A DNA stretch of 64,000 nucleotides from Bacilli bacterium (lineage in GTDB: Bacteria > Bacillota_I > Bacilli_A > RF39 > UBA660), in NCBI GenBank assembly GCA_017433415.1, contig JAFRHI010000009.1, positions 1 to 64,000 on the forward strand. The letters are read 5' to 3'. The notes under the pieces were generated by a model that was not told the origin of the DNA, ran no database searches, and worked only from the letters and a program-made list of their open reading frames with translations. Shown here piece after piece: positions 1 through 64,000 of this stretch (the first letter of the stretch is position 1; each line of letters begins with the position of its first letter). Both the position numbers and the translations under genes were made by a program.

Positions 1-16
1 AATTGGAGGTGGTAAC

Positions 17-457
17 ATTCATAAAAACAAAGTTGAATTAGTTGGAAAAGTTACTTGTATTTCAGATATAAAAACAGACATAAACAATAATAGGTTTATG
101 TTTTTTGATATAGTCCAAAATGAAATGATAGATAATAAAATATATAATTCATCTTTTTATAAAGTGAGATTAAATAATGATTTAATTACTAAATATAAAG
201 ATATTTTAGTAAAAGGTAATAATTTATATATTGATGGTTACCTACATTCTTATAAAAAAGATACTAGATTAATTTATTATATATATCCAAAAGAAATTTT
301 AAAACTTGATAAAGACTTTAATTTTGAAAATGAAATTCCAATGATTAGTTATGATACTGATGGTGTTATGCTTTGGCATGGCAAACGATGTGAATCTATT
401 CCACCTACTGAAGAAGAGCTTAAAGAAATGGAGGATTTATTAAGTGAGTTTAGATAA
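17..457 (+). CDS. SSB-like OB-fold protein of the ICE (apparent ATT start)
   Basis: The frame is open from the window edge. A very strong ribosome site (GGAGGTGG, 5-12) lies 5 bases before an in-frame ATT at 17, and no ATG, GTG or TTG occurs in frame until ATG 98. The residues lost by starting at 98 (NKVELVGKVTCISDI, then NNNRFMFFDIV) are the typical first strands of a single-strand-binding OB fold, and the later KGNNLYIDGYLHSYKKD matches the KGD-V-V-G-L strand of SSB. A start at 98 would therefore cut the domain. The product is about 146 aa and probably binds single-stranded DNA during conjugation or ICE replication. The end overlaps the next gene by 14 bases. Family assignment rests on pattern only. 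ATT initiation is inferred and could instead reflect a sequence error. Confidence 0.62.
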   Translation: MHKNKVELVGKVTCISDIKTDINNNRFMFFDIVQNEMIDNKIYNSSFYKVRLNNDLITKYKDILVKGNNLYIDGYLHSYKKDTRLIYYIYPKEILKLDKDFNFENEIPMISYDTDGVMLWHGKRCESIPPTEEELKEMEDLLSEFR

Positions 458-1253
458 AATACCAATTTATGCAAGATTTTCTACTTATGCAGATATGCTT
501 GGTAAAGATGTTGTTGCATATATCTATGCTAAGGAAGAAAGACTTGTAGATTTTCAATTAAGTCATTTAAAATTTTTTTCTAAAACTAATAACTTAAATA
601 TTAAAAATGTTTATGTTGATACTTTTGGTAGTAACAAATTAGAAAATAAAATTAATCTAAAAAAATTAATTGATGAAAATTCAAATATTAATGTTCTAGT
701 TACTGGAATAGATAGACTTTCAAGAAATACTATGGATCTATTTGATATTAAAAACTTATGTGAAAAGAAAAACATAGGTTTTTATGATATTTCATCAGAT
801 AAATTTATATTTGATAACTTCTTTCATACATTTGAAAAAGTTATTGAAGAAATTGCAAATAAAGGAAGTGATGAAGAATTGCAAAGAACTATTGATGTTC
901 TTTATATAGAACCTAATAAATTACCAGTTAAGAAAACAATTAAAAATACTCTAGAAGAAAAACAAAAATTAGTTGGTGGTTATATAGAATATACCTATTT
1001 AGAAGATTGTGATAATGTTGCAGTTGTTTGTAATGAAGAAGGTAAAATTTATGGACTACCACCTAATAGAGATATAGGACACGACATTATAGTTGGTAAT
1101 TTCTTTTTAGTTGGTGATGATGCAGAAATTGGTGAAGATCGTTCACTAACAGAAGAACAAATAGCAAAATATACTAAATATTTTGGTAAAGAATCAATTG
1201 AAAAAACTACTAAAAAATATAATCAAATATTAGATAGTAGTTTAGATATATGA
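444..1253 (+). CDS. Resolvase-like domain fused to a DUF3846-type domain
   Basis: The protein is 269 aa and starts at GTG 444 behind GGAGG. Residues 24-120 follow the serine-recombinase N-terminal fold: VVAYIYAK, VYVDTFGS, then VTGIDRLSRN at 87-96, which keeps both arginines of the RLSR motif. Where the catalytic serine of YxRxS should sit, the sequence reads YAKEE, so the domain looks inactive. A YARFST string at residues 9-14 lies too far upstream by spacing. Residues from about 149 to the end (VLYIEPNK, LVGGYIEY, GLPPNRDIG, SLTEEQIAKY) resemble DUF3846, a domain common in mobile elements. Function unknown; a DNA-binding or regulatory role is a guess. The gene lies between two OB-fold genes in one operon. 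Confidence 0.62.
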   Translation: MSLDKIPIYARFSTYADMLGKDVVAYIYAKEERLVDFQLSHLKFFSKTNNLNIKNVYVDTFGSNKLENKINLKKLIDENSNINVLVTGIDRLSRNTMDLFDIKNLCEKKNIGFYDISSDKFIFDNFFHTFEKVIEEIANKGSDEELQRTIDVLYIEPNKLPVKKTIKNTLEEKQKLVGGYIEYTYLEDCDNVAVVCNEEGKIYGLPPNRDIGHDIIVGNFFLVGDDAEIGEDRSLTEEQIAKYTKYFGKESIEKTTKKYNQILDSSLDI

Positions 1254-1267
1254 AAGGAGGTGGTTTA

Positions 1268-1618
1268 ATGAATAATACTTATTTTATTGGTAGATTAGTT
1301 ACTGATCCAGAATTAAAGGAACTAGAAAATGATAAAAAAGTTGTTAATGTAACAATAGCAGTTCCTAGAAGTTACAAAAATAAAGATGGTGAATATGATG
1401 CAGACTTCTTAGATTGTACTTTCTGGGATCATAATGCAGATTATGTTTCTAAAATGGAAAAAGGTAACAAAATAGCAGTTCAAGGTAGAACTGAAACTAA
1501 ACTTTATGAAAAAGATGGTAAAACATTTAAAGATTATAAAGTTGTAGTTGATCATTGTGAAGATTTGGATTATGCAAAAAATAAAGAAAAAGATAATTCA
1601 AACGAAATGGACATTTAG
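1268..1618 (+). CDS. ssb: Single-stranded DNA-binding protein of the ICE
   Basis: The start at ATG 1268 is set by AAAGGAGGTGG directly before it, giving 116 aa. NNTYFIGRLVTDPELKE, VVNVTIAVPRSYKNKDGE, DFLDCTFWDHNADYV, KGNKIAVQGRTETKLYEKDG and KDYKVVVDHCEDL are successive strands of a bacterial SSB OB fold. The product ends in NEMDI, a short acidic tail reminiscent of the usual SSB partner-binding tip (DDDIPF type) but divergent. The role is to coat ICE single strands during transfer or replication. It is the last gene before a strongly structured intergenic region and a likely terminator. Confidence 0.88.
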   Translation: MNNTYFIGRLVTDPELKELENDKKVVNVTIAVPRSYKNKDGEYDADFLDCTFWDHNADYVSKMEKGNKIAVQGRTETKLYEKDGKTFKDYKVVVDHCEDLDYAKNKEKDNSNEMDI

Positions 1619-1628
1619 TTATGAGATT

Positions 1629-1742
1629 AGAGCAAAATAAAAGAGTTAGCCACAACTAACTCAGTGTTATTCTTTATAATGTCAAAAGACATAATAAAGT
1701 GGTTTAATAACAAAACTATTATATCACTATTTTGCTCTTTTT
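1629..1742 (+). ncRNA. Cloverleaf-like structured region between ssb and the mating-channel operon
   Basis: An 11-bp perfect closing stem joins 1629-1639 (AGAGCAAAATA) to 1728-1738. Inside are three arms. Arm 1 is a perfect 7-bp stem (1643-1649 with 1656-1662, loop CCACAA). Arm 2 pairs 1672-1683 with 1688-1699 around an AAAA loop with one mismatch. Arm 3 pairs 1700-1709 with 1717-1726 with one mismatch and one G-T pair. A T-run (1738-1742) follows the closing stem, so it can act as an intrinsic terminator for ssb. It could be a small RNA, an attenuator for the transfer operon, or a single-strand origin. Which strand and molecule is active is unknown. Confidence 0.55.
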
Positions 1743-1774
1743 CTAAATTTATTAGTTTAAAGGAGGATGATATA

Positions 1775-1813
1775 ATGTATTTTATTAAATTTAGGAGGAT
1801 GTCTATTGTTTAA
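1775..1813 (+). CDS. Putative 12-residue leader peptide ahead of the pilin-like gene
   Basis: ATG 1775 follows AAAGGAGGATGATATA, a strong ribosome site, and encodes MYFIKFRRMSIV before TAA at 1811-1813. The stop overlaps the TTG start of the next gene (1806), and the second ribosome site (AGGAGG, 1793-1798) lies inside this ORF. The layout suggests translational coupling: ribosomes ending here could reinitiate on the TTG. The peptide itself probably has no function. Confidence 0.4.
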   Translation: MYFIKFRRMSIV

Positions 1814-2117
1814 ATTCGTAGGTACTTCCCTTACTAATTTAGGGAACTCTATGAATTTATTAGCAATTAATAAATTAGATGGTGGTAACTATAATATTGA
1901 TTCAATATTAAAAGCCATCAAAACTCTTACAGATTGGTGTTTAAGAGTTGGAATTGCCCTAGCAGGTGTTTCACTTGTTATAGGTTTTGTTATGTATGCA
2001 GTTGCAGATGTAGATAGAAAAGCCCATGTAAAGCAAAGAATCATCCAAACTATGTTTGGTATAGTTGGAATTATATTAGCCATTTCATTAGTAAACTTAA
2101 TTATCAGTCTATTCTAG
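1806..2117 (+). CDS. VirB2/TrbC-like pilin or small channel subunit
   Basis: A 103-aa protein starting at TTG 1806, eight bases after AGGAGG. Two hydrophobic helices (WCLRVGIALAGVSLVIGFVMYAV at about 43-65 and MFGIVGIILAISLVNLIISLF at about 82-103) flank a short charged loop, DVDRKAHVKQR. Size, two-helix layout and position as first gene of the mating-channel block fit the VirB2/TrbC-like subunit of Gram-positive conjugation systems. There is no clear cleaved signal sequence. The assignment rests on topology and context, not on diagnostic residues. Confidence 0.6.
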   Translation: MFKFVGTSLTNLGNSMNLLAINKLDGGNYNIDSILKAIKTLTDWCLRVGIALAGVSLVIGFVMYAVADVDRKAHVKQRIIQTMFGIVGIILAISLVNLIISLF

Positions 2118-2135
2118 GTGAGGTTACTTTAATAT

Positions 2136-3512
2136 ATGTTAAAAGCACTTGATTTGCTTAGAAGATTAGGTTGGGCAGTAATCGACTTTATATATAGTTT
2201 AATTGATACTTTATTTAATATACTAAAAGAATTAAATTTATATGATATTGTTGATAGTGTTTCAGATAATACGATTTTTAGAAATTTCCATTCTGGAATA
2301 ATTGCTATTGCCATAACCTTATTAGCATTGTTTATTGCTTGGAGATTTGTCATGAAAATTCTAGAACCAGATGAGGGTTTATCTACTCATCAAATAGTTA
2401 TGGAAATTGTTAAATGTAGTGTGCTTGTGTTAATGAGTGTTTTCTTGTTTACACAAGCCAATACTTTATCTATGAAATTAAGTGGTTATACTTCTAATAT
2501 ATTTACTAGTAATGGAACTACTTTATCATCATCCATGCTTACGATGTATGTAAATTATTCTGATGGTTATAAAGCAAGTGATGAATTTAAAAAGGAAGAT
2601 ATTGGTGCTAATATAAAAAATGAAACATTTACTAAGAAAAGGATGTTTAATGATAAATATGTTACTAATTCAAGATGGATTTTACCAGATGAAAAAGATT
2701 ATAAATATAATATAAATTGGTTAATGGCTATTATAGTTGGTGGCTTTTTTCTATATGCATTATTCTTTAGTGGTATGATGTTGGCTCGTAGGCAAATAGA
2801 ATTTTTGTTTCTGTTTCTTATAAGTCCAATAGTATTTGCAACTTCTATTGGTAATAAACAACGAAGAAGTGCAGTTATAGAACAACTAGTTTCATTAATG
2901 TTGCAAGGTGCAGTTGTTATGATGATAATTGGAATCACAGTAATAGTGATGCAGTCTATTAATAGTACAACTTTCTTTGCAAATTCTCAATTTAAAGATA
3001 TGGCTTTAAAATCATTAATGTTTATTGGATGTGGTACTTTCCTACTTACTGGATCACAAGTTATTAATAGATTTATTGGAGCAAATGTATCTGCTAATTC
3101 TGGTCGTGAGCAATTAATGAGTTTAATGAGTTATGGACATACTATGTCAATGGCTACTCATGTTGGTAGTAATGCTCTTACTGGTGCAGGTGCTTTTGGT
3201 CTAGGTGTTGCATCATCAGCTGTTGGTAAAGTTGGTGGTAATAAAGTTGTTAATAAAGTTGGTAATGCTATTCAAAAATTTGGTAATAGTATTAAAGGAT
3301 CTGGTGGAACTTCTAGTAGTCCTATTGGAAATATGGTTAGAGGTGGTATTGGAAATACTATTGAAAAATTTGGTGGTAAAGTCAAAAATTCTACACCATC
3401 TAATCTTGGTAAATCTATGAGAATGAGAGGTCGTGAAAATATGGGAGAAGCAGTTAGTTCCATAATGCCACAAAGAAATATGTATCGTAGAAGATATAGG
3501 TCAAGGGAGTGA
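2136..3512 (+). CDS. VirB6/TrbL-like polytopic membrane protein
   Basis: 458 aa with about six membrane segments (near residues 54-75, 90-108, 195-217, 222-238, 252-275 and 288-305). A hydrophilic loop sits between the second and third, and a long glycine- and serine-rich C-terminal tail follows (from about 340: GGNKVVNK, KGSGGTSSSPIG, then arginine-rich RRRYRSRE). This is the usual form of the VirB6/TrbL channel component of Gram-positive ICEs, which forms part of the inner-membrane pore. It sits between the VirB2-like and VirB3-like genes. The tail is built from near-repeats of G-N-x-I-x-K-F-G. Start ATG 2136 follows GGTGAGG at a slightly long distance. Confidence 0.72.
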   Translation: MLKALDLLRRLGWAVIDFIYSLIDTLFNILKELNLYDIVDSVSDNTIFRNFHSGIIAIAITLLALFIAWRFVMKILEPDEGLSTHQIVMEIVKCSVLVLMSVFLFTQANTLSMKLSGYTSNIFTSNGTTLSSSMLTMYVNYSDGYKASDEFKKEDIGANIKNETFTKKRMFNDKYVTNSRWILPDEKDYKYNINWLMAIIVGGFFLYALFFSGMMLARRQIEFLFLFLISPIVFATSIGNKQRRSAVIEQLVSLMLQGAVVMMIIGITVIVMQSINSTTFFANSQFKDMALKSLMFIGCGTFLLTGSQVINRFIGANVSANSGREQLMSLMSYGHTMSMATHVGSNALTGAGAFGLGVASSAVGKVGGNKVVNKVGNAIQKFGNSIKGSGGTSSSPIGNMVRGGIGNTIEKFGGKVKNSTPSNLGKSMRMRGRENMGEAVSSIMPQRNMYRRRYRSRE

Positions 3513-3518
3513 TAAGTT

Positions 3519-3836
3519 ATGTATATAACAATTAAAAGTATAAAAAAGACTTTAGGTAAATTTATAGAAATGACAGACTTATATATTGGACTTCCTATAC
3601 TTATGATTTTTTTAGTATTGTTTGCTTTTACTAATTTAAAAATTGAAGCATTAATGTTCTTATCTGTTTGTGCATTTTTATTAATACCTATAAATCTTTC
3701 TAAGAAGAATCGTATGTATAAAGTTGTGATTCTTCTTTTTAATTATTTATTTAGAAACAAAAATTATTGTTTCTTTAATGAAGAACTTAAAGATAGTAAA
3801 ATTAAAACTTTAAGTAAATATATAAAAGCAAATTAA
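3519..3836 (+). CDS. VirB3/PrgI-like small membrane protein
   Basis: 105 aa with two adjacent transmembrane helices (about residues 23-60: YIGLPILMIFLVLFAFTN and ALMFLSVCAFLLIPINL) and basic ends. It lies six bases after the VirB6-like gene and directly before the VirB4 ATPase. In conjugation systems this position and topology belong to the VirB3/PrgI-type subunit that links VirB4 to the membrane. No sequence signature confirms the family. Confidence 0.55.
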   Translation: MYITIKSIKKTLGKFIEMTDLYIGLPILMIFLVLFAFTNLKIEALMFLSVCAFLLIPINLSKKNRMYKVVILLFNYLFRNKNYCFFNEELKDSKIKTLSKYIKAN

Positions 3837-3856
3837 AAAGAAAGTAAGGTGATAAT

Positions 3857-6325
3857 ATCGGGTTATTCCCTAAAAAAGAGAAAAAATCAAATAAAGATCA
3901 AGTTTTAGATAAAGAAAAGAAAAAACTTGATAAACAACAACCTAAGTTTGTAATTAAAAAACGAATGAAAAAAAGAATTAAAAACTCTCAAATGTTTTCA
4001 AATGTTAAGTCAGTTGCAGATGATGGTTTAATAAATTTAAAAACTGGTGAAGTTGCATCTTTAATAGAAGTTAAGGCTATTGATTTGTCCTTAACTTCTA
4101 AATCAGAGAAGCAAAACTTTTTTTATGCTCTAAAAAGTTTATATCAAGTAAAAGGACTTAACCTTAAATGTTATAAGTTAGATCAAAAAATAAATCTTAA
4201 TAATAACAAAATTAATTTAGATGAATTAATTGATTATTATAAGGAAGATACACAAAAACATAAATTACTTGATGAAAGTAAAAGATTAATAGAAGAATTG
4301 GAAGAAAATCACTATACCATATCTAGTGTATATTATTTAGTTGTAATTGCTAAAGACTTAAATATCTTAGAAAAACAATTAGATGAAATTGAAGATATTA
4401 TTTCAAATATACAACCTAGATTAAATATGGAAGTAATAGATAACAGATTAGAAATATATAAATTTTTAACTAATTTATATATGAATCCTAAAGCATTGGA
4501 TGATTTAATCTGGAGTGATTTACCATCATTACTTTCCCCACTAAATATACAAGAAAGAACTAATATGCTTAAAATTGATGATATAGAGGCTCAAATGGTT
4601 ACTATTAAAAATATTCCACCTTTTGTTGATGAGTTATTCTTTGAAGAAATATTTAATGTTCCAGATGTAAGGGCTTGTATAAGTATTAAAGATGCTATTA
4701 GTCAAGATGAGCTAGTTCGTTGGGTAAATTCACAATATCAGTTTTTACTATCTGATAGAAGTACTACAAAAAAATTAAGTGATGCTACTGAGTTAGATAC
4801 ACAAAAGGAAAACTTCCAACAATTAATGTTAGAAATAAAAAATGGTGATGAAAAGATTAAAGAAGTTTCTTTAACTCTTATTATTACTGGTAATAGAAAA
4901 GAACGAGATACCGCTTTAAGAGATTTAAAAAGACTTGTAGATAGATACCAAATAAAACTTGATGTTCCAAAGTTAAGACAAATGGAGTGTTGGCAAAACT
5001 TTGATATTACTACATTATCTTTAAATGACTATTCTATCTATTTACCTACTTTAACATTAAGTGCAGGTTTTCCATTTACCAAAACTTATTTTAATGATTC
5101 TAAAGGCTATATGTTAGGTGTAGATTTACATACTTCTTTACCTATATTCTTTGATCCATTCACTTTAAATAATCAAAGAACTTCTCATAATATAGCAATA
5201 GTTTCATCTACTGGTGGTGGTAAAAGTTTTACTATGAAAAAAATGATTATTAACGAATATGCTCGTGGTACTAAAATTTTTATTTGGGATGCAGAAAACG
5301 AATATAAAAATTTAGTTACTTCAAATGGTGGTGAATATATAGATCTCTACTCTAAAAAGGGTGGTATTATAAATCCACTTCAAATAAGATATATTCCTAG
5401 TGATGATGAAGATAAAGAAACAAAAGAAACAGATTGTCCTTTAGCAAAGCATTTAGGTTTTCTAGAGGCATTCTTTAAAACTGCTTTTGAGAATATTACT
5501 GAAAAAGAATTAGTAATGTTATTATCAGTAGTTGAGTCTTTATATAATACTAAGGGTATATTTAAAAATACATCTATTAATACTTTACAAAGTTTAAGTC
5601 CTACTGATTATCCAATATTTAGTGAGCTATATGAATATTTACCAGTTTATAAAAAGCAATTAGATAGTAATGAGAAAAAGAAATTAATAGATCAATTAGA
5701 AATATTAGTTTCTAGGTTTTTAACTGGAACTGATTCATTCTTATTTGATGGTCATACTAATATTGATTTATCAAATGATTTAATTGCTTTCAATTTACAA
5801 GAATTATTATATAGTGGAAATCAAAGATTAATTAATACTCAAACATTGAATTTACTTACTTACCTAAATAATAGTATTGTTGCTAACAAAATACAAAATG
5901 AAAAATCTGGTAATAAGAAAAAACATATAAGTATTGTTGTTGATGAATTCCATTTATTTATTGATGAAAACAATAACGAAGTTCTTAAAAACTTTGGACA
6001 ACTTGCCAGAAGAGTTCGCAAATATTCCACTAATCTGGTTGTCAGTACCCAAAGTGTAAAAGACTTCGTAGGTAATGCTAGTGTATTAAGACATGCAACA
6101 GCTATTTTTAATAACTGCCAATATACTATGGTTGGTATGTTAAAAGAAGATGATTTACTAGCATACTTAGAATTATTTAAAAATAATCCACTTACAGATA
6201 CACAAAAAGCATTCTTATTATCTGCTAAACGAGGTGAATTCCTACTTAATGTAGATAATAAAAATAGACTTAGAGTTTGGATTCGTGCTACTGAATTAGA
6301 ACGAACTATGATGGGAGAAAACTAA
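3857..6325 (+). CDS. VirB4-type conjugation ATPase (apparent ATC start)
   Basis: A type IV secretion ATPase that powers channel assembly and transfer. Walker A (STGGGKS) lies near residue 450. The Walker B region (IVVDEFHLF) lies near 700, followed by RRVRKYSTNLVVSTQS, a conserved VirB4 block. The first in-frame ATG is at 3965 and has no ribosome site. AAGGTGAT (3847-3853) sits just before an in-frame ATC at 3857, which would give a protein opening MGLFPKKEKKS, a credible N-terminus, and about 822 aa. Between 3848 and 3965 the frame is open with no ATG, GTG or TTG. Gene identity is certain; the ATC start is inference. Confidence 0.88.
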   Translation: MGLFPKKEKKSNKDQVLDKEKKKLDKQQPKFVIKKRMKKRIKNSQMFSNVKSVADDGLINLKTGEVASLIEVKAIDLSLTSKSEKQNFFYALKSLYQVKGLNLKCYKLDQKINLNNNKINLDELIDYYKEDTQKHKLLDESKRLIEELEENHYTISSVYYLVVIAKDLNILEKQLDEIEDIISNIQPRLNMEVIDNRLEIYKFLTNLYMNPKALDDLIWSDLPSLLSPLNIQERTNMLKIDDIEAQMVTIKNIPPFVDELFFEEIFNVPDVRACISIKDAISQDELVRWVNSQYQFLLSDRSTTKKLSDATELDTQKENFQQLMLEIKNGDEKIKEVSLTLIITGNRKERDTALRDLKRLVDRYQIKLDVPKLRQMECWQNFDITTLSLNDYSIYLPTLTLSAGFPFTKTYFNDSKGYMLGVDLHTSLPIFFDPFTLNNQRTSHNIAIVSSTGGGKSFTMKKMIINEYARGTKIFIWDAENEYKNLVTSNGGEYIDLYSKKGGIINPLQIRYIPSDDEDKETKETDCPLAKHLGFLEAFFKTAFENITEKELVMLLSVVESLYNTKGIFKNTSINTLQSLSPTDYPIFSELYEYLPVYKKQLDSNEKKKLIDQLEILVSRFLTGTDSFLFDGHTNIDLSNDLIAFNLQELLYSGNQRLINTQTLNLLTYLNNSIVANKIQNEKSGNKKKHISIVVDEFHLFIDENNNEVLKNFGQLARRVRKYSTNLVVSTQSVKDFVGNASVLRHATAIFNNCQYTMVGMLKEDDLLAYLELFKNNPLTDTQKAFLLSAKRGEFLLNVDNKNRLRVWIRATELERTMMGEN

Positions 6326-6327
6326 TT

Positions 6328-7089
6328 ATGAGTTGTCGTTCTAATATAGTTATGAAACAAAAAGATGGTATTTACAAATCTATTTATTGCCATAATGATG
6401 GTAATCTGGAACATAATGGAGTTATGCTTTACTATCATTATTCAGATCCAATTAAAGTAGAATTATTAACTAGTCTAGGTGATATTTCTTTATTAGAAGA
6501 AAATGTTTTTCCAGATACTACTAAGGAACATACTTTTGATAATAGACAAGATTTTGTAACAGTTGCATATCATCGTGATCGTGGTGAAGATTTAAGATTT
6601 GATGTTTATAATTCAAAAGAAAAATTATTAGATGATTTTTCTAAATCTAATATAAACTATTTATATCTTTTTGAAGATGATAAATGGTATGTTGTAGATA
6701 AAGAAAAAGGTCTTAATTTAGAATCTTTAGAAGATAATTTGTTAAAAGAAAATTTAATTGATAATCCATCTATTCCATATAGTTATGAAGATGAATTAGC
6801 AGTAGAATTAATGAATTATGTTAAAGATTTTGATCCTTATGAATATAATGATGTTTATGATAATGATGATCATGCTTTTAATGATATGAAAAGAAGTTTA
6901 GCAACTACATCTGGTATTGATACATTAATAGAATCATTATGTAATGATATTCAATGTTTTGCTAGTGAAAATGATTTAAGTAATCATGATATTTCTGATT
7001 TATCTAAAAGAGCATTTAATCTACTTACTAAACTTAATCAATATTCTAAGGTGTTAGAAAAACAAGAAGATAAAGAGATGGATATTTAA
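6328..7089 (+). CDS. Conserved mobile-element protein of the 'SCRSNI…IYCHNDG' type
   Basis: 253 aa, two bases after virB4 and overlapping the next start by one base. The N-terminus (SCRSNIVMKQKDGIYKSIYCHNDG, in two parts SCRSNIVMKQKDG and IYKSIYCHNDG) followed by a YYHYSDPIKVELLTSLGDISLL stretch is a recognisable pattern in phage and ICE hypothetical proteins that begin MSTRSNI and contain IYCHxDGY. Residues after about 130 are acidic and low in complexity. The activity is unknown and no catalytic motif is visible. It ends in KEMDI, close to the NEMDI end of the ICE SSB, which is probably coincidence but worth noting. Confidence 0.55.
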   Translation: MSCRSNIVMKQKDGIYKSIYCHNDGNLEHNGVMLYYHYSDPIKVELLTSLGDISLLEENVFPDTTKEHTFDNRQDFVTVAYHRDRGEDLRFDVYNSKEKLLDDFSKSNINYLYLFEDDKWYVVDKEKGLNLESLEDNLLKENLIDNPSIPYSYEDELAVELMNYVKDFDPYEYNDVYDNDDHAFNDMKRSLATTSGIDTLIESLCNDIQCFASENDLSNHDISDLSKRAFNLLTKLNQYSKVLEKQEDKEMDI

Positions 7090-7994
7090 TGAAAAAAATA
7101 TTAGCATTGCTTTTATCTTCTACTACTGGACTAATAATAATTGCAATAATTATTTTAGTTCCAATTTTAATGATAATGGATTTTTTTGGTGCTAATATAA
7201 CAGATGGTTATGTTGAGGATAATATGGAATATGCAGATCAATATAAATCTGTCGTAAATAAAAATTTCAAAAAAAATAATGGTTATGTTTCATTAGAAAG
7301 AATTTTATATTTCTATCTTGAAGATGAAAGTCTAACTTTTGATGAAATATATACTGATAATTTAGATAAAGAATCTAAAAAAATGTTGCCCATTAGCGAT
7401 GTATGTGAACTTACAAAATATAAAAATTTTGATGTTTGTAAAGAAGAAAATATATCAGAAAGTGGTCAGATAGATGAAGATCAAGCAAAGCCATTTTCCC
7501 CACCAATAGATTTTACTAGTTCAACTATAACTAGTTTTTTTATGGAACAAAGAGTTGTCTTTGGTAAAGATGATGTTCACGAAGCATGGGATATTGCAAA
7601 TTCAGCCCAGACACCAGTTTACTCAACTTGTGATGGAAAAGTTGAATCTGTATCATTTACTCAAAGTCAAAATGTTACTGATACTTCAAATGGTGGTGGT
7701 AATCAAATTAAAATTAGTTGTGAAGTAAATGATTTAACTTACCAAGTTTGGTATGCTCATCTCTTTCCAAATAGTGCAAAAGTTTCTAAAGGACAACCAG
7801 TAACAAAAGGACAACAAATTGCTAGTGTTGGAACTACTGGTTATAGTACTGGTAACCATTTACATTATCAAGTTTCATTAGATGGTAAAACAATAGATGG
7901 TATGAGTTTAATAGATTTTACTTATGAAGATGATAATACTTTTAAACCTAATCTTGATTATCAAGTTCCATCTTTACCATCCTATAAAAATTAA
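7089..7994 (+). CDS. Membrane-anchored M23 peptidase of the conjugation apparatus
   Basis: 301 aa with an N-terminal membrane helix (about residues 9-33) and a C-terminal LytM/M23 domain (from about 155). Zinc-site features are VHEAWDIA (an HxxxD form of the usual HxGxD), WYAHL, and GNHLHYQV (the HxH motif). Such enzymes cut peptidoglycan cross-links locally so the mating channel can cross the wall. Unlike many ICE homologues there is no N-terminal NlpC/P60 or lysozyme domain; residues 35-140 are of unknown fold. It is the last gene before the oriT candidate. Confidence 0.85.
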   Translation: MKKILALLLSSTTGLIIIAIIILVPILMIMDFFGANITDGYVEDNMEYADQYKSVVNKNFKKNNGYVSLERILYFYLEDESLTFDEIYTDNLDKESKKMLPISDVCELTKYKNFDVCKEENISESGQIDEDQAKPFSPPIDFTSSTITSFFMEQRVVFGKDDVHEAWDIANSAQTPVYSTCDGKVESVSFTQSQNVTDTSNGGGNQIKISCEVNDLTYQVWYAHLFPNSAKVSKGQPVTKGQQIASVGTTGYSTGNHLHYQVSLDGKTIDGMSLIDFTYEDDNTFKPNLDYQVPSLPSYKN

Positions 7995-8008
7995 TAGAAA
8001 TAATAATT

Positions 8009-8226
8009 TAGGATGAAAACACCTAATATAAACACCCCTAAAATAAAAGGAAAAATAAGATATTAACCTTAATATCAACCTACGAAGTAGGATGAATTTC
8101 GTAAGTACGAAATAAGTCTTACACAACACTAAACCCTTATGAAATAAGGACAAGTTTAAGTTTGGTGTGTAAGTTTCTTATCCTGCTTTTTTAGATACCT
8201 TACAATTTAGGGGTGTTTTCATCCTA
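8009..8226. other. Candidate origin of transfer (oriT): nested inverted repeats
   Basis: The 251-base gap between the M23 gene and the relaxosome genes is almost wholly structured. A 15-bp perfect repeat (8009-8023 with 8212-8226) encloses four hairpins: 8059-8076 (GATATTAA arms), 8079-8091 (CCTAC arms, GAA loop), 8097-8112 (TTTCGTA arms), and a long arm 8118-8173. The long arm stacks CTTACA/TGTAAG and an 8-bp stem under a CCTTAT/ATAAGG hairpin with a GAA loop. Two ribbon-helix-helix genes and the relaxase follow at once. oriT regions of MOB-P elements typically look like this and lie here. No nic site can be named from sequence alone. Confidence 0.6.
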
Positions 8227-8245
8227 TTTAAAGATTGGAGGTCTT

Positions 8246-8422
8246 ATGAGAAGATTTGATTTTTGGTTGCCAATAGACTTATTTAATAGAATAAGATTAA
8301 TGGCAAAACATTATAAAGTCCATACATCCAAAATGATGATTCAACTATTGGAAATGGGCTATTTAGAAATGATAAAACAAGGAGGTTATGATAATGAAAT
8401 TAGATCAGAAATTAACGATTAA
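8246..8422 (+). CDS. Ribbon-helix-helix protein, probable relaxosome accessory factor
   Basis: 58 aa, starting at ATG 8246 behind TGGAGG. RRFDFWLP forms the strand, followed by two helices (DLFNRIRLMAKHYKV and SKMMIQLLEMGYLEMIK), the CopG/MobC-type ribbon-helix-helix pattern. It lies directly beside the nested repeats at 8009-8226, so the likely job is to bind oriT and help the relaxase, or to repress the operon. The 3' end overlaps the next gene. Family fold is a sequence-pattern call; the specific role is inference. Confidence 0.6.
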   Translation: MRRFDFWLPIDLFNRIRLMAKHYKVHTSKMMIQLLEMGYLEMIKQGGYDNEIRSEIND

Positions 8423-8831
8423 TAAATTAATAGCAAATGATATTGTAAACTATGCTTTAGATGATGCAGTATGTGAAAACTATAATGTATCATTAGAAAG
8501 TTACTTAAATAGTTTCGATGAAGAATCAAAAAAATATATATATGAAAATATTGATACTATATTAGAAGATATTGAAAATCATGAAAGTGTTCTTGATTTG
8601 GAAGTTAGAAAAGATGACAAAGGAACTGAAATTGATATGATTTTTTATATTGATAAATTATATAGCAATGAGGTTGAAAAACGAATTGGTGATACTGCAA
8701 AGATAATGGAAATTGAAATTGAGTTACCAGAAATTCAAGACATGGCAGTCAAAATTTTAGATGATGATGAGTTTAATGATGACTTGATAAATCGTTTAAA
8801 ATCTTTTGACAATGGAAAGGATCTGGGTTAA
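8394..8831 (+). CDS. Acidic hypothetical protein of the relaxosome operon
   Basis: About 145 aa, rich in Asp and Glu, with no recognised domain. An AAGGAGG site precedes two possible starts, ATG 8388 and ATG 8394; the latter (MKLDQKLTINKLI) has the better spacing. It overlaps the end of the previous gene and its stop touches the next start (TTAATGAAA). It may be a small acidic partner of the basic DNA-processing proteins around it, but nothing in the sequence proves this. Confidence 0.5.
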   Translation: MKLDQKLTINKLIANDIVNYALDDAVCENYNVSLESYLNSFDEESKKYIYENIDTILEDIENHESVLDLEVRKDDKGTEIDMIFYIDKLYSNEVEKRIGDTAKIMEIEIELPEIQDMAVKILDDDEFNDDLINRLKSFDNGKDLG

Positions 8832-9232
8832 TGAAAGTTCGTTTATATACTGATGAAGAAATTGCTAAATTAAAACAATCTGTTTTTGTTAGAAATGTCA
8901 AATATAAACGAGAGTTAGAATACGAGCCTTTATTCAAATTATGGACTATTATGATGAAACATGATTTTCCAGAACTTAGTGCAAGAGAAATCTTTGCTCG
9001 TGGTGGTTTAGATATAAATATACTTAATAAAAAACTACCACAACGAAGAATTAAGGAATGGATAGATAATTATAAAAAATTTGGTATAAGATATTTCCTA
9101 CCAGAAAATGAATACTATAAAAGTATTACTTATACCAAAGATAATAAAGTTTATTATGATAGTTTAAAAATTCAACTTATGGATTTTGTCTTAAATAGAT
9201 TAAAGGAAATAAGTAATGAAGAAAATAGATAA
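8831..9232 (+). CDS. Helix-turn-helix-like ICE protein
   Basis: 133 aa. It begins KVRLYTDEEIAKLKQSVFVRNVKYKRELEYEP, and the middle (AREIFARGGLDINILNKKLPQRRIKEWIDNYKKFGIRYF) reads like the helix-turn-helix found in small mobile-element proteins and in IS3-family OrfA. It is probably a DNA-binding accessory of the relaxosome or a regulator. It overlaps the next gene by 17 bases. Function is inferred from fold pattern and place. Confidence 0.5.
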   Translation: MKVRLYTDEEIAKLKQSVFVRNVKYKRELEYEPLFKLWTIMMKHDFPELSAREIFARGGLDINILNKKLPQRRIKEWIDNYKKFGIRYFLPENEYYKSITYTKDNKVYYDSLKIQLMDFVLNRLKEISNEENR

Positions 9233-9536
9233 ACATATTTATTTTACCCCAGAAGAATTTGCTCGTATTTCTGAATATCAAGAAAGGAACAAAATGTCTT
9301 ATTCAAGTGCAGTTTGTTCTCTTTCTATTTCTGCATTAAATAGTGATGATGTCTTAGATAGACTTAGTAAATTAGAATCTAGTTTAAATTATATAATCAA
9401 AAAGTTAAAATATATTTCATTGTTAGATGAGCAAATATATTCTGATATGGATTTTGATAATTTAACAGATCCTAAAAATAGTAAAGCCTTAAATGAATTT
9501 CATAAAAAAATAAGGAATAACTATATAGATGACTAA
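9216..9536 (+). CDS. MobC-like ribbon-helix-helix accessory protein
   Basis: 106 aa. KKIDKHIYFTPEEFARI followed by SYSSAVCSLSISAL gives the strand-helix-helix layout of relaxosome proteins such as MobC, and a short heptad-like stretch (LSKLESSLNYIIKKL) follows. It directly precedes and overlaps the relaxase gene, the usual mobC position. Expected role: binding oriT and aiding strand opening. The C-terminal third is without a recognised motif. Confidence 0.6.
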   Translation: MKKIDKHIYFTPEEFARISEYQERNKMSYSSAVCSLSISALNSDDVLDRLSKLESSLNYIIKKLKYISLLDEQIYSDMDFDNLTDPKNSKALNEFHKKIRNNYIDD

Positions 9537-10836
9537 AAGTCCTAAAGTTATATTTAATTCTATCTTTACTTTTGCTTTAAACAATCCAGATAGCAAATAT
9601 ACTAATCATAATAAAAGTATAAAGAGAGTTCAAAAAATGTTTGACTATTATACTAATGAAGAAAAAAGAGCTATGTCTATGTTTGATTATTATACTGGTA
9701 AACTTACTAAAGAAGATACAATGAATTTAGTTACTGAAAATGGGAAATTTGCTACTGAAAAAGAAGTTGAAAAAAGAAAAAAATTAGCAGTCAAATATCT
9801 AGAAAATTCTAATTTATGGCAAGGTGTTTTATCTTTTAATAATGATTATCTAAATAAAAATATAGATATTCATAAATTGGAACAAGAACTTGCTACTAAT
9901 ATTTTACCTAAATTTTTTAAAAGATGTGGTTTTAAAGATCCAGATAAGATGTTTTATCAATTAGCACTTCATACTGATACAGATAATTTGCATTTTCATT
10001 TTTCTTTTATGGAAAAAGAGCCAAATTATGAATATTCAAAAAAGAAAGTTGGATATCGTAGATCTGGTGAACTATCTCAAAGTGAAATTGATTTTTTAAA
10101 AGCACAAGTTATCCATACAATAGAAAAAGAAAAGATATATACCCCTTTAGTTATAGAAACTAATAAAGAAATTGAAGAATTAAAAAAATACTTTAGTCCT
10201 AAAGAAAAAAATTATCTTTTAAGAAATAAAAAAGATTTAATATTAGAAGAAAAAATATTAAGACTTGGTCAGCTACTTTATAATGATAGACTTGGTAAAG
10301 ATACTAAAATAAAGTATGGATCAATTAAGAATAAAGAAATAATATCTTTAACTAAAGATATTAAGAATTATATTTTTTCTAAATCAAATGACAACTTTAA
10401 ATTGGAATATGATAATTTTAAAGAAGCATTAAATAAAATTAATGATTATTTCTACAAGATTAATGAAGATAATAACATTAAAGATATTAAAGTAGATACT
10501 ACTGCTATTGATAATAAAAATAAGTATGTAGATAATTATATCTATAATGCTATTGTTAATTATGCAGATTATAATTATAAGAAAGAATCTAAAAATATAT
10601 CTAAAATAAAAGAAAATGATATTATTCAAGAAATAATATTGAAACATTATCTTAATAATAAAAAGCAAACTAGAAAAGATATATTAAAAAACTATCTATC
10701 TAGTTCTATTCCAAAACAAAGATTTAAACATAAACAAGAGATTGAAAATGCTATTAGAAATATTAATGATGAAATGGAAGAAGCACAAAAAGAATTTAGT
10801 AAACTATTTCAAAATGATAATTCATATACAAAATGA
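9529..10836 (+). CDS. MOB-P type relaxase (MobP2-like)
   Basis: 435 aa. The metal-binding histidine motif LALHTDTDNLHFHFSF lies near residues 145-160, and the N-terminal region (VIFNSIFTFALNNPDSKYTNHNKS, read as VIFNSIFTF then NNPDSKYTNHNKS) resembles the MobP2 group. A likely nucleophile tyrosine is one of the pair in MFDYYTNEE or MFDYYTGKL (about residues 40-60), an unusual near-duplicate MFDYYT block. The enzyme nicks oriT and pilots the strand to the coupling protein. The C-terminal 200 residues are lysine- and asparagine-rich and helical. It follows the MobC-like gene with an 8-base overlap. Confidence 0.78.
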   Translation: MTKSPKVIFNSIFTFALNNPDSKYTNHNKSIKRVQKMFDYYTNEEKRAMSMFDYYTGKLTKEDTMNLVTENGKFATEKEVEKRKKLAVKYLENSNLWQGVLSFNNDYLNKNIDIHKLEQELATNILPKFFKRCGFKDPDKMFYQLALHTDTDNLHFHFSFMEKEPNYEYSKKKVGYRRSGELSQSEIDFLKAQVIHTIEKEKIYTPLVIETNKEIEELKKYFSPKEKNYLLRNKKDLILEEKILRLGQLLYNDRLGKDTKIKYGSIKNKEIISLTKDIKNYIFSKSNDNFKLEYDNFKEALNKINDYFYKINEDNNIKDIKVDTTAIDNKNKYVDNYIYNAIVNYADYNYKKESKNISKIKENDIIQEIILKHYLNNKKQTRKDILKNYLSSSIPKQRFKHKQEIENAIRNINDEMEEAQKEFSKLFQNDNSYTK

Positions 10837-10850
10837 AAGGATGTGATGTG

Positions 10851-11561
10851 ATGCCTAATTGGACTCATAATAAAATAATATGCAAAAAATCTATCGCAGA
10901 AAAATTATTAACACCAGTTGAAGATACTTATGTATTAGATTTTAATAAATTAATACCCATGCCAAACGAATTAGACTTAACTTGTGGAGCAATTGAAGAT
11001 ATGTCTGTTGCTTGTTATTATTATTCTTTAGATGATAATGAAAGAAAAAAAGTAAAAGATTTATTATTTAATACAAAAACTGACTTTTATCACAATTATT
11101 GGAATAAATATAGTAATGATATTAATAGATTATTAAATGGATCACTAAATATTAATGAAATAAGTAATAATTATGATTCATCAGATGATAAAATGAAAGA
11201 AAAATATTCTAGCATTTATGATCTTGGTAAAAGATATGTAGATAATATAAAAGACTATGGTTTTCCAAATTGGTATGATTGGAGAATTGAAAACTGGGGT
11301 ACAAAATGGAATGTGGATGATGAAGTAAGTGTAATAGATATAGATAAAAATAATTATGAAATAAGATTTGATACTGCATGGAGTTTACCTTATGGAATAA
11401 TGTTAAAGTTTAGTGAATTATGTAAAGATAATGAATTCCATTGGGAATTTCAAAATGAAGATTTTGATGGGTATCATACTTTAACAAAAGAAAATGGTAA
11501 AATAATAGATAATGTTACTGGCTATGATGAAGAATATACAGATGATGAAATTGAAATTTAA
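10851..11561 (+). CDS. Api92/YubB-like ferredoxin-fold protein
   Basis: About 236 aa from ATG 10851, behind AAAGGATGTGATGTG. MPNWTHNKIICKKSIAEKL at the N-terminus and NWYDWRIENWGTKW near residue 145, then FDTAWSLPYGIMLKFSELC, are hallmarks of the Api92-like/YubB family found on plasmids, phages and ICEs. The family has a ferredoxin-like fold; its biochemical function is not established. It ends the relaxase operon and is followed by a new promoter region. The middle (90-130) is variable and Asn-rich. Confidence 0.7.
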   Translation: MPNWTHNKIICKKSIAEKLLTPVEDTYVLDFNKLIPMPNELDLTCGAIEDMSVACYYYSLDDNERKKVKDLLFNTKTDFYHNYWNKYSNDINRLLNGSLNINEISNNYDSSDDKMKEKYSSIYDLGKRYVDNIKDYGFPNWYDWRIENWGTKWNVDDEVSVIDIDKNNYEIRFDTAWSLPYGIMLKFSELCKDNEFHWEFQNEDFDGYHTLTKENGKIIDNVTGYDEEYTDDEIEI

Positions 11562-11580
11562 TTTATTTAATAATTTATGA

Positions 11581-11619
11581 TTGACAATATACGACAAATT
11601 TGTTATATTTATATTGTCA
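11581..11619 (+). promoter_or_regulatory. Sigma-A type promoter with an overlapping inverted-repeat operator
   Basis: TTGACA (11581-11586), a 17-base spacer and TATATT (11604-11609) form a strong promoter. A perfect 10-bp inverted repeat (TGACAATATA at 11582-11591, TATATTGTCA at 11610-11619) begins in the -35 box and ends at the expected transcription start, as repressor sites do. The inner ACAAATTTGT is itself a palindrome. Confidence 0.65.
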
Positions 11620-11686
11620 GTTAGAGCAGTATAGAAGTACTAACTGATGTAGTATAGCATCTGCTAGTATAGGGATGCTTTTTTTG
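11616..11686 (+). ncRNA. Short structured RNA with three AGTATAG repeats and a terminator
   Basis: Downstream of the promoter a roughly 70-base transcript would contain AGTATAG at 11628-11634, 11651-11657 and 11666-11672. CAGTTAG (11618-11624) pairs with CTAACTG (11640-11646). CATC (11658-11661) can pair either with GATG just upstream (11646-11649) or, as GCATC, with GATGC (11674-11678), which forms the terminator before T7. The two pairings exclude each other. It may be a leader-type attenuator for the surface-protein gene or a stand-alone RNA. Confidence 0.5.
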
Positions 11687-11842
11687 TGCCTTAATTTATG
11701 ATATACTATTAATAGAAAAAAATATTAGAAAAAATAGTGAAAAAATTGATAAAATGTGATAAAATATTAATATGTGAAAATATAATAATTTACTTTAGGA
11801 TTGTTCGTTATAGATTTAAAAATATTAAGTGAGGGTTGTATT

Positions 11843-13993
11843 ATGAAAAAAGAAAGTCATTCTTCTAAAAAGAAAAAGTTAATAAATTTACATAGCATGA
11901 AATCAAAACAAGCATTTATAATGCTTATCGTTATGCTAGTTCAAATATTTACACCAATTATGAAAGTTGAAGCAGTTACGCACGCAAATACTGGTAGAAG
12001 TAATTTTATAAATACTATTTTTAAAAAAGGTGATATGATAACAAATGATAGCACTCTTTCAAGGACTTGGTTATCCTATAATGGTGCAAACGCTGGTGGT
12101 ATTTATAAAGATGAAATATTTTATTTTAATTCTAATGGTTACTATGTGGTGTATGATGTTTCTCGAAATTCTTCTGCTTCTACTGTATTTTATACTGATT
12201 TATATCAAATCACTTTAAATACAAATGGAAGTTCTGATTCTGATTCTACAATGCTTGTTAAGAAAGGAGATAAATATGAAAAACTAGTGCCAACTACATA
12301 TGAATCTTATGCAACTGGAGTTGGCTTACCTACTCCAACAAGAGATAGTTATAGTTTTGGTGGATGGTATACTGAAGCAGAAGATGGAACACAAGTAACA
12401 AACGATACTACATTCAATGGAACAAATAATACTACTCTATATGCACATTGGACATTTACTGGTGCTTCATATACAGTTAATGATAATTTAACATATAATG
12501 GAGAAGAACAAACAGGTATAACACTTAATAATTCAACTATTACAGCAGGAACAGATAAAGCAACAAATGTAGGAGATTACACAGCAACAGTAATACCAAA
12601 TGAAGGATATACTTGGGAAGATAACACAACAGAACCTAAAGAAGTAACTTGGAGTATAAGTCCTGCAGAGGTTACTATACCAACATTAAGTAATACTGCA
12701 AAATCGTTTACTGATTCTGAACAATCTCCAACAATAACTGGTTATGATGAAAATACAATGACACAAACTGGAACAGCGAGTGCAAAAGATGCAGGAAATT
12801 ATACAATTACTTGGAATTTAAAAGATAGTAATAATTATAAATGGAATGATGATACAATTACTGAAAAAAATGCTAACTGGAGTATAGGCACTGTTGATAT
12901 ACCAGATAGTATGATTAAGTTTGAAGATAATGAAGTTACTTATGATGGTGATGAACATTCAATTAAAATTACTGGAAATTTACCAGGTGGAACTATTGAA
13001 TATTCAACTGATGGTGTAAATTATTCTGAAACACTTCCAACATTTACTGATGTAGGAGAATATGCAATTTATTATAGAGCAAGTAAATCAAACTATAATG
13101 ATAAAGTAGGAAGTAATACTTTAAAAATAAATCCAAAAGCATTAACTGAATATACAATTATTATTGAAAATCAAGTATATACAGGTGAAGAAATAAAACC
13201 TACAATAATTATTAAAGATGGAGATAGAATTGTTCCAAGTACTGAATATGAATTAGAGTTTGAAGATAATATCGGACCTGGAACTGGAAAAGTTATAGTT
13301 AAAAATAAAGATGGTGGAAATTATATAATTTCAACTAAAAATGCAACATTTATGATAATAGATCCAGGTAAGGTAGAATTTATTGATCCTACTACTCCTA
13401 ATTCAAATAATGCCAAAGTTATTGAATCAGCTGATGAAGTAATTGCTAAAATAGATTTTACTGATGAAGATTTAGATAAAATAAATCAAGGAAAAAATAT
13501 TGATGTATATTTAGAAGTAAAAGATATTAGTAATAGTATTTCAAGTAGTGATAAAAGTAAGATTGAAGAAAAACTTGGAAATGATAAATTAGGATTATAT
13601 TTAGATGTTAGTTTATTTAAAAAAGTTGAGGGTGAAGAAGCAACAAAGATTACTGAAACAAAAACACCTATTACAATATCTTTTGAAATACCAGACGAAT
13701 TAATAAATAAAGATTCAAATGTAGAAAGAACATTTAAAGTATTAAGATTACATGATGGTAATGTAGAAGAAATAGAAGTTAAAGTAAATGGAAATATTGC
13801 TACATTTGAAACTGATAAATTCTCAACATATGCATTAACTTACAATGATGTTATTACTACAAGTAATCCACATACTGGAGATAATATTGGAACATCATTT
13901 GTAATGCTTATTATTTCAAGTTTAGGTTTAATAAGTATATTAGGTTATACAGTTATTAGTAATAAAAGAAAATTAGTAAAAACTAATAATTAA
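11843..13993 (+). CDS. Sortase-anchored surface protein (NPHTG motif)
   Basis: About 716 aa. ATG 11843 follows GTGAGGG. A basic N-terminus leads into a signal helix (AFIMLIVMLVQIFTPIM, ending near VEA). Then comes an InlB/Flg_new-type repeat (GGWYTEAEDGTQVT and TLYAHW, about 180-220). Two or three MBG-like beta repeats follow (DNLTYNGEEQTGITL and similar; each ends in a GDYTATV or NYTITW strand). The end has NPHTGDNIG, a hydrophobic helix (FVMLIISSLGLISILGYTVI) and a basic tail (NKRKL), a complete cell-wall sorting signal. It probably mediates cell contact during mating. The sortase gene follows directly. Confidence 0.85.
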   Translation: MKKESHSSKKKKLINLHSMKSKQAFIMLIVMLVQIFTPIMKVEAVTHANTGRSNFINTIFKKGDMITNDSTLSRTWLSYNGANAGGIYKDEIFYFNSNGYYVVYDVSRNSSASTVFYTDLYQITLNTNGSSDSDSTMLVKKGDKYEKLVPTTYESYATGVGLPTPTRDSYSFGGWYTEAEDGTQVTNDTTFNGTNNTTLYAHWTFTGASYTVNDNLTYNGEEQTGITLNNSTITAGTDKATNVGDYTATVIPNEGYTWEDNTTEPKEVTWSISPAEVTIPTLSNTAKSFTDSEQSPTITGYDENTMTQTGTASAKDAGNYTITWNLKDSNNYKWNDDTITEKNANWSIGTVDIPDSMIKFEDNEVTYDGDEHSIKITGNLPGGTIEYSTDGVNYSETLPTFTDVGEYAIYYRASKSNYNDKVGSNTLKINPKALTEYTIIIENQVYTGEEIKPTIIIKDGDRIVPSTEYELEFEDNIGPGTGKVIVKNKDGGNYIISTKNATFMIIDPGKVEFIDPTTPNSNNAKVIESADEVIAKIDFTDEDLDKINQGKNIDVYLEVKDISNSISSSDKSKIEEKLGNDKLGLYLDVSLFKKVEGEEATKITETKTPITISFEIPDELINKDSNVERTFKVLRLHDGNVEEIEVKVNGNIATFETDKFSTYALTYNDVITTSNPHTGDNIGTSFVMLIISSLGLISILGYTVISNKRKLVKTNN

Positions 13994-13995
13994 TC

Positions 13996-14023
13996 AAGGA
14001 GCTAGTAACAACTAGTTCCTTTT
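13996..14023 (+). terminator. Intrinsic terminator of the surface-protein gene
   Basis: An 11-bp stem pairs 13996-14006 with 14011-14021 around AACA with one G-T pair, and ends in a short T-run. It is leaky-looking (only four T), so some readthrough into the sortase gene is likely. Confidence 0.65.
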
Positions 14024-14041
14024 AATTTAGAGGTGGATATA

Positions 14042-14785
14042 ATGAAAAAGAAAAGGAAATTAAAAAAGAAAAATATAATAATTTTAATCATTATAATCAT
14101 ATTATTAGTTATATTTTGTATTTCATTAACTAATATAATTAATTGGAAAAAAGATAATGATGATAACCTAAAAATACAAGAAGATTTAAACCAGTATATA
14201 AAAGAAGAACCTAAAGAAGATGAAGAATACAAAATAGATTTTAAAGCATTAAAAGAACAAAATTCTGATGTAGTTGCATATTTAGAAGTTCCAAATACAA
14301 ATATTAAATATGTAGTTGTTAAAGGAAAAGATAATGATTATTATTTAAAACATAACTTTAATAAAGAATATAATAATGCAGGATGGATATTTGCAGATTA
14401 TAGAAATAAGTTTAATTTTACTGATTATAATATAATTATTTATGGTCATAATACAAGAGATGGATCTATGTTTGGAACTTTAAAAAATGTTTTAAATGAA
14501 GATTGGTTTAGTAATAAAGATAATCACGAAATAGTATTAGTAACTGAAAATAGAATAAATAAATATCAAGTATTTTCAGTATATGAAGATAAAGCAAGTG
14601 ATTACCCAATTACTACTGAATTTAAAAACGATAATGAATATCTTAAATTCTTAAAAACAATTAAGAAGAAAAGTAAATATGATTTTAATGTAGATGTATC
14701 AGAAGAAAAAAGTATTTTAACATTATCAACTTGTGCCACTAATAATCAAAACAGAGTAACATTACATGCAATAAATATAAAATAA
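14042..14785 (+). CDS. Class B-type sortase
   Basis: 247 aa from ATG 14042, behind AGAGGTGG. A basic N-terminus and one membrane helix (about residues 9-30) anchor the enzyme facing outward. The catalytic set is visible: His136 in YGHNTRDGSMFG, Cys231 in LSTCATN, and Arg238 in NRVTLHA. The DYYLKHNFNKEYNNAG block and the GSMFGTLKN segment fit class B. It joins surface proteins to cell-wall peptide stems. The partner is almost certainly the NPHTG protein encoded just upstream, since class B enzymes use NPxTG/NPxTN-type motifs. Confidence 0.88.
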   Translation: MKKKRKLKKKNIIILIIIIILLVIFCISLTNIINWKKDNDDNLKIQEDLNQYIKEEPKEDEEYKIDFKALKEQNSDVVAYLEVPNTNIKYVVVKGKDNDYYLKHNFNKEYNNAGWIFADYRNKFNFTDYNIIIYGHNTRDGSMFGTLKNVLNEDWFSNKDNHEIVLVTENRINKYQVFSVYEDKASDYPITTEFKNDNEYLKFLKTIKKKSKYDFNVDVSEEKSILTLSTCATNNQNRVTLHAINIK

Positions 14786-14818
14786 AAAGCATTGAAATTT
14801 TAAGATATTATGATTTAT

Positions 14819-14841
14819 GAGTAGATAGCCTCTACTCTTTC
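14819..14841 (+). terminator. Terminator after the sortase gene
   Basis: GAGTAGA (14819-14825) pairs perfectly with TCTACTC (14831-14837) across a 5-base loop, followed by TTTC. The T-run is short, so strength is uncertain. Confidence 0.55.
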
Positions 14842-14865
14842 TTAAACACTTGTATAAAATAACTA

Positions 14866-14894
14866 TTGAAAAAATTGTCGTATTGTGGTATCAT
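14866..14894 (+). promoter_or_regulatory. Extended -10 promoter of the RNA candidate
   Basis: TTGAAA (14866-14871), a 17-base spacer, then TATCAT (14889-14894) with an upstream TGG extension. The predicted start lies at about 14901, where the first hairpin begins. Confidence 0.6.
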
Positions 14895-14900
14895 TAATTT

Positions 14901-15013
14901 GTGGTAAGCAATTACCACTGTTAAACCATTTTACTTTACTAAGCATCTCACTTCTTATATAGAGGTATGCAGTAAAGCCTTGATTAGTCGCTAGTACAGG
15001 ACTAATTTTTTTT
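14901..15013 (+). ncRNA. Structured small RNA candidate with GNRA loop and terminator
   Basis: From the predicted start the region forms three stems. The first is GTGGTAA (14901-14907) with TTACCAC (14912-14918) around a GCAA tetraloop. The second is CTTTACT (14934-14940) with AGTAAAG (14971-14977), with an inner GCAT/ATGC and CTC/GAG helix. The third is ATTAGTC (14983-14989) with GACTAAT (15000-15006) around GCTAGTACAG, followed by T8. A promoter, an internal fold and a terminator make this a self-contained transcript of about 110 bases. It may instead be a leader of the gene at 15043, which begins 30 bases further on. No known RNA family is recognised. Confidence 0.58.
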
Positions 15014-15042
15014 ATAAGTGATTTGACAGAAAGGCATTCTTT

Positions 15043-15285
15043 ATGGGTAAAAAAACTATTAAAAAAAATTATGAAGTTGAAGAAAGACTATTAGCATTAA
15101 TCTTAATGGTTGATAATTTTGTTTTTGAATCATCTGCGTCACTTCCAGAAGAAGTTAGAAGATATACTTTTGATTATTTAAACAAATTAAAAGAATATGC
15201 AGGTATTGAAGAAAAGAAATATATTGATTGGGATATAACAGACATTAAGTATAATGTAGAATATGAATTTGAAAAAAATAATTAA
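15043..15285 (+). CDS. Small hypothetical ICE protein
   Basis: 80 aa, start ATG 15043 behind AGAAAGG at some distance. The sequence (YEVEERLLALILMVDNFVFESSASLPEEVRRYTFDYLNKL in parts) is helical and acidic, with no recognised motif. It lies between two terminators (upstream 14983-15013, downstream 15295-15320), so it is a single-gene unit or is reached only by readthrough from the RNA at 14901. Function unknown. Confidence 0.45.
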   Translation: MGKKTIKKNYEVEERLLALILMVDNFVFESSASLPEEVRRYTFDYLNKLKEYAGIEEKKYIDWDITDIKYNVEYEFEKNN

Positions 15286-15294
15286 TTTATTTTA

Positions 15295-15320
15295 GGCAAC
15301 TTTATTAGTTGTCTTTTTTT
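15295..15320 (+). terminator. Terminator after the 15043 gene
   Basis: GGCAACT (15295-15301) pairs with AGTTGTC (15307-15313), one G-T pair, then T7. Its T-run abuts an ATG at 15321 that lacks a usable ribosome site, supporting the later TTG start for the next gene. Confidence 0.65.
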
Positions 15321-15344
15321 ATGCTTGAAAGGAGGAATTATTTA

Positions 15345-15602
15345 TTGAATAAAATTGGCAATATAATAAAACAAGAAAGATTAAAAAATAATTTAACATT
15401 AGAATCACTATCTAATATTTCTAATATATCTATATCTACTCTTAGTAAAATAGAAAATGATAAGATAAGAAATGTTAGTAGTGTTTTTTTATATAGGTTA
15501 AGTAAAATTTTAAATATAGATTATAATTACTTAACTAGACAAAGGTGGGATATTCTTCCTACCTTTTTATATGAAAGGAATCACAGATTTGCAAGTAAAT
15601 AA
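15345..15602 (+). CDS. XRE-family helix-turn-helix regulator
   Basis: 85 aa. AAAGGAGG sets the start at TTG 15345 (NKIGNIIKQERLKNN follows). IKQERLKNNLTLESLSNISNISISTLSKIEN is a textbook Cro/C1-type helix-turn-helix: recognition helix ISISTLSKIEN, then VSSVFLYRLSKILNIDY. It is probably a repressor of ICE genes. The inverted repeats at 11582-11619 are a possible target. Its 3' end carries the terminator stem at 15541-15570 and overlaps the next gene start. Confidence 0.78.
   Translation: MNKIGNIIKQERLKNNLTLESLSNISNISISTLSKIENDKIRNVSSVFLYRLSKILNIDYNYLTRQRWDILPTFLYERNHRFASK
15541..15570 (+). terminator. Terminator or attenuator inside the 3' end of the regulator gene
   Basis: AAAGGTGGGA (15541-15550) pairs with 15557-15566 with one G-T pair, followed by a T-rich run. 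It lies within the coding end of the XRE gene, so it could reduce transcription into the methyltransferase gene downstream. Confidence 0.5.
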
Positions 15603-16308
15603 ATTATATAACGAAGATTGTCTTGTAGGTCTTAAAAAAATACCAGATAATTCAGTAGATTTAGTTATTATAGATCCACCTTATGATATTTGTACTAAAG
15701 GTGGTAAAAAAGGATCTGGAAGATTATGTTATGACTTAACTAAATTAGAAAATGAATTAAAAGAAAATAATTTAGTTAATGGATATGATTTATCTATACT
15801 AGATGAGCTTATTAGAGTTATGAAAGAAATTAATATCTATATCTGGTGTAATGGCAGACAGATACCTACATACTTAAAATATTTCGTTGATAAACTTGGT
15901 TGCAAATTAGAAATTATTATATGGGGTAAAACGAATCCTATGCCCTTATATAGTAATAAGTATTTAGGTGATAAAGAATATTGTTTATATTTTAGAAAAG
16001 GTGGTTATTGTAAACCTAACTCTTATGAAGATGCTAAAACAATTTATTTATCTACTTTAAATGTAAAAGATAAGCAAATGTATGGTCATCCAACTATAAA
16101 GCCACTTCCTTTAATTAGAAAATTAATAAGGAATAGTTCTAAAGAAAATGAAATAGTATTAGATTGCTTTATGGGTAGTGGTACAACTGCAGTTGCTAGT
16201 CTTTTAGAAAATAGAAAATATATAGGATTTGAAATTAATAAAAAATATTATGATGTTGCTTTAAAAAGAATATCAGAAGTCAATAAGGAGGATGATATAA
16301 ATGGCTAA
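15589..16308 (+). CDS. DNA methyltransferase, IV-before-I motif order (orphan)
   Basis: About 239 aa from TTG 15589, preceded by AAAGGA; ATG 15571 has no ribosome site. Catalytic motif IV (IIDPPYD) is near residue 29 and the AdoMet-binding motif I (DCFMGSGTTAVAS) is near residue 195. This order is that of beta-class amino-methyltransferases that make N6-methyladenine or N4-methylcytosine. GHPTIKPLPLIRKLI before motif I is also typical. No restriction endonuclease gene is near, so it is an orphan enzyme, possibly protecting the ICE in new hosts or marking DNA for regulation. Confidence 0.85.
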   Translation: MQVNKLYNEDCLVGLKKIPDNSVDLVIIDPPYDICTKGGKKGSGRLCYDLTKLENELKENNLVNGYDLSILDELIRVMKEINIYIWCNGRQIPTYLKYFVDKLGCKLEIIIWGKTNPMPLYSNKYLGDKEYCLYFRKGGYCKPNSYEDAKTIYLSTLNVKDKQMYGHPTIKPLPLIRKLIRNSSKENEIVLDCFMGSGTTAVASLLENRKYIGFEINKKYYDVALKRISEVNKEDDING

Positions 16309-16756
16309 TAAATATGATGAAGTCAAAGAAAAACATCAAAAAATAGTTAATGAATTTCCAATGAAATTTGCTTTCTCTGATGAACAATTTAATCAAGGCA
16401 TGAAAGAATTGGGATTAGATCCTAAAGATACTGATAAAGTTGTTTCTATTGGTGGAGGTGGTTTTATCAGAAAATCTGATGCTAAAAAGTTTGGTGATAT
16501 GTGGGATTCACTTAGAAAAGAACATAATGATTTAATAAATGCAGATAAAACTGGTGAGGGTTATATTAAAGATATGTTTGTAAGTGAACTTGAAAATCAC
16601 GAGTATGGTTATACTTATGAATTAGATGATACTTTAGATGCTTTAGAATTAACTAGAGAACAAATTGCTAATAGTCCTACTCTAAAACATGGATTAGAAC
16701 TTGCTAGAAAAGAAGTTTTACATAAAGAAAATGAGGTTGATTTAGATTATGAATAA
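16301..16756 (+). CDS. Hypothetical ICE protein
   Basis: 151 aa, ATG 16301 behind AAGGAGG and overlapping the methyltransferase stop by 8 bases. The segment KVVSIGGGGFIRKSDAKKFGDMW and the C-terminal ELDDTLDALELTREQIANSPTLKHGLELA read as a helical, soluble protein. Similar small proteins occur between methyltransferase and coupling-protein genes in Gram-positive ICEs. No catalytic motif is visible. Function unknown. Confidence 0.5.
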   Translation: MANKYDEVKEKHQKIVNEFPMKFAFSDEQFNQGMKELGLDPKDTDKVVSIGGGGFIRKSDAKKFGDMWDSLRKEHNDLINADKTGEGYIKDMFVSELENHEYGYTYELDDTLDALELTREQIANSPTLKHGLELARKEVLHKENEVDLDYE

Positions 16757-16973
16757 TATTGATGAAATAGATGAGAAATTTGATGATTTACAAACAATTC
16801 TACATTCATCTAAAGAATTTAGTTTTGAAGATGGTACTATCTTAAAATTAAGGCAGTATTATGGTAATAAAGAAGTTTATTTAGATTTATCTAAATTAGA
16901 TATAGATATGTTTGAAAAACTTTATTATGATCCAGAAAAAGAATTAGATTCTGAGGAGGACTATGATTTATAG
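16749..16973 (+). CDS. Small acidic hypothetical protein
   Basis: 74 aa, overlapping the previous gene by 8 bases (ATGAATAA arrangement) and followed 24 bases later by the coupling-protein gene. Strongly acidic (many Asp and Glu). FEDGTILKLRQYYGNKEVYLDLSKLDIDMFEKLYYDP has a beta-then-helix look. No recognised family; it is probably co-translated with its neighbours. Confidence 0.45.
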   Translation: MNNIDEIDEKFDDLQTILHSSKEFSFEDGTILKLRQYYGNKEVYLDLSKLDIDMFEKLYYDPEKELDSEEDYDL

Positions 16974-16997
16974 CAATAGATTAACGAGGGATAGATT

Positions 16998-19040
16998 ATG
17001 AATTTATCCCTTTTAATTTTATTGCTTGTTATTTTTATTTTCATTATAGGTTTTATGTATATAGAGCCTATTATATCTAAACATAAAATAAAAAATAATA
17101 ATGAATATGGATCTGCAAGGTTTTCTACTGAAGCAGAAATAAATAAGTATTTTACTAAAGAAAAAATTTCAAATATTAATGAAGTTGGTTTTCCAGTATA
17201 TTATGATAAAAATGTATCTCATGTATGGTTTGATAAAGAAACACCACACTATGTTTATTTAGGATCAAGTGGATCTGGTAAAAGTGTTACTTGTGTTATT
17301 AATATGGTAACTTTTATAGCAAATGCTAAAAAATCAAGAAGTGTCTTTGTAACTGATCCTAAAGGTGAAATATACCAAACAACTTCTAAAATGTTACATG
17401 ATAAAGGATATAAAGTTTTAACAATAGATTTTAGACATCCAGAATTATCTAATCATATAAATATATTAGAGCCTATCATTCGTGAATATGAAAACTATAT
17501 TAAATATGAAAAATTGGCTAATGAAACAAACGAAGAAAATTTAAAACTAGAATATCAAAATAAATCTATATCTAGTTATGCAGAAACAAATAGATTAATT
17601 ACATCTCTAGCATCTATGATTACTTATGATAAAACACAAGGTAAAGATCCTTTTTGGAATAATAGTGCTAAAAACTTATTAGAGGGTTTAATTGGATTCT
17701 TTTTAGAAGAATATAAAGATAATAAAATTAAAAGAGAACAAATTACTATGACTTCTATTCGTAAGTTTCAAAACTCTACTATGGAAGATAAAAACTCTAA
17801 AAAGTTTAAATTTTATATAGAACAAAAACCTTATGGATCTAAGTCTAAAGATAGTTTAATACCTATACTTTCATCTAGTGAAAATACATATAAATCTATT
17901 ACTAGTGTTTTCTCAGAAAAAATGGCAATATTTGATGATGTCAATGTTGCTAATGTTACTAGTAAATCAGATTTTGATTTTGATATTTTAGGTAAAGAAA
18001 AATCAGCTATCTTTTGTATCATTCCAGATGAAGATAAAATTTATTATTCTTTAGTTACTATTATATTAGGTTTACTTTATAAAGAATTAGTAAAACTTGC
18101 TAACTCTACTGATAGTAAAAAAGTTCCAGTAGAAATTGATTGGATTTGTGATGAATTTAGTAATTGCCCACCATTAATTGAGCCAAGCATAGAGTCCATA
18201 ATTAGTGTGGCTAGATCCAGAGGACTTCGTTATCACTTATTTATACAAAGTTTAAGTCAATTAGATAATGTATATGGTAAGGAAGTAGCACAAATAATAC
18301 TTGATAACTCTGGACTTGCTTATCTAAAAACTAATACAATGGATACTGCAGAGGCTATCAGTAAAAGACTTGGTAAGAAAACTATTGAAGCAAATTCTAT
18401 AAGTCAATCTGTTAGTTTGATGAATTACAATGGCAATAAATCTACTTCATTAATTGCTCGTGATTTATTAACACCAGATGAAGTTAAGAATCTGCATTAT
18501 AAAACAATTATATTTCCAAATATAGGTTATCCAATATTTAGGGACACTGTCATCTATAAAAAATTGTCTTGCTATTCTAAAGGTGAATTACCTAGAAAAA
18601 TTACACCTTTAAAAGATTTAAGCAATACTTATTTTGTAGTTGAAAATATAGAATCTAAATATGATAGATTAACTAGAAATAGAATTAATAAGAGTATATA
18701 TAAAGAAGAAATATCTGCTTATGATAAATTTAAAGAAGAAGAAATTGCAAAATTAAATAACATCGTTGAAGTTATTCAAAATTTACTAAAAGATAAAATT
18801 AGTTTATTTGAATATAAAGAAAATAATAATCGTACTTTTGCTAGTTTTGAATTAAAAGAAAAATTAACTACAAAAGAATTAACTTTTATAAAAGGTAAAG
18901 TAAATAAAGAAGTATTTCATATTGAAATAGACAATGGAAATAATACTAAATCTACAATAGAAATTCATTTAAAGAATCCACTTGAAAAAGATAATACTCT
19001 ACAAAAAGAGCTAATAAATTCAAGTGGTAATAATGAATAA
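16998..19040 (+). CDS. VirD4/TraG-type coupling protein
   Basis: 680 aa. An N-terminal membrane helix (residues 1-22) is followed by GSARFSTEAEI, the usual pre-Walker segment, then Walker A GSSGSGKS near residues 88-96 and FVTDPKGEIYQTTS. Walker B lies in DWICDEFSNCP, followed by SVARSRGLRYHLFIQSLSQL. These are hallmarks of the coupling ATPase that brings the relaxase-bound DNA to the mating channel. The last 130 residues are a variable acidic and lysine-rich tail. Confidence 0.93.
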   Translation: MNLSLLILLLVIFIFIIGFMYIEPIISKHKIKNNNEYGSARFSTEAEINKYFTKEKISNINEVGFPVYYDKNVSHVWFDKETPHYVYLGSSGSGKSVTCVINMVTFIANAKKSRSVFVTDPKGEIYQTTSKMLHDKGYKVLTIDFRHPELSNHINILEPIIREYENYIKYEKLANETNEENLKLEYQNKSISSYAETNRLITSLASMITYDKTQGKDPFWNNSAKNLLEGLIGFFLEEYKDNKIKREQITMTSIRKFQNSTMEDKNSKKFKFYIEQKPYGSKSKDSLIPILSSSENTYKSITSVFSEKMAIFDDVNVANVTSKSDFDFDILGKEKSAIFCIIPDEDKIYYSLVTIILGLLYKELVKLANSTDSKKVPVEIDWICDEFSNCPPLIEPSIESIISVARSRGLRYHLFIQSLSQLDNVYGKEVAQIILDNSGLAYLKTNTMDTAEAISKRLGKKTIEANSISQSVSLMNYNGNKSTSLIARDLLTPDEVKNLHYKTIIFPNIGYPIFRDTVIYKKLSCYSKGELPRKITPLKDLSNTYFVVENIESKYDRLTRNRINKSIYKEEISAYDKFKEEEIAKLNNIVEVIQNLLKDKISLFEYKENNNRTFASFELKEKLTTKELTFIKGKVNKEVFHIEIDNGNNTKSTIEIHLKNPLEKDNTLQKELINSSGNNE

Positions 19041-19080
19041 CTTAATTAACTAGTTCATATTTTTAACTGGAGGCTATTCC

Positions 19081-19326
19081 ATGTTAGAAAATGATATAGA
19101 AGTTAGATTTAGTACAAAACATTTACCTTTTGAATATAAATTACTTGAATATAGATTAATTATTAATAAAGAGTTATACGATGAAAAAGTAATTGATCTT
19201 AGAACATATAATGAAATGGAAAATTCTATTATATCTAGATTAAAAAAAATTAGAAATGAATATTCCCAAAGTACTGAGGATGATTTGACAATGTTAAACA
19301 AGAGAGGTAACATGCAATCATCCTAG
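19081..19326 (+). CDS. Small hypothetical protein before the recombinase
   Basis: 81 aa, ATG 19081 behind TGGAGG. It reads FSTKHLPFEYKLLEYRLIINKELYDEKVIDLRTYNEMENSIISRL, helical with a short charged C-terminus. Small genes directly upstream of large serine recombinases in Gram-positive ICEs are often conserved with the recombinase and may act as directionality factors, but no motif here proves that. A stop 41 bases before the recombinase start suggests one transcript. Confidence 0.48.
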   Translation: MLENDIEVRFSTKHLPFEYKLLEYRLIINKELYDEKVIDLRTYNEMENSIISRLKKIRNEYSQSTEDDLTMLNKRGNMQSS

Positions 19327-19367
19327 TTATCTTGGGTTTCAAGAACACATGAAAGGAAGTGTTATAT

Positions 19368-21140
19368 ATGGATATAAAAAAAGCAAGAGAAGATTTAAGA
19401 AAAGGAAAAACAATTTATGATATGCAATTAAAAGTTGCTTATTATGGTCGTGTTTCTACTGATAAAGACGATCAGTTAAATTCTTTGGAAAATCAACAAA
19501 ATTATTTTGAAGATATGATTAGAGAAAATAAAAATTGGATTTTTACTCGTGGCTATATTGATGAAGGTATTAGTGGTACTGCAGTTAAAAATCGTGATTC
19601 TTTCTTAAAAATGATAGAAGATGCTACTTTAGGAAAAATAGATTTAATATTAACTAAAGAAATTTCAAGATTTTCTAGAAACACAGTTGATAGTATAAAA
19701 TATACTGAATATCTATTAAAACAAGGTGTAATTGTTTACTTCCTTTCTGATAATTTAAATACTATTCAAGAAGATGCAGAATTTAGACTTACTATTATGT
19801 CTAGTATGGCACAAGATGAAGTTCGTAAATTATCTGAAAGAGTTAAATTTGGTATTAATAGAATGATTAAAGATAGAAAATTAATAGGTGGTAATTTAAC
19901 TGGTTACTATAAAAAAGATGGAAGATATGAAATAAACCCAAATGAAGCACCAATGATTAAATACTTATTTACTACTTATGCTAGTGGTAGTATAGGATTA
20001 AAAAAGATTGGTGAAGAACTAGCAGAAATGGGATATGTTAATTCTAAGGGAAAACCTTATTGTCAAACTACTTTAGCAAAGATGTTATCTAACCCTAGAT
20101 ATAAAGGTTATTATACTGCTAAACTTAGTGAAGTTGAGGATTATAAAACTCATAAGAAAAAGAAATTACCTAAGGAAGATAATATTATAGAAAAAGATGA
20201 TAGAATTCCACCAATAGTATCAGAAGAATTATGGGATAAGGCTAATTTATTACATGAAAAAAGAAAAAAATTACCATCAAGGCATGTTCTTAATTCTGAA
20301 GAACATATTAAAAAATATAAATATTCTGCAAAACTTTTTTGTAAAGATTGTAATAGTATCTTTATTCGTAGTGGTGGATCAAATCGTGCATTAAATCCAA
20401 CATGGGCTTGTAGAACTTATAAAGTTGATGGTGTATCTAAATGTGAATCCCCAATAATTAAAGAAAGTTACTTAGATAAAATTTTTGTAGATGTCTTTAC
20501 TGATTTTATTAAACATAAAAAAGATTATTTAGGACAAGTCTTATCAGAATATAAAAACATAGTAAAAAACTTTACTACTGATATTGATACAGAAGATATT
20601 AATAGAAAAATAGATCAAATTGAAAAACAAAAAGATAAATTATTAGATTTAAGTTTAAAAGGAATAATTGATGATTTTGAATTTAAGAAAAGAAATGATA
20701 AATTTAATCAAGAACTTTTTGCTTTACAAAAACAAATTGATAATTCACAAAACCAAAATTTAGAGGAAGATAGATTAAGAACTAAATTAAAAGAAATAGA
20801 AAACTGCTTAACTACTAAATTAGACATAAAAGAAAACTTACCATTTTTAGTAAATCTATTAGTAGATAAAGTTATTGTAGAAAAAGTAAATAATGATAGA
20901 AAACATGTTAGATTATATATTTATTTTGATTTTAATGCACCAGACATTGATATAGATTTAGACATGAACGACAAAATCGAACTTAAAGATAGGACTTTAA
21001 AAACTATGGCTTGTCGTAGAGATTCTTCTGTCCTAAAGTGTTCGTGTATTGATACAAAGCAATCCAGGGTTTGTAAGACTGGGTCAATTATTGGGGAAAG
21101 AGAGGCTTTTTTCTTATATTGGGAGATTCGGTTTTGGTGA
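19368..21140 (+). CDS. Large serine recombinase (ICE integrase) with a host-encoded tail
   Basis: About 590 aa. AAGGAAG sets the start at ATG 19368. The catalytic serine is S30 in YYGRVSTDK. GYIDEGISGT and LTKEISRFSRN (active-site arginines) follow; the recombinase domain lies at about 160-290, a zinc-ribbon (CKDCNSIF, later C-x-C) at about 320-360, and a coiled-coil region at about 400-460. It integrates and excises the element at one site. The last 28 or so codons (from about 21055) lie in host PBP sequence read in another frame, so the C-terminus (ending FFLYWEIRFW) is a junction product. Confidence 0.93.
   Translation: MDIKKAREDLRKGKTIYDMQLKVAYYGRVSTDKDDQLNSLENQQNYFEDMIRENKNWIFTRGYIDEGISGTAVKNRDSFLKMIEDATLGKIDLILTKEISRFSRNTVDSIKYTEYLLKQGVIVYFLSDNLNTIQEDAEFRLTIMSSMAQDEVRKLSERVKFGINRMIKDRKLIGGNLTGYYKKDGRYEINPNEAPMIKYLFTTYASGSIGLKKIGEELAEMGYVNSKGKPYCQTTLAKMLSNPRYKGYYTAKLSEVEDYKTHKKKKLPKEDNIIEKDDRIPPIVSEELWDKANLLHEKRKKLPSRHVLNSEEHIKKYKYSAKLFCKDCNSIFIRSGGSNRALNPTWACRTYKVDGVSKCESPIIKESYLDKIFVDVFTDFIKHKKDYLGQVLSEYKNIVKNFTTDIDTEDINRKIDQIEKQKDKLLDLSLKGIIDDFEFKKRNDKFNQELFALQKQIDNSQNQNLEEDRLRTKLKEIENCLTTKLDIKENLPFLVNLLVDKVIVEKVNNDRKHVRLYIYFDFNAPDIDIDLDMNDKIELKDRTLKTMACRRDSSVLKCSCIDTKQSRVCKTGSIIGEREAFFLYWEIRFW
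21041..21066 (+). other. Right ICE-chromosome junction (attR region)
   Basis: Recombinase sequence with ICE-like composition gives way to a PBP reading frame. In the PBP frame, a stop (21034-21036) precedes AGTGTTCGTGTATTGATACA, then AGC AAT CCA GGG TTT GTA (S-N-P-G-F-V) matches the region after the SxN transpeptidase motif. The residue two before Asn is Gln rather than the expected Ser, so the crossover should fall at or just after 21055-21057. The exact core needs the left junction, which is outside the window. Confidence 0.6.
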
Positions 21141-21918
21141 AAAGAGTGGTGTTGATTTAAATGGTGAAGGTAAGGGTATTTTGTTTCCCTTGGATAGGGT
21201 TGGTAATGTAGAACTTGCAACTAGTGCATTTGGTCAAGGTATAAGTGTGACTCCTATACAGCAAGTAATGGCAGTATCAGCTGCTGTGAATGGTGGTTAT
21301 TTGTATAAACCCTATATTGTTAAAAATATTAGCGATAATACAAATACGGTTGTTAAGGAATATAATAAAGTTTTAAGAAGGAAGGTAATTAGTTCTAAAA
21401 CATCTGCTATTATGCGCTATGCATTAGAGAGTGTAGTTGCTAAAGGAGGAGGAAAAAGTGCATATATTGATGGCTATAGAATAGGGGGAAAAACAGGAAC
21501 AGCTCAAAAACAAGAAAATGGCCATTATTTAGTTAATAATTATATAATGTCTTTTATGGCAGTAGTTCCTGCCAATGACCCGGAAGCAGTTTTATATTTG
21601 GCCATAGATAATCCTAAGCATACGGCAATGCTTTCTAGTTATACGACTACGCCTATCGCAAGAAGAATTCTTTTAGATATTATTAATGCTTTGAAAATAG
21701 AAAAGCAAGATAATGCTTTAGAAAAAGATTTGGAATGGAATGATAAAGTTACGTACACAGTTCCTAATGTAATTGGGAAAAATATTAATGATGCCAAAAA
21801 AGAGCTATGTAATTTTGAAATCGTAATAGAAGGTACTGGTGATATTGTTTTTGAACAATCCCCTAGAGCTTTACAAAGAATTGAGGATGGTAGTAAAGTG
21901 CGTATTTTCGTTAAATAG
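21058..21918 (+). pseudogene. C-terminal part of a class B penicillin-binding protein, split by the ICE
   Basis: The fragment begins in the transpeptidase domain (SNPGFVRLGQLLGKERLF) and contains ATSAFGQGISVTPIQ, the KTG box in GGKTGTAQK (about 150 residues in), and a single PASTA domain at the end (VTYTVPNVIGKNINDAKKEL). The SxxK active serine and most of the SxN motif are missing. They should lie left of the ICE. A TTG at 21049 could be read as a start but has no ribosome site. One PASTA domain and the location before mraY fit SpoVD/PbpB-type proteins. As it stands the gene cannot make an active enzyme without ICE excision. Confidence 0.85.
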
Positions 21919-21966
21919 AGTGTAATTTATATGAAAAGTGTGGTAGAATTGTTTTGGTGATACTGT

Positions 21967-23502
21967 ATGAATGAAACAATAGGAGCTAGGGGTGGCAAAA
22001 ACGATCGCCGAAGAGTGCTTAGAATTAAGAAAAAACAACAAAAGAAACTGCAGGAAATAGCTCATGAAGAAGAAATAAAGCAATTAGAAAAAGAAGTTAA
22101 AAAAAAGCAGGTATATACTTTAATTAAGACTTTACCTATTGTAATTTTAGGTGGTACAATTAAATCTTTTTTAGACGCTGGAGAGCAAAAAAAAGAAGTC
22201 AATCATGATTTAGAAGTAAGTGAATATGAAGAAGGTGTTACACCGAAGAAAGATACTTCCACAAGAGTTATTACTACACCAGAGGGTAATAAAGTTAGAG
22301 TAAAGATTTCTACTGCAAAGAAGAGTATTTTTGATGTTGTTCCTGATATAGGTAGGCAAGAAGAGTCTAGTGTTAGGGAACAGTTAGAAGATAAGCAAAT
22401 TGATATGTTTGATACTATTCCTATTGATTATACTTTTCCTGTTGATATTAACACCCAAAAAAAAATACATAATTTGAAATCACGTAAATTAGTTGAAGAA
22501 TATGAAAAAGAACTTAAAAACATTAGATATGACTTGAGGCAACTAGTGTTTAAATATAACGTAATAGTTAAACAAGAAGAGAATGTAGTGTTAAGTGAAG
22601 ATGTTGAAGTCCTTATTGATAAACTTAGTGATGTAATAAAAAAAATAGAATCTTTGAAGGATAAGATTAAAATAAAAGATTTGGATAAATATGATGCTAG
22701 TTATATTTATATTTTAATTGAAGATTATTTGCAGGAGTTTAAATATGGAAAAACAGTTAGTGAATTAAAAGATTCACCTCTTTATATTTTGATTGCGGAA
22801 AAATTAAATGAATTAGATAAAGCCAAAGAAAAATTAAATAAAAAATTACAGGAAGATAAAGAAAAATATGAAGAGCGAGAAGAAAATTTTGATGAGTTAA
22901 AAGAAAAATATTATGATGTTGATAAAATTAATAAAGAACTTATAGATTTTCAAATAGAACAGGAAAAACTACTTGCAGAAATTAGAGAAAAAATTTCAAA
23001 TAGTATAGATATTAAAGAAAAAGTAGAAGTACAATTTAAGTCTATGAATAGGCAGAGTAAACGATTACTAGGGATAATGGCTTTACAGATGTTTATTCCT
23101 GGAGCTAGAACCGTTAAAGCGTTAACAACAGCTACAGCTTCATATTTATATTTTATGAGGAATGTTTTAAAACCGGAAACAACAACTAGGAAAATTAAAG
23201 TTATTACAGTTAAGGACTATAGTAAACAAATTGAGAGAAGTATTGAAGCAATAGATGATGCTACTAAATTGCTTGGTAAAACTAGCAAACAAGTTGATAA
23301 AATGATAGATGAGATAAAAGATAAATTTAAAGATTATATTGGTGTTATAAAAGAATGTGATGAGTTACTAGCTAATCTTTATAAGATTAAAGTAAATCTT
23401 AAAGAAAAAGAATATGAAATGGAATTAATAAAAGAAGAACAAAAGAAGGAATTAGAACGAAATGAAGCTAAAGTTCTACAAAGAGGAGAATATCCAATGT
23501 AA
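21967..23502 (+). CDS. Unknown coiled-coil, membrane-associated protein in the division cluster
   Basis: 511 aa, not recognised. The N-terminus is basic (RRRVLRIKKKQQKKL), followed by a hydrophobic stretch (YTLIKTLPIVILGGTIKSFL, about 47-66), a linker, and long charged coiled coils (about 165-360 and 405-500) separated by a second hydrophobic segment (LLGIMALQMFIPGARTVKAL, about 368-388). The fragment IDYTFPVDINTQKKIHNLKSRKLVEEYEKEL may bind a partner. It sits between the split PBP and mraY, so a role in envelope growth, division or spore-wall formation is plausible but unproven. Confidence 0.6.
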   Translation: MNETIGARGGKNDRRRVLRIKKKQQKKLQEIAHEEEIKQLEKEVKKKQVYTLIKTLPIVILGGTIKSFLDAGEQKKEVNHDLEVSEYEEGVTPKKDTSTRVITTPEGNKVRVKISTAKKSIFDVVPDIGRQEESSVREQLEDKQIDMFDTIPIDYTFPVDINTQKKIHNLKSRKLVEEYEKELKNIRYDLRQLVFKYNVIVKQEENVVLSEDVEVLIDKLSDVIKKIESLKDKIKIKDLDKYDASYIYILIEDYLQEFKYGKTVSELKDSPLYILIAEKLNELDKAKEKLNKKLQEDKEKYEEREENFDELKEKYYDVDKINKELIDFQIEQEKLLAEIREKISNSIDIKEKVEVQFKSMNRQSKRLLGIMALQMFIPGARTVKALTTATASYLYFMRNVLKPETTTRKIKVITVKDYSKQIERSIEAIDDATKLLGKTSKQVDKMIDEIKDKFKDYIGVIKECDELLANLYKIKVNLKEKEYEMELIKEEQKKELERNEAKVLQRGEYPM

Positions 23503-23525
23503 AGTTAGTGCTAATTTTTTATTAT

Positions 23526-23557
23526 TTGGAATATTAGTTAAATTATTATGATATAAT
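23526..23557 (+). promoter_or_regulatory. Extended -10 promoter before mraY
   Basis: TG at 23549-23550, one base, then TATAAT at 23552-23557, preceded by a weak TTGGAA (23526-23531) at a long 20-base spacing. The TATGATATAATGA string recurs before the gene at 32784. Confidence 0.5.
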
Positions 23558-23581
23558 GAATCAGAGGAATGGAGTGATAAA

Positions 23582-24562
23582 ATGCTACTTTTGACAAAGG
23601 CAATTTTCGCTATTATGATTGGTTTTTTAACTTCAACTGCTTTAGGGCTGGTTATGTTACCAATACTAAAGAAATTTCGAGTTGGCCAAAAAATATCAAT
23701 CTTTGTTGGTGAAGCACATCGAAAAAAAGAAGGCACACCAACGATGGGTGGTTTGATTTTTATTATTCCAACAATGCTAGCAACATTGGCTCTTATTTTT
23801 ATGAAAAAGATAGCTTATACATCTAATTTAGGAATAGTTTTACTAGTCTTTTTAGGGTATTCTGCAATTGGATTTTTAGATGATTTTTTATCAATTAGAA
23901 AAGGTAATAATGAAGGATTAACAACTTATCAAAAACTATTTATGCAAGTTTTAATTGCAATTGGCTTTTTCTATATTTATATGCGTAGTGGAGGGCAAAC
24001 TGCATGGGTTGTTGGGACACTGCATATTGATTTGGAATTTGGTTGGTTGTATGGTTTAGCTATATTATTTATTTTAGTTGGTGCTAGTAATGCTGTTAAT
24101 TTAACTGATGGTTTAGATGGTTTGGCTGGTGGTTTGTCGGCAATTGCTTTTATTGCTTTTTCACTTATTTCATTATCAGTTGGTTTTGAAGATATTGGAA
24201 TATTTAGTTTAATTTTAGTTGGTTCATTAATGGGATTTTTGATATATAATACGCATCCAGCAAAAGTTTTTATGGGTGATACTGGGTCATTAGCCCTTGG
24301 AGCTGTTATGGGAGCGATAGCAATACTTACGCATAGAGAGTTAACGCTACTTGTAGTTGCTTCAGTATTTGTAATAGAAACGCTTAGTGTTATTATTCAA
24401 ACATTCTGGGTACAAGTATTTCATAGAAAGTTATTTTTAATGACGCCACTTCATCATCATTTTGAAAAACTTGGCTGGGCAGAGACAGATATTGTTAAAT
24501 TATTTTGGGTAGCTGGTTTAATTCTTGCCATGGCTGGTATTATCTTTGGAGTTTGGGTATAA
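23582..24562 (+). CDS. mraY: Phospho-N-acetylmuramoyl-pentapeptide transferase
   Basis: 326 aa, ten predicted membrane helices. It transfers phospho-MurNAc-pentapeptide from UDP to undecaprenyl phosphate, making lipid I on the inner membrane face. Diagnostic motifs are GTPTMGGLIF, the catalytic aspartates in GFLDDFLS, NLTDGLDGLAGG, MGDTGSLALG, and the histidine block LMTPLHHHFEKLGW. Length fits the family. ATG 23582 has GGAGTGATAAA before it. Its place next to a PBP and an SEDS gene is the classic division and cell-wall cluster, though murD is not between mraY and the SEDS gene. Confidence 0.97.
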   Translation: MLLLTKAIFAIMIGFLTSTALGLVMLPILKKFRVGQKISIFVGEAHRKKEGTPTMGGLIFIIPTMLATLALIFMKKIAYTSNLGIVLLVFLGYSAIGFLDDFLSIRKGNNEGLTTYQKLFMQVLIAIGFFYIYMRSGGQTAWVVGTLHIDLEFGWLYGLAILFILVGASNAVNLTDGLDGLAGGLSAIAFIAFSLISLSVGFEDIGIFSLILVGSLMGFLIYNTHPAKVFMGDTGSLALGAVMGAIAILTHRELTLLVVASVFVIETLSVIIQTFWVQVFHRKLFLMTPLHHHFEKLGWAETDIVKLFWVAGLILAMAGIIFGVWV

Positions 24563-24588
24563 AAGAACTATTGTTCTTTTTTTTTTGC
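24561..24588 (+). terminator. Terminator after mraY
   Basis: AAAAGAAC (24561-24568) pairs with GTTCTTTT (24573-24580) around TATT, then a T-run of about ten. It overlaps the mraY stop codon. Confidence 0.8.
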
Positions 24589-24616
24589 TCATAAATATAA
24601 TTTATTAGGTGATACT

Positions 24617-25702
24617 ATGAAGATAGATAAAAAATTAATTATAGCAGTAATCTTTTTAGCACTTTTTGGTTTGCTAATGATTTATTCTTCATCTAGTATC
24701 TGGTCTTTATATAAATATAATGATTCTTTTCATTATTTAAAATATCAAGCTGTTTTTTTTATAATAGGAGTTATTTTAATGATTTATATTTCTAAAATTA
24801 ATTATAATTTTTATTATAAATATTCAAATATAATTATTTTAAGTAGTTTTATATTATTAATTCTTGTATTAATACCAGGTATAGGTAGTATTAGAAATGG
24901 TAGTAGGAGTTGGTTTGGAATAGGATCTTTAGGAATTCAACCTAGTGAAGCGGCTAAATTGGGACTTATAATTTTTACAAGTAAATATTTAGCTAATAAT
25001 GAAAAGAATATTAATAATTATGTTAAAGGTGTTTTTCCAATATTATTTGTTTCTTTAATATTTTTTGGACTTATTATGTTACAGCCTGATTTAGGTACAG
25101 GAATGATTATTTTTATCTCTGTTATTGCTCTTTTTTTTGTGGCAGGTGTTCCTCTAAAATTTTTTGCTTTTGGTAGTATATTAGGAATAATAGGGATAAT
25201 TATTTTAATAGTAATCGCTCCTTATAGGATGGATAGAATTACGTCTTTTATTAATCCTTGGAAAGACGAACTAGGAACAGGATTTCAAATAATTCAAAGT
25301 TTATATGCAATAGGACCAAGTGGATTATTAGGTACAGGATATTTGAATTCTGTACAAAAGCATTTTTATTTGCCAGAACCACAAACAGATTTTATTTTTT
25401 CAGTAATAGCTGAAGAGTTTGGCATTGTTGGAGCTATTATTGTTGTAGGACTATTTATTATAATATTTTATTTAGGTATTACAATTGCTTGTAAAAGCAA
25501 TGATAAGTTTGCAAAATATCTTTCATTTGGTATTATATTTCAGATGATTTTTCAAGCTACTATGAATTTAATGGTAGTTGTTGGTTTGATTCCTGTTACG
25601 GGGGTAACACTCCCATTTCTTTCTTATGGTGGATCTTCTTTGTTAGTATCTATGGCATCTATTGGGATTGTTCTTAATATTTCAAGTAATACTATTAATT
25701 AA
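24617..25702 (+). CDS. ftsW: SEDS-family peptidoglycan polymerase (FtsW/SpoVE-like)
   Basis: 361 aa with about ten membrane helices. Motifs are typical: GIQPSEAAKLGLIIF, MLQPDLGTGM (holding the catalytic Asp), LGTGYLNSVQKHFYLPEPQTDFIF (in parts GLLGTGYLNS and LPEPQTDFIFSVIAEEFG), and PVTGVTLPFLSYGGSS. SEDS proteins polymerise glycan strands from lipid II with a class B PBP partner, here presumably the product of the gene split by the ICE. Neighbourhood favours FtsW or the sporulation paralogue SpoVE over RodA, but sequence alone does not decide. ATG 24617 follows AGGTGATACT. Confidence 0.88.
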   Translation: MKIDKKLIIAVIFLALFGLLMIYSSSSIWSLYKYNDSFHYLKYQAVFFIIGVILMIYISKINYNFYYKYSNIIILSSFILLILVLIPGIGSIRNGSRSWFGIGSLGIQPSEAAKLGLIIFTSKYLANNEKNINNYVKGVFPILFVSLIFFGLIMLQPDLGTGMIIFISVIALFFVAGVPLKFFAFGSILGIIGIIILIVIAPYRMDRITSFINPWKDELGTGFQIIQSLYAIGPSGLLGTGYLNSVQKHFYLPEPQTDFIFSVIAEEFGIVGAIIVVGLFIIIFYLGITIACKSNDKFAKYLSFGIIFQMIFQATMNLMVVVGLIPVTGVTLPFLSYGGSSLLVSMASIGIVLNISSNTIN

Positions 25703-25753
25703 AAGTATTATGTAAAAAAAGTGTCAAGTGAATACTACTAATAGATAATAAAA

Positions 25754-25782
25754 TTGAATTAATGTTTTATATGTGATAGATT
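25754..25782 (+). promoter_or_regulatory. Promoter before the 25800 gene
   Basis: TTGAAT (25754-25759), a 17-base spacer, TATGTGA extension, then TAGATT (25777-25782). Confidence 0.5.
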
Positions 25783-25799
25783 AAAGTTGGTGATTTGAG

Positions 25800-26351
25800 A
25801 TGGAAGGAAATAAAGAAAAAAATAGTACATTTTTAGTAAAACTTTTAGTAGGTATTGTTATATTTTTGCTAGGTGTTTTATGTTGTTTTGCTTATTTTAA
25901 ATTTACTGATACAAAAATAGAAAGAGAAGTTGATAGTAGTGAAGAGGTTAACGACTCTAACAAAGTTAGTAAGGATAAAGCTAGTGATAATTCCCAAGTA
26001 GATACTAATAAGGAAGTTAAGGATGATGAAGAGACAACTAATGATACTTCAAGTAATGTTAATGAAACAACTAAACCACTACATACTGAAGAATTTATAA
26101 ATCAAAATGGTGAAACAGTAAAAATAACTGCGGAGAAGATTGTTGGTGCTACTGGATATGCGGGATCTTCTAATGATAAATTTTTCTTAAAAGATGGTAA
26201 TTTATATTATATGGAAATTACTTCAGCTAAAAAAGAAGTTTTACTAGCAACTTCAGTAAAGGATTTATATCTAGAACAAGATGAAATATGTGCAGAATTA
26301 AATAGTGATGGAAAGATAGTTAATCAAGAAATACATGTAAAATATAAATAA
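25800..26351 (+). CDS. Membrane-anchored extracellular protein of unknown function
   Basis: 183 aa: one N-terminal membrane helix (about residues 14-33, LLVGIVIFLLGVLCCFAYF), a low-complexity Ser/Asp/Lys/Asn linker (about 40-95), and a small C-terminal domain (ITAEKIVGATGYAGSSNDKFFLKDGNLYYMEI in parts) that is mostly beta strands. The layout (helix, linker, small beta domain) resembles the gene product at 62375. Not recognised as a named family. Confidence 0.6.
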   Translation: MEGNKEKNSTFLVKLLVGIVIFLLGVLCCFAYFKFTDTKIEREVDSSEEVNDSNKVSKDKASDNSQVDTNKEVKDDEETTNDTSSNVNETTKPLHTEEFINQNGETVKITAEKIVGATGYAGSSNDKFFLKDGNLYYMEITSAKKEVLLATSVKDLYLEQDEICAELNSDGKIVNQEIHVKYK

Positions 26352-26378
26352 TGCTACAAAGTAGCATTATTTTTTTTA
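26347..26378. terminator. Terminator between convergent genes
   Basis: A perfect 11-bp stem (26347-26357 with 26361-26371, loop AAA) is followed by T8 on the plus strand. It overlaps the stop of the gene at 25800. It serves the plus strand strongly and possibly the deacetylase gene from the other side. Confidence 0.8.
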
Positions 26379-28007
26379 ATTAACCATATTTATAAAATCT
26401 TGTTGTGTAATACTAGCATGAATTGGATATCTTGGAATTAAATATTTATTACTAGTTCTAGTGGCTTTTCTGTTCCCACCAACAAAGGCAATTTTGAAAC
26501 CAGTGTCTTTAATAGCTTTAAGTGATGTGTCACTGTACATATAGAAAGGAAAACAAAATGAATCACTATTACCAATAACATCAAGTGATTTTTGAAGATC
26601 TGCTTTTGCTTCTTCATATGTGGCACAGTTTAATTGCCCTCGTCCACAAGAACCATATTGGTGCATATCATAGGTATGAGATTGAATATCAAGATATGGT
26701 GATGTGTAGTTATTAATATCCCACCAGCCGGCAATTAAGAATAGGGTAGCATGCATTTTATATTCTTCAAGAAGAGGGATTAATTTATTACCATTATGTT
26801 TACCAGTACCTAATGCTCCATCATCTACAGTTATTAAAATAGATTTTTCTGGTAATTCAATTTCGCCATACATCCAACGCATAAATTCATTCATTGTTAA
26901 GGTTTTATAATTGTTATTTTTTAAATAGTCTAGGTGTTCTCTAAATTTTTGTGTATCTAGACAAATACTTTCTCCGCAAGATTCTCCTATACTAGAATCA
27001 TAGAAAAAATGATAGTTTAAAACAGCAATTTTTTGAGTTTTGTTATCTTCAGCAGTTGTTTCTTTTACTTCTTCACCGTTTGCCATTTTAAGGATATTTT
27101 CATCAGTAGTATAACTTTTTATTTGGTAGCGATTACGGGTTTTAGAATCATCATTTTTAGTAGAGGCTTTATTAGTAGATAAATATAATACTTCTTCATT
27201 TGTCTTAGTGATATTTATATTTAATTCTTTAGAGATGTTTGTTAGATCATCATTTAAAATACTTGTTGTTATAAAAAGAGCTTTATCTTTTAAATTAATA
27301 TAGTTTTTTAAGAAGTTATTATAATCATCTTCAAAAATAGTATAATAACCATTAGTTTTTAATAATTCCATTTGTCTTTTAAAATTATCAATAGTAGTGC
27401 AGTTATAATTAGTGCATGTTGGTTCAATACTATCATAGAATAAGACACTTATTTTAGATGCAGTGTTTTTTTCTATGGTGGCTTTTTCTTCTGTAATGTT
27501 TTTATTTTTTTTAATACTTAGTAAATTATTTGAAAAATATAAATAATAATTATTTTCATCTTCATGATCAACTTTTAATTCAAGATTTTTATTAATAGTG
27601 ATAACTTTTGTTTTATTATTATAAAGAGTTACTTTCTTTTTGGATTTTATTAATTTATTTAGAGGCAAATAATAATTCTCATTTTTTACTTTTTCTTGTT
27701 TAGTAGTTTTTTTGACATCTTTATAATATACATAGTAATTAGTATTTTTTATATTGAAATATTTAGAATTGTTTTTGTTTGATAGTTCGATTTGAGTATC
27801 TTTATTTATTGTTCCACAAGGATTATTGTTTTTATCATAGAGATTTGTTTTTTTTGTTGTTACTACATGTTTATTGAAGTGTTTTAGACGATTATTTTCT
27901 AATAGTTTTTCAGTCGATATGGCACCAAAAATGACTATTATGAAAATAATTATAATAAAAATAATACCTTTCTTTTTAATTCTTAATTTTTTCTTACTCT
28001 TTTTCAT
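26376..28007 (-). CDS. Polysaccharide deacetylase with a degenerate upstream copy of the domain
   Basis: 543 aa. A basic N-terminus and signal-anchor helix (about 10-33) lead to an SH3-like segment (TKKTNLYDKNNNPCGTI, YVYYKDVKKT). Residues about 190-300 (KISVLFYDSIEPTCTNYN, then FKRQMELLKTNGYYTIFEDDYNNFL) mirror the active domain start at about 330 (KIAVLNYHFFYDSSIGESC, FREHLDYLKNNNYKTLTMNEFM) but lack its motifs. The second domain has the NodB features: TVDDG, SHTYDMH, a CFPFYMYS arginine-motif equivalent, and a final PRYPIHAS. The family removes acetyl groups from cell-wall glycans. It is transcribed against its neighbours with GGTGATAGT before the start. Confidence 0.8.
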   Translation of the reverse strand: MKKSKKKLRIKKKGIIFIIIIFIIVIFGAISTEKLLENNRLKHFNKHVVTTKKTNLYDKNNNPCGTINKDTQIELSNKNNSKYFNIKNTNYYVYYKDVKKTTKQEKVKNENYYLPLNKLIKSKKKVTLYNNKTKVITINKNLELKVDHEDENNYYLYFSNNLLSIKKNKNITEEKATIEKNTASKISVLFYDSIEPTCTNYNCTTIDNFKRQMELLKTNGYYTIFEDDYNNFLKNYINLKDKALFITTSILNDDLTNISKELNINITKTNEEVLYLSTNKASTKNDDSKTRNRYQIKSYTTDENILKMANGEEVKETTAEDNKTQKIAVLNYHFFYDSSIGESCGESICLDTQKFREHLDYLKNNNYKTLTMNEFMRWMYGEIELPEKSILITVDDGALGTGKHNGNKLIPLLEEYKMHATLFLIAGWWDINNYTSPYLDIQSHTYDMHQYGSCGRGQLNCATYEEAKADLQKSLDVIGNSDSFCFPFYMYSDTSLKAIKDTGFKIAFVGGNRKATRTSNKYLIPRYPIHASITQQDFINMVN

Positions 28008-28087
28008 ACTATCACCAGTTTAAGTATAGTATAAGTTTTCATTTTTCTCAATAATATTTTTATAAGTAGTAATATTTTTCTTTTTTT

Positions 28088-28095
28088 GTTATAAT
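28088..28095 (+). promoter_or_regulatory. Extended -10 promoter before the BaiN-like gene
   Basis: TG-T-TATAAT at 28087-28095 with a T-rich upstream region and no good -35. The divergent deacetylase gene starts about 80 bases away on the other strand. Confidence 0.5.
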
Positions 28096-28117
28096 TTAGT
28101 TGCATTGGAGGGGTAAT

Positions 28118-29341
28118 ATGTATGATGTTGTTGTGGTTGGTGGTGGAGCAAGTGGTGTTACATCTGCAATAAAATCTAAAAAAGGTGATAACAAAGTATT
28201 AATATTAGAAAGAAATAGTGAATGTTTAAAGAAAATATTAATTACGGGTAATGGAAGATGTAATTATTTTAATGAGAACCAGAATATAGATAATTATTTT
28301 TCTAGTAATATTGATTTAATAAATGAAATTGTTACTGATAATAATATAAAAATGGTAAAATCTTTTTTTGATAGTTTGGGTATTATTCCTAAAATAAGAG
28401 ATGGTTATTATTATCCTTTTTCTAATCAGGCAATTACTATTAAAAATGTATTATTAAGAGAATTAGAAAGAAAAAATATTAAGGTTAAAAATAATTTTTT
28501 AGTAACAGAAATTATAAAAGAAGAAGATATTTTTATAATTAATCCTAATACCGATAATATTAGATGTAAAAAGTTGGTACTTGCTACTGGGTCGTATGCT
28601 TATCCTAAGACAGGATCTACTGGTATGGGGTATGAGTTTTTAAAGAAATTTAACCATAAAATTATTAAGCCTTTACCTGCTCTTGTACAAGTAGAAGCAA
28701 ATTTTAAATATTTAAAAGAATGGTCTGGAGTTAGAAGTGAAGTTAAATTAGAATTATATGAAAATGATAAGTTTATTACTAGTGAACTGGGTGAAGCTCA
28801 GTTTACTGATTATGGTCTTAGTGGTATATGTACTTTTAATTTAAGTGTTTTAATTGCTAGGGGTTTAGATATTGGTAAAAGAGAAGTTATAAAGATTAAT
28901 TTTTTACCTTTTGTTAAGGAAGATAGACTTACTTGGCTTGAAGATTATAATAAAGGAGTTTATGGTAGATCTTTATTAGAATTACTGGAAGGATTATTGA
29001 ATTATAAATTAGCTAAGATTATTCTTAATATGGCGGGTATTAATTATAATGCTTTTTTCGATGATCTTACTTTAAATGAAAAGAATTTATTAATTAATAA
29101 TTTATTTTCAATGGAATTAGAAATTACTGGGACAAAGTCATTTGATAATTCACAAGTTTGTAGTGGAGGTGTTTCTCTTACTGATATAGATATTACGACT
29201 TGTGAATCTAAATTAGTTAAAAATTTATATATAGCTGGAGAATTACTTGATCTTACTGGGAAGTGTGGAGGATATAATTTAACTATTGCTTGGCTTTCTG
29301 GGCTATTAATTGGTAAAAGTATAGGTGATGATTGTGATTAG
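28118..29341 (+). CDS. HI0933/BaiN-family flavoprotein
   Basis: About 407 aa from ATG 28118, behind GGAGGGG. The N-terminal dinucleotide-binding motif VVVGGGASGVTSAI begins at once. ILITGNGRCNYFNEN, VLATGSYAYPKTGSTGMGYEF, a GEAQFTDYGLSG segment and the C-terminal CSGGVSLTDID, then LYIAGELLDLTGKCGGYNLTIAW are hallmark blocks of the HI0933 family of FAD-dependent oxidoreductases. Physiological substrate is not known for most members. It overlaps the next flavoprotein gene by 8 bases, suggesting coupled expression. Confidence 0.9.
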   Translation: MYDVVVVGGGASGVTSAIKSKKGDNKVLILERNSECLKKILITGNGRCNYFNENQNIDNYFSSNIDLINEIVTDNNIKMVKSFFDSLGIIPKIRDGYYYPFSNQAITIKNVLLRELERKNIKVKNNFLVTEIIKEEDIFIINPNTDNIRCKKLVLATGSYAYPKTGSTGMGYEFLKKFNHKIIKPLPALVQVEANFKYLKEWSGVRSEVKLELYENDKFITSELGEAQFTDYGLSGICTFNLSVLIARGLDIGKREVIKINFLPFVKEDRLTWLEDYNKGVYGRSLLELLEGLLNYKLAKIILNMAGINYNAFFDDLTLNEKNLLINNLFSMELEITGTKSFDNSQVCSGGVSLTDIDITTCESKLVKNLYIAGELLDLTGKCGGYNLTIAWLSGLLIGKSIGDDCD

Positions 29342-30908
29342 AGTAAGACAAGTAAAAGTTTCTATTAAGAAAGATAATAAAGAGAATATTTTAAAGAAAA
29401 TTAGTACAAAATTAAAGATTAATAGTTCGGAAATACTAAATTATAAAATAGTTAAGAAATCACTTGATGCTCGTGATAAAAAGAATATTTTCTTTGTCTA
29501 TGAATTTGACGTTTGTTTAAAAGATGAAAAGAAAATACATTTAACAAATGATATATTTATAGTTAACGAAGAGAATTATAAATTTGAAATTACAGGTAAA
29601 GAAAAGTTGAATGATAGAATTGTTATTGTTGGTAGTGGACCTAGTGGTTTATTTTGTGCTTATATGTTGGCAGAAGCTGGTTATAAGCCATTAATAATTG
29701 AACAGGGAGAAATGATTGAGGATCGAATTAAAACAGTTGAAGAGTTTTTTAAAACTAATAAATTAAATCCTAATTCTAATGTACAGTTTGGTGAAGGAGG
29801 AGCGGGAACTTTTTCTGATGGTAAACTAAATACGCTTATTAAGGATAAGCTAAACAGAGGAAAAAAAGTATTTGAAATATTTGTAGAAGCAGGGGCTCCT
29901 GAAGAGATTATGTATTTGAATAAGCCACATATTGGAACGGATATTTTACGAAAAGTAATTATAAATATTCGAAAAAAAATAATCAGTATGGGTGGTGAGT
30001 TTAAATATAATACTAAGCTTACTGATTTGGTAATTGAAGATGATAAGATTTCTGCTATTGAAGTTAATAATAAAGATATTATTAATTGTTCAGTACTTGT
30101 TTTAGCTATTGGTCATTCAGCTAGAGATACTTTTAAATTACTACATGATAAAAATGTTTTAATGAAGGCAAAGAATTTTGCTGTTGGTGTTAGAATAGAG
30201 CATCCACAAGAAATGATAAGTAAAAGCCAATATGGAGATAGTTATAAGTTATTAGAACCAGCTAGTTATAAATTGACGTATCAAACAAAAAGTGGACGAG
30301 GAGTATATTCTTTTTGTATGTGTCCTGGTGGTTTTGTGGTTAATGCATCTAGTGAGGAAGGTAGATTAGTTGTTAATGGGATGAGTAATTATAAACGAGA
30401 TGAAGAAAATGCTAATAGTGCACTTGTAGTTACTGTTACAGCTTCTGATTTTGGTAATGATCCACTTGCAGGGGTTGAGTTTCAAAGAAAATTGGAAGAG
30501 AGGGCATACAATTCCGGTAATGGAAAAATACCTGTACAATTATATAAAGATTTTGTTTCAGGTACTATTACTAAAGAATTAGGAAATGTTGTACCTAATA
30601 CTAAGGGTGAATTTTGTTTTGCTGATTTGAATGAGGTGTTGCCAGGATATATTACAGAATCTTTAAAGGAAGCAATTCCTAGTTTTGATAAAAAGATTAA
30701 GGGTTTTGCGCGTAGTGATGCTGTTTTGTTAGGTGTGGAAAGTAGAACTAGTTCACCAGTTATAATAGTTAGAAATGAGTTTGGTATTTCAAATGTTTCA
30801 GGAATTTATCCTTGCGGGGAAGGAGCTGGGTATGCTGGAGGTATTACAACAGCGGCTATTGATGGGATAAAGGTTTTTGAAAATATTATAAGAATGTACA
30901 AGATTTAA
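29334..30908 (+). CDS. FAD-dependent oxidoreductase of the conserved ~530-aa family
   Basis: About 524 aa. GTG 29334 gives MIRVRQVKVSIK, which matches how relatives start and has AGGTG at proper distance; GTG 29325 and ATG 29328 are alternatives. An N-terminal alpha-beta domain (KISTKLKINSSEILNYKIVKKSLDARDK) precedes the FAD motif VIVGSGPSGLFCAYMLAEAGY near residue 100. FGEGGAGTFSDGKLNT, PHIGTDILRKV, CMCPGGFVVNASSEEG, SRTSSPV and YPCGEGAGYAGGITTAAIDG complete the family pattern. The enzyme's substrate is unknown. It pairs with the flavoprotein upstream. Confidence 0.88.
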   Translation: MIRVRQVKVSIKKDNKENILKKISTKLKINSSEILNYKIVKKSLDARDKKNIFFVYEFDVCLKDEKKIHLTNDIFIVNEENYKFEITGKEKLNDRIVIVGSGPSGLFCAYMLAEAGYKPLIIEQGEMIEDRIKTVEEFFKTNKLNPNSNVQFGEGGAGTFSDGKLNTLIKDKLNRGKKVFEIFVEAGAPEEIMYLNKPHIGTDILRKVIINIRKKIISMGGEFKYNTKLTDLVIEDDKISAIEVNNKDIINCSVLVLAIGHSARDTFKLLHDKNVLMKAKNFAVGVRIEHPQEMISKSQYGDSYKLLEPASYKLTYQTKSGRGVYSFCMCPGGFVVNASSEEGRLVVNGMSNYKRDEENANSALVVTVTASDFGNDPLAGVEFQRKLEERAYNSGNGKIPVQLYKDFVSGTITKELGNVVPNTKGEFCFADLNEVLPGYITESLKEAIPSFDKKIKGFARSDAVLLGVESRTSSPVIIVRNEFGISNVSGIYPCGEGAGYAGGITTAAIDGIKVFENIIRMYKI

Positions 30909-30931
30909 GTTAGTAGTGTTACTAGCTTTTT
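30909..30931 (+). terminator. Terminator after the flavoprotein operon
   Basis: GTTAGTA (30909-30915) pairs with TACTAGC (30920-30926), one G-T pair, then T5. Confidence 0.6.
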
Positions 30932-30932
30932 C

Positions 30933-30961
30933 TTTACTTTTTAAGGGCTTTATGGTATAAT
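30933..30961 (+). promoter_or_regulatory. Promoter before the GH25-like gene
   Basis: TTTACT (30933-30938), 17 bases, ATGG extension and TATAAT (30956-30961). Confidence 0.6.
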
Positions 30962-30989
30962 AACGGGCAATTGAAAAGGGGATATAGAT

Positions 30990-32729
30990 ATGAAAAAAGT
31001 ACGAATTAATAAAAAAGTTGTAGCTTTATTATTAGCGGCTGGTATTGGTACAGGAGTTATTAGTTTTTCTCTTTCTAAGAAGATGCGTAATGATTCTATT
31101 GGTGAAGGAATGGAAAATTCAATAGGTTATACTAATATTAATCCAGTATATAATTTTAAGGTTTATCCAGAAGATTTTGTGATTTTAGATGTTGGAGATC
31201 ATGATAGTATTGGGGTGCATTTTCAAGGTAAAAAAATGAAAATGTGTAATAATCAAGATATTTCTCTTGGAATAGAAATTTCTTCATCAGCTGAAGATGA
31301 AGCTGATATTTATGATGATGCTTTATATGCTAAAAGTGTATTGGAAGAATATGATGTTAGTTTTCCAGTATTTTTAAATATTGATAAAATAGTTGGTAAT
31401 GACAATTTATCTACTAAAGAAAGAGAAATATTAATTAATGATTTTATTAGAAAATGTCAGGAAAATCATATTATAGTTGGTATTAGTGGAACAGATACAA
31501 ATTTATCGAGATTGGTTAAAAATTGTGTAATTGATGATTGTAAGAAATTTTTAATAATGGATGATCAGATAATTAAATATCCTGATCGTGATAGTCTTGA
31601 TCTTATAAAAGATTTAGATGGAATAGTAAGTAGTACATGGCATTATTTATCAGAAGATGTTAATGAAAAAGATAATAATTCTAAATATTTTGTAAATGAT
31701 TATAGTTATATAGTTCAGAAAGATGATGATATTTTAGATATTGCGATGACTGCTAAAATGAGTGTTGATGATTTACTTGAATATAATAGTATGAAAAAAA
31801 GAGATATTGTTTCTGGGACTGTACTTAAAATTCCAACTAAAAAGGAAATTCGCCAATATAAGGGATTGGAAGATTTTGAAGTATTAGATGAAGCTATTCG
31901 AGGTTGTGATTTATCATTATATCAAGATGGAGAAATCAATTGGGAAAAAATGGCAGAAAACTTTGATTTTGCAATTTTAAGATGTTCTACTGGACTTGAT
32001 GTAGATCCTACTTTTGAAGTTAATGCTCTTAATTGTAGTCTTTATAATATTCCAATTGGTGTATATTGTTATAATGAAGTTGATAATACAAATATGCTTA
32101 ATTCAGAAGAATTTGCAAAACGTTTAGCTAATCAAACAGAAATTGTATTAAATTCATTAAAAGAGAAGGAAGTTAGTTATCCAGTATACTTATGTTTAGA
32201 GTATGAAGATGGTGCAAAAGGACATTTTACGAAGGCACAAGTTAAGAAAATGGTTGAAAATTGGGCAACTGATATTAGAGAGGTAGGATATATTCCTGGT
32301 ATTTGTTGTACTCAAAAAGATTATGAGTTTTTACAAAGTTGTGTTGATTATCCTGTTTCAGATGTTTTACAAGTATGGATAACTGGTGAGAAAGATTATT
32401 CTACTGCTATAGAGGTTGAAGATACAAAGCCGTTAGAATTCTTGGGAAGTAGTGAATATAATGCTGGTATTGCTTGTTCAACAAAAGCAGGTGTTAATGC
32501 TGGAGCTGGTAATGTTGATGGCTATTTAGATGTTAATTATTCAGTAGTAGACTACACACATATTCCTATCGATAAAGATAATTATTCAAATAAAGAATTT
32601 AAGAGACCAGACTGGTTATTGCTTGGTGGTGGTTTGGGGCTTATTGTTTTAGTTAATAGTTCTTTAGCTATAAGTGATTTTCTAAAAAAAATTAAAGCTC
32701 CTACAAAAAAGAAAAATACTATTAAATAG
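30990..32729 (+). CDS. GH25-like cell-wall protein with LysM and altered active sites
   Basis: 579 aa. Signal helix at about 10-26, a first GH25-like domain (about 50-225), a LysM module (YIVQKDDDILDIAMTAKMSVDDLLEYNSM, about 240-285), a second GH25 domain (about 305-520, RGCDLSLYQDGEINWEKM and FAILRCSTGLDVDPTF) and a C-terminal membrane helix (LLLGGGLGLIVLVNSSLAI). GH25 lysozymes need a D-x-E pair in the P-V-Y-L-D-x-E strand. The second domain reads PVYLCLEYE (Asp to Cys) and the first PVFLNIDK (both changed). So the domains may bind rather than cut glycan. LysM supports wall binding. Confidence 0.78.
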   Translation: MKKVRINKKVVALLLAAGIGTGVISFSLSKKMRNDSIGEGMENSIGYTNINPVYNFKVYPEDFVILDVGDHDSIGVHFQGKKMKMCNNQDISLGIEISSSAEDEADIYDDALYAKSVLEEYDVSFPVFLNIDKIVGNDNLSTKEREILINDFIRKCQENHIIVGISGTDTNLSRLVKNCVIDDCKKFLIMDDQIIKYPDRDSLDLIKDLDGIVSSTWHYLSEDVNEKDNNSKYFVNDYSYIVQKDDDILDIAMTAKMSVDDLLEYNSMKKRDIVSGTVLKIPTKKEIRQYKGLEDFEVLDEAIRGCDLSLYQDGEINWEKMAENFDFAILRCSTGLDVDPTFEVNALNCSLYNIPIGVYCYNEVDNTNMLNSEEFAKRLANQTEIVLNSLKEKEVSYPVYLCLEYEDGAKGHFTKAQVKKMVENWATDIREVGYIPGICCTQKDYEFLQSCVDYPVSDVLQVWITGEKDYSTAIEVEDTKPLEFLGSSEYNAGIACSTKAGVNAGAGNVDGYLDVNYSVVDYTHIPIDKDNYSNKEFKRPDWLLLGGGLGLIVLVNSSLAISDFLKKIKAPTKKKNTIK

Positions 32730-32743
32730 AGTAGTATTTTTTT
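32713..32743 (+). terminator. Terminator overlapping the end of the GH25-like gene
   Basis: AAAATACTA (32713-32721) pairs with TAGTATTTT (32732-32740), followed by more T. The loop holds the stop codon. Confidence 0.7.
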
Positions 32744-32750
32744 AATATTA

Positions 32751-32759
32751 TGATATAAT
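32751..32759 (+). promoter_or_regulatory. Extended -10 promoter before the zinc peptidase gene
   Basis: TG-A-TATAAT at 32751-32759 within TTATGATATAATGAA, the same string as at 23547-23560. Confidence 0.5.
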
Positions 32760-32783
32760 GAACTTAGATTTGGAGATGATATT

Positions 32784-33458
32784 ATGAGTTATGAAATGCT
32801 AATAATACTTATTACATTAATTATTACTTTTGGTGCTCAGTGGTACATAAATAGTATGTACAAAAGAACAAAAAAAATAAAGGCTGATTCAAGGATGACT
32901 GGTTGTGATGTTGCTCGAAAGATTCTTGATAAAAATGGTTTAAAAAATGTTAAAGTACTTGAAGTTAGTGGAACACTTACTGATCATTATGATCCAAGAA
33001 ATAAGACAGTAAGTCTATCAACGGATATTTATAATACTAGTACTGTAGCAGCAGTTAGTGTAGCGGCTCATGAATGTGGACATGCTATTCAAGATAAAAA
33101 TAATTATTTTTTCTTAAGATTTAGAAATAGTATTGTTCCTGTAGTTAATCTTTCTTCTAAACTTGGATATATTGCTATTATGATTGGTTTATTTACATCA
33201 TTAACTAGTTTTTTATGGATTGGTATATTTTTAGAATTTGTTATATTATTATTTCAAGTTGTTACATTACCAGTTGAGTTTAATGCATCGAGTAGAGCTT
33301 TGAAACAGTTAGAAGAATTAGAAATTGTTTCTAAAAGAGAACATAGATTATGTTATAAAATGTTAAAGGCAGCAGCTCTTACTTATGTTGCAGGAGTAGC
33401 AACGGCTATTTTACAAATATTTAGACTTTTATTAATTGCTAGAAGTGATGAGAGGTAG
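32784..33458 (+). CDS. YugP-type membrane zinc peptidase
   Basis: 224 aa. SVAAHECGHAIQD near residue 95 holds the HExxH zinc motif. An N-terminal helix (1-20), central hydrophobic pair (about 120-160) and a C-terminal helix place it in the membrane. SRMTGCDVARKILDKNGL, VEVSGTLTDHYDPRNKTVSLS-type text (here EVSGTLTDHYDPRNKTVSL) and LPVEFNASSRALKQL are standard blocks of the YugP/DUF family of putative neutral zinc proteases. Physiological substrate unknown. It is followed by the MYG1 gene after three bases. Confidence 0.88.
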   Translation: MSYEMLIILITLIITFGAQWYINSMYKRTKKIKADSRMTGCDVARKILDKNGLKNVKVLEVSGTLTDHYDPRNKTVSLSTDIYNTSTVAAVSVAAHECGHAIQDKNNYFFLRFRNSIVPVVNLSSKLGYIAIMIGLFTSLTSFLWIGIFLEFVILLFQVVTLPVEFNASSRALKQLEELEIVSKREHRLCYKMLKAAALTYVAGVATAILQIFRLLLIARSDER

Positions 33459-33461
33459 AAT

Positions 33462-34367
33462 ATGATTAAAATAGTAGATAGTATAAATGAAGCAAATTGC
33501 ATAACCCATAGTGGGACTATGCATGCAGATGAGGTTTTTTCAACTGCATTTTTGGAATTATATTTAGGTGATGTAAAGGTTTTTAGGACAAGTAATGTTG
33601 ATTCTACTGAAGTTAATGATAGTGTTTTTGTTTACGATATTGGTAGAGGTAAGTTCGATCATCATCAAAATGATGCTTTAAAAAGAGAAAATGGTATTAT
33701 TTATGCCGCATTTGGTTTATTATGGAAAGAATTAGGAAAAGACTTTTTAAAGAAACAAGAATTTGACAATGTTGATGAAATGTTTTTGGCTATTGATAAA
33801 GATTTAATAGAAGCAATAGATGCTGATGATAATGGTCAATTTCCTAAGATTGAGGCTAATTACAAAGTAAAAACTTTAAGTGGTGTTATTAAATTGTTTA
33901 ATCCTAGTTATGAAGCTTTTCAGAGTGAGAGTGAGCAATTCTTAAAAGCTGTTAATTTGGCTAAAACAATTATTGAAGAAGAACTATTATATATAAATGG
34001 AAAAGTTATTGCTGATAAGAAAGTTCAAGAAATATTAGATGAATGTGATGGTAGCGAGAAATACTTAATTTTAGATGAATATTTACCATATGAAGAGGTA
34101 TTACTTAATCACGAAAAAGCGGCTAATGTATTGTTTGTGGCTTTTCCATCTAATAGGGGTGGTTATGCGGTTAAGACTTTGCCGAAGAGTGTTGAAGATA
34201 AAACAGCACGTTTAGAATTTCCTGAGGAATGGAAGGGACTTACTGGTACAGAATTAGAAGAGGTTTCAGGAATAAAGGGATTAAGATTTTGTCACTCAGC
34301 ACGTTTTATTATAAATTGTGAAAATATAGATACAGTTTATGAGGTTTTTGCTAAGATATGTAAATAA
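33462..34367 (+). CDS. MYG1-family exonuclease-like protein
   Basis: 301 aa. THSGTMHADEVFSTAFL and FVYDIGRGKFDHHQND are the DHH-like metal motifs of the MYG1 (UPF0160) family. IYAAFGLLWKELG, IEAIDADDNGQ and the C-terminal GLTGTELEEVSGIKGLRFCHSARF also match. Eukaryotic MYG1 is a 3'-5' RNA exonuclease; bacterial members are presumed hydrolases of phosphodiester or related bonds. Length is as expected. Start ATG 33462 follows GAGAGGTAGA and the gene is co-transcribed with the peptidase. Confidence 0.9.
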   Translation: MIKIVDSINEANCITHSGTMHADEVFSTAFLELYLGDVKVFRTSNVDSTEVNDSVFVYDIGRGKFDHHQNDALKRENGIIYAAFGLLWKELGKDFLKKQEFDNVDEMFLAIDKDLIEAIDADDNGQFPKIEANYKVKTLSGVIKLFNPSYEAFQSESEQFLKAVNLAKTIIEEELLYINGKVIADKKVQEILDECDGSEKYLILDEYLPYEEVLLNHEKAANVLFVAFPSNRGGYAVKTLPKSVEDKTARLEFPEEWKGLTGTELEEVSGIKGLRFCHSARFIINCENIDTVYEVFAKICK

Positions 34368-34445
34368 TTGTAAAAGTCAGGATTTTTAAAAGATAATTTC
34401 TTTAAAAGTAGAATTTAAAATTATATTATATTAATGAGGTGGACT

Positions 34446-35021
34446 ATGTATAATCGAAAAAAAGAATTAAGAAAAAATATAATATATAGTGTAGTAATAT
34501 TATTACTAGCAGTTTTTTCTACATATTATATATATAATAAATTTCAAGGTGATAGGGAAATTGATTTTAGTTCAGAATCACTTGATGTTATTTATCATGA
34601 GGGTACTGGAGATAAAATTACTATTTCAAAAATGACACCAGTTACTGATTCAGTAGGATTATCTTCTAAATCATATAATGTGTCATTAAAAAACAATTTA
34701 ACAGAAGATGTTTTATATACTATTAAAATAGTAGATGATTTAGAACAGATTGAAGCAGATAGTTGTGGTGATATGCTAATACCTAAAGACAATATAAGAA
34801 TTTCTGTTAAAATAAATAAGCATGAGAATGCTATATATCAATTAGATGAATTAGATGATGGTATATTACTTCATGATACTATTGATGCTTTAGATACTGC
34901 AGATATTGCTATTAGAGTATGGATTAAACAAGATAGTAATGTACCTGCTGGTAGTAAATTACATTATCATGGTAAAATTCAAGTTGTTGAAGAAGATGGA
35001 ATGATAGCAATTAATAAATAG
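34446..35021 (+). CDS. Single-pass extracellular beta-domain protein, unknown
   Basis: 191 aa from ATG 34446, set by GAGGTGG just before. One N-terminal helix (about 10-28, NIIYSVVILLLAVFSTYYI) precedes an outward domain rich in beta strands (ISKMTPVTDSVGLSSKSYNVSLKNNL and VWIKQDSNVPAGSKLHYHGKIQV). The pattern with DAD-type strands and KQDSNVPAG loosely recalls camelysin/TasA-like proteins, but key features are not clear. It lies eight bases before yceD. Confidence 0.5.
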   Translation: MYNRKKELRKNIIYSVVILLLAVFSTYYIYNKFQGDREIDFSSESLDVIYHEGTGDKITISKMTPVTDSVGLSSKSYNVSLKNNLTEDVLYTIKIVDDLEQIEADSCGDMLIPKDNIRISVKINKHENAIYQLDELDDGILLHDTIDALDTADIAIRVWIKQDSNVPAGSKLHYHGKIQVVEEDGMIAINK

Positions 35022-35029
35022 GTGATTGG

Positions 35030-35506
35030 ATGGAAATTGATTTAGGACTTTTACATAGTAATGCAATAGAAAATATTGATATTAGTGGTAGTTATTTTCT
35101 TGATAAGGCTTATTATGAAAATACAGATATTATAGATTTGAAGGAAATAAAAGTTAAGGGAAATATTACTAAAAAGGATACAGAAGAAGGTTTGAAAGAT
35201 TATATAGAATGTTCTATTTCTGGTACTATGGTAATAGAAGATTCTATTTCACTTGAGCCTATAGACTTTCCTTATGAGATATTTTATTCGGATTTTCTTT
35301 GGGAAAACTGGTTAAAAAGTGAAAATATACTTGATATTTTTAGCTTTTTGTGGGAAAATATTGTACTAGAGGTCCCCTTACAATATACTAAGGTCGAAGA
35401 TCTCAGTAAATTTCATGGGGATGGATGGAGATTGGTTAGTGAAGATGATTTAGCACATAATAACAATCCATTTAGTGAGTTATTAAAAGATATAGAAGAG
35501 GAGTGA
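35030..35506 (+). CDS. yceD: YceD/DUF177-type protein upstream of L32
   Basis: 158 aa. The gene sits four bases before rpmF, the almost universal yceD-rpmF arrangement. [49 protein letters not shown] has the strand layout of DUF177 but lacks the usual C-x-R-C cysteine pair. The family is linked to large-subunit rRNA or ribosome biogenesis. Identity rests mostly on position and general pattern. Confidence 0.75.
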
Positions 35507-35510
35507 TAAG

Positions 35511-35720
35511 ATGATGAAATTAGACATTCAATTGTTTGCAGTTCCTTTCCGTAAAGTTTCAAAAACAAGAAAGAGAATGAGAAGAAGTCACAATGCTATG
35601 GAAGTTCCTGGTATGACAAAATGTCCTAGTTGTGGCGAAATGATTAAGCCACATAGAGTTTGTCCAAAATGTGGTAGCTACAAAGGAAAAGTAGAAGTTG
35701 TTAAAGAAAAAGCAGAATAG
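35511..35720 (+). CDS. rpmF: Ribosomal protein L32 with an N-terminal Prp-type tag
   Basis: 69 aa. The core [18 protein letters not shown] and the zinc site C-P-S-C … C-P-K-C are those of bL32. In other bacteria the protein begins M-AVPF. Here MMKLDIQLF stands in front of AVPF. The same KLDIQLF-A string begins L27 in this window (50808), where in Bacillota it is the cleavage site of the protease Prp. Cleavage F-A would leave AVPFRK, exactly the normal mature L32. Ribosome site GAGGAG precedes ATG 35511 (second ATG at 35514). Identity is certain; cleavage is inference. Confidence 0.95.
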
Positions 35721-35733
35721 TCTGCTTTTTTTC
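35711..35733 (+). terminator. Terminator after rpmF
   Basis: AGCAGA (35711-35716) pairs with TCTGCT (35721-35726) around ATAG (which ends in the stop codon), then T7. Confidence 0.8.
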
Positions 35734-35784
35734 TTTATTTATATTTTTATTTAAGTTATAATTGTTTATAGAATAGGTGATATT

Positions 35785-36450
35785 ATGATAGTTGGTTTTA
35801 GTGGTAAAAAGATCAGTATTATTGAAATTCTTTGTATTATATTAATTTTATTGATTCTTATTGTTATGGCTATTAGTGGAATATCTTCTTTAATAGGTAA
35901 GGAAAATATTAATATGTGGAGTCAAGAGGAAGATTTGCTAATTGCTGAAGCAGAAGAATATGTTATGAAAAACTATAGAGATGACTTGGTTATAGGTGAT
36001 AGTTTTGATATTCAACTTAGTGAATTAGAAAGCAAAAATTATTTACATAATAAAGTTTCTGATGTTTGTATTGATAAATCTTATATTTCGGTATATAAAG
36101 ATATAAATAATGAATATGTATATGTTCCTTTTATCAATTGTCTTGTTAATAATTATAGTGATAATAATTTATTATATCCAGTTATTGATGCATCTTTGGA
36201 TGATGATAATCTTTTAATTAGTGTTAGAGAAATAAACCATAATCAAAAAGTGTTTATTTACAGTTATATGGTAGAAATATATAAAGGAGATAATATGCTT
36301 TTTGATATAAAATCAAATGATATTAATTCAAGAGAATATATAAAAAATATTGATTTAAGTACTTATAGAAGTGATAATGAAAAATTAAAAATAATTGTTT
36401 CAGCAGAAAACAGTATTGGTTTTTATACCAAGACAATTATCAATAGTTAA
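35785..36450 (+). CDS. Single-pass membrane protein, weakly pilin-like N-terminus
   Basis: 221 aa. The N-terminus (SGKKISIIEILCIILILLILIVMAI) is a basic residue pair, a Glu, then a long hydrophobic helix, like type IV pilin-like proteins, but the Glu is two residues off the usual +5 place after Gly. The rest is a hydrophilic beta-rich domain (FDIQLSELESKNYL, YVPFINCLVN). No pilus assembly genes are visible nearby. Could be a pseudopilin relative or a plain membrane-anchored protein. ATG follows AGGTGATATT. Confidence 0.5.
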   Translation: MIVGFSGKKISIIEILCIILILLILIVMAISGISSLIGKENINMWSQEEDLLIAEAEEYVMKNYRDDLVIGDSFDIQLSELESKNYLHNKVSDVCIDKSYISVYKDINNEYVYVPFINCLVNNYSDNNLLYPVIDASLDDDNLLISVREINHNQKVFIYSYMVEIYKGDNMLFDIKSNDINSREYIKNIDLSTYRSDNEKLKIIVSAENSIGFYTKTIINS

Positions 36451-36457
36451 AGTTTAT

Positions 36458-36498
36458 AAGATTGTTAACAAAGAATTTGTTGACAATCTTTTTTTTTA
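36458..36498 (+). terminator. Strong terminator
   Basis: A 15-bp stem (36458-36472 with 36476-36490, one T-G pair, loop GAA) and a run of T follow the gene at 35785. Confidence 0.85.
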
Positions 36499-36575
36499 TA
36501 AAATATAATTTATATAGAGGAAACTATTATGATATGTGAGGGTTATTAATATGAAGAATAAGCCGATAGGAATGT

Positions 36576-36602
36576 AAGAATGAAGAAATTCATTTTTTTT
36601 TG
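36576..36602 (+). terminator. Terminator hairpin, first copy of a direct repeat
   Basis: AATGAA (36579-36584), GAAA loop, TTCATT (36589-36594), T-run. The 19 bases at 36576-36594 are identical to 38534-38552. Confidence 0.65.
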
Positions 36603-36677
36603 GAATAATTTATTTCTGTTAGGGAATTATATAAATAAATTATTTATAATTTTTAGTACTTGTTTGCAGGCAATTTA

Positions 36678-36706
36678 TTGACACGTATTTTCTTTTTTTA
36701 TATAAT
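36678..36706 (+). promoter_or_regulatory. Strong sigma-A promoter
   Basis: TTGACA (36678-36683), exactly 17 bases, TATAAT (36701-36706): a consensus match, the best in the window. It drives the secreted-protein gene at 36751. Confidence 0.8.
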
Positions 36707-36750
36707 TATATATAAGGTAGAGTGTGTATTTTTGGTTTGGAGTGAAGGAT

Positions 36751-38535
36751 ATGAATTTTAGAAAAATATTTTGTTTATTAGTATTGGCTTTTGCCGGTGT
36801 TTTGCCTTTTAAGGTTTTTGCTATTGAACCTGTTTATGACAAAGTTGAATGGGAAGATACTGAACATATATTTTTACGGGCTACTGCTACTAGTGATGGT
36901 GGATATGCTGTTATAGTAGTACCAAAAGATTTTTTGAGTTCAAGCTCATATACTGGTGATAGGAAATATATAGATATTAATAAGTATTCTAGTAATGGTG
37001 AGAATTTGTGGTCTAATAGATTTTTCCTTCCAGAACAACCAGAAGATTGTAGTAACTATCATTGGCAGTATAATCCACAAACTGGGAGAGATGAACAAGT
37101 ATGTGATAAGGTTGATTCTACACCATTAATGGGATTTACGGAGTTAGATAATGGTCGATTAATTGTAGTTTCTAATTATTTTAGATTGTTAATTGCATCG
37201 GATGGAACATTAATTTCTATTGATGATATGGGGAGTCAATATTATGACTATAAAGCTTTTAGGTGTGAGAATGAAGGAGAAGGGACAGCTTGTGCTGCAA
37301 TTGGTGGAGATAAAACAACTATTTTTAATATTTTTAATGGAAATAATGTAAGAAATGAGAGGGTAAAGGGACGGATATTTACACTTGCGGATGATGGGTC
37401 TATTTCTAACACTTTTGATATTCCTTGTCTCCCAATAGTTGTGGCAGATAACGCTACAAGTATTGGAGTTCCAGTTAGTATATTTAAAAATGAAGATGAT
37501 AATTATGTAGTAGAGACTATTGAATCAGTTATTCCGTGGGTTTATGTGTTTGATAAAAATTTACGACAGATTTCAAAGAAACCGGTTTTAATTCGAAATA
37601 GTAGTATTAAAATTCTTGAACAAATTGGTGATATTTACTGGATAAATGGACAATTTAATAATGGAAATTATTTTGGTGCATATATAAAATATAATGCTAA
37701 TTTAGCTAATTCTAAGGTTAGTTATGTTACTTTTAATTCAGCTATGAATGATGTTGTTAATGAAAGAGTATTTGCTGATGCTTTTATTGATATATTGGCA
37801 ATTCAGCAATCCGGAAGGCCAAATGAAGAAGTTATGAATGCGCTATTAGAGGGTGCAATGGCCGGTGTGGTAGGAATATTTGATGGATTCAGAGATGGAA
37901 AATATATTTCATTGTTTGATACGGAAACGAATTTACCATATGACTTAAATGATATTTCACAAGTTGATTTTAATGCTGATTTTTTAAGGTTAGATTCATC
38001 TTTAAATGAATTTGATAGGTACAATTTGATTAGTGTTCCTAAAGGTGGTATGAGTGAGCAAATCTTTAATGAATCATTAATAAGATTAATGTTTAGTTCT
38101 ATTGTAAGATTAGAAGATGGTGCAGATGTTGTAGTATTAAATGTTAATCAAAATGGTGTACCTGCAACACGACATATTAAATTTGGTAAACAGTTTACAG
38201 TATCTGCTGTTCCACAAAATGTTTCTGATGTTACTTTTACAAGTTCTGTTTATGAACCAGGGGATGTTGTTACAGTACAGCTAAGGCAAAGAGATGGTTA
38301 TTATATTGATAAGGTTATAGTAAGAGATGGAACAGGTAAAATAATTGATTTCAATCAAAAAAATCATACGTTTATAATGCCTGATTCTGATGTTACAGTT
38401 GAAGTTCAATATAAAAAGATAAATCAAGTAGGTACTGGTGCTTTGTTAACAACAATACTATCACTATTGGCTTTAGGTGGTGCTGGCTACTCTGTTTTTA
38501 GATTTTTTAAAAAACAACAAGTAATGAATGTTTAA
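36751..38535 (+). CDS. Large secreted, membrane-tethered protein of unknown function
   Basis: 594 aa from ATG 36751, behind GGAGTGAAGG. A signal peptide (KIFCLLVLAFAGVLPFKVFA) is followed by a beta-propeller-like body (WEDTEHIFLRATATSDGGYAVIV, DKVDSTPLMGFTELDNGRLIVVSN), where repeated G-G-Y or D-N-G-R strands suggest blades. Near the end is a beta repeat like the bacterial InlB/List-Bact domain (DGYYIDKVIVRDGTGKII, FIMPDSDVTVEVQYK). A C-terminal NQVGTG, hydrophobic helix and basic FRFFKKQQ tail resembles a sorting signal, but no LPxTG motif is clear. Driven by a strong promoter, so probably abundant. Confidence 0.65.
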   Translation: MNFRKIFCLLVLAFAGVLPFKVFAIEPVYDKVEWEDTEHIFLRATATSDGGYAVIVVPKDFLSSSSYTGDRKYIDINKYSSNGENLWSNRFFLPEQPEDCSNYHWQYNPQTGRDEQVCDKVDSTPLMGFTELDNGRLIVVSNYFRLLIASDGTLISIDDMGSQYYDYKAFRCENEGEGTACAAIGGDKTTIFNIFNGNNVRNERVKGRIFTLADDGSISNTFDIPCLPIVVADNATSIGVPVSIFKNEDDNYVVETIESVIPWVYVFDKNLRQISKKPVLIRNSSIKILEQIGDIYWINGQFNNGNYFGAYIKYNANLANSKVSYVTFNSAMNDVVNERVFADAFIDILAIQQSGRPNEEVMNALLEGAMAGVVGIFDGFRDGKYISLFDTETNLPYDLNDISQVDFNADFLRLDSSLNEFDRYNLISVPKGGMSEQIFNESLIRLMFSSIVRLEDGADVVVLNVNQNGVPATRHIKFGKQFTVSAVPQNVSDVTFTSSVYEPGDVVTVQLRQRDGYYIDKVIVRDGTGKIIDFNQKNHTFIMPDSDVTVEVQYKKINQVGTGALLTTILSLLALGGAGYSVFRFFKKQQVMNV

Positions 38536-38561
38536 GAATGAAGAAATTCATTCTTTTTTTT
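38534..38561 (+). terminator. Terminator after the secreted-protein gene
   Basis: A perfect 9-bp stem (38534-38542 with 38547-38555, loop GAAA) then T8; second copy of the repeat at 36576. Confidence 0.85.
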
Positions 38562-38567
38562 GTTTTA

Positions 38568-38576
38568 TGTTATAAT
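38568..38576 (+). promoter_or_regulatory. Extended -10 promoter before addB
   Basis: TG-T-TATAAT at 38568-38576, just behind the terminator; T-rich with no good -35 box. Confidence 0.5.
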
Positions 38577-38591
38577 AAAGATGGTGATAGT

Positions 38592-40889
38592 ATGCAGAGA
38601 ATAGTAGTTTGTCCTAATGAAGAAAAATTAAGAATACTTGCTGATTATGAAAGTGATAAAAATCTTCATAATATTAAATTTATGACTAAAGAAGAATTTA
38701 TTAGTAATTATTATTTTTCTTATGATGAGAATGCTATTTATTATTTAATGAAAAAGTATAATTATAATATTGATGTCTGTAAAGTATATTTGAATAATTT
38801 ATATATAATTGATTTAGATAGGGAATATAATAATAGTAAGCTTAACTTTTTAAAATCTTTAAAAAAAGAATTAATAGATAATAAACTATTATATTTTTCA
38901 CATACTTTTAAAAAGGGTTTAATTAATAAAGAAATAGAAGTTAGAAATTATTATGATTTAGATAAATATGAAGAGGAAGCTCTTAATTATAGCTTTTGTA
39001 TTCCAGAAATTAAATTTGGGCATGATGTTTATGAATTTAAAACTATTGAAGAAGAAGTTAATTTTGTTTGTTTAGAAATTATTAAATTAATTAATAAGGG
39101 AATTGATATTAATAAGATTTATCTTACTAATGTTAGTGAAGATTATTTGTATGTTTTAAAGAAAATATTTTCTTATTATAAAATACCAATTAATATTAAT
39201 TTTAGAGAAAGTATTTTTTCTACTAATATTGTTAAAGATTATTTAGAGAAAGATATTCTTGATTTAGAAGATGAAAGGAAAAAAACTATTAATAGAAAAT
39301 TAGTTAATGTTCTTAATAGTTTATCTTTTCTTGCTAAAGATGATATATATAAAAAGATATTAATTGATAAGTTAAAAAGTACTAGTATTAGTTATAGTAA
39401 TTTGAATAATGCTGTTAATATTAAAGATTTCTACAAAGAGAGTTTTAGGGATGATGAATATGTTTTTGTTTTAGGATTTAATCAAGATTTACTTCCTCAT
39501 GTTTATCAAGATATTAATTATATAAGTGATGATATTAAAGATGAGGTAGCATTATATAAGACGGATTATTTAAATAAAAGAGAAAAACAAACTATTATTT
39601 ATTTACTTAGTAAAATTAAAAATTTATCTTTGTCTTATAAACTAAGTACACCATTTAATAAGTATTATAAATCTAGTTTAATTGAGGAATATGATTTTAA
39701 TATTATTAGTGATTATAAATTTAATTATAATTATTCTAATATTTATAATAAGATTAAATTAGTAGAGATGCTTGATAAGTATAATTTATATGGTGAAAAA
39801 GATAGTGATCTTAATCTTTTAAATAGTAATTATACTATTCCTTATTTAACTTATGATAATAGTTTTACGGGTATTGATAATGATTTATATCTTAAGAATT
39901 TACCATATCCTTTAAAGCTTTCTTATACATCACTTAATAGTTATAATGAGTGTAAGTTTAAATACTACTTAAAGTATGTTTTAAAGCTTGATAAGTATGA
40001 AGATACTTTCGCAGCTTTTATAGGATCTCTTTATCATGAAATATTAAGTTTATGGCAGAAATATAATTTTAATTTTGAAGAGGAATATAATAAATATTTA
40101 GAAAGAAGAGAACTTAATTTAAAAGAAAAATTATTGTTAATTAGAATAAAAAGAGAATTATTAAGTTTAATTGAAATCTTAAAAGAACAAAGTAAATATA
40201 CAAAGTATGATGAAGCTTTATATGAAGCTTATGCTGAAGTTGATTTAGAAAAGAGTGTTTCGGTTAAATTCGTTGGTTATATTGATAAGATAATGTATTC
40301 TAAAGTAGTAGAAGATACTTATTTTTCGATAATTGATTATAAGACAGGTTTGATTGATACACATATTGAACCAATGAAATATGGTCTTCATATGCAGTTA
40401 CCAGTATATTTATATTTGATTCATTATTCAAAACTATTTACTAATCCAATATTTACGGGTATATATTATCAAAATATTTTATTTAATTATCTTAGTTGGA
40501 GTTTAAAATTAGATAAAGATTTAAAAGATAGATATTTACTTAATGGCTATTCTACAGATAATACAGATGTCCTTGAAAAGTTTGATATTACTTATAAGGA
40601 TAGTAATTTAATTAAAGGTATGAAATATAGTCCTGATAAAGGATTTGGTACTTATTCTAAGATTATTGATGATAGTACTTTATATAATTTAGTTAAATAT
40701 ACAAAAAAACATATTTCTGATCGAGTAGATGAGATACTTGAGGGGGATTTTAAAATTAATCCAAAAGTTTATGTTTTAGATAATGTTTCGTGTACATATT
40801 GTAAGTTTAATGATATTTGCTTTATGCGTAAATCACAACTTGAATACTTGGATAAAGTGGATGATTTATCTTTTTTGGGGGGTGAATAG
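38592..40889 (+). CDS. addB: AddB-like helicase-nuclease subunit
   Basis: About 765 aa from ATG 38592, behind GGTGATAGT; an ATT-type upstream start would overlap the terminator. The C-terminal nuclease domain has LYHEIL, VGYIDKIM and IIDYKTG (PD-(D/E)XK). An iron-sulphur site is suggested by YNECKFKYYLKYVL and CTYCKFNDIC (four cysteines), typical of AddB. The N-terminal helicase-like part shows no Walker A motif and the protein is shorter than the usual 1100-1200 residues. With AddA it repairs double-strand breaks by resection. The next gene, addA, starts after two bases. Confidence 0.88.
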   Translation: MQRIVVCPNEEKLRILADYESDKNLHNIKFMTKEEFISNYYFSYDENAIYYLMKKYNYNIDVCKVYLNNLYIIDLDREYNNSKLNFLKSLKKELIDNKLLYFSHTFKKGLINKEIEVRNYYDLDKYEEEALNYSFCIPEIKFGHDVYEFKTIEEEVNFVCLEIIKLINKGIDINKIYLTNVSEDYLYVLKKIFSYYKIPININFRESIFSTNIVKDYLEKDILDLEDERKKTINRKLVNVLNSLSFLAKDDIYKKILIDKLKSTSISYSNLNNAVNIKDFYKESFRDDEYVFVLGFNQDLLPHVYQDINYISDDIKDEVALYKTDYLNKREKQTIIYLLSKIKNLSLSYKLSTPFNKYYKSSLIEEYDFNIISDYKFNYNYSNIYNKIKLVEMLDKYNLYGEKDSDLNLLNSNYTIPYLTYDNSFTGIDNDLYLKNLPYPLKLSYTSLNSYNECKFKYYLKYVLKLDKYEDTFAAFIGSLYHEILSLWQKYNFNFEEEYNKYLERRELNLKEKLLLIRIKRELLSLIEILKEQSKYTKYDEALYEAYAEVDLEKSVSVKFVGYIDKIMYSKVVEDTYFSIIDYKTGLIDTHIEPMKYGLHMQLPVYLYLIHYSKLFTNPIFTGIYYQNILFNYLSWSLKLDKDLKDRYLLNGYSTDNTDVLEKFDITYKDSNLIKGMKYSPDKGFGTYSKIIDDSTLYNLVKYTKKHISDRVDEILEGDFKINPKVYVLDNVSCTYCKFNDICFMRKSQLEYLDKVDDLSFLGGE

Positions 40890-40891
40890 TA

Positions 40892-43800
40892 ATGGCTTGG
40901 ACAGATGAACAGCAACAAGCAATTGATACTGAAGGTAGAAGTATTATTGTTTCAGCGGGTGCAGGTAGTGGTAAGACAGCTGTTTTAACGGCTAGAGTAC
41001 AAAGAAAACTACTTAGTGGTATTCATATTAATGAGTTACTTGTTTTAACCTTTACTAATGCAGCGGCCGCAGAGATGAAAAATAGAATTAGAAAGACAAT
41101 TAATAATACTTTAGAATTAAATCATGAAAAAGATTTAATAGATTCAGCATATATTATGACTTTTGATGCCTTTTCTTTGGCTCTTGTTAAGAAATATCAT
41201 ACTAAACTAAATATATCTAATAATATTAAGATTACTGATGAAGTAGTAATTGATCTTAAGAAGAGGGAAATGTTAGATAGTATATTTAATAATAATTATC
41301 TTTCTCCTAAAAAAGATTTTATGAAATTAATTAATGACTTCGCACTTAAAGATGATGAAGAGTTAAAAGAATATATTTTAAAAGCATATAAAAATATAGA
41401 ATTAAAATATGATAAAACAGAGTTTTTAAATAGTTATTTTGATAATTTTTTTACAGATAAAGAAATTAATAAAGTAGTAGATGAATTTATAAAATTATTG
41501 AGTGAGAAACAAAATACTATTATTAGATTAATAGCTGAATTAAATGATTATTTTGATAGTGATTTTGTGAGTAAAATAGAAAATAATTTTAAGAATTTAG
41601 TTAATGCTCGGACTTATGAAGAGTTTAAGTTAGCTTGTTGCTATAGTAGTATTACTTTACCTAGAAATAGTGCTGGTCAAGGTAAGATAATAAAACAAGA
41701 AATATTTTCAGTTGCGAAAGAAATTAAGGATTTATGTATTTATTCTTCAGTTAATGAAATAAAAGAAGAAATACTAAATACTTATAGTAATACTAAAGTA
41801 ATAGTTGATATTTTAAAAGAGTTTGATTTATTACTTGAAGAATACAAAAGAGAAGAAGAAATATATAATTTTACAGATATTTCTAGAATGGCAATTAAGG
41901 TAGTAAAAGATAATCCTGATATTAGAGAGGAATTAACTAATAGTTTTAATGAAATATTAGTAGATGAATATCAAGATACATCTGATATTCAAGAGATGTT
42001 TATATCACTTATTTCTAAGGATAATGTTTACATGGTGGGAGATGTTAAACAGTCAATTTATCGTTTTAGAAATGCTAATCCATATATATTTAAAGCTAAA
42101 TATGATGATTTTAGAGATAATCTTAAAGGAATAAAAATAGATTTATTAAAGAATTTTAGATCAAGAGGAGAAGTTCTTAATAGTATTAATTTATTATTTG
42201 AATTATTTATGGATGATAAATATGGGGGAGCAGATTATAAAGTTAGTCATAAAATGGTTTTTGGTAATAATTCATATATTAATGAAGGTAAAACTACGCA
42301 AGATTATAATTTAGATGTTATAGTTTATGATAAAGAAATATTAGGTAATATTACTAAAGATGAAGAAGAAGCTTTTATTATTGGTAATGATATAAAGAAT
42401 AAAATTACTAATAAATATCAAATATTTGATAAAGATGAATTAATACTTAGAGATGCTCAATATAGAGATTTTGTAATTTTATTAGATAAGAGTAAAAGTT
42501 TTGATTTATATAAAAAAGTGTTTGAATACTTGGATCTTCCTCTTACTATTTTAAAAGAAGAGTCTTTAAGAAAAGATGAAGATGTATTAGTAATTAGAAA
42601 TTTAATTAGATTACTTATTTGTATAAAAGAAAAAAAATATGATGTAGATTTTAAATATAGTTATACATCTATTGCGAGAAGTTTTTTATATAGACTTAGT
42701 GATAGTGAAATATATGAGTGCTTTGTTCATGATAAGTTCCTAGATAGTGATTTATATAAGAAGTGTTTAAAATTAACTGAAATGATGGATATTATGCCTT
42801 TAGCAAGTTATTTAGATTATGTATTAGATGAATTTTCATATGAAGAAAAATTATTTACTATTGGTGGAATTAAAACTTATAGTGTAAGACGTGAATATCT
42901 TTATAATTTATGTCTAGATTATCAAGCTCTTGGTAAAACGATATATGATTTTTCGATATATTTAGATCAGATATTTGATAATGATTATGATTTGAAATTT
43001 AATGTTAATACAAGTTCTAATAATAGTTGTCAGATAATGACTATTCATAAATCTAAAGGATTAGAATTTCCTATTTGTTATTTTGCGGGATTTTCTTCAA
43101 AATTTAATATGAGTGAACTAAAAGAAAGAATTATTTTTGATAATCAGTATGGTTTAATTTTACCTATGGTTAATGATTATTATAAAGATACTATTCTAAA
43201 AACACTTTTAAAAGCACGTGTTAAAAGAGAAGAAATATCAGAAAAAATTAGACTTTTATATGTAGCATTAACTAGAGCAAAAGAGAAAATGATTATTGTT
43301 ATGCCGAAATGTGAGGAAGAAGTTGAGGCTTTATCTTTAGTACCTGATTATGCAAGGGATAAGTATAATTCATTCTTAGGAATTATGAAAAGTATTTATT
43401 CAGCTCTTCTTCCATATATTAGAGAAACTGATATTTTAGCGACTAAAGATTATTTAAAAGTTATTTCTAAAGATGATATTAGTAGTAGTAATACTGATAA
43501 ATTAAATGTTGAAGAATTAAATATTGAAACAGGAGAAATTACTGATAAGCATTATTCTAAAGATAGTCTTCATCTAGCAAATGTAGAAGAGATTAATGTG
43601 ATGAAATTTGGTACAGATGTTCATGCGATTTTAGAAGAGATTGATTTTAATAATTATGATTTAGATGACTATGATATTAGTGATAGTGTTAAAGATAAGA
43701 TAAATAATTTTGTTAAAAGTGACTTTATGAAGGATAAATTAAATTATCAGATGTATAAGGAATATGAGTTTGTTTATAATGAAGATAATACTATATCCCA

Positions 43801-43999
43801 TGGAATAATTGATTTATTAATTGATTGTGAATCTTACTATACAATTATTGATTATAAATTAAAAAATATTGATGATGAGAATTATGATAAGCAACTTAAT
43901 GGTTATAGAAAGTATATTAAGAATAAAACCGGTAAGGATACTAAATGTTATTTATATTCTATTATTGATGGTAATGTTAGAGAGGTTTTAGATGTATAG
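40892..43999 (+). CDS. addA: AddA helicase-nuclease subunit
   Basis: 1035 aa. UvrD-type helicase motifs: Walker A in SAGAGSGKT near residues 21-29, FTNAAAAEM, LVDEYQDTSDIQ (Walker B), GDVKQSIYRFRNA, TIHKSKGLEFP and RLLYVALTRAKE. A C-terminal RecB-like nuclease (FGTDVHAILEEIDF, HGIIDLLIDCESYYTIIDYKLKN) is complete. It unwinds and degrades DNA at breaks until a chi-like site. Somewhat shorter than the typical 1200 aa. It forms an operon with addB and a phosphatase gene downstream. Confidence 0.95.
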   Translation: MAWTDEQQQAIDTEGRSIIVSAGAGSGKTAVLTARVQRKLLSGIHINELLVLTFTNAAAAEMKNRIRKTINNTLELNHEKDLIDSAYIMTFDAFSLALVKKYHTKLNISNNIKITDEVVIDLKKREMLDSIFNNNYLSPKKDFMKLINDFALKDDEELKEYILKAYKNIELKYDKTEFLNSYFDNFFTDKEINKVVDEFIKLLSEKQNTIIRLIAELNDYFDSDFVSKIENNFKNLVNARTYEEFKLACCYSSITLPRNSAGQGKIIKQEIFSVAKEIKDLCIYSSVNEIKEEILNTYSNTKVIVDILKEFDLLLEEYKREEEIYNFTDISRMAIKVVKDNPDIREELTNSFNEILVDEYQDTSDIQEMFISLISKDNVYMVGDVKQSIYRFRNANPYIFKAKYDDFRDNLKGIKIDLLKNFRSRGEVLNSINLLFELFMDDKYGGADYKVSHKMVFGNNSYINEGKTTQDYNLDVIVYDKEILGNITKDEEEAFIIGNDIKNKITNKYQIFDKDELILRDAQYRDFVILLDKSKSFDLYKKVFEYLDLPLTILKEESLRKDEDVLVIRNLIRLLICIKEKKYDVDFKYSYTSIARSFLYRLSDSEIYECFVHDKFLDSDLYKKCLKLTEMMDIMPLASYLDYVLDEFSYEEKLFTIGGIKTYSVRREYLYNLCLDYQALGKTIYDFSIYLDQIFDNDYDLKFNVNTSSNNSCQIMTIHKSKGLEFPICYFAGFSSKFNMSELKERIIFDNQYGLILPMVNDYYKDTILKTLLKARVKREEISEKIRLLYVALTRAKEKMIIVMPKCEEEVEALSLVPDYARDKYNSFLGIMKSIYSALLPYIRETDILATKDYLKVISKDDISSSNTDKLNVEELNIETGEITDKHYSKDSLHLANVEEINVMKFGTDVHAILEEIDFNNYDLDDYDISDSVKDKINNFVKSDFMKDKLNYQMYKEYEFVYNEDNTISHGIIDLLIDCESYYTIIDYKLKNIDDENYDKQLNGYRKYIKNKTGKDTKCYLYSIIDGNVREVLDV

Positions 44000-44432
44000 G
44001 ATATGTTTTATTTGTCATGGGAATATCTGTCGTAGTCCAATGGCAGAGTTTATGTTAAAAGATAAAGTAAAAAAACTAGGCAAGAGTGATGAATTTATAA
44101 TTGATTCTATGGCAGTTAGCAGGGAAGAAATTGGTAATGATATCTATCCTCCTGCTAAAGATAAGTTAAAAGAAAAAGGAATAGATTTTAGTAAGAGAAG
44201 GGCAAGACAAATTACTAGTAATGATTATCAAAATTATGATTATATTATTTGTATGGATAAAAGTAATTTAAGATATCTTAGTTATTTAATTGATGATTAT
44301 GATCATAAAGTTAGTATGCTTCTAGATAGAGATATAGCTGATCCTTGGTATACTGGGGATTTTGAAGCTACATATAAAGATTTGGATGAGGGTTTAGATG
44401 ATTTTTTGCAGGAGTTGATATTTAATGGATAA
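43992..44432 (+). CDS. Low-molecular-weight protein tyrosine phosphatase
   Basis: 146 aa. The active loop C8-x5-R14-S (CHGNICRS) is near the N-terminus, and the general acid Asp lies in DPWYTGDFEATYKD. This is the LMW-PTP family, which dephosphorylates tyrosine on proteins such as BY-kinases or arginine in the YwlE subfamily; the loop sequence GNICRS with Ile after Asn does not fix which. It overlaps addA by eight bases and the next gene by eight bases. Confidence 0.93.
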   Translation: MYRICFICHGNICRSPMAEFMLKDKVKKLGKSDEFIIDSMAVSREEIGNDIYPPAKDKLKEKGIDFSKRRARQITSNDYQNYDYIICMDKSNLRYLSYLIDDYDHKVSMLLDRDIADPWYTGDFEATYKDLDEGLDDFLQELIFNG

Positions 44433-45924
44433 ATATTCTAATTTAGAGATAAGTAAAAATTTAAGAAAATATATGACTGCATTAATGGCAAGAGCAGATA
44501 TTACAAGTAGATGTTTTGGTAAAGAAATGTTGGATTTTAATAGGTATTTATATGAACCAGAAACAAAAATACCGGAAAATTATACAATATCATCTATTAA
44601 TTTCCCAGCATTATATTATAGAGTAAATATGATGCCATTTGATCATGGAACTGATTTTTTTGAAGCTTATAACATTAATGTATTATATGTATTTCTAAAA
44701 CAATTTTGTCTGCTTTATGATGAGCATATAGCATATATTAATATTGGAAATAGAATTGTTATGGAAGATAGTTGTTTTGATAATCCAAATGATGCAAAAT
44801 ATTTTTCACAGGATAAAAGATTGTTATATTTAAGAAATTGTTTAGCTCATTATGGTGGAAATAATAGTAATTCTTGTTATTTAGATAAAAATCTAAATTT
44901 ACATATTAAAAATGATATGACTTCTAGTGATGTACCACCATTTGAGATAACATTGGATGAAGAAAAGATAAATCATATTTTAACAGAATTAACGTTCGTT
45001 AATTATTTTGATTTTGTATATTTCCCTTTTTTATTAAATGACTATACTGATATTAATGATGATATAAATAATTTTGATATTGTTAGACTTTTTTCTAAAA
45101 GTAAAAGTATTGATAAGTTTTCAAAGTATTTTGGTAAGCGTGATTTATATAGTATAAATAAAAATCCTTTTGATTTTTCTTTGAAAAGCTTAAGTGACAA
45201 AAGTGGATTTGAAGAAGATCCTGATTTATATTTTCATGATTATACAGCAAATATAAGAAGAGATGATTTAAAAAAACAATATACATATTTAATTAATTTT
45301 TGTAGATTAGATGAAGAAGAGAGTAAGAGATCAGTTTTAGTGGCGGCCATGACAGGATCAATGCCAATAGCTTTTTTTACATGGAAGAGATATTTATCTT
45401 ATAATCACCTAATCGCTAATGGACTTTGTACGCGTTATGATCTAAGTCTTAGAGATTTATCAATTGAATTACATAATAATGTTTTAGAAGAATTTAAAAA
45501 AACTGATGAAAAAAATGATGTTGATAATAGTCTTATAATTGTTGATAATAGTCTTATAATTATGGAAAGAATGCTTGGGGTTTCCGATGCAAGAGGACAT
45601 GCTATGATAGCTATAACAAATTATATTGATAGTGTTATAAAGTTAGATTATGATGGTTTACTTGATATAGATGAAGAAGATTTATTAAAGCTTTTTAGAG
45701 ATGCAATTACACATGGTACATGGTCAATTGTTGGCGATGATAAAATAAGGCTATGCACTTGGCAACCAAAATCTAAAAAAATAGATATAGAACAAGAATT
45801 ACCAAACGATATGAAAGATGAAACTGTTTCTATAATTGATTTGTTAAAAATTGCTGATAGAATTCTTGAGTATAATGAGAAAAAAGAAATAGAAAAAGAA
45901 GAAAGTTCTGGAAAAAGACAATAG
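44425..45924 (+). CDS. Large protein with two HEPN-type RNase motifs
   Basis: 499 aa, not a named family. The HEPN motif R-x4-6-H occurs twice with the usual context: YLRNCLAHYGG (R137 to H142) followed by a strand LNLHIKN, and LFRDAITHGT (R425 to H430) followed by DKIRLCTW. In HEPN proteins this RN/RDxxxH pair is the RNA-cutting site of many defence, toxin and CRISPR effectors. Between the motifs (220-340) is a helical segment with hydrophobic patch MTGSMPIAFFTWKRYL. It overlaps the phosphatase gene. The role is inferred: RNase, or a fold that has lost activity. Confidence 0.65.
   Translation: MDKYSNLEISKNLRKYMTALMARADITSRCFGKEMLDFNRYLYEPETKIPENYTISSINFPALYYRVNMMPFDHGTDFFEAYNINVLYVFLKQFCLLYDEHIAYINIGNRIVMEDSCFDNPNDAKYFSQDKRLLYLRNCLAHYGGNNSNSCYLDKNLNLHIKNDMTSSDVPPFEITLDEEKINHILTELTFVNYFDFVYFPFLLNDYTDINDDINNFDIVRLFSKSKSIDKFSKYFGKRDLYSINKNPFDFSLKSLSDKSGFEEDPDLYFHDYTANIRRDDLKKQYTYLINFCRLDEEESKRSVLVAAMTGSMPIAFFTWKRYLSYNHLIANGLCTRYDLSLRDLSIELHNNVLEEFKKTDEKNDVDNSLIIVDNSLIIMERMLGVSDARGHAMIAITNYIDSVIKLDYDGLLDIDEEDLLKLFRDAITHGTWSIVGDDKIRLCTWQPKSKKIDIEQELPNDMKDETVSIIDLLKIADRILEYNEKKEIEKEESSGKRQ
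45520..45561 (+). repeat. Perfect 21-bp tandem duplication inside the HEPN gene
   Basis: Bases 45520-45540 and 45541-45561 are identical (each starts GTTGATAATAGTC). The repeat keeps frame and yields VDNSLII twice (about residues 367-379). It is a recent slippage event or a polymorphic site. Confidence 0.95.
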
Positions 45925-45947
45925 CTCATTTTTTATGAGCTGTTTTT
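45923..45947 (+). terminator. Terminator after the HEPN gene
   Basis: AGCTCAT (45923-45929) pairs with ATGAGCT (45935-45941) around a T-rich loop; T5 after one G. Confidence 0.65.
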
Positions 45948-45988
45948 AATTTAATAAATTTATTGATAGAAATTTGAATTTATTTATA

Positions 45989-46016
45989 TTGATTATAATG
46001 AAAGTTATGTTATAAT
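45989..46016 (+). promoter_or_regulatory. Promoter before the 46050 gene
   Basis: TTGATT (45989-45994), a 16-base spacer, TGT extension and TATAAT (46011-46016). Confidence 0.6.
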
Positions 46017-46049
46017 CTTAGTAAGAATAATTAATAATTGGAGGTAGTT

Positions 46050-46331
46050 ATGAATATTTATAAAATGAAATATAAGGAATATGATGAGGCAAGAAAAGAG
46101 TTTCTTAGAATACCATTTGGGGTAGGAGTTACTGTCTTTTCATTATTACCTGCTGTTTTTGCATTTGTATTATTGTTATTTTCTATTGTCGATTTTGCTG
46201 TCGAAGAAAATGAAGTTGCTGGTGTTGTAGCTATGGTTGGAGCAGGTTGTTCTTTTGCTTGTTTCTGTATTACACAATTACTATATTCTATGTTATTAAA
46301 GGATTTTGTTAATTCTAAAGAAAAAAAATAG
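46050..46331 (+). CDS. Small two-helix membrane protein
   Basis: 93 aa from ATG 46050, set by TTGGAGG. Basic start (MKYKEYDEARKEF) then two membrane helices (about 30-52, VTVFSLLPAVFAFVLLLFSI, and 62-84, VVAMVGAGCSFACFCIT). The ends face the cytoplasm by charge. No family recognised. A terminator follows and the pyrH gene converges on it. Confidence 0.6.
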   Translation: MNIYKMKYKEYDEARKEFLRIPFGVGVTVFSLLPAVFAFVLLLFSIVDFAVEENEVAGVVAMVGAGCSFACFCITQLLYSMLLKDFVNSKEKK

Positions 46332-46351
46332 TTCAATTTATTGAACTATTT
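46326..46351. terminator. Bidirectional terminator
   Basis: A perfect 11-bp stem (46326-46336 with 46341-46351, loop TTTA) with A-run before and T-run after ends both the 46050 gene and, from the other strand, pyrH. Confidence 0.85.
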
Positions 46352-47056
46352 TTATTTTTCAGAAACTAGTGTTCCGATATTTTCGTTTTCTAAAACATTT
46401 TTTAGATTGCCTTTTTCTAAGATATTAAAGACTAGTATTGGGATATTTTCTTCCATACATAAGCTTATGGCAGTAGAGTCCATAACATTTAACTTTTTAT
46501 TTAAGACATCAATATAAGTTATTTCTTGATATTTTTTAGCATCATCATATTTTTTAGGATCTTTATCATAAACACCATCTACTTTAGTTGCTTTTACTAG
46601 GATATCGGCATTTATCTCAGCGGCTCTTAGGCTTGAGGCAGTATCAGTTGAGAAGAAAGGAGAACCTGTTCCACAACCAAATATTACTACTCGTCCTTTT
46701 TCTAGGTGACGAATAGCTCTGTCTTTGATATAAAATTCAGCAATTTGACGCATTTCAACTCCAGTTTGTACTCTTACTGGAACACCAAGTTGTTTAAAAG
46801 CATCTCCTAGAGCTAAGGCATTCATAGTAGTTGCGAGCATGCCGATATAATCACTTGTTGCCCGATCCATATATTCATTACTTTTTCCACGCCAGAAGTT
46901 ACCTCCACCAACAACAATTGCTATTTCATAGCCAATATTTGCACATTCTTTTATTTCATTAGCTAATTCAAGTACTCGATCAAAATCAATTCCACTTTTT
47001 TCTTTTCCAGCTAAAACTTCACCGCTAAGTTTTAATACTATTCTTTTATACTTCAA
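46352..47056 (-). CDS. pyrH: Uridylate kinase
   Basis: 234 aa. On the minus strand AAAGGAGATG sits before TTG at 47056, which gives [17 protein letters not shown], the canonical start; the longer frame is untenable. [59 protein letters not shown] and [16 protein letters not shown] are PyrH hallmarks. It phosphorylates UMP to UDP and supplies pyrimidine nucleotides. It is usually beside rpsB, tsf and frr; here it stands alone with its own promoter region. Length is close to the family's 235-245. Confidence 0.96.
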
Positions 47057-47093
47057 AATAACATCTCCTTTAGAATAGTTTATCATGAAATGA

Positions 47094-47122
47094 TTGCAAA
47101 AAAAAGGAAAATGTGGTATAAT
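47094..47122 (+). promoter_or_regulatory. Promoter before the RelE-like fusion gene
   Basis: TTGCAA (47094-47099), 17 bases, TGTGG extension, TATAAT (47117-47122). The same GTGGTATAATAT string occurs at 51150. Confidence 0.7.
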
Positions 47123-47147
47123 ATAGGCGCTTTAAGGGGGTAGGCAT

Positions 47148-48119
47148 ATGTTGTTTGAAGAAATTGATATAACAGACATTAGTGATAAAGATTTATTAGG
47201 AGTAATTGAAACTAATGCTAGAAAGGCAGCTGCAACACGAGGACAAATAGAAAGACTTAAGGAACAAGCAAAACAATCTAGATTTTTTGAAGAAGAATCA
47301 TTATCTACTTGTGATGAGGAGTATATTGTAGATGAGATTGTTGATGAAGATGATTCATTTGAGGATGAAGTTGCTTTTTATTTAAACTTAATGCTTGATT
47401 TAGGAGAAGATTTTACAGAAGAAGAATTATTAGAAATTTTGCCTCCTAAAAACAATTATAATTATGAAAATATCATTAAGCGATTAATTGTAGAGGCTTT
47501 AAAAGAAATAAAAGAATATACCGAATTATCATTAACTGATGAAACATTAGAAGAAGATGATTTAATAGAGTGTAAAAGATTAATTCAGGTGGCAAGAAAA
47601 AAGATTAGCAATTTAGAGAAAATTTTAAATACTAAAGAAGAAATTGTAGAAGAGGTACATAGAAATAAAATAGTTCTTGTTCCGACAAGTTATGGAAATA
47701 TTCGAATTACTAATGAATTAGAACATATTCCACAAGAATACTATCCAGGTTTCTTAGAGCTTATTAACTCAATAATTGATGGCTCTTTTAAAAATGTTAA
47801 ACCGCTTACGAGAGATGGGTTTAATGGAATATATGAAGTTAAAGATTTTAAAATACGTGTTTTATTTGCTAGACTTACTCATGACACATACGCACTTATT
47901 TCGGCTTTTGTGAAAAAGTTTGATACTGATAAGTTTTATTCTGAGAGTCTTGATAATAAATATGCAGAGTATAAAAAAATGAAAAGTAAACTACTTAAAA
48001 ATCTTAATAATCCAGACTTTATTACACAAAACGAAGAAAATGTTATTGAGCTTTTTAGAGTTTTAGGTGTTACTGAAGATAAGGCAAAGAAATTTATAAA
48101 GGGTGGTAAAAATGACTAG
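47148..48119 (+). CDS. Protein with a RelE/HigB-like C-terminal domain
   Basis: 323 aa. Residues 1-170 are acidic and helical (MLFEEIDITDISDKDLL, IVDEIVDEDDSFED). Residues about 190-285 (LINSIIDGSFKNVKPLTRDGFNGIYEV, FKIRVLFARLTHDTYALISAFVKKFD) follow the fold of HigB/RelE-type toxins (PF05973 style): the N-K-P-L helix, the G-x-Y-E-V strand, then I-R-V-L-F and the A-x-V-K-K ending. In real toxins this domain stands alone and cuts mRNA. Here it is joined to an acidic domain that could act in cis as antitoxin or shield. AGGGGG sets ATG 47148. It overlaps the next gene by 8 bases. Confidence 0.55.
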   Translation: MLFEEIDITDISDKDLLGVIETNARKAAATRGQIERLKEQAKQSRFFEEESLSTCDEEYIVDEIVDEDDSFEDEVAFYLNLMLDLGEDFTEEELLEILPPKNNYNYENIIKRLIVEALKEIKEYTELSLTDETLEEDDLIECKRLIQVARKKISNLEKILNTKEEIVEEVHRNKIVLVPTSYGNIRITNELEHIPQEYYPGFLELINSIIDGSFKNVKPLTRDGFNGIYEVKDFKIRVLFARLTHDTYALISAFVKKFDTDKFYSESLDNKYAEYKKMKSKLLKNLNNPDFITQNEENVIELFRVLGVTEDKAKKFIKGGKND

Positions 48120-49983
48120 AAGTGAATTAGAGGTTTTGATTACAAAACGTAAGTTAGAACTTGAAAAACCATTTGAAAGATCAGTTGAATATGAAATGTT
48201 TAGTGATTTCTGTAAGAATCATTTTATTGCGAAGGCGGAAGATTTAATTGGTTATGATATGGAGTATTGTTTAAAATTGTTATATTTTGCTCAGACTAAA
48301 TATACTCCGTGTGAAGAAGATGCCAAAAAAATTGTTAATGATGTAGTTTTACCAATCATTTCAAGTTTAGAATTACCGGCACTTGATCGCCTTATCAAAA
48401 CCTGTAGTGTAGTTACAGCTAGTGATGAAAAAGATAAAGTACTTCAATTTCTTCGTGAGAAAAGTACAATTAAATCAAAATTACTTTATTACAGTTTAAA
48501 TCTTGATCCAAATATTATTGCTGATTTAGATGAGTTTAGAAAATTTTGTTCTAAAAAAGATTTGTTACTAGGAGATTTATTTGAGTTGTATTTTGATGAT
48601 TCACTCTTGATTAATAATATGATGAGTATATATTTAATGGCAAAAGCTATTGAAGAAAATATAAAAGAGATAGATAGTGTATATGAAGAGACACTTAGTG
48701 ATTTAGATGTTTCTAGAAGAGAAGCTAAATTATTAGAAAATAAGAAGAAAAAGCATCTTAAAAAGGGTTTGGCAAAGATAGAAGGAATTAGTATAGCTTT
48801 AGGTTTATTTTCAAAAATAGCAGAAGAAGTTAGAAAAGAAGAAAAAAAAGAGAGTGACTATAATAAAAATCGTTATAAAGAAATTGCTAATTTAGATCAG
48901 GTTATGCTTCTTTTAGATGAAGGATTAGAAACACCAGAAATTAAAGATGTAAGAAGAATTATTGGTTTAATTAAAGATTCAGAAATAAAACGAGCTGTTT
49001 TGGAAATTATTTATGAACATAATATGAAATATTATAAGAAACTTTCAAAAGAGTTTGAGCAATTAAATGGGAATAATAGTGTTAAGTACCAAACTCTTTT
49101 AAATAACTTTGGATTAGTTATTGATAGTAAAAGTATTGAAGCTGTTATGTATAATAGTTTAGAGGATGTTGAGACTATTCTTAAAATAATATCTGGAATA
49201 GGATATGATTCTACTACATTATTTAGAATTTTAAAAAATACTGATATCGAAACTGTTAAAATGATCAAGTCATATATTGATAGAGGTATATTAACTGATA
49301 GTTTTATCTTAAATAATTATGACATATTCTGTAGTGATTCAACAAAAACTTTACTACTAAAAAATAATATATTATTATTTGAAAGTTATAATTTAAATCC
49401 AAATATGTTTAGTAATAATGGTAATATCTTAATAAGCAATAGTTTAGTTTTACAAAATAATTTTGAAGTACTTAAAAATTATGATTTATTAAGTTTTTTG
49501 AAGACTACTGATAACTATCAATTTTTAATTGATAATGAATTGTTAGTTAAAATTGAACGCTTACTTGAACTAGGATATGAAAAGCTTTTAGAAGAAGATT
49601 TAGGTATACTTAATGTTTGTGATATTAAGCGATTAGAGGTATTAAATTCTTTAAATATGCCTGTACAAGATCTAGAAACATTTTATGGTGTATGTCAAAG
49701 TAAGAAATTCTTTATTAGAGATGATGAAATAGATAATTATTTATTAAATGTTTTAGACTTTAATGAAGAAGTTGCTTTAGATATTGATTCTAGTGATTTA
49801 GAAAAATATCGAATTAGTACTAGATTATATAATATTAATGGTATTAATGTTGCCTCTAATAAAGTGTTGAGAAATATTTCAGAAGGTATGAGTATGTATC
49901 AAGCTATATTTAGGGGAATGATTCTTAATGAAGAAGAATATAGTGCTGTTATAGGTGAATTAAAACCTATTCAATATCAATAA
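48112..49983 (+). CDS. Large helical-repeat protein of unknown function
   Basis: 623 aa from ATG 48112 (AGGGTGG just before), overlapping the previous stop (ATGACTAG). N-terminal two-fifths are ordinary helices with a basic stretch (ENKKKKHLKKGLAKIEG, about 220). From about 340 the sequence shows irregular solenoid-like helices (LEDVETILKIISGIGYDSTTLFRIL, then YDLLSFLKTTDNYQFLIDNELLVKIERLLELGYEKLL). No enzyme motif or membrane helix. The tight overlap with the RelE-like gene suggests the two work together, perhaps as a complex. Not recognised as a named family. Confidence 0.6.
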   Translation: MTRSELEVLITKRKLELEKPFERSVEYEMFSDFCKNHFIAKAEDLIGYDMEYCLKLLYFAQTKYTPCEEDAKKIVNDVVLPIISSLELPALDRLIKTCSVVTASDEKDKVLQFLREKSTIKSKLLYYSLNLDPNIIADLDEFRKFCSKKDLLLGDLFELYFDDSLLINNMMSIYLMAKAIEENIKEIDSVYEETLSDLDVSRREAKLLENKKKKHLKKGLAKIEGISIALGLFSKIAEEVRKEEKKESDYNKNRYKEIANLDQVMLLLDEGLETPEIKDVRRIIGLIKDSEIKRAVLEIIYEHNMKYYKKLSKEFEQLNGNNSVKYQTLLNNFGLVIDSKSIEAVMYNSLEDVETILKIISGIGYDSTTLFRILKNTDIETVKMIKSYIDRGILTDSFILNNYDIFCSDSTKTLLLKNNILLFESYNLNPNMFSNNGNILISNSLVLQNNFEVLKNYDLLSFLKTTDNYQFLIDNELLVKIERLLELGYEKLLEEDLGILNVCDIKRLEVLNSLNMPVQDLETFYGVCQSKKFFIRDDEIDNYLLNVLDFNEEVALDIDSSDLEKYRISTRLYNINGINVASNKVLRNISEGMSMYQAIFRGMILNEEEYSAVIGELKPIQYQ

Positions 49984-49995
49984 ATATATTATATG

Positions 49996-50021
49996 GAGTG
50001 TTTTGCTGATACACTCTTTTT
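49996..50021 (+). terminator. Terminator before the L21 operon
   Basis: GAGTGT (49996-50001) pairs with ACACTC (50011-50016), then T5. Confidence 0.65.
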
Positions 50022-50058
50022 ATTATAAATATCTTATTTTTTGAATTGTTGATTCAAC

Positions 50059-50087
50059 TTGACAAAGATTATTTCATATGATAGAAT
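50059..50087 (+). promoter_or_regulatory. Promoter of the rplU-prp-rpmA operon
   Basis: TTGACA (50059-50064), 17 bases, TAGAAT (50082-50087). Confidence 0.75.
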
Positions 50088-50093
50088 CTAGAT

Positions 50094-50187
50094 GTTTGAC
50101 GCCTCATGCTCAAACCGCATTGAAAAGGTAAAAACGTATTTACGTACCTTAAGAGCGAGTCTTAGTTTAAAAAAAGGAGGTAAATAT
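50094..50187 (+). promoter_or_regulatory. Ribosomal-protein leader (L21-leader position)
   Basis: The about 95-base untranslated leader folds: GCTC (50107-50110) can pair with GAGC (50153-50156), and AGGTA with TACCT enclosing CGTA-TT-TACG. Structured leaders before rplU in Bacillota are known L21-binding autoregulatory RNAs. Location and fold agree; no match to a consensus was verified. Confidence 0.5.
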
Positions 50188-50490
50188 ATGAACGCTGTAA
50201 TTAAAGTTGGTGGAAAGCAATACTATGTTACTGAAGGTTCTGAAATTTTCGTTGAAAAGTTAGAATGCGAAGCAGGTGATGTAGTTAACTTTGATCAAGT
50301 ATTAATGCTTGACTCTAAAGTTGGTAATCCTTATCTTACTAATGCTACTGTTCAAGGTGAAGTTTTAAAGAATGGTAAAGCTAAGAAAATTAAAGTTTTC
50401 AAATATAAAAGTAAAGATAGATCTAATCGTAAGACTCAAGGACATAGACAACCTTATACAAAAATTAAAATTACTAAGATTAATGGTTAA
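50188..50490 (+). CDS. rplU: Ribosomal protein L21
   Basis: 100 aa from ATG 50188, preceded by AAAGGAGG; the longer frame from 50092 runs through the leader RNA and is not translated. NAVIKVGGKQYYVTEGSEIFVEKLE and KSKDRSNRKTQGHRQPYTKIKITKI (in parts) are L21 signatures. It binds 23S rRNA at the 5' domain. It is co-transcribed with prp and rpmA in the usual order. Confidence 0.97.
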   Translation: MNAVIKVGGKQYYVTEGSEIFVEKLECEAGDVVNFDQVLMLDSKVGNPYLTNATVQGEVLKNGKAKKIKVFKYKSKDRSNRKTQGHRQPYTKIKITKING

Positions 50491-50492
50491 TT

Positions 50493-50795
50493 ATGATTGA
50501 TGTAAAAGTTGTTAAAGAAAAAGCTAAATACAAAAAAATTACAATTCTTGGTCATGCATTATATGATGATTATGGAAAAGATATTGTATGTAGTGCTTGT
50601 AGTAGTATAGTTACAACTACAGTAAATGGTATTTTAGCACTTAATAAGGATAGTCTAAGTTACTTAGTTAGTAAGAAGGGTATGAGTATAGATATTAAAA
50701 GTACTGATACTACTACACAAATACTAATTAATAATATGGTTAGTCTTTTAAAGGAACTGGAAGGTAATTATCCAGAAAATATTCAAGTAAAATAA
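50493..50795 (+). CDS. prp: Ribosomal-processing cysteine protease Prp
   Basis: 100 aa. The conserved histidine is in GHALYD (His21) and the cysteine in DIVCSACSS (Cys33, with Cys36 nearby), as in YsxB/Prp. In Bacillota Prp removes the N-terminal extension of L27. The L27 gene downstream carries such an extension, and so, here, does L32 at 35511. The gene lies two bases after rplU and is preceded by a weak ribosome site, suggesting coupling. Confidence 0.92.
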   Translation: MIDVKVVKEKAKYKKITILGHALYDDYGKDIVCSACSSIVTTTVNGILALNKDSLSYLVSKKGMSIDIKSTDTTTQILINNMVSLLKELEGNYPENIQVK

Positions 50796-50807
50796 GGAGG
50801 AAAGTTT

Positions 50808-51098
50808 ATGAAATTTTTGAAATTAGATATTCAATTGTTTGCACACCATAAAGGTCAAGGATCAACATCTAATGGTCGTGATTCTGCAGGACGTAGACTT
50901 GGAGCTAAAGCAGCTGATGGTGAATTTGTAACAGCAGGTTCTATTATATATCGTCAAAGAGGAACTAAAGTTTTCCCTGGTGTAAATACTCGTCGTGGTA
51001 ATGATGATTCTATTTATACTACAGTTGACGGAATTGTTAAATTTGAACGTTTAGGAAGAGATAAGAAAAGAGCTTCAGTTTATCCTGAAGGTAAATAG
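50808..51098 (+). CDS. rpmA: Ribosomal protein L27 with Prp-cleaved extension
   Basis: 96 aa. [11 protein letters not shown] precedes the mature core [21 protein letters not shown]. The F-A junction is the Prp site; the extension must be removed so the L27 tip can reach the peptidyl-transfer centre. [31 protein letters not shown] and [15 protein letters not shown] are standard. AAGGAGGAAAG precedes ATG 50808. The tag's coding DNA differs from that of L32 by one silent base in the shared eight codons. Confidence 0.97.
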
Positions 51099-51103
51099 AT
51101 TTT

Positions 51104-51128
51104 AAGAGCCATAATATGGCTCTTTTTT
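51104..51128 (+). terminator. Terminator after rpmA
   Basis: A perfect 9-bp stem (51104-51112 with 51116-51124, loop AAT) and T6. Confidence 0.85.
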
Positions 51129-51129
51129 C

Positions 51130-51158
51130 TTGCTAAAATAAGAATTTTGTGGTATAAT
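51130..51158 (+). promoter_or_regulatory. Promoter before the HELRH paralogue pair
   Basis: TTGCTA (51130-51135), 17 bases, TGTGG extension, TATAAT (51153-51158). Confidence 0.7.
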
Positions 51159-51184
51159 ATGCACTGTTTAAAGGGGAGTTTAAA

Positions 51185-52384
51185 ATGAGTGTGAATATAG
51201 AAGCAATTTTACATCCAGATGAAGCATTTTTGGATTATGTTCCAAATCTTTTTAGCTTGTATTCACATGATTATGGAATAGAATATATTCCTAAAATGAC
51301 TGATAGATTTTATGATACTATGTATTTTTTTGATTCTGATCCTATTAGTACATATAATTTTTGTGCTAAATTGAAACGTTTTGATATTCCTAAATACGTT
51401 GAAGAAGAATATTTTGATTATATTAAAGTGGCTAAAAAAAGTCATAAGCATATATATTCTAATTATCATTCAACTCTGATTAGTTTTTTTAAACCGAAGA
51501 AAGTACCTATAGCTGAATTAGAACAACTTGATTATTCTTGCTATAGTACTAAAAATGTTAGTATGTTAAGTAATAGCCAAGTTCCTAGATATGTGAAAAA
51601 CCAGATATTAAAAAGGCAGAAGGATTATTTGAAAAAATGTGTTAATTTAGGAGTTAAACCTTTAACTGATAGTTCTTATATTAGCATTTTGGAAAGTAAT
51701 AAAAGAAATGCTGAAAGAGAAGAGAAGCGCTATCTTTTGCAAAATACTAAATGGGGTAAGAGAATTACTAGAAAGTTTTCTAATTGGTTTAATGAAATTA
51801 GTGTTGATAATATTATTAATATTTTAAGTCTTGATTCTTCAGGAGCAACTGGAAGAATAGTTTCTTCTGGAGGAGTTAGATATAGTTTTGTTTATTTACC
51901 AGTTATTGAAAGGTTAAAATATCAAGCTCTTGATAATATAATTTTTCATGAATTAAGACATGTTGTTGAGCTTGGTGATTTAACAGCAGGTCTTAGTGTA
52001 GATGTTGGTGATCAGTATGAACTAATTAATGAACTTAGAACAGAAAAAAATGCTCTTCGTGATTTAGAAGCACTTAAAGGACAAGTCTTATGGTCTCAAG
52101 AACCATTACCTAGTAGATATAGAAATGAATATAAATATATTTATTCAAATTTGAATTTAGAAGAGTTTTTTGATGATTATTGTGCAGTTTTAAATGGTTT
52201 GGCAGTTAATGGCGCTATTAGTTCTTTTGAAGCTTCTTTTGGAAAAGATAATTTAATCAAATTTGAAGAATTATTAAAAAGGGCTTATTCTTTAGAAAAA
52301 CAAAGAACTATTTTTTCTGAAGAGTTAAAAGATGAAAGTGCAGTATTGGTTAAAAAATTAAGAGAAAATTTTGAGGGAAAGTAG
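51185..52384 (+). CDS. Metallopeptidase-like protein with HELRH motif (paralogue 1)
   Basis: 399 aa, not a named family. IIFHELRHVVELGD holds HExxH at His255, a zinc-site motif, followed 25-30 residues later by LINELRTEKNALRDLEAL, whose glutamates could supply the third ligand. It starts SVNIEAILHPDEAFLDYVPNL, which the next gene copies. A central WGKRITRKFSNWFNEISVDNII segment is also shared. No signal peptide or membrane helix, so cytoplasmic. AAAGGGGAG precedes the start. The substrate is unknown. Confidence 0.6.
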   Translation: MSVNIEAILHPDEAFLDYVPNLFSLYSHDYGIEYIPKMTDRFYDTMYFFDSDPISTYNFCAKLKRFDIPKYVEEEYFDYIKVAKKSHKHIYSNYHSTLISFFKPKKVPIAELEQLDYSCYSTKNVSMLSNSQVPRYVKNQILKRQKDYLKKCVNLGVKPLTDSSYISILESNKRNAEREEKRYLLQNTKWGKRITRKFSNWFNEISVDNIINILSLDSSGATGRIVSSGGVRYSFVYLPVIERLKYQALDNIIFHELRHVVELGDLTAGLSVDVGDQYELINELRTEKNALRDLEALKGQVLWSQEPLPSRYRNEYKYIYSNLNLEEFFDDYCAVLNGLAVNGAISSFEASFGKDNLIKFEELLKRAYSLEKQRTIFSEELKDESAVLVKKLRENFEGK

Positions 52385-52393
52385 GTGATATAT

Positions 52394-53581
52394 ATGGCAG
52401 TTAATTATGAAAATGCTTTGTATCCAGAAGAGGCAGTTTTAGATTATCAAGAAAATTTACTTGATATTTATATTGAGGACTATGGAGAAGAGCATCGAGA
52501 TATAATTGAAGAACGTCTTAGAAATACATTGTGTTTATTTGATGTTGATCCTGTTGAGACTGTTGTTAAACTTTATGAACATGCTAAAGGAGACGCAAAA
52601 CTTGCAAAAAGAATGACTGATGAAGCTTGTAATTTTTCAAGATTACAGAGTAGGGCTATTAGAAAATTTAGAAAGCCATATATTGATCTTTTAAGTAGTA
52701 CTTTTAATGTTCGTCGTGGAGCTAAAAAGTTATTAGAACTAGATTATTCATTTTTACTAGATGAGACACTTAGTGAGGAAGATAAAGCAATATTTGATGC
52801 AGAATACAGAAGAACTTGCAAAAGACTTAGAGTAAGTCCAATATACAATATTGAAACTATAAAGGCATTAAATAGTACAATGGAAATGTTAAAGAAGAAT
52901 TGTGATTTGTATGTTTTAGAAAAATCACTTTGGGGTAAAAGAGTTACTGCTAAGGTTAGAGAAAAATTTGGTCGTTTGTCAACTTTTGAAATACTGTCAA
53001 TATTTCAATCGGCAACTTATCCTAATCTTGCTACTACGACACAAGTCCTTAGTAATACTGATGAAAATGTTGGAAGTATATTATATTTTCCATTAGTTTC
53101 TTTATTAGATGTTGGTGATATTGATCATAACTTTTTTCATGAACTAAGACATGCCGTAGAAACAGGAGATAATGGTTGTGGTTTGAAGATAATACATGAT
53201 GAACTTTACAGACTTATTAATGAGGTTCACACTGAAGAAAATGCTGTTAATGACTTAAGCCGTTTACAAGGAAAAATTCTTTGGGCCCAGGATGAGGCTA
53301 ATCTTAATAATTCTTATCAGAATTTATTTAGTTATGTTTTAGATTTTTTTCAGGATAATAGGGATTTACTTAATTATTTAGCTTTATATAATGATGCTGA
53401 ATTGTTTGAGAGTATTTTTGGAGTTAGTGATCTAATGCAACTTGAGTTTTTTTTGAAAGATTTACATGAAAAAATTATGCAAGATGAAGATTTTTATGAC
53501 TCTAGTGAAGTTGTTAGAGGTAAAAAGTTAATTAAAAAATTAGATGATAATGCTTATAGTTATTTTAGAAGTATAGATTAA
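52394..53581 (+). CDS. Metallopeptidase-like protein with HELRH motif (paralogue 2)
   Basis: 395 aa from ATG 52394, behind GTAGGTGATATAT. It begins AVNYENALYPEEAVLDYQENL, parallel to the gene before it, and keeps FFHELRHAVETGD (His249), then LINEVHTEENAVNDLSRL and LWGKRVTAKVREKF. The rest has diverged. This is a tandem duplication in which the zinc motif and the Glu-rich block stayed conserved, arguing that both copies are functional. It lies ten bases after the first copy and 40 before obgE. Confidence 0.6.
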   Translation: MAVNYENALYPEEAVLDYQENLLDIYIEDYGEEHRDIIEERLRNTLCLFDVDPVETVVKLYEHAKGDAKLAKRMTDEACNFSRLQSRAIRKFRKPYIDLLSSTFNVRRGAKKLLELDYSFLLDETLSEEDKAIFDAEYRRTCKRLRVSPIYNIETIKALNSTMEMLKKNCDLYVLEKSLWGKRVTAKVREKFGRLSTFEILSIFQSATYPNLATTTQVLSNTDENVGSILYFPLVSLLDVGDIDHNFFHELRHAVETGDNGCGLKIIHDELYRLINEVHTEENAVNDLSRLQGKILWAQDEANLNNSYQNLFSYVLDFFQDNRDLLNYLALYNDAELFESIFGVSDLMQLEFFLKDLHEKIMQDEDFYDSSEVVRGKKLIKKLDDNAYSYFRSID

Positions 53582-53621
53582 AGTATTAGATATTTGATAT
53601 AATAAGATAGGTGGTGATTTT

Positions 53622-54896
53622 ATGTTTGTAGATGAAGTGGAAATTAAAGTTGAAGCCGGTAAAGGTGGCGATGGTTGTACAGCTTTTCGTCGTGAGAAAT
53701 ATATCGAAATGGGTGGACCTTATGGTGGCAATGGGGGACATGGTGCAGATATTATCTTTAAGGTTGATGAAGGACTACATACTTTACTTGACTTAAGATA
53801 TCAAAAAACAATTAAAGGTAATAATGGTGAAGCTGGTCGTGGAAAAAATCAACATGGTAAGGGAGCTAGCCCTTTAGTTGTTAAAGTACCACTTGGAACA
53901 GTTGTTACGGATTTAGATACAGGTTTAGTTATAGCTGATTTATCACATAAAGATCAAGAAGAAGTGATTGCTAAAGGTGGTCGTGGTGGACGTGGAAATA
54001 CAGCTTTTAAAACACAGACTAATACTGCTCCGGATTATTCTGAAAAAGGAGAAGAAGGAGAAATTAAAAATTTAAAAGTGGAAGTTAAGATGCTTGCTGA
54101 TGTTGGTTTAGTTGGCCTTCCTAGTGTTGGAAAAAGTACAATTATTTCTTGTGTTTCTAGGTCGCGTCCGAAAATAGCAGCTTATCACTTTACAACATTA
54201 AATCCAAATCTTGGAGTTGTTAAGACAAGCGATGGTAGAAGTTTTGTTATGGCTGATTTACCAGGTTTAATTGAAGGTGCTAGTCATGGTGAAGGCTTAG
54301 GAGATAAATTCTTACGTCATATTGAAAGAACACGAGTAATTGCTCATGTTATAGATATGAGTGCTAGTGAAGGAAGAGATCCTTATGAAGATTTTGTTTT
54401 AATCAATAAAGAATTAAAGGCTTTTAATGAAAAACTAATTAAGAAGCCAATGATTATTATTGCAAACAAGATGGATATTCCAGGGGCAAAAGAGAATTTA
54501 GAAGAATTTAAGAAAAAAGTTGATTTGGAAATATTTGAAGTTAGTGCTGCTACTAATAGTGGTCTTGAGAGAGTAATTGATAGATTAGCAGATATTTTAG
54601 ATACTATTCCAAGTAATCCACTTTATGATGAATCGCAAATAGAAAGTCATGTTCTTTATAAATTTAAAAAAGAAGAGCCATTTACTATTACTAAAGAAGA
54701 AGATGGTTTATGGGTTGTTAGTGGTAAGGAAGTTGAACGAATATTTAAAATGACTAAATTTTCTAGTGATGAAGCAGTTTATAGATTTGCAAAAAAATTA
54801 AGAAGAATGGGAATTGATGACAAATTACTTGAAATGGGTGCTAAAGAAGGAGATCAAGTTCGTATTTTAGATTTTTACTTTGATTTTAAAGAGTAA
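53622..54896 (+). CDS. obgE: Obg family GTPase
   Basis: 424 aa with the full Obg layout: N-terminal glycine-rich domain (GKGGDGCTAFRREKYIEMGGP in parts, GGNGGHGADI), G domain with GLPSVGKST (Walker A), DLPGLIEGAS (switch II) and NKMD, then a C-terminal OCT domain (FKMTKFSSDEAVYRFAKKLRRMGID). It acts in late 50S assembly and ribosome-linked stress control. Its neighbourhood (rplU-prp-rpmA, then obg) follows the common order, here interrupted by the paralogue pair. Confidence 0.97.
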   Translation: MFVDEVEIKVEAGKGGDGCTAFRREKYIEMGGPYGGNGGHGADIIFKVDEGLHTLLDLRYQKTIKGNNGEAGRGKNQHGKGASPLVVKVPLGTVVTDLDTGLVIADLSHKDQEEVIAKGGRGGRGNTAFKTQTNTAPDYSEKGEEGEIKNLKVEVKMLADVGLVGLPSVGKSTIISCVSRSRPKIAAYHFTTLNPNLGVVKTSDGRSFVMADLPGLIEGASHGEGLGDKFLRHIERTRVIAHVIDMSASEGRDPYEDFVLINKELKAFNEKLIKKPMIIIANKMDIPGAKENLEEFKKKVDLEIFEVSAATNSGLERVIDRLADILDTIPSNPLYDESQIESHVLYKFKKEEPFTITKEEDGLWVVSGKEVERIFKMTKFSSDEAVYRFAKKLRRMGIDDKLLEMGAKEGDQVRILDFYFDFKE

Positions 54897-54939
54897 TGTG
54901 CTATTATATTCTCTAATATTGTTTATGGGTGGTTAATAT

Positions 54940-55605
54940 ATGGATTATAAACAACAAATACGAGAATATTTAGAACAATATCCAGAACTATTTACGGATT
55001 ATGAAAAAAAGTTAATTTTGAATTATACGATTACTGGACAATTTATACCAGCAGATGTTAGAGAAGTTTATGATCAATTAGGGATTTTACCAAATAATTT
55101 AAATATCTATGATGGCTTTTTTCAGTTATTAAAAGATAATTTTCATCTTAATGGTCGAAGAATTATTGAAGTAGGTGGAGGAGTTATTCCTTGTTTGGCA
55201 AAAAGAATTGAGGCTGAATTAGATACTGGTAAAATAATTGTTTATGATCCACGTTTAAGTATATATGAAAAAGATACTATGAGCTTAAAACTTGTTAGAG
55301 AAAGATTTACTAGGAGTAGTTTGCTTGCTGACTGTAATCTTTTAATTGGGTTAATGCCAGAGGATGCAGCCGAATTATTAATTGATAGGGCAATTGATGC
55401 ACAAATTGATTTTATGGTGGCATTAGGTGCTGGAGGTCCACATGGTGATGGCTTTGATTTTTATGAAGATGCAGATGAGTGGGCTCATGGTGTTATTTGC
55501 GCTACTGAAGAGTTAGTTGAAAGAAAAGAAATGGGTAAGTTGATGGTAAAAACTATGGAGGAGTTTGGAAATCCTTATCCAATTATTTATAATAAGAGAG
55601 GGTAG
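54940..55605 (+). CDS. Methyltransferase-like Rossmann protein of unknown substrate
   Basis: 221 aa. GRRIIEVGGGVIPCLAKRI near residue 75 is an AdoMet-type glycine motif, followed by GKIIVYDPRLS (acidic end of strand two) and CNLLIGLMPEDAAELLIDRAI. A C-terminal FMVALGAGGPHGDGFDFYEDADEWAHGV segment is characteristic but I do not recognise the family. Function: possibly a methyltransferase or a relative that only binds nucleotide. It follows obgE and precedes the first repeat-protein gene by six bases. Confidence 0.55.
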   Translation: MDYKQQIREYLEQYPELFTDYEKKLILNYTITGQFIPADVREVYDQLGILPNNLNIYDGFFQLLKDNFHLNGRRIIEVGGGVIPCLAKRIEAELDTGKIIVYDPRLSIYEKDTMSLKLVRERFTRSSLLADCNLLIGLMPEDAAELLIDRAIDAQIDFMVALGAGGPHGDGFDFYEDADEWAHGVICATEELVERKEMGKLMVKTMEEFGNPYPIIYNKRG

Positions 55606-55611
55606 GTTGTG

Positions 55612-57828
55612 ATGTTAATTAGTGTTTTAGAGACTATTAGAGATAATGGTGTGATTTCAAAGGATGAATGTATCGATATTGGGTTTAGTTTAGATGAAAT
55701 TTATTGTTTTGTTTTAGATGGTTTTTTAAAACCAATAAGTGACGAATTGTTTTCATTGACAAGTGTTGATGAATTGTTTTACTATGCTACAAAAAAATGT
55801 CCAGATGATGAGGATTTTATTAAAAAAATAATGGATATTTGTTATGCTATTGATAGATATAATACAAATGTAAATTTATGGTTTTTAAATAATTCTATTG
55901 AAGATGAAAATTTAGCTGTATTTAGGGAACATTTGGAGAATTTAGAAAAAGTTTATAGTTGTAATAAAGAAAATAGTAAAGATATTAATTTTTTATATTT
56001 ATTAATGACTAAAGCTTTTAATAATGTTGATTATGACACAATAAAAAGAGTAAAAGAGTTATCTTTTGGTGATATTTCTGTTGATTATGATAATCCAAAT
56101 TATCAGCAACCAATTTTTGAAAATTCAATGCGACGAGCTATTTATGAAAATTACACGATAGAAGCAGATATTAAAAATGATCGTAAATTTGGTTTATTAA
56201 GTCGAATTACTGTTTTTGATAGTGTTTCTAGTAAGCTTATTAAAAAAGCTAATACTAGATATAAAATGTTTGATAAAGAAATAATGGCTGAGTTAGAGAA
56301 AGGTAATTATGAGGCAGTTAAAGAGTTTTTATTAAAAAAACAAGAATTAGGACAAGCTACAAGAGCCGATCTTTATACACTTAAAGTTCTTGATGCTTAT
56401 TTGGAAATTAGTGAGACATTACGTATTCCTAAGTATAAAATTATGGCTAATGCTAGTATTTATAATCATATCGATAATAATGATTTTAAAAGAGCTTTTA
56501 TGTCTTATAAAACGAATAATCCTAATGATATCTTATTCTTTATGCTTAAAAAGATTAATGAATTAATTGATTCTATTCTTGATTATAGGAAAGAAAAAAA
56601 AGATGTTTGTACAACTTTAGATGATGCTATCAGTGCTATTTATATGGGAGATTATCAAGCCATAAATGAATATCTACAAGCAATTGATATGGAAGAGTAT
56701 TATTGTCTTGTACGCGATACTATTATGCTTTGTGTTATGGAAGATGATCAAACATTTACTAAGGCTATCGATTTAGTAATGGATTTGAGTCATGGTAATT
56801 TTACTTTTGATAGTAAAAAACACATTGATTTATATAATGAAGCTATATATAATAAGAAATTTAAAAAAGCTAAATTGTATTATGATATGTTAGAAAATAG
56901 TCAAGCATTTATTTTAAATCCTGGGTTAAAAGAAATACTAGTTGAACAATATGAAAGGGTTAATGGTAAAAATATTGGTAGTATTGTTGTTGATGAGGAA
57001 TATGGATTATTATCAGTAAAAAATTATGTTCGTTTAAAGATAAAAGAATTAGCCAATGGTAAAAGTATTGTTGTTTTACCACATATGGAATATGAAAAGT
57101 CTAAAGAAGTTTATGAAATGATTACGCATTTTGATAATGTTATTTGTTTTACCATTGAGGATGAAGGTAAATGGAGAGTTGTTTTAAGAAAAAAGAAGTC
57201 AATTGATGATTTTGTTAATATTTCTCAATTGATTGAAAACTTTCAAACTCAATATGTTTTTCATAATAATCGTGAGGCATTAGAATATGGAAGAGAATTA
57301 TTAGCAATAGGAAAACCTAATCCAGGGATATATGGTAAATGTGGGTTGATACTATATTATCTTGGTGAATATAATGAGGCAATAGATTGTTTAACTGTTG
57401 CTAATGCTATGAATAGAAGAAAAGGTTGGGCTACTAATTATGATACTTTATTAGAACAGTGTAAGAAACGTAGAAGACAATCTTTTCAATCAAAATTTGG
57501 AGGAAGCTTCAAAGAATTATTTAAAAGTGAATCAGGACTTATTAATTCATTAATTGAACTTTCACGTGATGGTGATTTTGATATAAAAGAAGCTGTCGAA
57601 AAACTAGGATTGGATATGGAAAAAATAAGTTATGCAAAACTAGTTTATGCCAGAGATTGTTATGCTGATGGAGATTTTGAACTTGGTGATAAATATCTGC
57701 GTGAAGTAATTAAGAGTAGGGATAAATCTGATCTTTTGAAACTATTAATAAAGAATATACGTACTAATAGATTGTTCTATTGTCATCGTAAAAATCAACA
57801 TATGAATTGTTTGGTTATTAAAAGATAG
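55612..57828 (+). CDS. TPR-like repeat protein (paralogue 1)
   Basis: 738 aa from ATG 55612. Opens with a winged-helix-like segment (LISVLETIRDNGVISKDECIDIGF). The body is helical hairpins of TPR type; near the end are clear units, KCGLILYYLGEYNEAIDCLTVANAM and YCADGDFELGDKYLREVIK-like text (CYADGDFELGDKYLREVI). A conserved middle block LSVKNYVRLKIKELANGKSIVVLPHMEYEKSKEVYEMI (in parts) is shared with the next gene (ILDVINTGRCVYLVPDLTLKATNKVYSELF). Probably a scaffold or regulator. No enzyme motif. Confidence 0.6.
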   Translation: MLISVLETIRDNGVISKDECIDIGFSLDEIYCFVLDGFLKPISDELFSLTSVDELFYYATKKCPDDEDFIKKIMDICYAIDRYNTNVNLWFLNNSIEDENLAVFREHLENLEKVYSCNKENSKDINFLYLLMTKAFNNVDYDTIKRVKELSFGDISVDYDNPNYQQPIFENSMRRAIYENYTIEADIKNDRKFGLLSRITVFDSVSSKLIKKANTRYKMFDKEIMAELEKGNYEAVKEFLLKKQELGQATRADLYTLKVLDAYLEISETLRIPKYKIMANASIYNHIDNNDFKRAFMSYKTNNPNDILFFMLKKINELIDSILDYRKEKKDVCTTLDDAISAIYMGDYQAINEYLQAIDMEEYYCLVRDTIMLCVMEDDQTFTKAIDLVMDLSHGNFTFDSKKHIDLYNEAIYNKKFKKAKLYYDMLENSQAFILNPGLKEILVEQYERVNGKNIGSIVVDEEYGLLSVKNYVRLKIKELANGKSIVVLPHMEYEKSKEVYEMITHFDNVICFTIEDEGKWRVVLRKKKSIDDFVNISQLIENFQTQYVFHNNREALEYGRELLAIGKPNPGIYGKCGLILYYLGEYNEAIDCLTVANAMNRRKGWATNYDTLLEQCKKRRRQSFQSKFGGSFKELFKSESGLINSLIELSRDGDFDIKEAVEKLGLDMEKISYAKLVYARDCYADGDFELGDKYLREVIKSRDKSDLLKLLIKNIRTNRLFYCHRKNQHMNCLVIKR

Positions 57829-57856
57829 GAATTAAAATAAAATAGGGGATGATAAA

Positions 57857-59695
57857 ATGGTTGAATTATTTCAAAAAATAAAAAAAGAAGGTAAAGTTTC
57901 TATTGAACAAATTAATATTTCACATGCTATACTAAGTGATTTAGTTTTAGGAGAGGTATTGGTTTGTGATGAGGATAAGATGGTATCTTTAGGAGATGAT
58001 TTTTCTTTAGCTTTATATGCTACAGAATGTTATAGAAATTCGGAAGTAGAAGTAGCTGATTATTTATTTGATTTATTACTAAAAAAAGATGATAGTAGTA
58101 TTTTCTATGTGTTTCTAGATTACTTTATTGAAAGTGATAATTTACTAAAAATCAATTTATTATTAGATAGATATTTTAATAGTTTAAAAAGTGAACCAGA
58201 TTTTAATTATAAGTTGTATATTTTAAATTATATTTATGATTTAGATACTAAATATAAAGAATATGTAACAAAATTAAGTATTGATGATTTATTATTAGAA
58301 GATAATCAAGAGTTTGAAAAGATGAATGATCTTCGAAAAGAAGTCTATCATAATGAGTATATGTTTGCTTATAAATCTAGTAGTAAAGTCCCTGCTTCAG
58401 GAGTTAGTAGTTTTTCGATTTCAACTGATTATAAATTATTATATAAGGCTAGTGTAAGACAAAAAGAATTTATTAAAGATGTAGCAACTTTGATAAAAAA
58501 TGATGATTTAATAAAAGCTAAGAAATTGCTTGAAGAAAAGGATAGTAGTTTATTATCTAAACAGGAATCCAAAATTTTATATATTTTAGAAGTTTATTTT
58601 GATGTTTTAGATAGAGGAGTAATTCCAGAAAAAATATCTGAATTTGATAAAAATGATTTAACGGAAAGTCTTTATAATAATCATTTTGAAGATTTAATTA
58701 AAGTGATATATTTAAAAAATGGTGAAAATGCTAGTAAAAATATTATCTATGTTCTTTTAGTGAAACTAATTGAACTTATTGATAGTAAAAAAGATAATTC
58801 TAGAAAAGAAACAAGTGTTTTAGAAAAGAAAATATCATTTGATTTAGCTACTATCAAAGAATATTTAGTAGCTATTAATAAAAGTGAGTATTTATTCTTA
58901 TTCGAGAATTATTTACTTCTAGCAAAAAGAACTAGTGGTATAAAGAAACGTATTAAGAGAGATTTGGATAGTATTAAAAATGGTAATTATAAATTCGATT
59001 TAGATTATTATTTAACTAAATTTCAAGAAGCAATTTCTGATAATGATAATGAGAAAGCGAGAATCTATCTTAGAATAATCTATGGAGCAAAAGCAATAGG
59101 CGTTAATTATCCATTTATATCTAAACTTGTTGAGATGTTTGAGGATATGGGTACTAATAGTGTACAAGATGATAAACCTAATCGGGAAATAAAAAAAGGT
59201 CTTACTGATGAAATTTTAGATGTTATTAATACTGGAAGATGTGTTTATCTAGTTCCAGATTTAACTCTAAAAGCTACTAATAAAGTTTATAGTGAATTAT
59301 TTAATCATCGCAGAGAAGTAGAATCTTTTAGAATAAAATATCAAGGAAGAAATAGAATAGCAGTCAGAAAAGTTAGTAGAGATTATGTTGATTTTAAGGA
59401 AAAGTTTTATATAGGCAAAAAGGCTTTTGAAAAAAATAGAATAGAAGAAGCATTTGCTATTTTTAAAGAATTAATAAAATCAGGAAATCCTAATGAATTA
59501 GTATATTATTATTATGGAATGTGTTTGTATATTTTAGGACAATATGATGAAGCTCTTGATACAATGATTATTGCGAATGCTTTAGCAAATAAGTCTGGTT
59601 ATAATAGAGATTTTTCAAAATATATAATTAAAATAGAAGAAGCTATTGGGTCAGGACGAGAAAATGAAAGAAATTATACACTTATTAAGAAATAA
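57857..59695 (+). CDS. TPR-like repeat protein (paralogue 2)
   Basis: 612 aa. It starts VELFQKIKKEGKVSIEQINISHAIL, the same winged-helix-like opening as the gene before it, and ends YYYGMCLYILGQYDEALDTMIIANALANKSG, closely matching the first copy's TPR unit. The central block CVYLVPDLTLKATNKVYSEL and FRIKYQGRNRIAVRKVSRDYVDF parallels IVVLPHMEYEKSKEVYEMI in the first. A tandem duplication; the functions may have split. Followed by a strong terminator. Confidence 0.6.
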   Translation: MVELFQKIKKEGKVSIEQINISHAILSDLVLGEVLVCDEDKMVSLGDDFSLALYATECYRNSEVEVADYLFDLLLKKDDSSIFYVFLDYFIESDNLLKINLLLDRYFNSLKSEPDFNYKLYILNYIYDLDTKYKEYVTKLSIDDLLLEDNQEFEKMNDLRKEVYHNEYMFAYKSSSKVPASGVSSFSISTDYKLLYKASVRQKEFIKDVATLIKNDDLIKAKKLLEEKDSSLLSKQESKILYILEVYFDVLDRGVIPEKISEFDKNDLTESLYNNHFEDLIKVIYLKNGENASKNIIYVLLVKLIELIDSKKDNSRKETSVLEKKISFDLATIKEYLVAINKSEYLFLFENYLLLAKRTSGIKKRIKRDLDSIKNGNYKFDLDYYLTKFQEAISDNDNEKARIYLRIIYGAKAIGVNYPFISKLVEMFEDMGTNSVQDDKPNREIKKGLTDEILDVINTGRCVYLVPDLTLKATNKVYSELFNHRREVESFRIKYQGRNRIAVRKVSRDYVDFKEKFYIGKKAFEKNRIEEAFAIFKELIKSGNPNELVYYYYGMCLYILGQYDEALDTMIIANALANKSGYNRDFSKYIIKIEEAIGSGRENERNYTLIKK

Positions 59696-59717
59696 GTAAT
59701 TGTAATTTCTTTTTTTG
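59669..59717 (+). terminator. Terminator after the TPR-like pair
   Basis: AGAAATTA (59669-59676) pairs with TAATTTCT (59703-59710), enclosing ACTTATT/AATAAGT, then T7. It spans the stop codon. Confidence 0.75.
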
Positions 59718-59750
59718 TGTTATATAATTTATTTAAGATAGAGGTGTTAT

Positions 59751-60551
59751 ATGAAGAGTATTAAATTTTTAGAAGAACATGGTGTAGATATTCAAAGTAG
59801 TATGAATGTTTTTGGTGATGAAGAAACTTATAATAGTACACTTGGAGAGTTTTTAGTAGGTATTCATACTAAAATTAGTCAGTTAATTAAATTGTTTGAA
59901 GCAAATGATTTATTTACTTATGAGGTTTATGTTCATTCTATGAAGAATGATGCTAAAAGTTTTGGTTTTAAAAAATTAGCTGAAATTGCTTATGAACATG
60001 AAAAGAAAAGTAAGATAGGTGATTTGGTATATATTTCTGAGCATATTAATGAACTTATTGAAGAAACAAATAAAACTATTGTTTTAATTCAAGAATATAT
60101 GAATGGCGATGATAACTTAAAGGTTAATGATATTGAAGTAGAAGCAAATGATGTTTTTGATAAAAAAACAATACTAGTTATTGATGATTCTAATATTGTT
60201 AGAAACTTTGTTAAGAGGATATTTAGCGATAAATATACTGTTGGTGTTGCTAAAGACGGAGAAGAGGCAATTGCTGTTTTAAATGCTAATAAAGATAATG
60301 AGTTGATTGAGGCAATACTACTTGATTTAAAAATGCCTAAAGTAGATGGCTTTGGAGTACTTGAATATATGAGACAAAATGATTTGCTTAAAAAAATGCC
60401 AGTATCAATCATATCTGGTGACTCTTCAAAAGAAACTATCGATAGAGCTTTTACATATGAAATTGTTGATATGTTAGAGAAACCATTTAATGATCAAACT
60501 ATAAAAATGATAGTTGAAAAGACTATAATGTATAAAAATATGAATAAATAA
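59751..60551 (+). CDS. HPt-REC fusion signalling protein
   Basis: 266 aa. Residues about 25-120 form an HPt-type four-helix domain with the phospho-histidine His62 in YVHSMKNDAKSFGF. Residues 138-264 are a receiver domain: KTILVIDDSN (Asp145-146), phospho-acceptor Asp192 in LLDLKMPKVDG, SIISGDSS (Ser/Thr), and EKPF (Lys244). No DNA-binding output follows and no histidine kinase lies nearby, so it should relay phosphate or control a partner by contact. ATG follows AGAGGTG. Confidence 0.85.
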   Translation: MKSIKFLEEHGVDIQSSMNVFGDEETYNSTLGEFLVGIHTKISQLIKLFEANDLFTYEVYVHSMKNDAKSFGFKKLAEIAYEHEKKSKIGDLVYISEHINELIEETNKTIVLIQEYMNGDDNLKVNDIEVEANDVFDKKTILVIDDSNIVRNFVKRIFSDKYTVGVAKDGEEAIAVLNANKDNELIEAILLDLKMPKVDGFGVLEYMRQNDLLKKMPVSIISGDSSKETIDRAFTYEIVDMLEKPFNDQTIKMIVEKTIMYKNMNK

Positions 60552-60575
60552 TAAGAATCCTTAAGGATTCTTATT
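60550..60575. terminator. Bidirectional terminator
   Basis: A perfect 11-bp stem (60550-60560 with 60565-60575, loop TTAA) and T7; it serves both the HPt-REC gene and the convergent gene at 60571. Confidence 0.85.
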
Positions 60576-60891
60576 TTTTTATTTTTAAAATATCATTTAT
60601 TCTAAAATTTTCAGCTGTTTTTAAAGGTAAAAAATATGTATTTTTGGCTTTTATATTTATAATATATTTTTCACTGGCAACATCTTCATAAATAGCTATT
60701 ATACGATTAAGTTCATCAGTAATTATAATATCTATTCTTTGACAATGAAAGTTTGTTGTAATAAATTTTTTGTTTTTAAAAAGGAGTCCATAATCAATAG
60801 TTTTTAAATTAAATTTTAAGCCTTTAAATTTATCCCAAAAAGAAGTTAACTCTTTTATTTCTATTTTTTTCTTGTTTACAAGTATATACAT
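60571..60891 (-). CDS. DUF192-like small protein
   Basis: 106 aa, ATG at 60891 behind GGTGATAGT. FWDKFKGLKFNLKTIDYGLLF, FITTNFHCQRIDIIITDELNRIIAIYEDV and YIINIKAKNTYFLPL match the general pattern of DUF192 (a small beta barrel; usual text fxMxN…LDIIFID…Y.LEL.AG), though the Met of FxM is replaced. It lacks a signal peptide. Function of the family is poorly known. Converges on the HPt-REC gene. Confidence 0.55.
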   Translation of the reverse strand: MYILVNKKKIEIKELTSFWDKFKGLKFNLKTIDYGLLFKNKKFITTNFHCQRIDIIITDELNRIIAIYEDVASEKYIINIKAKNTYFLPLKTAENFRINDILKIKK

Positions 60892-61006
60892 ACTATCACC
60901 AAATCTATTATAACTTATTATAAATTTAATTTAAAGTATAATATGTTATTGGACAAATTCATTATTTATGATATTATAATTACGTAGAAAAGCGAGGAGG
61001 AATAGA

Positions 61007-61729
61007 ATGAGTGGACATTCAAAATGGGCAACAATCCATAGAAAAAAAGGATTGTTAGATCAACAAAGAGGTAAAATATTTCAAAAATTAGCTAAAGAAA
61101 TTATGGTGGCAGCAAAAGGTGGTAGTCCAGATCCTAATCAAAATGCAGCTTTGAGATTGGCAGTTGATAAAGCAAAAGCACAGAACATGCCAAAAGATAA
61201 TATTCAGAAAGCAATTGAAAAGGCAACTGGAGGAGCAGATGGCGCTAATTATGAAAGTGTGCGCTATGAAGGATATGGTCATGGTGGGGTTGCTTTTATG
61301 GTCGATTGTTTAACTGATAATAGAAACAGAACAGCTTCACAGGTGAGAAGTTCTTTTACAAAGGCAGGAGGGAATCTTGGTACTGATGGATCAGTTAGTT
61401 ACATGTTTGAACGCCGTGGTTCTATTGTAATTCCTGCCGAATATGATGAAGAGGAAATGATGATGACTTCACTTGATGCTGGTGCACTTGATTTTGAAAA
61501 AGTTGAAGATAATTATATTATTTCAACTGATCAAAGTTCATTCACAAGTGTTAGAGATGCTTTAGAAACTGCCGGTGTTAAGGAGTTTTTAGAATGTAAT
61601 TTGACTTATGTACCAAATATGGAAGTTGAACTAGACAGTGAAGGACAAGAGAAAGTAATGAAACTTGTTGATGCTTTAGAAGATTTAGATGATGTACAAG
61701 ATGTTTATTATAATTTAAAAGAAGATTAA
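61007..61729 (+). CDS. YebC/PmpR-family protein
   Basis: 240 aa. SGHSKWATIHRKKGLLDQQRGKIFQKLAKEI (in parts) is the family start, followed by GGSPDPNQNAALRLAVDKAKAQNMPKDNIQKAIEKATG and YEGYGHGGVAFMVDCLTDNRNRTASQVR. C-terminal YVPNMEVELDSEGQEKVMKLVDALEDLDDVQDVYYNL completes it. Members act as transcription regulators and, by recent work, help ribosomes translate proline stretches. Length is normal. GAGGAGGAATAGA precedes ATG 61007. Confidence 0.95.
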   Translation: MSGHSKWATIHRKKGLLDQQRGKIFQKLAKEIMVAAKGGSPDPNQNAALRLAVDKAKAQNMPKDNIQKAIEKATGGADGANYESVRYEGYGHGGVAFMVDCLTDNRNRTASQVRSSFTKAGGNLGTDGSVSYMFERRGSIVIPAEYDEEEMMMTSLDAGALDFEKVEDNYIISTDQSSFTSVRDALETAGVKEFLECNLTYVPNMEVELDSEGQEKVMKLVDALEDLDDVQDVYYNLKED

Positions 61730-61738
61730 GGGGAAAAT

Positions 61739-62287
61739 ATGATTGATGAAGCTAAGTTAAATAAAATTAATAATGAATTAAAAGTATATATGAATGAATC
61801 TGGTTTTATTTCAAATAAATGTCGAAATAAAGTTATTAAAATACTTTCTGAAGAATTTAACATTAATTTTAAGATTGATAATTATGCTAATGTAGATGTA
61901 AGTGTACAATCAGATGGAAAGTTTTTATATCGTGGTGATTTATATCAGTCTGCTGATAATATTTCTAGTTATGATGAATTTATAGAACGTTATAAACGTT
62001 TTACAGAGCGAGCTGATAAATTGCTTTCTAAGAGAGAAATTGATTTTGAAAATTTGAGTAATTTTAAAAATATATCTAATTTAATTGTTGTTTTATGTCT
62101 TTTATTATTTGCGGTAGCAGTAGTTATATTAGGAATTCATGCTTTCTTAGTTGGTAATTATTTTGATTGCCTATGGTTAGTAGTATTTATTATACCAGCA
62201 GTATTTCCAAGACTTAAGAGTAGTTTAGAAGTTAGAATAACGCAAGCAAAGAATTATTTGAAGAGATTAATGAAGAAAGTTAAATAA
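61739..62287 (+). CDS. Hypothetical protein with two C-terminal membrane helices
   Basis: 182 aa. The first 105 residues are hydrophilic (NKINNELKVYMNESGFISNKCRNKVIKILSEEFNINF in parts, then NVDVSVQSDGKFLYRGDLYQSADNI) and resemble part of a cytoplasmic alpha-beta domain. Two helices follow (about 112-135 and 140-160, NLIVVLCLLLFAVAVVILGI, CLWLVVFIIPAVF). The basic C-terminus stays inside. Not recognised. It starts nine bases after the YebC stop, behind AAGGGG. Confidence 0.55.
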   Translation: MIDEAKLNKINNELKVYMNESGFISNKCRNKVIKILSEEFNINFKIDNYANVDVSVQSDGKFLYRGDLYQSADNISSYDEFIERYKRFTERADKLLSKREIDFENLSNFKNISNLIVVLCLLLFAVAVVILGIHAFLVGNYFDCLWLVVFIIPAVFPRLKSSLEVRITQAKNYLKRLMKKVK

Positions 62288-62301
62288 CTTTCTTTTTTTG
62301 T
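62273..62301 (+). terminator. Terminator after the 61739 gene
   Basis: A perfect 10-bp stem (62273-62282 with 62285-62294) around AA, then T7; the stop codon is in the stem. Confidence 0.75.
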
Positions 62302-62374
62302 CAATTGACATTTTTTTTAAGCAAATTAATTGTATTTAAATAATAGTTTTATATAATTAATTTGAGGTGAAAAA

Positions 62375-63100
62375 ATGGAAACGAAAGAAAAGAAAAAAGG
62401 TAATGGTGGTTTGGTTTTCTTAGTAATTTTATTATTATTAATTTGTTGTGGGCTAGGAGGATTTATCTTTGTCAATAAAGATAAGATATTTAGTGACGGA
62501 GAAGTTGTTACAACAAAGACTAGTAGTGAGAAGAGCGAAGTTAATGATAAAACTGTTATGAATACTGTAGAATATGGTTTGAAAGATTGTTTGAATGGTG
62601 ATGAAAATGTAGTATATCGTCCTAATTCAAGTTTTTCAGCAATAAATTTATCTGTTAGTGTTCAAGAAGATTTAAAGACAGCTATTGTTGAATATGATGG
62701 TATCAAACTATGCGGAATATATGGTGGAGAATGTGGTGGTACTTCTGATGGTACTCGTTCAAGAGTAACAAAGAATTTTGATAAAAAAATCACACAAGTT
62801 TTAGTTACTGGTTATGGACAAGCAGTAGGTCATGAAGTTATTTTATATTTAATGGAAGATGGAACTGTTCAATATACTCCATTATATAAAGATGTAAAAT
62901 ATCCTCCACAAGATGAAAATCAAAGATTTAATTCTTATGGTACACTTGAAGGTGTAGAAGATGTAGTTAGTCTTATGGAGGTTGCTTCTGGTGTCAAAGA
63001 AGGTGCCGGTTGGGGTATGAATATCATTGCTAAAAGAAGTGATGGAAATTATTATGATTTATCTAAAGTTTTACAAGCAACTGGTAATTTTGAAGCGTAA
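62375..63100 (+). CDS. Membrane-anchored extracellular protein, unknown
   Basis: 241 aa. Start ATG 62375 behind TGAGGTG. A basic tip, a membrane helix (about 10-30, LVFLVILLLLICCGLGGFIFV), a Ser/Thr/Lys linker and an outer domain (YGLKDCLNGDENVVYRPNSSFS, LCGIYGGECGGTSDGTRSRVT, with Cys pairs that could form a disulphide). The layout resembles the gene at 25800. Function not recognised. Confidence 0.6.
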   Translation: METKEKKKGNGGLVFLVILLLLICCGLGGFIFVNKDKIFSDGEVVTTKTSSEKSEVNDKTVMNTVEYGLKDCLNGDENVVYRPNSSFSAINLSVSVQEDLKTAIVEYDGIKLCGIYGGECGGTSDGTRSRVTKNFDKKITQVLVTGYGQAVGHEVILYLMEDGTVQYTPLYKDVKYPPQDENQRFNSYGTLEGVEDVVSLMEVASGVKEGAGWGMNIIAKRSDGNYYDLSKVLQATGNFEA

Positions 63101-63126
63101 TTACAATCGTAATTACGTTTTTTTTT
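63096..63126 (+). terminator. Terminator after the 62375 gene
   Basis: A perfect 9-bp stem (63096-63104 with 63109-63117, loop AATC) and T9. Confidence 0.85.
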
Positions 63127-63131
63127 GTATA

Positions 63132-63162
63132 TTTTTAATTGTATATATAGTACAATTAAAAA
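63132..63162. promoter_or_regulatory. Perfect 12-bp inverted repeat, candidate operator
   Basis: TTTTTAATTGTA (63132-63143) and its exact reverse complement (63151-63162) flank TATATAG, 10 bases before the start of the acyl-CoA synthetase-like gene and over the expected promoter. Such a site is what a dimeric repressor would bind. Confidence 0.5.
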
Positions 63163-63172
63163 GGTGGTATTT

Positions 63173-64000
63173 ATGGTAAAGAATGTTAAAACACCTTGGT
63201 ATAAATATTATGATGGTGTAAAAGAACATATTGATTATCCAGATGTTTCTATTTATGAATTGCTGGAGAGAGAAGCTAATAAACATCTTAATAATATTAG
63301 TTATAGTTATTTTGGTAGAAAAAGAACATATAAAAACTTTTTGAAAGAAATTGATGATTGTGCAAAAGCATTTCGACAATTAGGTGTAAAAAAAGAAGAA
63401 TGTGTAAGTATTTGTATGCCAAATACTCCTGAAGCTATTATTGCTTTTTATGCTTTGAACAAAATAGGGGCAATTGCTAATATGATACATCCTCTTTCAT
63501 CTGAAAAGGAAATTAAGTATTATATTGATCTTTCAGAGAGTAAATATATTGTTACAATAGATTTAGCTTTTAATAAGATTAATCATGTGGCAAAAGAAAC
63601 AGGTTTGAAAAAAGCAATTGTTGTTTCTGTAAAAGATTCTATGCCTTTGAGTTTATCTATTGGTTATCAATTAAGTCAAGGTAGGAAAGTTCAAATAGAA
63701 AAATCTGATTTGATTATAAAGTGGAAAAACTTTATCAAAAATGGTAAAAATTATACTGGCAAAATTAACTCTCATAACGCTGGGTTTGAAGCTGCTGCTA
63801 TTTTATATAGCGGTGGTACTACTGGTTATCCAAAAGGCATTGAATTAACTAATTTAAATTTTAATGCTTTGGCAATGCAAAGTTTTGAAGCTTGTGCCAC
63901 TTTGAATGAGAAGGATACAGTTTTAGCTATTATGCCAGTTTTTCATGGCTTTGGATTAGGAATTTGTATTCATACTGTTCAATATTTTGGTGGAACAAGT
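63173..64000 (+). CDS. Acyl-CoA synthetase/AMP-forming ligase, cut by the window edge
   Basis: 276 codons to the edge, still open. ATG 63173 follows AAGGTGG. SIYELLEREANKHLNNISYSYFGRKRTYKNFLKEID (in parts) is the N-terminal part of the ANL superfamily. AFYALNKIGAIANMIHPLS and the ATP-binding P-loop ILYSGGTTGYPKGIELTNLN near residues 205-225 are diagnostic. AIMPVFHGFGLGICIHT follows. It activates a carboxylic (probably fatty) acid by adenylation, then forms a thioester. Substrate cannot be read from this part. It is presumably controlled through the inverted repeat at 63132. Confidence 0.88.
   Translation, partial: MVKNVKTPWYKYYDGVKEHIDYPDVSIYELLEREANKHLNNISYSYFGRKRTYKNFLKEIDDCAKAFRQLGVKKEECVSICMPNTPEAIIAFYALNKIGAIANMIHPLSSEKEIKYYIDLSESKYIVTIDLAFNKINHVAKETGLKKAIVVSVKDSMPLSLSIGYQLSQGRKVQIEKSDLIIKWKNFIKNGKNYTGKINSHNAGFEAAAILYSGGTTGYPKGIELTNLNFNALAMQSFEACATLNEKDTVLAIMPVFHGFGLGICIHTVQYFGGTS

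Follow-up and report, generated by a model that had tools for sequence, protein, structure and literature searches.

The closest described systems are the skin elements in sigK of B. subtilis and, as skinCd, of C. difficile, in which, as in the elements of the lineage analyzed here, an element encoding a serine recombinase occupies a mother-cell gene at a short core and its removal restores the ORF (PMC5025042). In C. difficile, the timing of skinCd excision is set by a separate directionality factor (PMC5025042). Skin elements are, however, prophage-like and lie in sigK, whereas the present locus carries a conjugative element (ICE) in spoVD, with three sites in that gene, two further cortex genes occupied, and an excision step that is predicted. 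The SPbeta, vfbin, and vrin elements in spsM, spoVFB, and spoVR, respectively, also occupy mother-cell genes with precise att cores, and reconstitution of these host genes during sporulation has been demonstrated experimentally; unlike the ICE, they are phage-derived and have other targets (PMC4191935). The gin element in gerE of B. cereus shares with our locus a non-phage nature and serine recombinases, as well as an extra excision factor, GirX, to which the 81-aa ORF described below would be the candidate counterpart; its target is gerE, and no conjugation genes are reported among its contents (PMC5595907). Finally, the yin element in yabG of C. botulinum, again an element in a sporulation gene, showed integrated and excised subpopulations within one culture; it is prophage-like and known from one strain and one target, whereas occupation of spoVD recurs across a genus and beyond (PMC10747680).

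Insertions of elements into spoVD, spoIVA, or dacB were described in no paper found by a literature search covering few subscription papers. ICEs with large serine recombinases, such as the Tn1549/Tn5397-like elements, combine a relaxase, a coupling protein, a VirB4-like ATPase, and a large serine integrase. The ICE described below differs from these in an integrase lineage specific for sporulation-gene codons and in its MobL-type relaxase.

Genomes compared

The window, the whole stretch of DNA that was analyzed, comprises bases 1-64000 of contig C4 (69,757 bp) from a metagenome-assembled genome (MAG) of 1.21 Mb and 91.5% completeness, labeled G000. The genus comparison set consisted of 39 genomes including G000, and 80 relatives, some of them from the same genus, were additionally fetched from public genomes for the spoVD comparison; names among the relatives include Candidatus Onthousia and Scybalousia, on which basis the lineage, one of uncultured gut Bacilli, probably belongs to the order RF39. 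Since SpoIIIAE (PF09546) was found in 0/39 genus genomes, SpoIIR and SpoIIP were taken as sporulation markers. The absence of SpoIIIAE despite common SpoIIR, SpoIIP, and SpoIVA marks a reduced sporulation programme in the genus.

The right end of an ICE lies within a penicillin-binding protein gene

The window contig begins inside the ICE, and of both element ends only attR is visible. The features of the element are as follows.

1-21064, forward strand: right part of the ICE, with conjugation genes and integrase; left end outside the contig
3965-6325, forward strand: VirB4/TraG-like ATPase (P-loop_TraG 3e-18)
7089-7994, forward strand: M23 peptidase of the transfer module (Peptidase_M23 1.9e-20)
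9529-10836, forward strand: MobL-type relaxase (MobL 2.3e-14)
14033-14785, forward strand: sortase, cargo (Sortase 6.3e-15)
16998-19040, forward strand: TraG/VirD4-type coupling protein (T4SS-DNA_transf 2.7e-58)
19056-19059, forward strand: CATA box, 25 nt 5' of the 81-aa ORF and similar to the one that precedes spoVD; a weak motif alone
19081-19326, forward strand: 81-aa ORF immediately 5' of the integrase gene, a candidate for the recombination directionality factor; no Pfam match
19368-21140, forward strand: large serine integrase (Resolvase, Recombinase, and Zn_ribbon_recom); the ATG at 19368 aligns with homologues
21059-21064, forward strand: attR core GCAATC within the SxN codons, from the attL/attR comparison in L053

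The sequence-only reading had proposed that an ICE splits a class B penicillin-binding protein (PBP) inside its catalytic domain, and this is borne out. The relaxase, coupling protein, VirB4-type ATPase, and serine integrase by which an ICE is recognized are all present, together with an SSB and a methylase, and the ORF at 21049-21918 matches positions 103-298 of 299 of the Pfam Transpeptidase profile, followed by PASTA.

The exact boundary was placed with locus L053, which holds both ends of a 3.0 kb relative of the ICE carrying a small ORF and an integrase. Its attL reads TTGCAATC followed by TTGG and its attR AAGCAATC followed by CAGG, the right-end sequence being the same as in the window. 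Comparison of homologous elements assigns the DNA left of the core GCAATC to the element, so the TTG codon at 21049, near which a start had been considered, is not the start of the host gene. A functional short protein made from the fragment, with its start there, is scarcely credible and was rejected: the TTG codon is open, but it lies in element DNA, is unconserved among same-site elements, and would give a product with neither the SxxK nor the SxN serine.

In another species, locus L123 shares the gene order of the right end and the point of insertion and encodes an integrase with 80% identity, and relatives of the 81-aa ORF occupy the same place in L123, L118, and L053. The integrase ORF crosses attR into host DNA (window 21065-21140), as it does in several relatives, so that its last ~25 residues differ between the integrated and the excised state. 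The L053 element (3025-6001) is the smallest found at this site, and two of its small genes resemble, by eye, a RelB/RelE-type toxin-antitoxin pair.

The interrupted gene is spoVD

To the right of the core, the host genes are arranged as follows.

21059-21918, forward strand: C-terminal half of spoVD, extending from the att core through the stop codon, with the KTG motif and PASTA domain inside
21967-23502, forward strand: host protein of 511 aa, coiled-coil-looking, no Pfam match; homologues in L036, L039, and L041
23582-24562, forward strand: mraY (Glycos_transf_4 and MraY_sig1)
24617-25702, forward strand: SEDS protein of FtsW/SpoVE type (ftsW 399.8 bits, cut-off 337.5; spoVE 410.9 bits, cut-off 448.8)

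The 511-aa protein sits between spoVD and mraY, and its homologues take the same place in relatives. The ORF at 21049-21918 aligns to residues ~349-634 of a full-length congener SpoVD, and the half is 76-82% identical to the closest intact congeners. Within the genus, the open frames of full-length relatives span about 634-656 aa, and the one intact relative tested scored 716.4 bits against the SpoVD equivalog profile TIGR02214 (cut-off 688); the window half scored 328.8 bits over profile positions 345-634, being too short alone to reach the cut-off. Because the intact relative passes the equivalog cut-off, the class B PBP split in the window is, on this homology, spoVD (stage V sporulation protein D) and not a vegetative division PBP.

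The sequence-only reading had left open whether the gene would serve division or the spore wall; the spore wall stands with this assignment, whereas division falls away. Relatives carry a separate PBP2X-like gene (715-726 aa), and spoVD was undetectable in ten congeners that are sporulation-negative, so the gene is not needed for vegetative division. It was also considered that a division-essential PBP has been disrupted and that the cell survives through a paralogue or a free gene copy, since the gene lies in a dcw region and adjoins mraY and ftsW. The equivalog score, the separate PBP2X-like gene, and the lack of spoVD detection in 12/39 congeners, several of them over 93% complete, make this highly improbable, and it was rejected.

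All intact relatives read NSC/NPGFV at the junction (slash, point of insertion), whereas the window reads IQSNPGFV; therefore, the cut falls in the SxN codons, the region to which it had been assigned from the letters. The window half contains KTG and PASTA, and the SxxK and SxN serines, expected beyond the other end of the element, are present in all joined relatives and lie in the N-half of homologues such as that in L053. Relatives that lack the element have an uninterrupted gene of ~634 aa, and none was seen in which the PBP starts near 21049.

The claim had also been made to depend on an upstream PBP part. Searches with PBP_dimer and with the full-length protein found the N-half nowhere in the G000 assembly, but neighboring genes are missing with it, and in relatives it is present. 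A PBP2X-like gene, sigE, and an adjacent LysR gene all lie upstream of spoVD in G017 and were not found in G000, where the best match to the LysR gene adjoining spoVD is a 36% paralogue. Their joint loss with the N-half points to a contig absent from the MAG, which is the simplest cause.

Elements recur at three sites in spoVD

Across the 39 genus genomes, spoVD was intact in 16, interrupted and still joined to element DNA in eight (G000, G041, G048, G051, G049, G002, G047, and G004), ended exactly at an att core in two (G018 and G006), frameshifted without an element in one (G019), and not found in 12. Insertions fall at three sites: the SxxK motif (site 0), the SxN motif (site 1, occupied in the window), and VTPI/QQ (site 2). 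Joining the halves at the core restores the full ORF wherever both halves are present; the window's own spoVD shows only attR. In G041, G051, G049, G002, and G004, joining gave SpoVD proteins of 630-633 aa with all motifs, which for G004 also required two contigs to be abutted at site 1. The sizes of spanning elements lie between 3.1 kb (G004) and 16.2 kb (G049).

Among the 80 fetched relatives, 12 genes were cut at the SxN codons and three at SxxK. An integrase 48-80% identical to that of the window lies directly upstream at eight of the 12 SxN-cut loci, and the other four start near a contig edge. In a tree, integrases that share a target cluster together (site 1, 10 rows, 99/97; site 2, 4 rows, 100/100; dac, 2 rows, 100/100). 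Viral contigs with related recombinases had no spoVD match.

Several contigs end exactly at att cores (C50/C46 of G018, C26/C40 of G006, C59/C49 of G004, and C24 of G048), with an exact overlap of 99 bp in G006 and one of about 141 bp in G018. This suggests a coexistence of occupied and empty sites within these samples, through either excision or strain mixture. Such ends, at which the assemblies are disturbed, and the origin of the window in a MAG might also be taken to indicate an assembly chimera in which the spoVD fragment was wrongly joined to the end of the ICE. We rejected this explanation, which is highly improbable given that the same junction occurs with homologous integrases in independent MAGs and that whole elements lie on single contigs in G041, G051, G049, L053, and L080.

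A further contig of G049 (C44, locus L212) ends on the right in an attR that belongs to a site-1 element in spoVD resembling the one in L080. The spoVD gene of G049 itself carries a site-2 element and has an uninterrupted SxN site, and the additional attR is attributable to strain mixture or a second copy.

Other split genes are counterparts of B. subtilis cortex genes

The spoIVA gene is intact in 23 genomes and split in G000 and G024. Its halves in G000 lie on contigs C29 (L161) and C16 (L162), and joining yields ORFs of 491 aa (G000) and 487 aa (G024). A distant serine recombinase lies next to the split gene; that of G000 is Tn1549-like and belongs to an element different from the window ICE. 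Each of the two spoIVA elements has at its left end a ~330-aa ORF with the Cys cluster CERCKIRNYC and no Pfam match (L161, reverse complement 5155-6147, in G000; homologue in G024, L163).

A sporulator-associated DacB-like carboxypeptidase (Peptidase_S11) is split at SITK-IMT, its SxxK motif, in G043 (C28, L202), G051 (C32/C72, L203 and L204), and G004 (C70/C36, L205 and L206). The element in G043 measures 5,864 bp, and the joined ORF has 385 aa; a 547-aa serine recombinase is encoded by the element that splits this gene. The B. subtilis genes dacB, spoIVA, and spoVD appear in one list of genes under sigma-E control that are required to form the cortex (PMC517825), and by analogy spoVD would be expressed in the mother cell in the lineage of the window as well. 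The forespore gene spoIIR was split in none of 29/29 genomes, and spoIIP, found in 28 and in one of these across two contigs, was split by an element in none. Beyond what had been read from the window, several sporulation genes are thus occupied recurrently and at specific sites, the split in spoVD being one instance.

A CATA box precedes the target genes and a candidate directionality factor

A CATA box precedes spoVD in 20/24 genomes, mostly 23-24 nt upstream (shuffled mean 1.3, maximum 6 in 2000), as well as spoIVA in 4/4 and the dac gene in 5/5; it precedes mraY in 0/34. CATA is the core of the -10 element in sigma-E/sigma-K promoters. A sigma-E-like two-box pattern was found in only 2/24 spoVD upstream regions, which have no conserved sigma-E -35 element, the conserved part being CATA alone.

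The box also precedes the 81-aa ORF in the window (at -25) and its relatives in L123, L118, and L053 (4/4), and no CATA box was found before the small ORF of site-2 elements. In C. difficile, the directionality factor alone is mother-cell specific, the recombinase not (PMC5025042). On the basis of the box and this precedent, the 81-aa ORF is a reasonable candidate for a directionality factor.

Sporulation capacity and selection on split genes

SpoIIR and SpoIIP are kept in every genome with an interrupted or att-broken spoVD, and two sigE/sigK-like genes in 9/10 of these; sigE- and sigK-like genes were not found in G000. In the ten genomes that lack both SpoIIR and SpoIIP, spoVD is absent too. 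No spoVD half examined contains an internal stop or frameshift. The dN/dS values, computed from pairwise counts and not per branch, were 0.112-0.133 for pairs with a split spoVD (closest pairs, whole gene) and 0.108-0.154 for intact pairs, which excludes long neutral drift and is compatible with recent insertion.

An ancestral site-2 element in G051 and G004, implying long selection on a split gene, was suggested by dS and failed against G047. An old insertion with continued selection is unsupported because the site-2 recombinase moves horizontally.

Taken together, we consider it probable that an ICE here interrupts a mother-cell gene in a skin-like, excisable manner and is one of several such elements in the lineage. 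Its main rival, given that excision is a predicted step, is a passive hotspot in which spoVD is dispensable in the gut, serine integrases use conserved codons as attB, and insertion inactivates sporulation; all insertions seen would then be recent, as such lineages lose spores or die out. The ten congeners without sporulation markers and spoVD, the frameshifted spoVD of G019, the lack of detected sigE/sigK in the window genome, and recent horizontal spread, as indicated by identical right ends in L056 and L060 despite a spoVD dS of 0.83, all fit this alternative. It is nevertheless unlikely, though not negligible, as interrupted genomes keep their other sporulation genes intact, the spoVD halves remain open, the targets are several genes of one mother-cell pathway with spoIIR and spoIIP spared, and the 3-4 kb elements hold little beyond a recombinase. 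For the window genome's own sporulation, the missing attL, N-half, and sigE/sigK count against the skin-like reading. The lack of spoIVA detection in G002 and G004 also counts against it, tempered by the 77-85% completeness of these genomes, as do the missing CATA box of site-2 elements, the lack of a conserved sigma-E -35 element, and the failed case for an old insertion.

Proposed mechanism and significance

According to the skin-like reading, the integrase in the window would be specific for GCAATC, a short core located within the SxN codons of spoVD, and the element would cost little in vegetative cells, which would have no need for the gene. During sporulation, the integrase and a directionality factor, for which the 81-aa ORF is the candidate, may excise the ICE in the mother cell, which would restore spoVD in time for the cortex to be made; the forespore genome would retain the element. 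We regard as doubtful the further proposal that conjugative elements have found a stable niche in the cortex genes of this lineage. In that case, the ICE would be carried silently by vegetative cells and spores, and its programmed excision in the doomed mother cell would both rebuild spoVD and free a transferable circular ICE before lysis, coupling conjugation to sporulation.

Rearrangement of sporulation genes has so far been represented by isolated examples from Bacillus and Clostridium. In the uncultured gut lineage described here, three probable mother-cell cortex genes harbor elements of several recombinase lineages, including one borne by a conjugative element, and the notion of mother-cell genes as a safe harbour for mobile DNA becomes a testable rule. 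Additionally, a split spoVD can escape gene calling, with the result that species are underrated as spore formers. RF39 bacteria have been predicted to sporulate, and spoVD was reported at reduced presence among them (PMC10868615); split genes could be part of the reason.
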